From: Chloroflexota bacterium
Lineage (GTDB): Bacteria; Chloroflexota; Anaerolineae; Promineifilales; Promineifilaceae
DNA length: 8,584 bases
Assembly (NCBI GenBank): GCA_024223125.1
Contig: JAAEOP010000366.1
Location: 1-8,584 of the forward strand
Direction: 5' to 3'
Below the pieces are notes generated by a model, which saw only the letters and a program-made list of their open reading frames with translations, did no database searches and was not told the origin of the DNA. Shown here in pieces: positions 1-8,584 of the stretch (the stretch's first letter is position 1; the number at the start of each line of letters is the position of its first letter). A program made the translations under genes and the position numbers.

Positions 1-56
1 CTGATAGTTAACATAATCGTCAGAATATCGCAATTATGAGGTGAAAAGTGTGCAAA

Positions 57-344
57 TCAGCCTCGAACACTAAACATAAAGCTAATTTGAGGCTCTGATT
101 TTAGTCCAAATTCATCACCACGATTAAGTGTGGTCGTACCTGTGGCATTGGTTAAGGCTAAAAGAGTATGAAAGTCTGAATCGAGGGTAATGACGATCCG
201 ATTTTCCCGCTGTGCCCTTTCTAAGATTTCAACATCTTCGGCCGTAGCCAGATCAATTTCACCTGTATGGACAGCATCAAGGCCCAAAGCCCTGAGTCGA
301 GCGGCTGAGGTTCTTGGTAATCCCTGATCAAGCAACAGTTTCAT
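57..344 (-). CDS. DUF5615 PIN-like toxin, 3' part probably decayed
   Basis: Reads as the toxin half of a DUF433/DUF5615 pair, a PIN-fold (Mut7-C-like) family thought to be nucleases. The first 65 or so of 95 residues fit the family well: an N-terminal MKLLLDQGLP with acidic D6, then VHTGEIDLATAEDVEIL, then RIVITLDSDFHTLLAL with two further aspartates. After LTNAT the sequence stops looking like the family, where a PSVIRIR-like strand and a helix are expected. A shift of one base near 135-142 restores a weakly family-like reading (RPHLIVVMNLD, then a TAA at 101-103, then a stretch with EADL) ending at 20-22, which gives the usual family length of about 107 codons. I infer a frameshift plus nonsense mutation, so the gene may be inactive. 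Its start lies inside the antitoxin gene (17-bp overlap), so translation is probably coupled. Confidence 0.75.
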   Translation of the reverse strand: MKLLLDQGLPRTSAARLRALGLDAVHTGEIDLATAEDVEILERAQRENRIVITLDSDFHTLLALTNATGTTTLNRGDEFGLKSEPQISFMFSVRG

Positions 345-564
345 AGTTGAATTCGACTACCTGATCGTCCAATGAAGCGGCGGCATAGATAAGCGCCTGT
401 CGAATATCTTCCTCCATCAATTCTGGATATTCTTGATAGAGTTGAGTTCTGTCAGGGTATAAGGCCACCAGTTCTACAACACGCCTGACCGTTAAACGTA
501 AGTCACGAACAGTTGGTTGACCATTCATACGAGCGGGATTCACTGTGATTCTTTCTAAAGTCAT
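328..564 (-). CDS. DUF433 antitoxin
   Basis: A 78-residue protein of the DUF433 family, the usual partner of DUF5615 toxins and generally taken to be a DNA-binding antitoxin. Family hallmarks are ITVNPARMNGQPTVRDLRLT at the start (consensus I-x-x-P-x-x-x-x-G-x-P-x-I-R-x-x-R-x-x-V), VVELVALYPD in the middle, and EYPELMEEDIRQALIYAA toward the end, where a helix-turn-helix is expected. Full length for the family. The start is supported by AGGAAG (complement of 571-576) 6 nt upstream of ATG. It is first in a two-gene unit and its 3' end overlaps the toxin start. Autoregulation is typical for such pairs, but I see no clear operator here. If the toxin is decayed, this may be an orphan antitoxin. 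Confidence 0.88.
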   Translation of the reverse strand: MTLERITVNPARMNGQPTVRDLRLTVRRVVELVALYPDRTQLYQEYPELMEEDIRQALIYAAASLDDQVVEFNYETVA

Positions 565-629
565 ACTATTCTTCCTAATTTATCCAGAGGAACTTTTCAG
601 ACTGTTTTCTGCATCGCCATAATGGGCAA

Positions 630-635
630 ATTATA
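630..635 (-). promoter_or_regulatory. Extended -10 promoter for the DUF433/DUF5615 pair
   Basis: On the minus strand the sequence reads TGGTATAAT: a perfect TATAAT box (complement of 630-635) preceded by the TGn extension. No good -35 is present 17 nt upstream, which is common for extended -10 promoters. Transcription would start near 622-624, giving a leader of about 60 nt before the DUF433 start at 564. Seen by eye only. Confidence 0.5.
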
Positions 636-688
636 CCATAAGCAGAAATATGATGTGTTATGGCAATGTTGCTGCCAGAGAAAAATTG

Positions 689-821
689 ATAACTATACAG
701 CCTCTTAAAAGATCTGCGAGGTCTTTGGTTGCAGGTTTACATAAATCGTTTTAGTATAAGGTTGTGTGCAGTATTTACAACCCGTATCTCTGGTGGAAAC
801 CTCGCAGGTCTGGATAGTTAC
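689..821. mobile_element. MITE-like inverted-repeat element, copy 1
   Basis: A 133-bp non-coding element. The left end ATAACTATACAG (689-700) matches the complement of the right end CTGGATAGTTAC (810-821) at 10 of 12 bases. Inside lies a second inverted pair: AGATCTGCGAGGTCTT (710-725) against GAAACCTCGCAGGTCT (796-811), 14 of 16 complementary. The octamer AAAAATTG flanks it at 681-688 and 827-834, with five extra bases (ATTAC) between the right terminus and the right octamer. This looks like an 8-bp target duplication with a small duplication of the right end. It carries no ORF, so it would depend on a transposase elsewhere. It lies between two divergent promoters, ending just before the -35 of the YD-repeat gene. 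Confidence 0.65.
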
Positions 822-834
822 ATTACAAAAATTG

Positions 835-864
835 TTGACTTTCAGGGGGGAACAGGGCTATAGT
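835..864 (+). promoter_or_regulatory. Sigma70-type promoter for the YD-repeat gene
   Basis: TTGACT at 835-840 (5 of 6 to TTGACA) and TATAGT at 859-864 (5 of 6 to TATAAT) are separated by 18 bp. The spacer contains a G6 run at 845-850. Predicted transcription start is near 871, leaving a leader of about 220 nt before the ATG at 1091. The -35 box directly follows the right flanking octamer of the MITE-like element, so that insertion set the upstream context of this promoter. Confidence 0.6.
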
Positions 865-870
865 AATAAG

Positions 871-1090
871 CATTGATGTACTGGTATTCTATTTTTTAAG
901 TGACGTTTTCATAGATTAAGAGACATCCTCCTCGCATCACCGTAACCTAAGCATTTCGTATACCATTTCTTTCATCATTTCTACACGCTGTACAACAAGC
1001 TTAAACACACTGTCCTACAACTTATAACGGCCGAGTATTCCTGACAAATCGGTTTTCTGGTTCAAGGCGTACTCTCTCAGGAGGTAAATA
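871..1090 (+). other. Long 5' leader and ribosome binding site of the YD-repeat gene
   Basis: About 220 nt lie between the predicted transcription start and the start codon. I see no ORF with a ribosome binding site, no riboswitch I recognise and no strong hairpin. The end carries a strong Shine-Dalgarno AGGAGG at 1079-1084, 6 nt before the ATG at 1091, which fixes the start of the large gene. Confidence 0.45.
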
Positions 1091-4000
1091 ATGTCGTCCA
1101 AACGAACCTTTCTCCATACGCTTATTGCAGTTGTTGTGTTATTGGCTCAGATTGGGCAGCCGTTGGCTAATGCGTTAGGGGTTGCGCCCACGGCCGTAAA
1201 CCCTGCCCCAGCTACATTCAATGCCGGACAACAAACCCAACCAGATCGCCCCGATTGGATACGGCCGCAAACAGAACCCCGCCGCTCCCCCCAATTAATT
1301 CCCCCGGAACCGGGCTTACGGCCAGGTGAGATTCTTTCGCCTCAATCGGCCGGGCTAACGGCCGCAGCCCCCCCCCCCACCCCCTTCCCTTTTGGCAATA
1401 ACAACCTGGGGCAAACCTACAAAGACAGCAACAACATGGAAGACCATCCCGGCCGTCATTTTGCCGGGCCGGTTAACCTTATCAACGGCAATTACTTTTT
1501 AACCGTTGGTGACCATTTCTTTGTTGGTCAGGGGATTTCGGTGCAGTTTGCCCGCAGTTATAACCATCTGGATGCAAACAATCCGGGGCCATTGGGGAAT
1601 GGTTGGACGCACAGTTACAATGTCATTGCCCAAGAAACCATCCCCGACGCTGAAGTTGTTATTCGCAACAGTGATGGCAGTTTGCATGTGTACACCTCAG
1701 CCGACGGCGGCAATATCTGGGACCCGCCGCCCGGTATCTTCCGCACCCTCATCCACCCGAATATGCCCTTTTCCCCTTTCGAGATTCGTCATAAAAGTGG
1801 CATTGTAGAGACGTTTGACCCCAGCGGCCGTTACCAATCTATCCAAGACCGCAACGGCAATTTTGTGCAGATGAATTATGACGGTTCCAATCGTCTAGAG
1901 GCCGTTAATAGTTCCGACGGCCGTGCCCTGGACATCATCTACAGCCTTACCAATCCCAATCTCATCGAATCCGTCGTAGACCCCATCGGTCGGACTACCT
2001 CCTATAACTACGACGCCAACGGCAATCTAGCATTGGTAGATTATCCTGAAGGCACAGCCGCCACCTACACCTACGACGCTAACAATCGCCTGACCAGCTA
2101 CGATGATCCACGCCAGCCAGAAGGCAGCCGCCAGGTTACAAACGTTACTTACGACGGTCAGGATAGAGCGACCAATGTCGCCTTCAACGCGAACAGCTTT
2201 TATGACATTATTTATGACGTAACCGGGCCTCTTCTTGTAGAAGTCAACTGGCGGGACAACATCAGCAATGTCCATGAAATCATCTATGACAGCAGCAACT
2301 TTTTGGTATTGTCAGACGCCATCAATGTGTCTAGCTGCGGCTGCTTACAGGGTGAAGGGCTAAATTACACTCCCGATCATTTACTGCAAAGCAAAACAGA
2401 CGCCCATAACAACACAGTCATCTATGATTATGACGGGCTAGGCAACCTGATTACTATCGTCAGTCCTGACGGGGCGCGTACCGATTTTGCTTACGATCCC
2501 GCCCTGAGCAGTGTCATCTCCACTACCAATCCGGCCGGAGACAGCATTCAATACTTGTACGATGCTCGTGGCAACCTGCTGCAAGAAACACATCCGCTGG
2601 GACGCACGGCCGCCTACACCTACGATGCGGCCGGTAATCTACTTACCCAGACGGATGCCCTAAGTAATACCACCCGCTACACTTATGACGCCCTCGGTAA
2701 TCTCTTAACTATTTCCGATGCTTTAAGTAACACGACCAGCTTTGATTATGATCCCATCGGCCGTGTAACCAGCAAAACAGACCCTAACGGCGGCCTGACG
2801 ACTTATGCGTATGATGATGTAGATCGTCTATTGCTAGTGACAGACCCTCTCAGCGGTACCATTGACTATACGTATGACAGTCGGGGCAACCTCCTCACCC
2901 TGACTGACGCTGAGGGGCAAACCTTGAGCCACGCTTACGATTCGTTAGACAGAATTGTAACCGTGACCAATACGTTGGGAGCCACAACTTCCTATCAATA
3001 TGATGGTCTGGGCCGCCTGACACAGCGAACGGATGCCGATGGGGGGGCAACAACCTACTTCTACGATGAAGTTAGCCGGATGACACAGCGCAACTATAGC
3101 GACGGCCGCATAGACACCTTCGCTTATGATCGCGTTGGCAACCTGGCGGCTTATTCTGATGGCAGCATAACCAAGACCATTGGCTATGACGCCAACAGCC
3201 GGGCCATTACCTACACTTTAGACACGCCTACTTTTAGCAGCCCCACGCGCATCATTTATGGCTACGATTCCGTTGGCAACCGCAGCAGCGCCTTGCTGGA
3301 TGATGGCGCCTCCACCTGGACAACGACGTATGAATATGACAGCATCTACCGGCTGACGCGCACGATTGATGCAAACGGCCGCACCTGGGACACAACCTAT
3401 GACACGGCCGACCGGCGTACCAGCCTGACCCTGCCGGACAACAGCCATGTGGAGTATGATTACGACGGCCGTAACAATATGCTAGAGCTGCGCCAGTACG
3501 ATTCTGGCAACACGTTACAGCACACCTACAGCTTCACCTACGACGGCATCAATAACCGCGTCACTGAAAACGATGATGGGCTGCTCATTACCAACGCCTA
3601 TGACATGCTCAACCGCGTCATTCAAACTACTGCCGACAGCAGCATTTCCACCTTCACTTACGACGCTGTAGGCAACAGGTTAACGGCCGACGGCCCAGAA
3701 GGTCTCAACACGTTCATTTATGATGGGGCCAACCGCCTGCAAAGCAGCAACGACACGACCTACGCCTACGACAACATGGGGCGGCGCATTAGCCGCATCG
3801 GCCCCGCCGGGACCCATCAATATAACTATGATGGCGAAATGCGCCTGACCCAGTTCCAGCATGTAGACAGCGCCTTTGACGCTACCCTGACCTACGATGC
3901 CATGGGTGACCTGGTACGCAAACAAAACAGCGACGGCGACGATACCTTTATTCTGCGCGGCAACAGCCGTCTGGAAGCCGAACTGGACGCCAACGGCAAC

Positions 4001-6937
4001 CTGCAACGAACCTTCACCGCAGACACCGAAATCGTCTCTATGGATCTGGTCGGCCTCACACCTGTCACCGTAGATTTCCATTATGACGGCAGCGGCCGTG
4101 TCCGCCATGTTACCGACGCCGCCAGCGGCGACACGGTTGCCACCTATGGCATGGATCCCAGCCAAGATCAGGCCAACTTCTACAACCCCATTCGCATAAA
4201 TGGCCTCTACTACATTCCTGAAATTGGCCTTTATCTGCTGGGTGACGGTCAGTTCTGGGACCCCTTTGATGGACAGTTCCTATTCCGCTTCTGGCCCTGG
4301 GTTTTCTGGCCCTTTGGCCCCTTTAGCCCCTGGCGACCCATCTTCCGCTATTGGCCCTGGCCATGGCCGTGGGCCACACCCTGGGGCTGGCCGTGGCCGC
4401 GCCCCTGGCCTTTCCTTTGGCCCTGGGCTGGTGTTTGGGTACGGCCGTGGCTCGTCTACCCTATGTGGCCCTGGACATTCTTCTCCTGGCTGCCCTGGTG
4501 GTGGTGGTGGCATTGGTGGGGCTGGCCGATATGGGGACATTGGTGGTGGTGGCATCATTGGTGGTGGTGGAGCGACTGGTGGGGCTTTGGCTGGTGGTTC
4601 TGGGGCTGGTGGGGCTGGGGTTGGTGGCTTTGGGGCTGGTGGTGGTGGCCCTGGTACTGGTGGTGGCCCGGCTGGTGGATTTGGGGCTGGTGGCTCTGGT
4701 GGCTTTGGTGGCCCTGGTGGTGGTGGTGGCATTGGCACGGCTGGTGGTGGGGCTGGTGGTGGATTTGGGGCTGGTGGTGGTGGCCCTGGTGGTGCTGGCC
4801 ACCTCTGTGGGCACGGCCGCCGGATTATGGCGATGCGGCCGATCCAACCTACCCATCGCTGTTAAGCAGCAATGGCGCTCGCCATCTCAATACCAATCTG
4901 GAATGGTTAGGGCCGGCCGTTGACCGTGAATATAACGCCAACATTACTGACCTGGATCTGTTTGACGATGGTGTGACGGTAGACTTGGCTAACAGTGTTG
5001 TCATCTTTACCGTCAGCACGTCTGGTAGCTTGTTCCGTTACAGCGCGGCCGCGCCGGTAAATGTTCATGGCTGGATTGATTTGAACGGGGATGGCGATTG
5101 GGCTGACGGAGGCGAATTCGTTCTCAACTGGAGCGGTTATCCCGGTGATGGCACATGGCCGTTAGCCGCCCCATCTACAACGGTAACGGTTCCCATCGTT
5201 GTGCCTGCCAGTCTGCCGCAGCAAACATGGTCCCGCTTCCGGCTGGACTATGCCCAAAATGTGGAAAGCGTAACCGGTATGGCCCGGTATGGTGAGGTAG
5301 AAGATTACCGGCTGTACACCGCGCCCAACCCGCCCAGTTGGGGCGGCGCCGTCAATATCAACCGACTGTCACCGCTGGTCATCAGCTATGTGTCGGATAT
5401 GGTGACAAATACGGTCTCCATCGGCTTTACGCCAACGGTCAGTAATACGCTTGTCTGGAGTACGGTGTTGGATTCGATAGCTGCTAATACTGTGACCATC
5501 CACCATGCCCCCTTCACGCCGTTGACGACGTATTCCGTCACGGTCAGCGCCGGGCAAACAGTGGCTGGACATTGGATGCCAGCCAACGTGTACACCTTTA
5601 CATCGGCCGCTTTAGCGCCGGTTTATGGCGTGGTGTTGGGGCCAGATATGGCTCAGACTGGTTTGCCGGGCACGGCCGTAACCTACACTGTACCCATCAC
5701 CAACAGCGGCAACGTGACCGACACCTTTGACCTGACTGCCAGCGGCAACGGCTGGCCGGTCAATCTACCCTCGCCTGACATTACCTTAAGCGCGGGCGCC
5801 AGCGGCACATTCCAGGCGCTGGTCACTATTCCGGCTAACACTTTTGGCGGCACGATGGATATGGTTGCCATTACAGCTACATCCCAAAATTCGGTTACGG
5901 CCACAGATACGGCGAATCTAACAACAACGGCGCAAACGTTACTTGGGGTAACGATGTCGCCCGATATGGCTCAATCTAGTTTACCGGGCACGGCCGTTAC
6001 CTACACCCTCAATCTGACCAACAGTGGCAACGTAACTGATACGTATGACCTGACTCTGAATGGGAATGGCTGGGTAACAACTCCGTCAGACAGCAGCGTT
6101 ATGCTGACTCCTGGCAGCAGCGTGGCCGTAACAGTGCAGGTAGATATTCCCGGCGGAGCCAACGCGGGTGATATGGATAGTGTAACGGTGACAGCTACTT
6201 CGCAGGCAGATGTGAGCGTAACGGCCTCGGCCACATTGACCACGACGGCCACTTCTTATGCGGTTGCACTCTCGTCGGATATGGCTCAATCTGGGTTGCC
6301 GGGTACGGCAGTTACCTACACTGTCACCATCACCAACGCCGGTTTGCTGACAGATACGATTGATCTCACCCTCAGCGGCAATGGCTGGTCAACGACTGCG
6401 CCGCCCACAAGTGTAACGCTGGCAGTCGGGGACACGACGACGACACAAATCGTGGTTTTGATTCCGGCTGGGGCAGATGGCGGCAACATGGATACGGCTA
6501 CGATCATGGCTCAATCTCAAGGAGACAATACCCAAACGGCCGCAGCGAATCTGACAACAACGGCCGTATCCGTTTACGGTCTGACTGTTTCGGGGAATAT
6601 GGCTCAATCGGCTGCTGCGGGTACAACCGTAACTTACACAGTCAACATCAGTAACACCGGTAACATAACGGACACTTTTGATCTGGCAGTAAGCGGTAAT
6701 ATGTGGCCGACAGCGCCTATGACTACAAGTGTAGCTCTGGCTCGTGGAAGCAGCACGGCCGTTACCTTTGTCGTCGCTATTCCGAGCAGCGCCACGGATG
6801 GGGAGATAGATACGGCCGTCATCACAGCCACTTCACAAGGAGACAACAGCCAAACGGCCGCAACGCAACTGACAACGACAGCCGTTGTGACCTCATCTGG
6901 GTTTACGATTTATCTGCCGGCGATACTCAGGGATTAA
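1091..6937 (+). CDS. Giant secreted YD-repeat (RHS-like) protein with a tryptophan-rich insert and Ig-like repeats
   Basis: A 1948-residue exported protein. Residues 1-29 are a signal peptide (SSKR, hydrophobic core, PLANALG); 30-115 are a proline-rich linker; about 121-200 is a DUF6531-type head (GPVNLINGNYFL, LGNGWTHSYN); about 265-1020 holds roughly 27 YD repeats of the Y-T-Y-D-x-x-G-N-L type that build the RHS cocoon, with a cysteine pair (C416, C418) in the known SCGC spot. LYYIPEIGLYLLGDG and FWDPFDGQFL (1055-1064) are degenerate forms of the RHS core end RYYDPxTGRFL. A tryptophan-rich tract follows at 1068-1240, then a GEVEDY domain (about 1245-1410), an Ig-like domain (about 1413-1513), four Ig-like repeats (1512-1937) and the tail IYLPAILRD. 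No toxin domain and no neighbouring immunity gene are seen, so a surface or adhesive role is as likely as a toxin role. The frame is continuous across the tract. Confidence 0.93.
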   Translation: MSSKRTFLHTLIAVVVLLAQIGQPLANALGVAPTAVNPAPATFNAGQQTQPDRPDWIRPQTEPRRSPQLIPPEPGLRPGEILSPQSAGLTAAAPPPTPFPFGNNNLGQTYKDSNNMEDHPGRHFAGPVNLINGNYFLTVGDHFFVGQGISVQFARSYNHLDANNPGPLGNGWTHSYNVIAQETIPDAEVVIRNSDGSLHVYTSADGGNIWDPPPGIFRTLIHPNMPFSPFEIRHKSGIVETFDPSGRYQSIQDRNGNFVQMNYDGSNRLEAVNSSDGRALDIIYSLTNPNLIESVVDPIGRTTSYNYDANGNLALVDYPEGTAATYTYDANNRLTSYDDPRQPEGSRQVTNVTYDGQDRATNVAFNANSFYDIIYDVTGPLLVEVNWRDNISNVHEIIYDSSNFLVLSDAINVSSCGCLQGEGLNYTPDHLLQSKTDAHNNTVIYDYDGLGNLITIVSPDGARTDFAYDPALSSVISTTNPAGDSIQYLYDARGNLLQETHPLGRTAAYTYDAAGNLLTQTDALSNTTRYTYDALGNLLTISDALSNTTSFDYDPIGRVTSKTDPNGGLTTYAYDDVDRLLLVTDPLSGTIDYTYDSRGNLLTLTDAEGQTLSHAYDSLDRIVTVTNTLGATTSYQYDGLGRLTQRTDADGGATTYFYDEVSRMTQRNYSDGRIDTFAYDRVGNLAAYSDGSITKTIGYDANSRAITYTLDTPTFSSPTRIIYGYDSVGNRSSALLDDGASTWTTTYEYDSIYRLTRTIDANGRTWDTTYDTADRRTSLTLPDNSHVEYDYDGRNNMLELRQYDSGNTLQHTYSFTYDGINNRVTENDDGLLITNAYDMLNRVIQTTADSSISTFTYDAVGNRLTADGPEGLNTFIYDGANRLQSSNDTTYAYDNMGRRISRIGPAGTHQYNYDGEMRLTQFQHVDSAFDATLTYDAMGDLVRKQNSDGDDTFILRGNSRLEAELDANGNLQRTFTADTEIVSMDLVGLTPVTVDFHYDGSGRVRHVTDAASGDTVATYGMDPSQDQANFYNPIRINGLYYIPEIGLYLLGDGQFWDPFDGQFLFRFWPWVFWPFGPFSPWRPIFRYWPWPWPWATPWGWPWPRPWPFLWPWAGVWVRPWLVYPMWPWTFFSWLPWWWWWHWWGWPIWGHWWWWHHWWWWSDWWGFGWWFWGWWGWGWWLWGWWWWPWYWWWPGWWIWGWWLWWLWWPWWWWWHWHGWWWGWWWIWGWWWWPWWCWPPLWARPPDYGDAADPTYPSLLSSNGARHLNTNLEWLGPAVDREYNANITDLDLFDDGVTVDLANSVVIFTVSTSGSLFRYSAAAPVNVHGWIDLNGDGDWADGGEFVLNWSGYPGDGTWPLAAPSTTVTVPIVVPASLPQQTWSRFRLDYAQNVESVTGMARYGEVEDYRLYTAPNPPSWGGAVNINRLSPLVISYVSDMVTNTVSIGFTPTVSNTLVWSTVLDSIAANTVTIHHAPFTPLTTYSVTVSAGQTVAGHWMPANVYTFTSAALAPVYGVVLGPDMAQTGLPGTAVTYTVPITNSGNVTDTFDLTASGNGWPVNLPSPDITLSAGASGTFQALVTIPANTFGGTMDMVAITATSQNSVTATDTANLTTTAQTLLGVTMSPDMAQSSLPGTAVTYTLNLTNSGNVTDTYDLTLNGNGWVTTPSDSSVMLTPGSSVAVTVQVDIPGGANAGDMDSVTVTATSQADVSVTASATLTTTATSYAVALSSDMAQSGLPGTAVTYTVTITNAGLLTDTIDLTLSGNGWSTTAPPTSVTLAVGDTTTTQIVVLIPAGADGGNMDTATIMAQSQGDNTQTAAANLTTTAVSVYGLTVSGNMAQSAAAGTTVTYTVNISNTGNITDTFDLAVSGNMWPTAPMTTSVALARGSSTAVTFVVAIPSSATDGEIDTAVITATSQGDNSQTAATQLTTTAVVTSSGFTIYLPAILRD
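1368..1378 (+). repeat. C11 homopolymer inside the YD-repeat gene
   Basis: Eleven consecutive C residues code for part of A93-P-P-P-T97, just after the signal peptide and linker. By hand translation, losing one C would bring a TAA at 1500-1502 into frame and gaining one C a TAA at 1399-1401. Either change abolishes the protein. Such runs are typical slippage sites, so this is a candidate on/off switch. It is also a place where an assembly error would matter. Confidence 0.6.
4292..4810 (+). repeat. TGG-rich low-complexity tract coding a tryptophan-rich segment
   Basis: In the gene frame this codes residues 1068-1240, with about 85 tryptophans in 173 residues by hand count; residues 1134-1236 have about 65 in 103, including runs of four and five W. 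The first half alternates W with P, F and R (YWPWPWPW); the second mixes W with G, H, P, L, I. Non-Trp residues use varied synonymous codons (Pro CCC, CCG, CCA, CCT; Gly GGC, GGT, GGA; Leu CTG, CTT, CTC), which argues for selection on the protein rather than simple triplet expansion. Partial duplications such as TTTGGGGCTGGTGGTGGTGG appear near 4635 and 4764. Nearly all six frames are open here as a by-product of the low complexity. Confidence 0.85.
5624..6901 (+). repeat. Four tandem 106-residue Ig-like repeats (coding)
   Basis: Within the YD-repeat gene, four consecutive units carry DMAQ or NMAQ at residues 1519, 1625, 1730 and 1836, a period of 105-106 residues. Shared landmarks are MAQSGLPGTAVTYTV, ITNSGNVTDTFDL, SGNGW, a VxIP strand, TATSQ and a closing LTTTA. 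They resemble NEW3/CARDB-like beta-sandwich modules of bacterial secreted proteins. The octamer TATGGCTC recurs at the head of each unit. Units have diverged, with the fourth most different (NMAQSAAAGT). Confidence 0.8.
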
Positions 6938-6941
6938 AAAA

Positions 6942-6987
6942 GAGATTGGAGATTGGGAGATTGTGGGAATCTCCAATCTCCAATCTC
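6942..6987 (-). terminator. Intrinsic terminator of the DUF58 unit, built from heptamer repeats
   Basis: The arm GAGATTGGAGATTGGGAGATT (6942-6962) pairs with 6968-6987 over 20 bp with one bulged base around the loop GTGGG. Read on the minus strand, the stem is followed at once by six T (complement of 6936-6941), as in an intrinsic terminator, 10 nt past the DUF58 stop. In the plus direction no T run follows, so it is less convincing as a terminator for the YD-repeat gene. Both arms are tandem copies of the heptamer GGAGATT or its complement. Confidence 0.7.
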
Positions 6988-6997
6988 CAAAAAGTTT

Positions 6998-7879
6998 CTA
7001 CTTCACCACACCCTTTACCCGCAGCGTTTGCAAAATCAGCTTTTCCCAGGACATGTCGGTGGTAAGGGGGATGTAATGGACGTGACGGTTGGCGCAAGTG
7101 GCGGCAATATCGTTTTGCCAGCTTTGCAGCCGGCTTTTGTATAAATCTAAGGTGGGCGGGTCCAGGGTGATTTCTGCATCCTGGCTCGTTTCCACATCTA
7201 CCAGTTTCAGGTCGCCAGAGACGGGCGGATCAACTTCATCCTGGCTGAGAATGTGAATGAAGCCGACTTCATAACCACGCGCTTGCAAAGCGGTCAACCC
7301 ATCCAGGTAGCCATTGGGGGAGAGTAAATCAGAGAAGAGAAAGAGCAAGCCGGGCCGACGGCCGACCAACGCAAAATTCCTTAATGATAAATTGACATCC
7401 GTGATGCCGCCTGCTTCCCCGCTTTCCAAAAATTGAAACAAACGTAAGGAATTCCCCTGCCCGCGATAAGGCCCCCAGGTGCGGTCATTGTGGCTGTTGA
7501 GCAAAGTAGCCGTCAACAAATCGCCGGTGGTCAGACTGATATGGCCTAAAGCCCCTGCCAGTTTGAGGGCGTAATGAAGTTTGTTCTCGTCCCCCTCTCC
7601 CCAATCCATACTGCTGCTGCTGTCTACCAGCAGATGGACGGCTAAATCTTCTTCTTCTTCGAGGAGCTTGATAAACGGCCGTTCCAACCGGGCATATACA
7701 TTCCAATCCAGCCGCCGCAAATCATCTCCCTTCGTGTAATTGCGGTAATCGGCAAACTCAATGGACGTACCCCGTTTTGTGCTGCGCCGGTCGCCCTTCA
7801 TCTGCCCCACCCGCACCTTATCGGCGATGAGGGTTAGTTGTTCCAGTTTACGAAGCGTGGATTCGTTGAAGATGTTCAT
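6998..7879 (-). CDS. DUF58 domain protein with VWA-type metal site
   Basis: A 293-residue cytosolic protein of the DUF58 family, which usually works with MoxR-type AAA+ ATPases in a poorly defined chaperone or maturation role. Signature residues are clear: FADYRNYTKGDDLRRLDWN (42-60) and VYARLERPFIKLLEEEEDL (61-79), the family core, followed by a VWA-like fold with a MIDAS-type D-x-S-x-S at D86-S88-S90, a T160-D161 pair and an acidic FSD ending at D184. Length is normal for short DUF58 proteins lacking N-terminal membrane segments. The start at 7879 has no good Shine-Dalgarno but lies 3 nt after the stop of a small membrane protein gene, suggesting translational coupling. No MoxR gene is in the window. 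The gene converges on the YD-repeat gene with a 60-bp gap that holds the terminator. Confidence 0.92.
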   Translation of the reverse strand: MNIFNESTLRKLEQLTLIADKVRVGQMKGDRRSTKRGTSIEFADYRNYTKGDDLRRLDWNVYARLERPFIKLLEEEEDLAVHLLVDSSSSMDWGEGDENKLHYALKLAGALGHISLTTGDLLTATLLNSHNDRTWGPYRGQGNSLRLFQFLESGEAGGITDVNLSLRNFALVGRRPGLLFLFSDLLSPNGYLDGLTALQARGYEVGFIHILSQDEVDPPVSGDLKLVDVETSQDAEITLDPPTLDLYKSRLQSWQNDIAATCANRHVHYIPLTTDMSWEKLILQTLRVKGVVK

Positions 7880-7882
7880 TCG

Positions 7883-8020
7883 CTATTTCATTAAGTCATT
7901 AATTTTAGGATAAACAACGCCAGTTGTGGGGCCAAGCAATGTTAACACAACGATGACAAGAACGGCCGTGACAATCAACGCTAACGCCAACCAAAATAAC
8001 CATCTCCATTTTCCTTTCAT
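7883..8020 (-). CDS. Small single-pass membrane protein upstream of DUF58
   Basis: A 45-residue ORF starting MKGKWRWLFWLALALIVTAV. A basic N-terminus (K2, K4, R6) precedes about 22 hydrophobic residues, then a short tail GPTTGVVYPKINDLMK. This is a classic one-helix membrane protein with the N-terminus predicted inside by the positive-inside rule. Its TAG stop is separated from the DUF58 ATG by three bases (CGA), so the two genes are probably one operon with coupled translation. A GGAGAAAGG purine stretch ends 7 nt before the ATG. I do not recognise a family. A role as membrane partner or anchor for the soluble DUF58 protein is a guess from context. Short length makes chance possible, but the hydrophobic pattern and tight spacing argue against that. 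Confidence 0.65.
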   Translation of the reverse strand: MKGKWRWLFWLALALIVTAVLVIVVLTLLGPTTGVVYPKINDLMK

Positions 8021-8052
8021 CGGGACGCCTTTCTCCAAAACTTAGTTTTATC

Positions 8053-8145
8053 GTAACTATACAGGTGCGACGCACTTTTCCCAGAGTAATGTCAATGCCG
8101 CTGCTCTTTGCAAGTGCGTCGCACCTCTGGAAGCTGAATAGTTAC
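8053..8145. mobile_element. MITE-like inverted-repeat element, copy 2
   Basis: A 93-bp non-coding element. The left end GTAACTATACAG (8053-8064) matches the complement of the right end CTGAATAGTTAC (8134-8145) at 11 of 12 bases. An inner perfect 15-bp inverted repeat pairs AGGTGCGACGCACTT (8063-8077) with AAGTGCGTCGCACCT (8112-8126). It is flanked on both sides by the exact octamer GTTTTATC (8045-8052 and 8146-8153), a clear 8-bp target duplication. The termini are those of copy 1 but the inner palindrome is different. GTAA ends with 8-bp duplications recall IS66-family elements, so an IS66-type transposase acting in trans is a reasonable inference. It lies upstream of the small membrane protein and DUF58 genes. 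Confidence 0.8.
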
Positions 8146-8271
8146 GTTTTATCATCAATTTTTTCCGTGAGTCATTTGTTGTTCAAATGAATCAACACAT
8201 TTATTTGAAACAGCCATCCTATCAATGCAATTATGACTGCATCACTTAAAGATTTGTCAGTCAATCAGTAG
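8146..8271. other. Intergenic sequence between MITE copy 2 and the Nudix gene
   Basis: AT-rich, no ORF that I can support. The only structure is a weak imperfect hairpin around 8171-8193 (TGTTGTTC against GAATCAACA) without a following T run on either strand. I see no convincing promoter for the DUF58 unit here. Confidence 0.3.
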
Positions 8272-8584
8272 TCACTCGACTGGCAGAAGCTGATAATGAG
8301 CCAGCAAATCATCTACAAAGACGCCACCTCCGTACACAAGCTGTGTTTTTAATGATGCGGTCAACGCCAACCAGCAATAAGCGTAACGCAGCCCGTTGTC
8401 GGCGTCATGGCTGTGGACGATGTGGACAAACGTTTCGGGTAAGGGTTGGGTGGTTTCTAACAGAAAGAAGTGTTGCTTTTCATTTTGCCAGGAGACGGAA
8501 CCAAGTTGTTTGATGAGACGCACGGCCGTAATGCCTGATTCTTCTTCAATTTCGCGCAGGACGGCCGTTTCCCGCGTCTCCCCC
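8272..8584 (-). CDS. Nudix hydrolase, 5' end beyond the window
   Basis: The frame stays open to the right edge. The visible part, about 104 residues, begins inside the Nudix box: GETRETAVLREIEEESGI carries the R-E-U-x-E-E-x-G-U metal-binding core exactly (R, E, I, E, E, E, S, G, I). The rest fits the family's C-terminal half: VRLIKQLGSVSWQ, a HFFLLET strand, then a HIVHSHDADNGLRYAYCWL segment like the usual GE-D-x-G-x-x-F-x-Y-x-W motif. Nudix enzymes hydrolyse nucleoside diphosphates linked to another group; the substrate cannot be told from this fragment. The GTG at 8523 is an internal valine codon, not the start. The gene is separated from the small membrane protein gene by 251 bp including a MITE-like element, so co-transcription is uncertain. 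Confidence 0.88.
   Translation of the reverse strand, partial: GETRETAVLREIEEESGITAVRLIKQLGSVSWQNEKQHFFLLETTQPLPETFVHIVHSHDADNGLRYAYCWLALTASLKTQLVYGGGVFVDDLLAHYQLLPVE

Follow-up and report, generated by a model that had tools for sequence, protein, structure and literature searches.

The gene and its tryptophan-rich tract

The window (the whole stretch of 8,584 nucleotides that was analysed) contains an open reading frame on the forward strand, at positions 1091-6937, whose product has 1948 residues in a single open frame. The following features can be distinguished:

1091..6937, + strand: whole gene (1948 aa), with signal peptide, YD shell, Trp-rich tract, GEVED domain, and Ig-like repeats
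1091..1180, + strand: likely Sec signal peptide, a positive N terminus and then a hydrophobic stretch, judged by eye; approximate end
1442..4288, + strand: RHS/YD shell with most of the C-terminal Rhs-associated core (aa 118-1066)
4184..4288, + strand: junction, derived RHS core-end (aa 1032-1066), NPIRINGLYYIPEIGLYLLGDGQFWDPFDGQFLFR
4292..4495, + strand: N-terminal half of the Trp-rich tract (aa 1068-1135), period-2 Trp/Pro alternation, the best-conserved part
4496..4810, + strand: C-terminal half of the Trp-rich tract (aa 1136-1240), 66 Trp in 105 residues, Trp runs interrupted by G, P, H
4820..5314, + strand: segment from PDYGDA to GEVEDY, including the GEVED domain (Pfam stretch aa 1324-1408)
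5738..6895, + strand: Ig-like repeats, with matches to FixG_C, Ig_VWA7, NPCBM_assoc, and choice-of-anchor T; approximate boundaries
6908..6934, + strand: C-terminal IYLPAILRD, a form that 16 of 19 family members share by a loose regular expression

The Sec signal was called from a reading of the sequence and from the N termini of homologues, by hand rather than with a prediction program. The YD/RHS repeats match PF05593 (E 4e-74, ten stretches) and also TIGR01643; no T6SS part, FN-plug, or NHL domain was matched by Pfam in the window protein. Its landmarks are FWDPFDG from residue 1055, PDYGDA at 1244, and GEVEDY at 1401. The initial annotation had described, after FWDPFDG and in frame into GEVEDY, a tract with about 85 Trp in 173 residues and runs of four and five Trp; its coordinates, frame, and counts are exact. 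The tract covers residues 1068-1240 (4292-4810) and holds 85 Trp, and the remainder of the protein has 20.

Tryptophan is the rarest and costliest amino acid. Here it stands at every second residue in the N-terminal half of the tract and makes up 63% of the C-terminal half. Charges are few, with four K/R and one D/E in the 173 residues; across the family, acidic residues are lacking altogether in 14 of 19 tracts and K/R outnumber D/E in all 19. The tract has a mass of 25.0 kDa and a volume of about 30,500 cubic Angstrom (estimated from residue volumes). Its sequence has no match in Pfam, NCBIfam, PHROG, or PDB, and no structured RNA was matched by Rfam in the window at the gathering threshold.

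Conservation and selection of the tract

The homologue search found 39 matches, 19 with the tract (the window's own included) and 20 without an established tract; among the latter, P0020-P0024 were read and P0025-P0039 are known from the match table alone. Complete tracts are present in 18 homologues and a partial one in a fragment, P0040, which ends within it. With the scan of genome contigs giving a lower bound, the tract family has at least the members counted here. Across the window and the 18 homologues, the W-dense segment spans 152-191 aa, of which 39-48% are Trp, and further sequence always follows the tract (18 of 18 homologues). One homologue, P0019, has a Thr-Pro linker where GEVED would stand. 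The alignment of the 19 has 81 majority-Trp columns in the tract, 33 being invariant. Mean pairwise identity is 0.71 in the tract, vs 0.44 in the shell and 0.55 in the post-tract part, and tract distances follow shell distances (Mantel r 0.94, 0 of 2000 permutations, 17 proteins). P0007, which has a short N terminus, was left out of these comparisons and of the shell profiles, P0019 of the post-tract identity and the distance correlation, and P0040 of all alignments but the one against a control core. Since the tract is better conserved than its flanks and its distances track those of the shell, swapping between proteins is not apparent.

None of 25 control RHS loci has more than four Trp in 40 residues, and the order of G460 (2 genomes) gave no match. 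A degenerate TGGCCN pattern matched 56 of 392 genomes, in one of which the tract is established; the pattern was not used. A phage origin was rejected, with no relative among 600 candidate stretches of viral contigs.

Such a sequence could be an artefact: a Gly-rich or Val/Leu-rich tract flanked by two frame errors that compensate each other, or the product of a recent TGG triplet expansion. The DNA is indeed rich in TGG repeats, and both alternative frames are of low complexity and mostly open. However, the frame is the same in 18 homologues, and the comparison of the window with P0003 (locus L001) over aa 1068-1250, i.e., 170 aligned codons of one gene pair, gave dN 0.22 and dS 0.99 in the Trp frame (dN/dS ~0.22), vs ~1.1-1.3 in the alternative frames (0.30 and 0.24 in +1, 0.28 and 0.26 in +2, stop codons excluded from the counts). 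Stops occur in the +1 frame of P0003 (one) and in the +2 frame of both genes (one and two). In this pair, each of the 17 exchanges between Trp and another residue needs two or three base changes, none being one-base, and 20 of 47 identical non-Trp/Met codons have changed synonymously. Furthermore, T precedes 85 of the 86 Gly codons of the Gly-rich +1 frame, a regularity demanded by the Trp frame alone, and hence the tract is neither chance nor a frame artefact. Recent triplet expansion is ruled out by this synonymous change and by the conservation of both non-Trp residues and Trp positions. With the invariant Trp columns added, an artefact is hardly credible, and we regard it as refuted by the homologues and the frame tests.

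What the sequences show is a real tract that is under selection as protein, keeps its place, and has no cleavage motifs (see below). It is a selected protein domain rather than an artefact of frameshift or assembly or an expanded triplet, because of its homologues, the conservation of Trp columns, the frame-specific dN/dS, and the lack of one-base Trp exchanges. This bears out the initial annotation, which had suggested a genuine stretch of protein where the RHS core ends: the homologue search that it proposed (18 complete tracts and one partial) refuted readings by another frame or assembly error, and its dN/dS check, on one pair, points the same way. The literature matches listed include no conserved domain near half Trp, and we know of no described conserved domain of such composition.

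The core-end junction and the toxin slot

In the same order, ordinary RHS genes have a core-end pattern of YDP..G.., YDP..GRF.S.DP, and then Y.Y..NNP..xDP.G, found in four distinct control genes. The comparison covered 25 control loci, in which L005/L025, L009/L030, and L006/L032 share core ends and L007, L008, and L031 were omitted. The searched pattern is lacking in 18 of the 25, many of which are pieces that may stop short of the core end. Compared with the controls, the window junction has YIP for YDP, retains the middle WDP, and has lost the next xDP. The middle WDP is retained in 15 of 19 family members and its acid in 19 of 19, whereas the xDP Asp column, defined against one control core, holds F, Y, A, C, or I in the family. 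DPxGL does not occur within the 120 residues before the WPWPWPW motif, nor DPxG in the tract, in any of the 19. In three members, P0002-P0004, the junction contains a looser form, DPxxGL. Elsewhere in the protein, DPxGL occurs in P0014 (813) and P0017 (1431).

The tract starts at the expected place of the penultimate DP motif, so that this one and the last are both missing. It thus stands in place of the RHS core end with its self-cleavage motifs. From the spacing, we infer that the two missing motifs correspond to the two DPLGL motifs of Rhs1, of which the latter holds the catalytic Asp, Asp 1338 (PMC8636562). The fold alignment agrees: the end of the confident model, residue 955 (aa 1072), pairs with Rhs1 1322; removal of the low-confidence tract is part of the reason why the trimmed alignments stop at aa 1071-1075. 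Some cutting of the chain at the junction may occur, since the WDP acid is kept throughout, WDP itself in most members, and DPxxGL in three.

The initial annotation saw the tract as simply replacing the variable RHS toxin, which the data do not support: the tract is internal, is more conserved than the shell and the part that follows, tracks the shell (r 0.94), has no DPxGL at the junction, and is followed by further sequence. A polymorphic RHS toxin is thus unsupported, and the missing cleavage motifs, the co-variation with the shell, and the extracellular sequence beyond argue against a swapped, released toxin. Concerning the downstream neighborhood, known for 2 of 19 loci (the window and L001), no candidate immunity gene follows in the window, where the neighbor is a convergent DUF58 gene. 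The first downstream ORF of 90 aa or more in L001 is likewise convergent, and a Nudix-box-like stretch can be read in it by eye.

These observations also bear on a membrane-active payload, in which the Trp/Pro-rich, mildly basic tract would insert into the membrane interfaces of neighbor cells after being shielded by the shell until exposure. There are precedents: a bacterial teneurin-like protein with a hydrophobic C-terminal domain is described as permeabilising E. coli once exported (PMC13018210), and indolicidin as a short Trp/Pro-rich membrane-active peptide (PMC6017362). The excess of K/R in every tract fits, as does the summed interfacial transfer energy of the tract, a strongly favorable -158 kcal/mol (Wimley-White scale). 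Yet a payload that is nowhere C-terminal, lacks DPxG, is conserved and tracks its shell, is followed by no immunity gene in the window, and belongs to a protein with a Sec-like N terminus and no T6SS part in Pfam seems unlikely.

Shell fold, tract position, and known systems

The shell was modelled well by AF2, its fold matches solved Rhs cages and teneurins, and we have good confidence in a predicted cage-like beta shell, although many of the Rhs fold matches have an rmsd of 10-12 A. The alignment to RhsA begins at model position 4 and chain position 299, just ahead of the RhsA cork domain, given as residues 305-386 (PMC8765631). The GEVED block has pLDDT 62-89 over about aa 1290-1409, with low values upstream. 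Structure prediction, which the initial annotation had proposed for residues 1000-1420, succeeded for the shell and failed for the tract, which has block pLDDT of 24-38 and 29-51 in two predictions from a 19-sequence alignment. The modelled tract is unusable, and hence its position inside or outside the shell is not visible in the model.

Solved structures provide a guide. The post-core chain is described as lying inside the shell in Rhs and TcC proteins (PMC8636562, PMC8765631); in teneurin it makes up an "internal linker", likewise enclosed, and then leaves across the shell wall (PMC5851990). We propose that the tract is a conserved Trp-rich domain in a secreted, teneurin-like YD-shell protein of Chloroflexota and sits at the end of the Rhs-associated core, the element that closes the shell. 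The tract would most likely lie inside, like the teneurin linker, with about 85 indoles packing densely into a hydrophobic core so that the hollow shell is filled and sealed. From there the chain, uncleaved, would exit into the outer GEVED and Ig-like domains. The role could be structural, by stiffening, by sealing, or by holding the shell as a scaffold for surface display or adhesion. We infer the inside position, the uncut chain, and this role together, and give them close to an even chance. Packing in the shell, already suggested by the initial annotation, is the most probable position, judging from the modelled shell and its likeness to solved cages and teneurins.

The core-end position, the missing cleavage motif, the correlation with the shell, the size, and the low charge favor this packing; as to size, the Ten2 shell encloses 130 cubic nm, 44 of which are unoccupied (PMC5851990). 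Size also counts against it: the tract slightly exceeds the Rhs1 cavity, of about 28,000 cubic Angstrom, and sits at the limit of <25 kDa stated for a folded domain (PMC8636562). The high rmsd, the Thr-Pro linker of P0019, and the kept WDP are further points against, as is the composition around the YD motif, which has no clear shift and is not clearly more hydrophobic in 18 family shells than in 25 control RHS loci. A shell lining co-adapted to the Trp cargo was rejected on this comparison. One family subgroup has 1.8% Trp in the shell vs 0.9%, a figure that includes its Trp-rich loop.

Alternatively, the tract could be an exposed adhesive or glycan-binding module, with indole faces stacking on polysaccharide or binding cells and the shell and Ig-like repeats acting as a stalk. 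The protein is secreted and has GEVED and Ig-like domains, teneurins, with the same shell, are adhesion receptors (PMC5851990), and Trp at every second residue would place the indoles of the N-terminal half on one face of an extended strand. However, the nearly uncharged, Trp-dominated C-terminal half is probably ill-suited to a soluble exposed surface, and the tract matches no Pfam family, carbohydrate-binding ones included. We find this unlikely.

If our preferred reading of a filled shell is right, a hollow YD shell with a solid, conserved packing of about 85 Trp might, tentatively, be a new principle of protein building: a domain of ~45% Trp under selection, unlike known families, by which Chloroflexota turned the capsule of a toxin into a filled device with a structural or surface role. 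A folded tract would be an extreme of selectable protein composition and a case for testing the packing of such a number of indoles. It would suggest a route from RHS toxin slot to fixed part, parallel to the toxin-to-receptor change proposed for teneurins, and the question of what fills a toxin-less YD shell becomes directly testable.

The window protein shares with T6SS Rhs effectors (RhsA 7q97, Rhs1 7pq5, Tse5, Tse15, RhsP) the shell fold, the YD repeats, and the cargo slot at the core end, but differs in the lack of DPxGL in junction and tract, in an internal cargo with no swapping seen, and in its Sec-like N terminus. Indolicidin and tritrpticin, Trp-rich antimicrobial peptides, resemble the tract in combining Trp with Pro and basic residues (composition alone was compared), but they have 13 residues, whereas the tract is a conserved domain of 173 in a protein of 1948. 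GEVED-containing secreted proteins have the domain that also follows the tract here; the matches from P0020 on are GEVED-only, and none of the five read (P0020-P0024) has a Trp-rich tract. The GEVED and Ig-like repeats set the window protein apart from teneurins, EGF repeats and a Tox-GHH domain had no Pfam match in it, and we know of no Trp-rich teneurin linker. Yet teneurins and bacterial teneurin-like proteins have the same order of parts, a YD shell, a linker, and an outer C-terminal domain, and by analogy the tract would occupy the place of the linker in the shell.

Reading frame of the tryptophan-rich tract

The tract gene and its surroundings in the window are as follows.

57-564, minus strand: gene pair DUF433 and DUF5615 (PIN-like), upstream of the tract gene, which looks like a toxin-antitoxin module
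1091-6937, plus strand: tract gene, encoding 1948 residues; likely Sec signal peptide at the N terminus (judged by eye), RHS repeats (PF05593; E 4e-74), a GEVED domain after the tract (E 1.5e-9) and, beyond it, Ig-like repeats
4292-4810, plus strand: the tract, aa 1068-1240, with 85 Trp in 173 residues (20 in the remainder of the protein)
6942-6990: repeated GAGATTG units, then inverted AATCTCC units, just past the stop codon and between two convergent genes; they could form a long hairpin, possibly a terminator serving both genes
1190-8568: 13 copies of the palindrome ACGGCCGT, within and between genes, versus 0.14 expected in shuffles; perhaps a genome-wide octamer of the sort of HIP1, the genome-wide octamer of cyanobacteria

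The initial annotation had described a Trp-dense tract of 173 residues running in frame into a GEVEDY domain. Its coordinates and counts are exact, and a single open frame leads from the N terminus through the RHS repeats and GEVED to the Ig-like repeats. That the tract is read in the Trp frame follows from a codon rule, from the contrast in substitution rates among frames, and from the nature of the Trp exchanges. In the Gly-rich +1 frame, T precedes 85 of the 86 Gly codons; only the Trp codon imposes such a rule. The dN/dS comparison that the annotation had proposed, made on one gene pair (the window gene and that of its homologue P0003; 170 aligned codons, aa 1068-1250), yielded, for the Trp frame, dN 0.22 and dS 0.99; the values for the other two frames, which both run into stop codons, were 0.30/0.24 and 0.28/0.26. 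Trp is kept at 66 of the 83 columns having it in either member of this pair, and all 17 exchanges require two or three base changes. A separate alignment of the same pair (161 codons) gave dN 0.21 and dS 1.01, the partners in its 16 listed Trp exchanges being Phe, Tyr, His, Leu, Pro, Gly, and Asn. An artefact is excluded by these substitution tests, the stops in the other frames, and the homologues.

Descent and distribution of the tract

Searching about 5.8 billion proteins with aa 960-1330, in line with the metagenomic search suggested initially, returned 39 matches, 19 of them tract-bearing, including the window's own. A second search from P0013, in the other subgroup, found the same 19 and nothing further among 30 candidates, and a profile search restricted to proteins of about 120-380 residues added one fragment (P0040) among 988 candidates. 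All 20 carriers are RHS proteins, and their small number across searches indicates that the tract is rare. The four with a named organism (P0003, P0004, P0013, and P0016) come from Chloroflexota/Anaerolineae assemblies. Counted by genome, the tract occurs in at least 1 of 400 in the phylum, 1 of 396 in the class, and 1 of 56 in the order; these overlapping sets share the same genome, and the counts are lower bounds because 7 candidates were scored per genome in large sets. RHS repeats are present in 32 of 55 genomes of the order.

The initial annotation knew of no described domain like the tract, and the searches agree with this: there was no Pfam or NCBIfam match to the region in any of the 19 members (E up to 1), none in PHROG for the window sequence, none among PDB sequences, and no such domain among the literature matches listed. 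Tryptophan comes up a single time in excerpts of PMC3482391, in connection with the W-TIP toxin domain. The protein as a whole varies a known type, and no known family includes the tract.

Aligning the 19 members gave 81 majority-Trp columns in the tract, 33 of them invariant. Non-Trp residues fill 144 of 1503 cells (46 Phe, Tyr, or His; 68 one base away, namely Arg, Gly, Leu, Ser, or Cys; 30 others); adding the preceding junction (aa 1032-1066) gives 85 columns, 34 invariant, and 169 of 1579 cells. One-base replacements of Trp are thus frequent in the family as a whole, in contrast to their absence between the window protein and P0003. Pairwise identity averages 0.71 in the tract and 0.44 in the shell, the hollow RHS/YD-repeat cage (18 proteins, 153 pairs), and 0.55 after the tract (17 proteins, 136 pairs). 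When Trp-Trp cells are left out, the tract falls to 0.52, the post-tract part likewise has 0.52, and the N-terminal half of the tract has 0.66. Tract and shell distances, again without Trp-Trp cells, correlate strongly among 17 proteins (Mantel r 0.94, a value that 0 of 2000 permutations reached), hence the tract descends with its own shell. The earlier suggestion that it replaces a variable RHS toxin is not borne out, since judging from these alignments the tract does not look exchanged between proteins as RHS toxins are.

Core end and composition of the tract

In four ordinary RHS genes from the order (L005, L006, L009, and L022), the core closes with three successive motifs, YDP..G.., YDP..GRF.S.DP, and Y.Y..NNP..xDP.G. 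In the tract family, the Asp of the first YDP is replaced by Ile, Phe, or Leu, the middle WDP is retained in 15 of 19 (WEP in two, WDY and WDL in one each), and the Trp/Pro-rich tract takes over from the position of the next xDP onward. None of the 19 tracts contains DPxG, and P0003 alone has a Y.Y..NP-like match (WVFWPFNP). In Rhs1, a solved Rhs cage toxin, cleavage takes place after a pair of DPLGL motifs spaced 17 residues apart, and the catalytic Asp belongs to the second of them (excerpts of PMC8636562); from the spacing, we infer that the family has lost both. A missing cleavage motif, together with the internal position and the conservation of the tract and the absence of an immunity gene in the window, argues against a membrane-active payload. 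We consider this reading unlikely, even with a close precedent in a bacterial teneurin-like protein whose hydrophobic C-terminal domain permeabilizes E. coli when exported (PMC13018210, in part).

In the N-terminal half of the tract (aa 1068-1135), Trp takes turns with Pro, which gives a clear two-residue period; the C-terminal half (aa 1136-1240) reaches 63% Trp and shows no clear period. Lys and Arg exceed Asp and Glu in 19 of 19 tracts, and acidic residues are absent from 14. A surface adhesin or glycan binder would suit a secreted protein, but the nearly uncharged C-terminal half is ill suited to that role unless buried or membrane-bound, which makes this reading rather improbable.

Members also vary around the tract. 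It ends in P0003 with ten prolines, unlike in the others; in P0019, the most distant member, a long Thr-Pro-rich repeat linker takes the position of GEVED directly behind the tract, after residue 1228. All 11 members of one subgroup (P0008-P0018) carry another, short Trp-rich loop within the shell, at about residues 420-488, which follows the pattern GWWWGKWWWWHP..WWLL with variations in P0010 and P0011. P0007 lacks the region; in the window (about 2320-2405) and in P0003, the position of the loop is taken by a stretch with Cys (SCGC). A C-terminal motif like (Y/F)LPL(I/V).(R/K), a loose regular expression, is found in 16 of 19 members (window 6908-6934; P0003, P0010, and P0019 misfit) and is perhaps a candidate sorting or anchoring signal. 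The last ~25 residues of P0010 instead resemble, by eye, a dockerin or EF-hand type repeat.

Place and possible role of the tract

We favor a Trp-rich filling of the shell interior that would double as the route by which the chain leaves toward the GEVED and Ig-like regions; its position inside the shell, the uncut chain, and this function are all three inferred. A specially lined shell was not apparent when family shells were compared with the control RHS loci. The filling reading is favored because the tract shares its place with the teneurin linker and has a fitting size. The part of the chain that follows the core remains within the shell in Rhs and TcC toxins (PMC8636562, PMC8765631), and teneurins have an internal linker, made up of 126 residues at and after the core end, which is packed into the shell, closes gaps there, and exits via the wall (PMC5851990). 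This linker and the tract hold equal places in the order of parts. At 25.0 kDa and a computed volume of about 30,500 cubic Angstrom, the tract is near to, and slightly above, the Rhs1 cavity (about 28,000 cubic Angstrom, under 25 kDa; PMC8636562) and well below the volume enclosed by the shell of the teneurin Ten2 (130 cubic nm, 44 of them unoccupied; PMC5851990).
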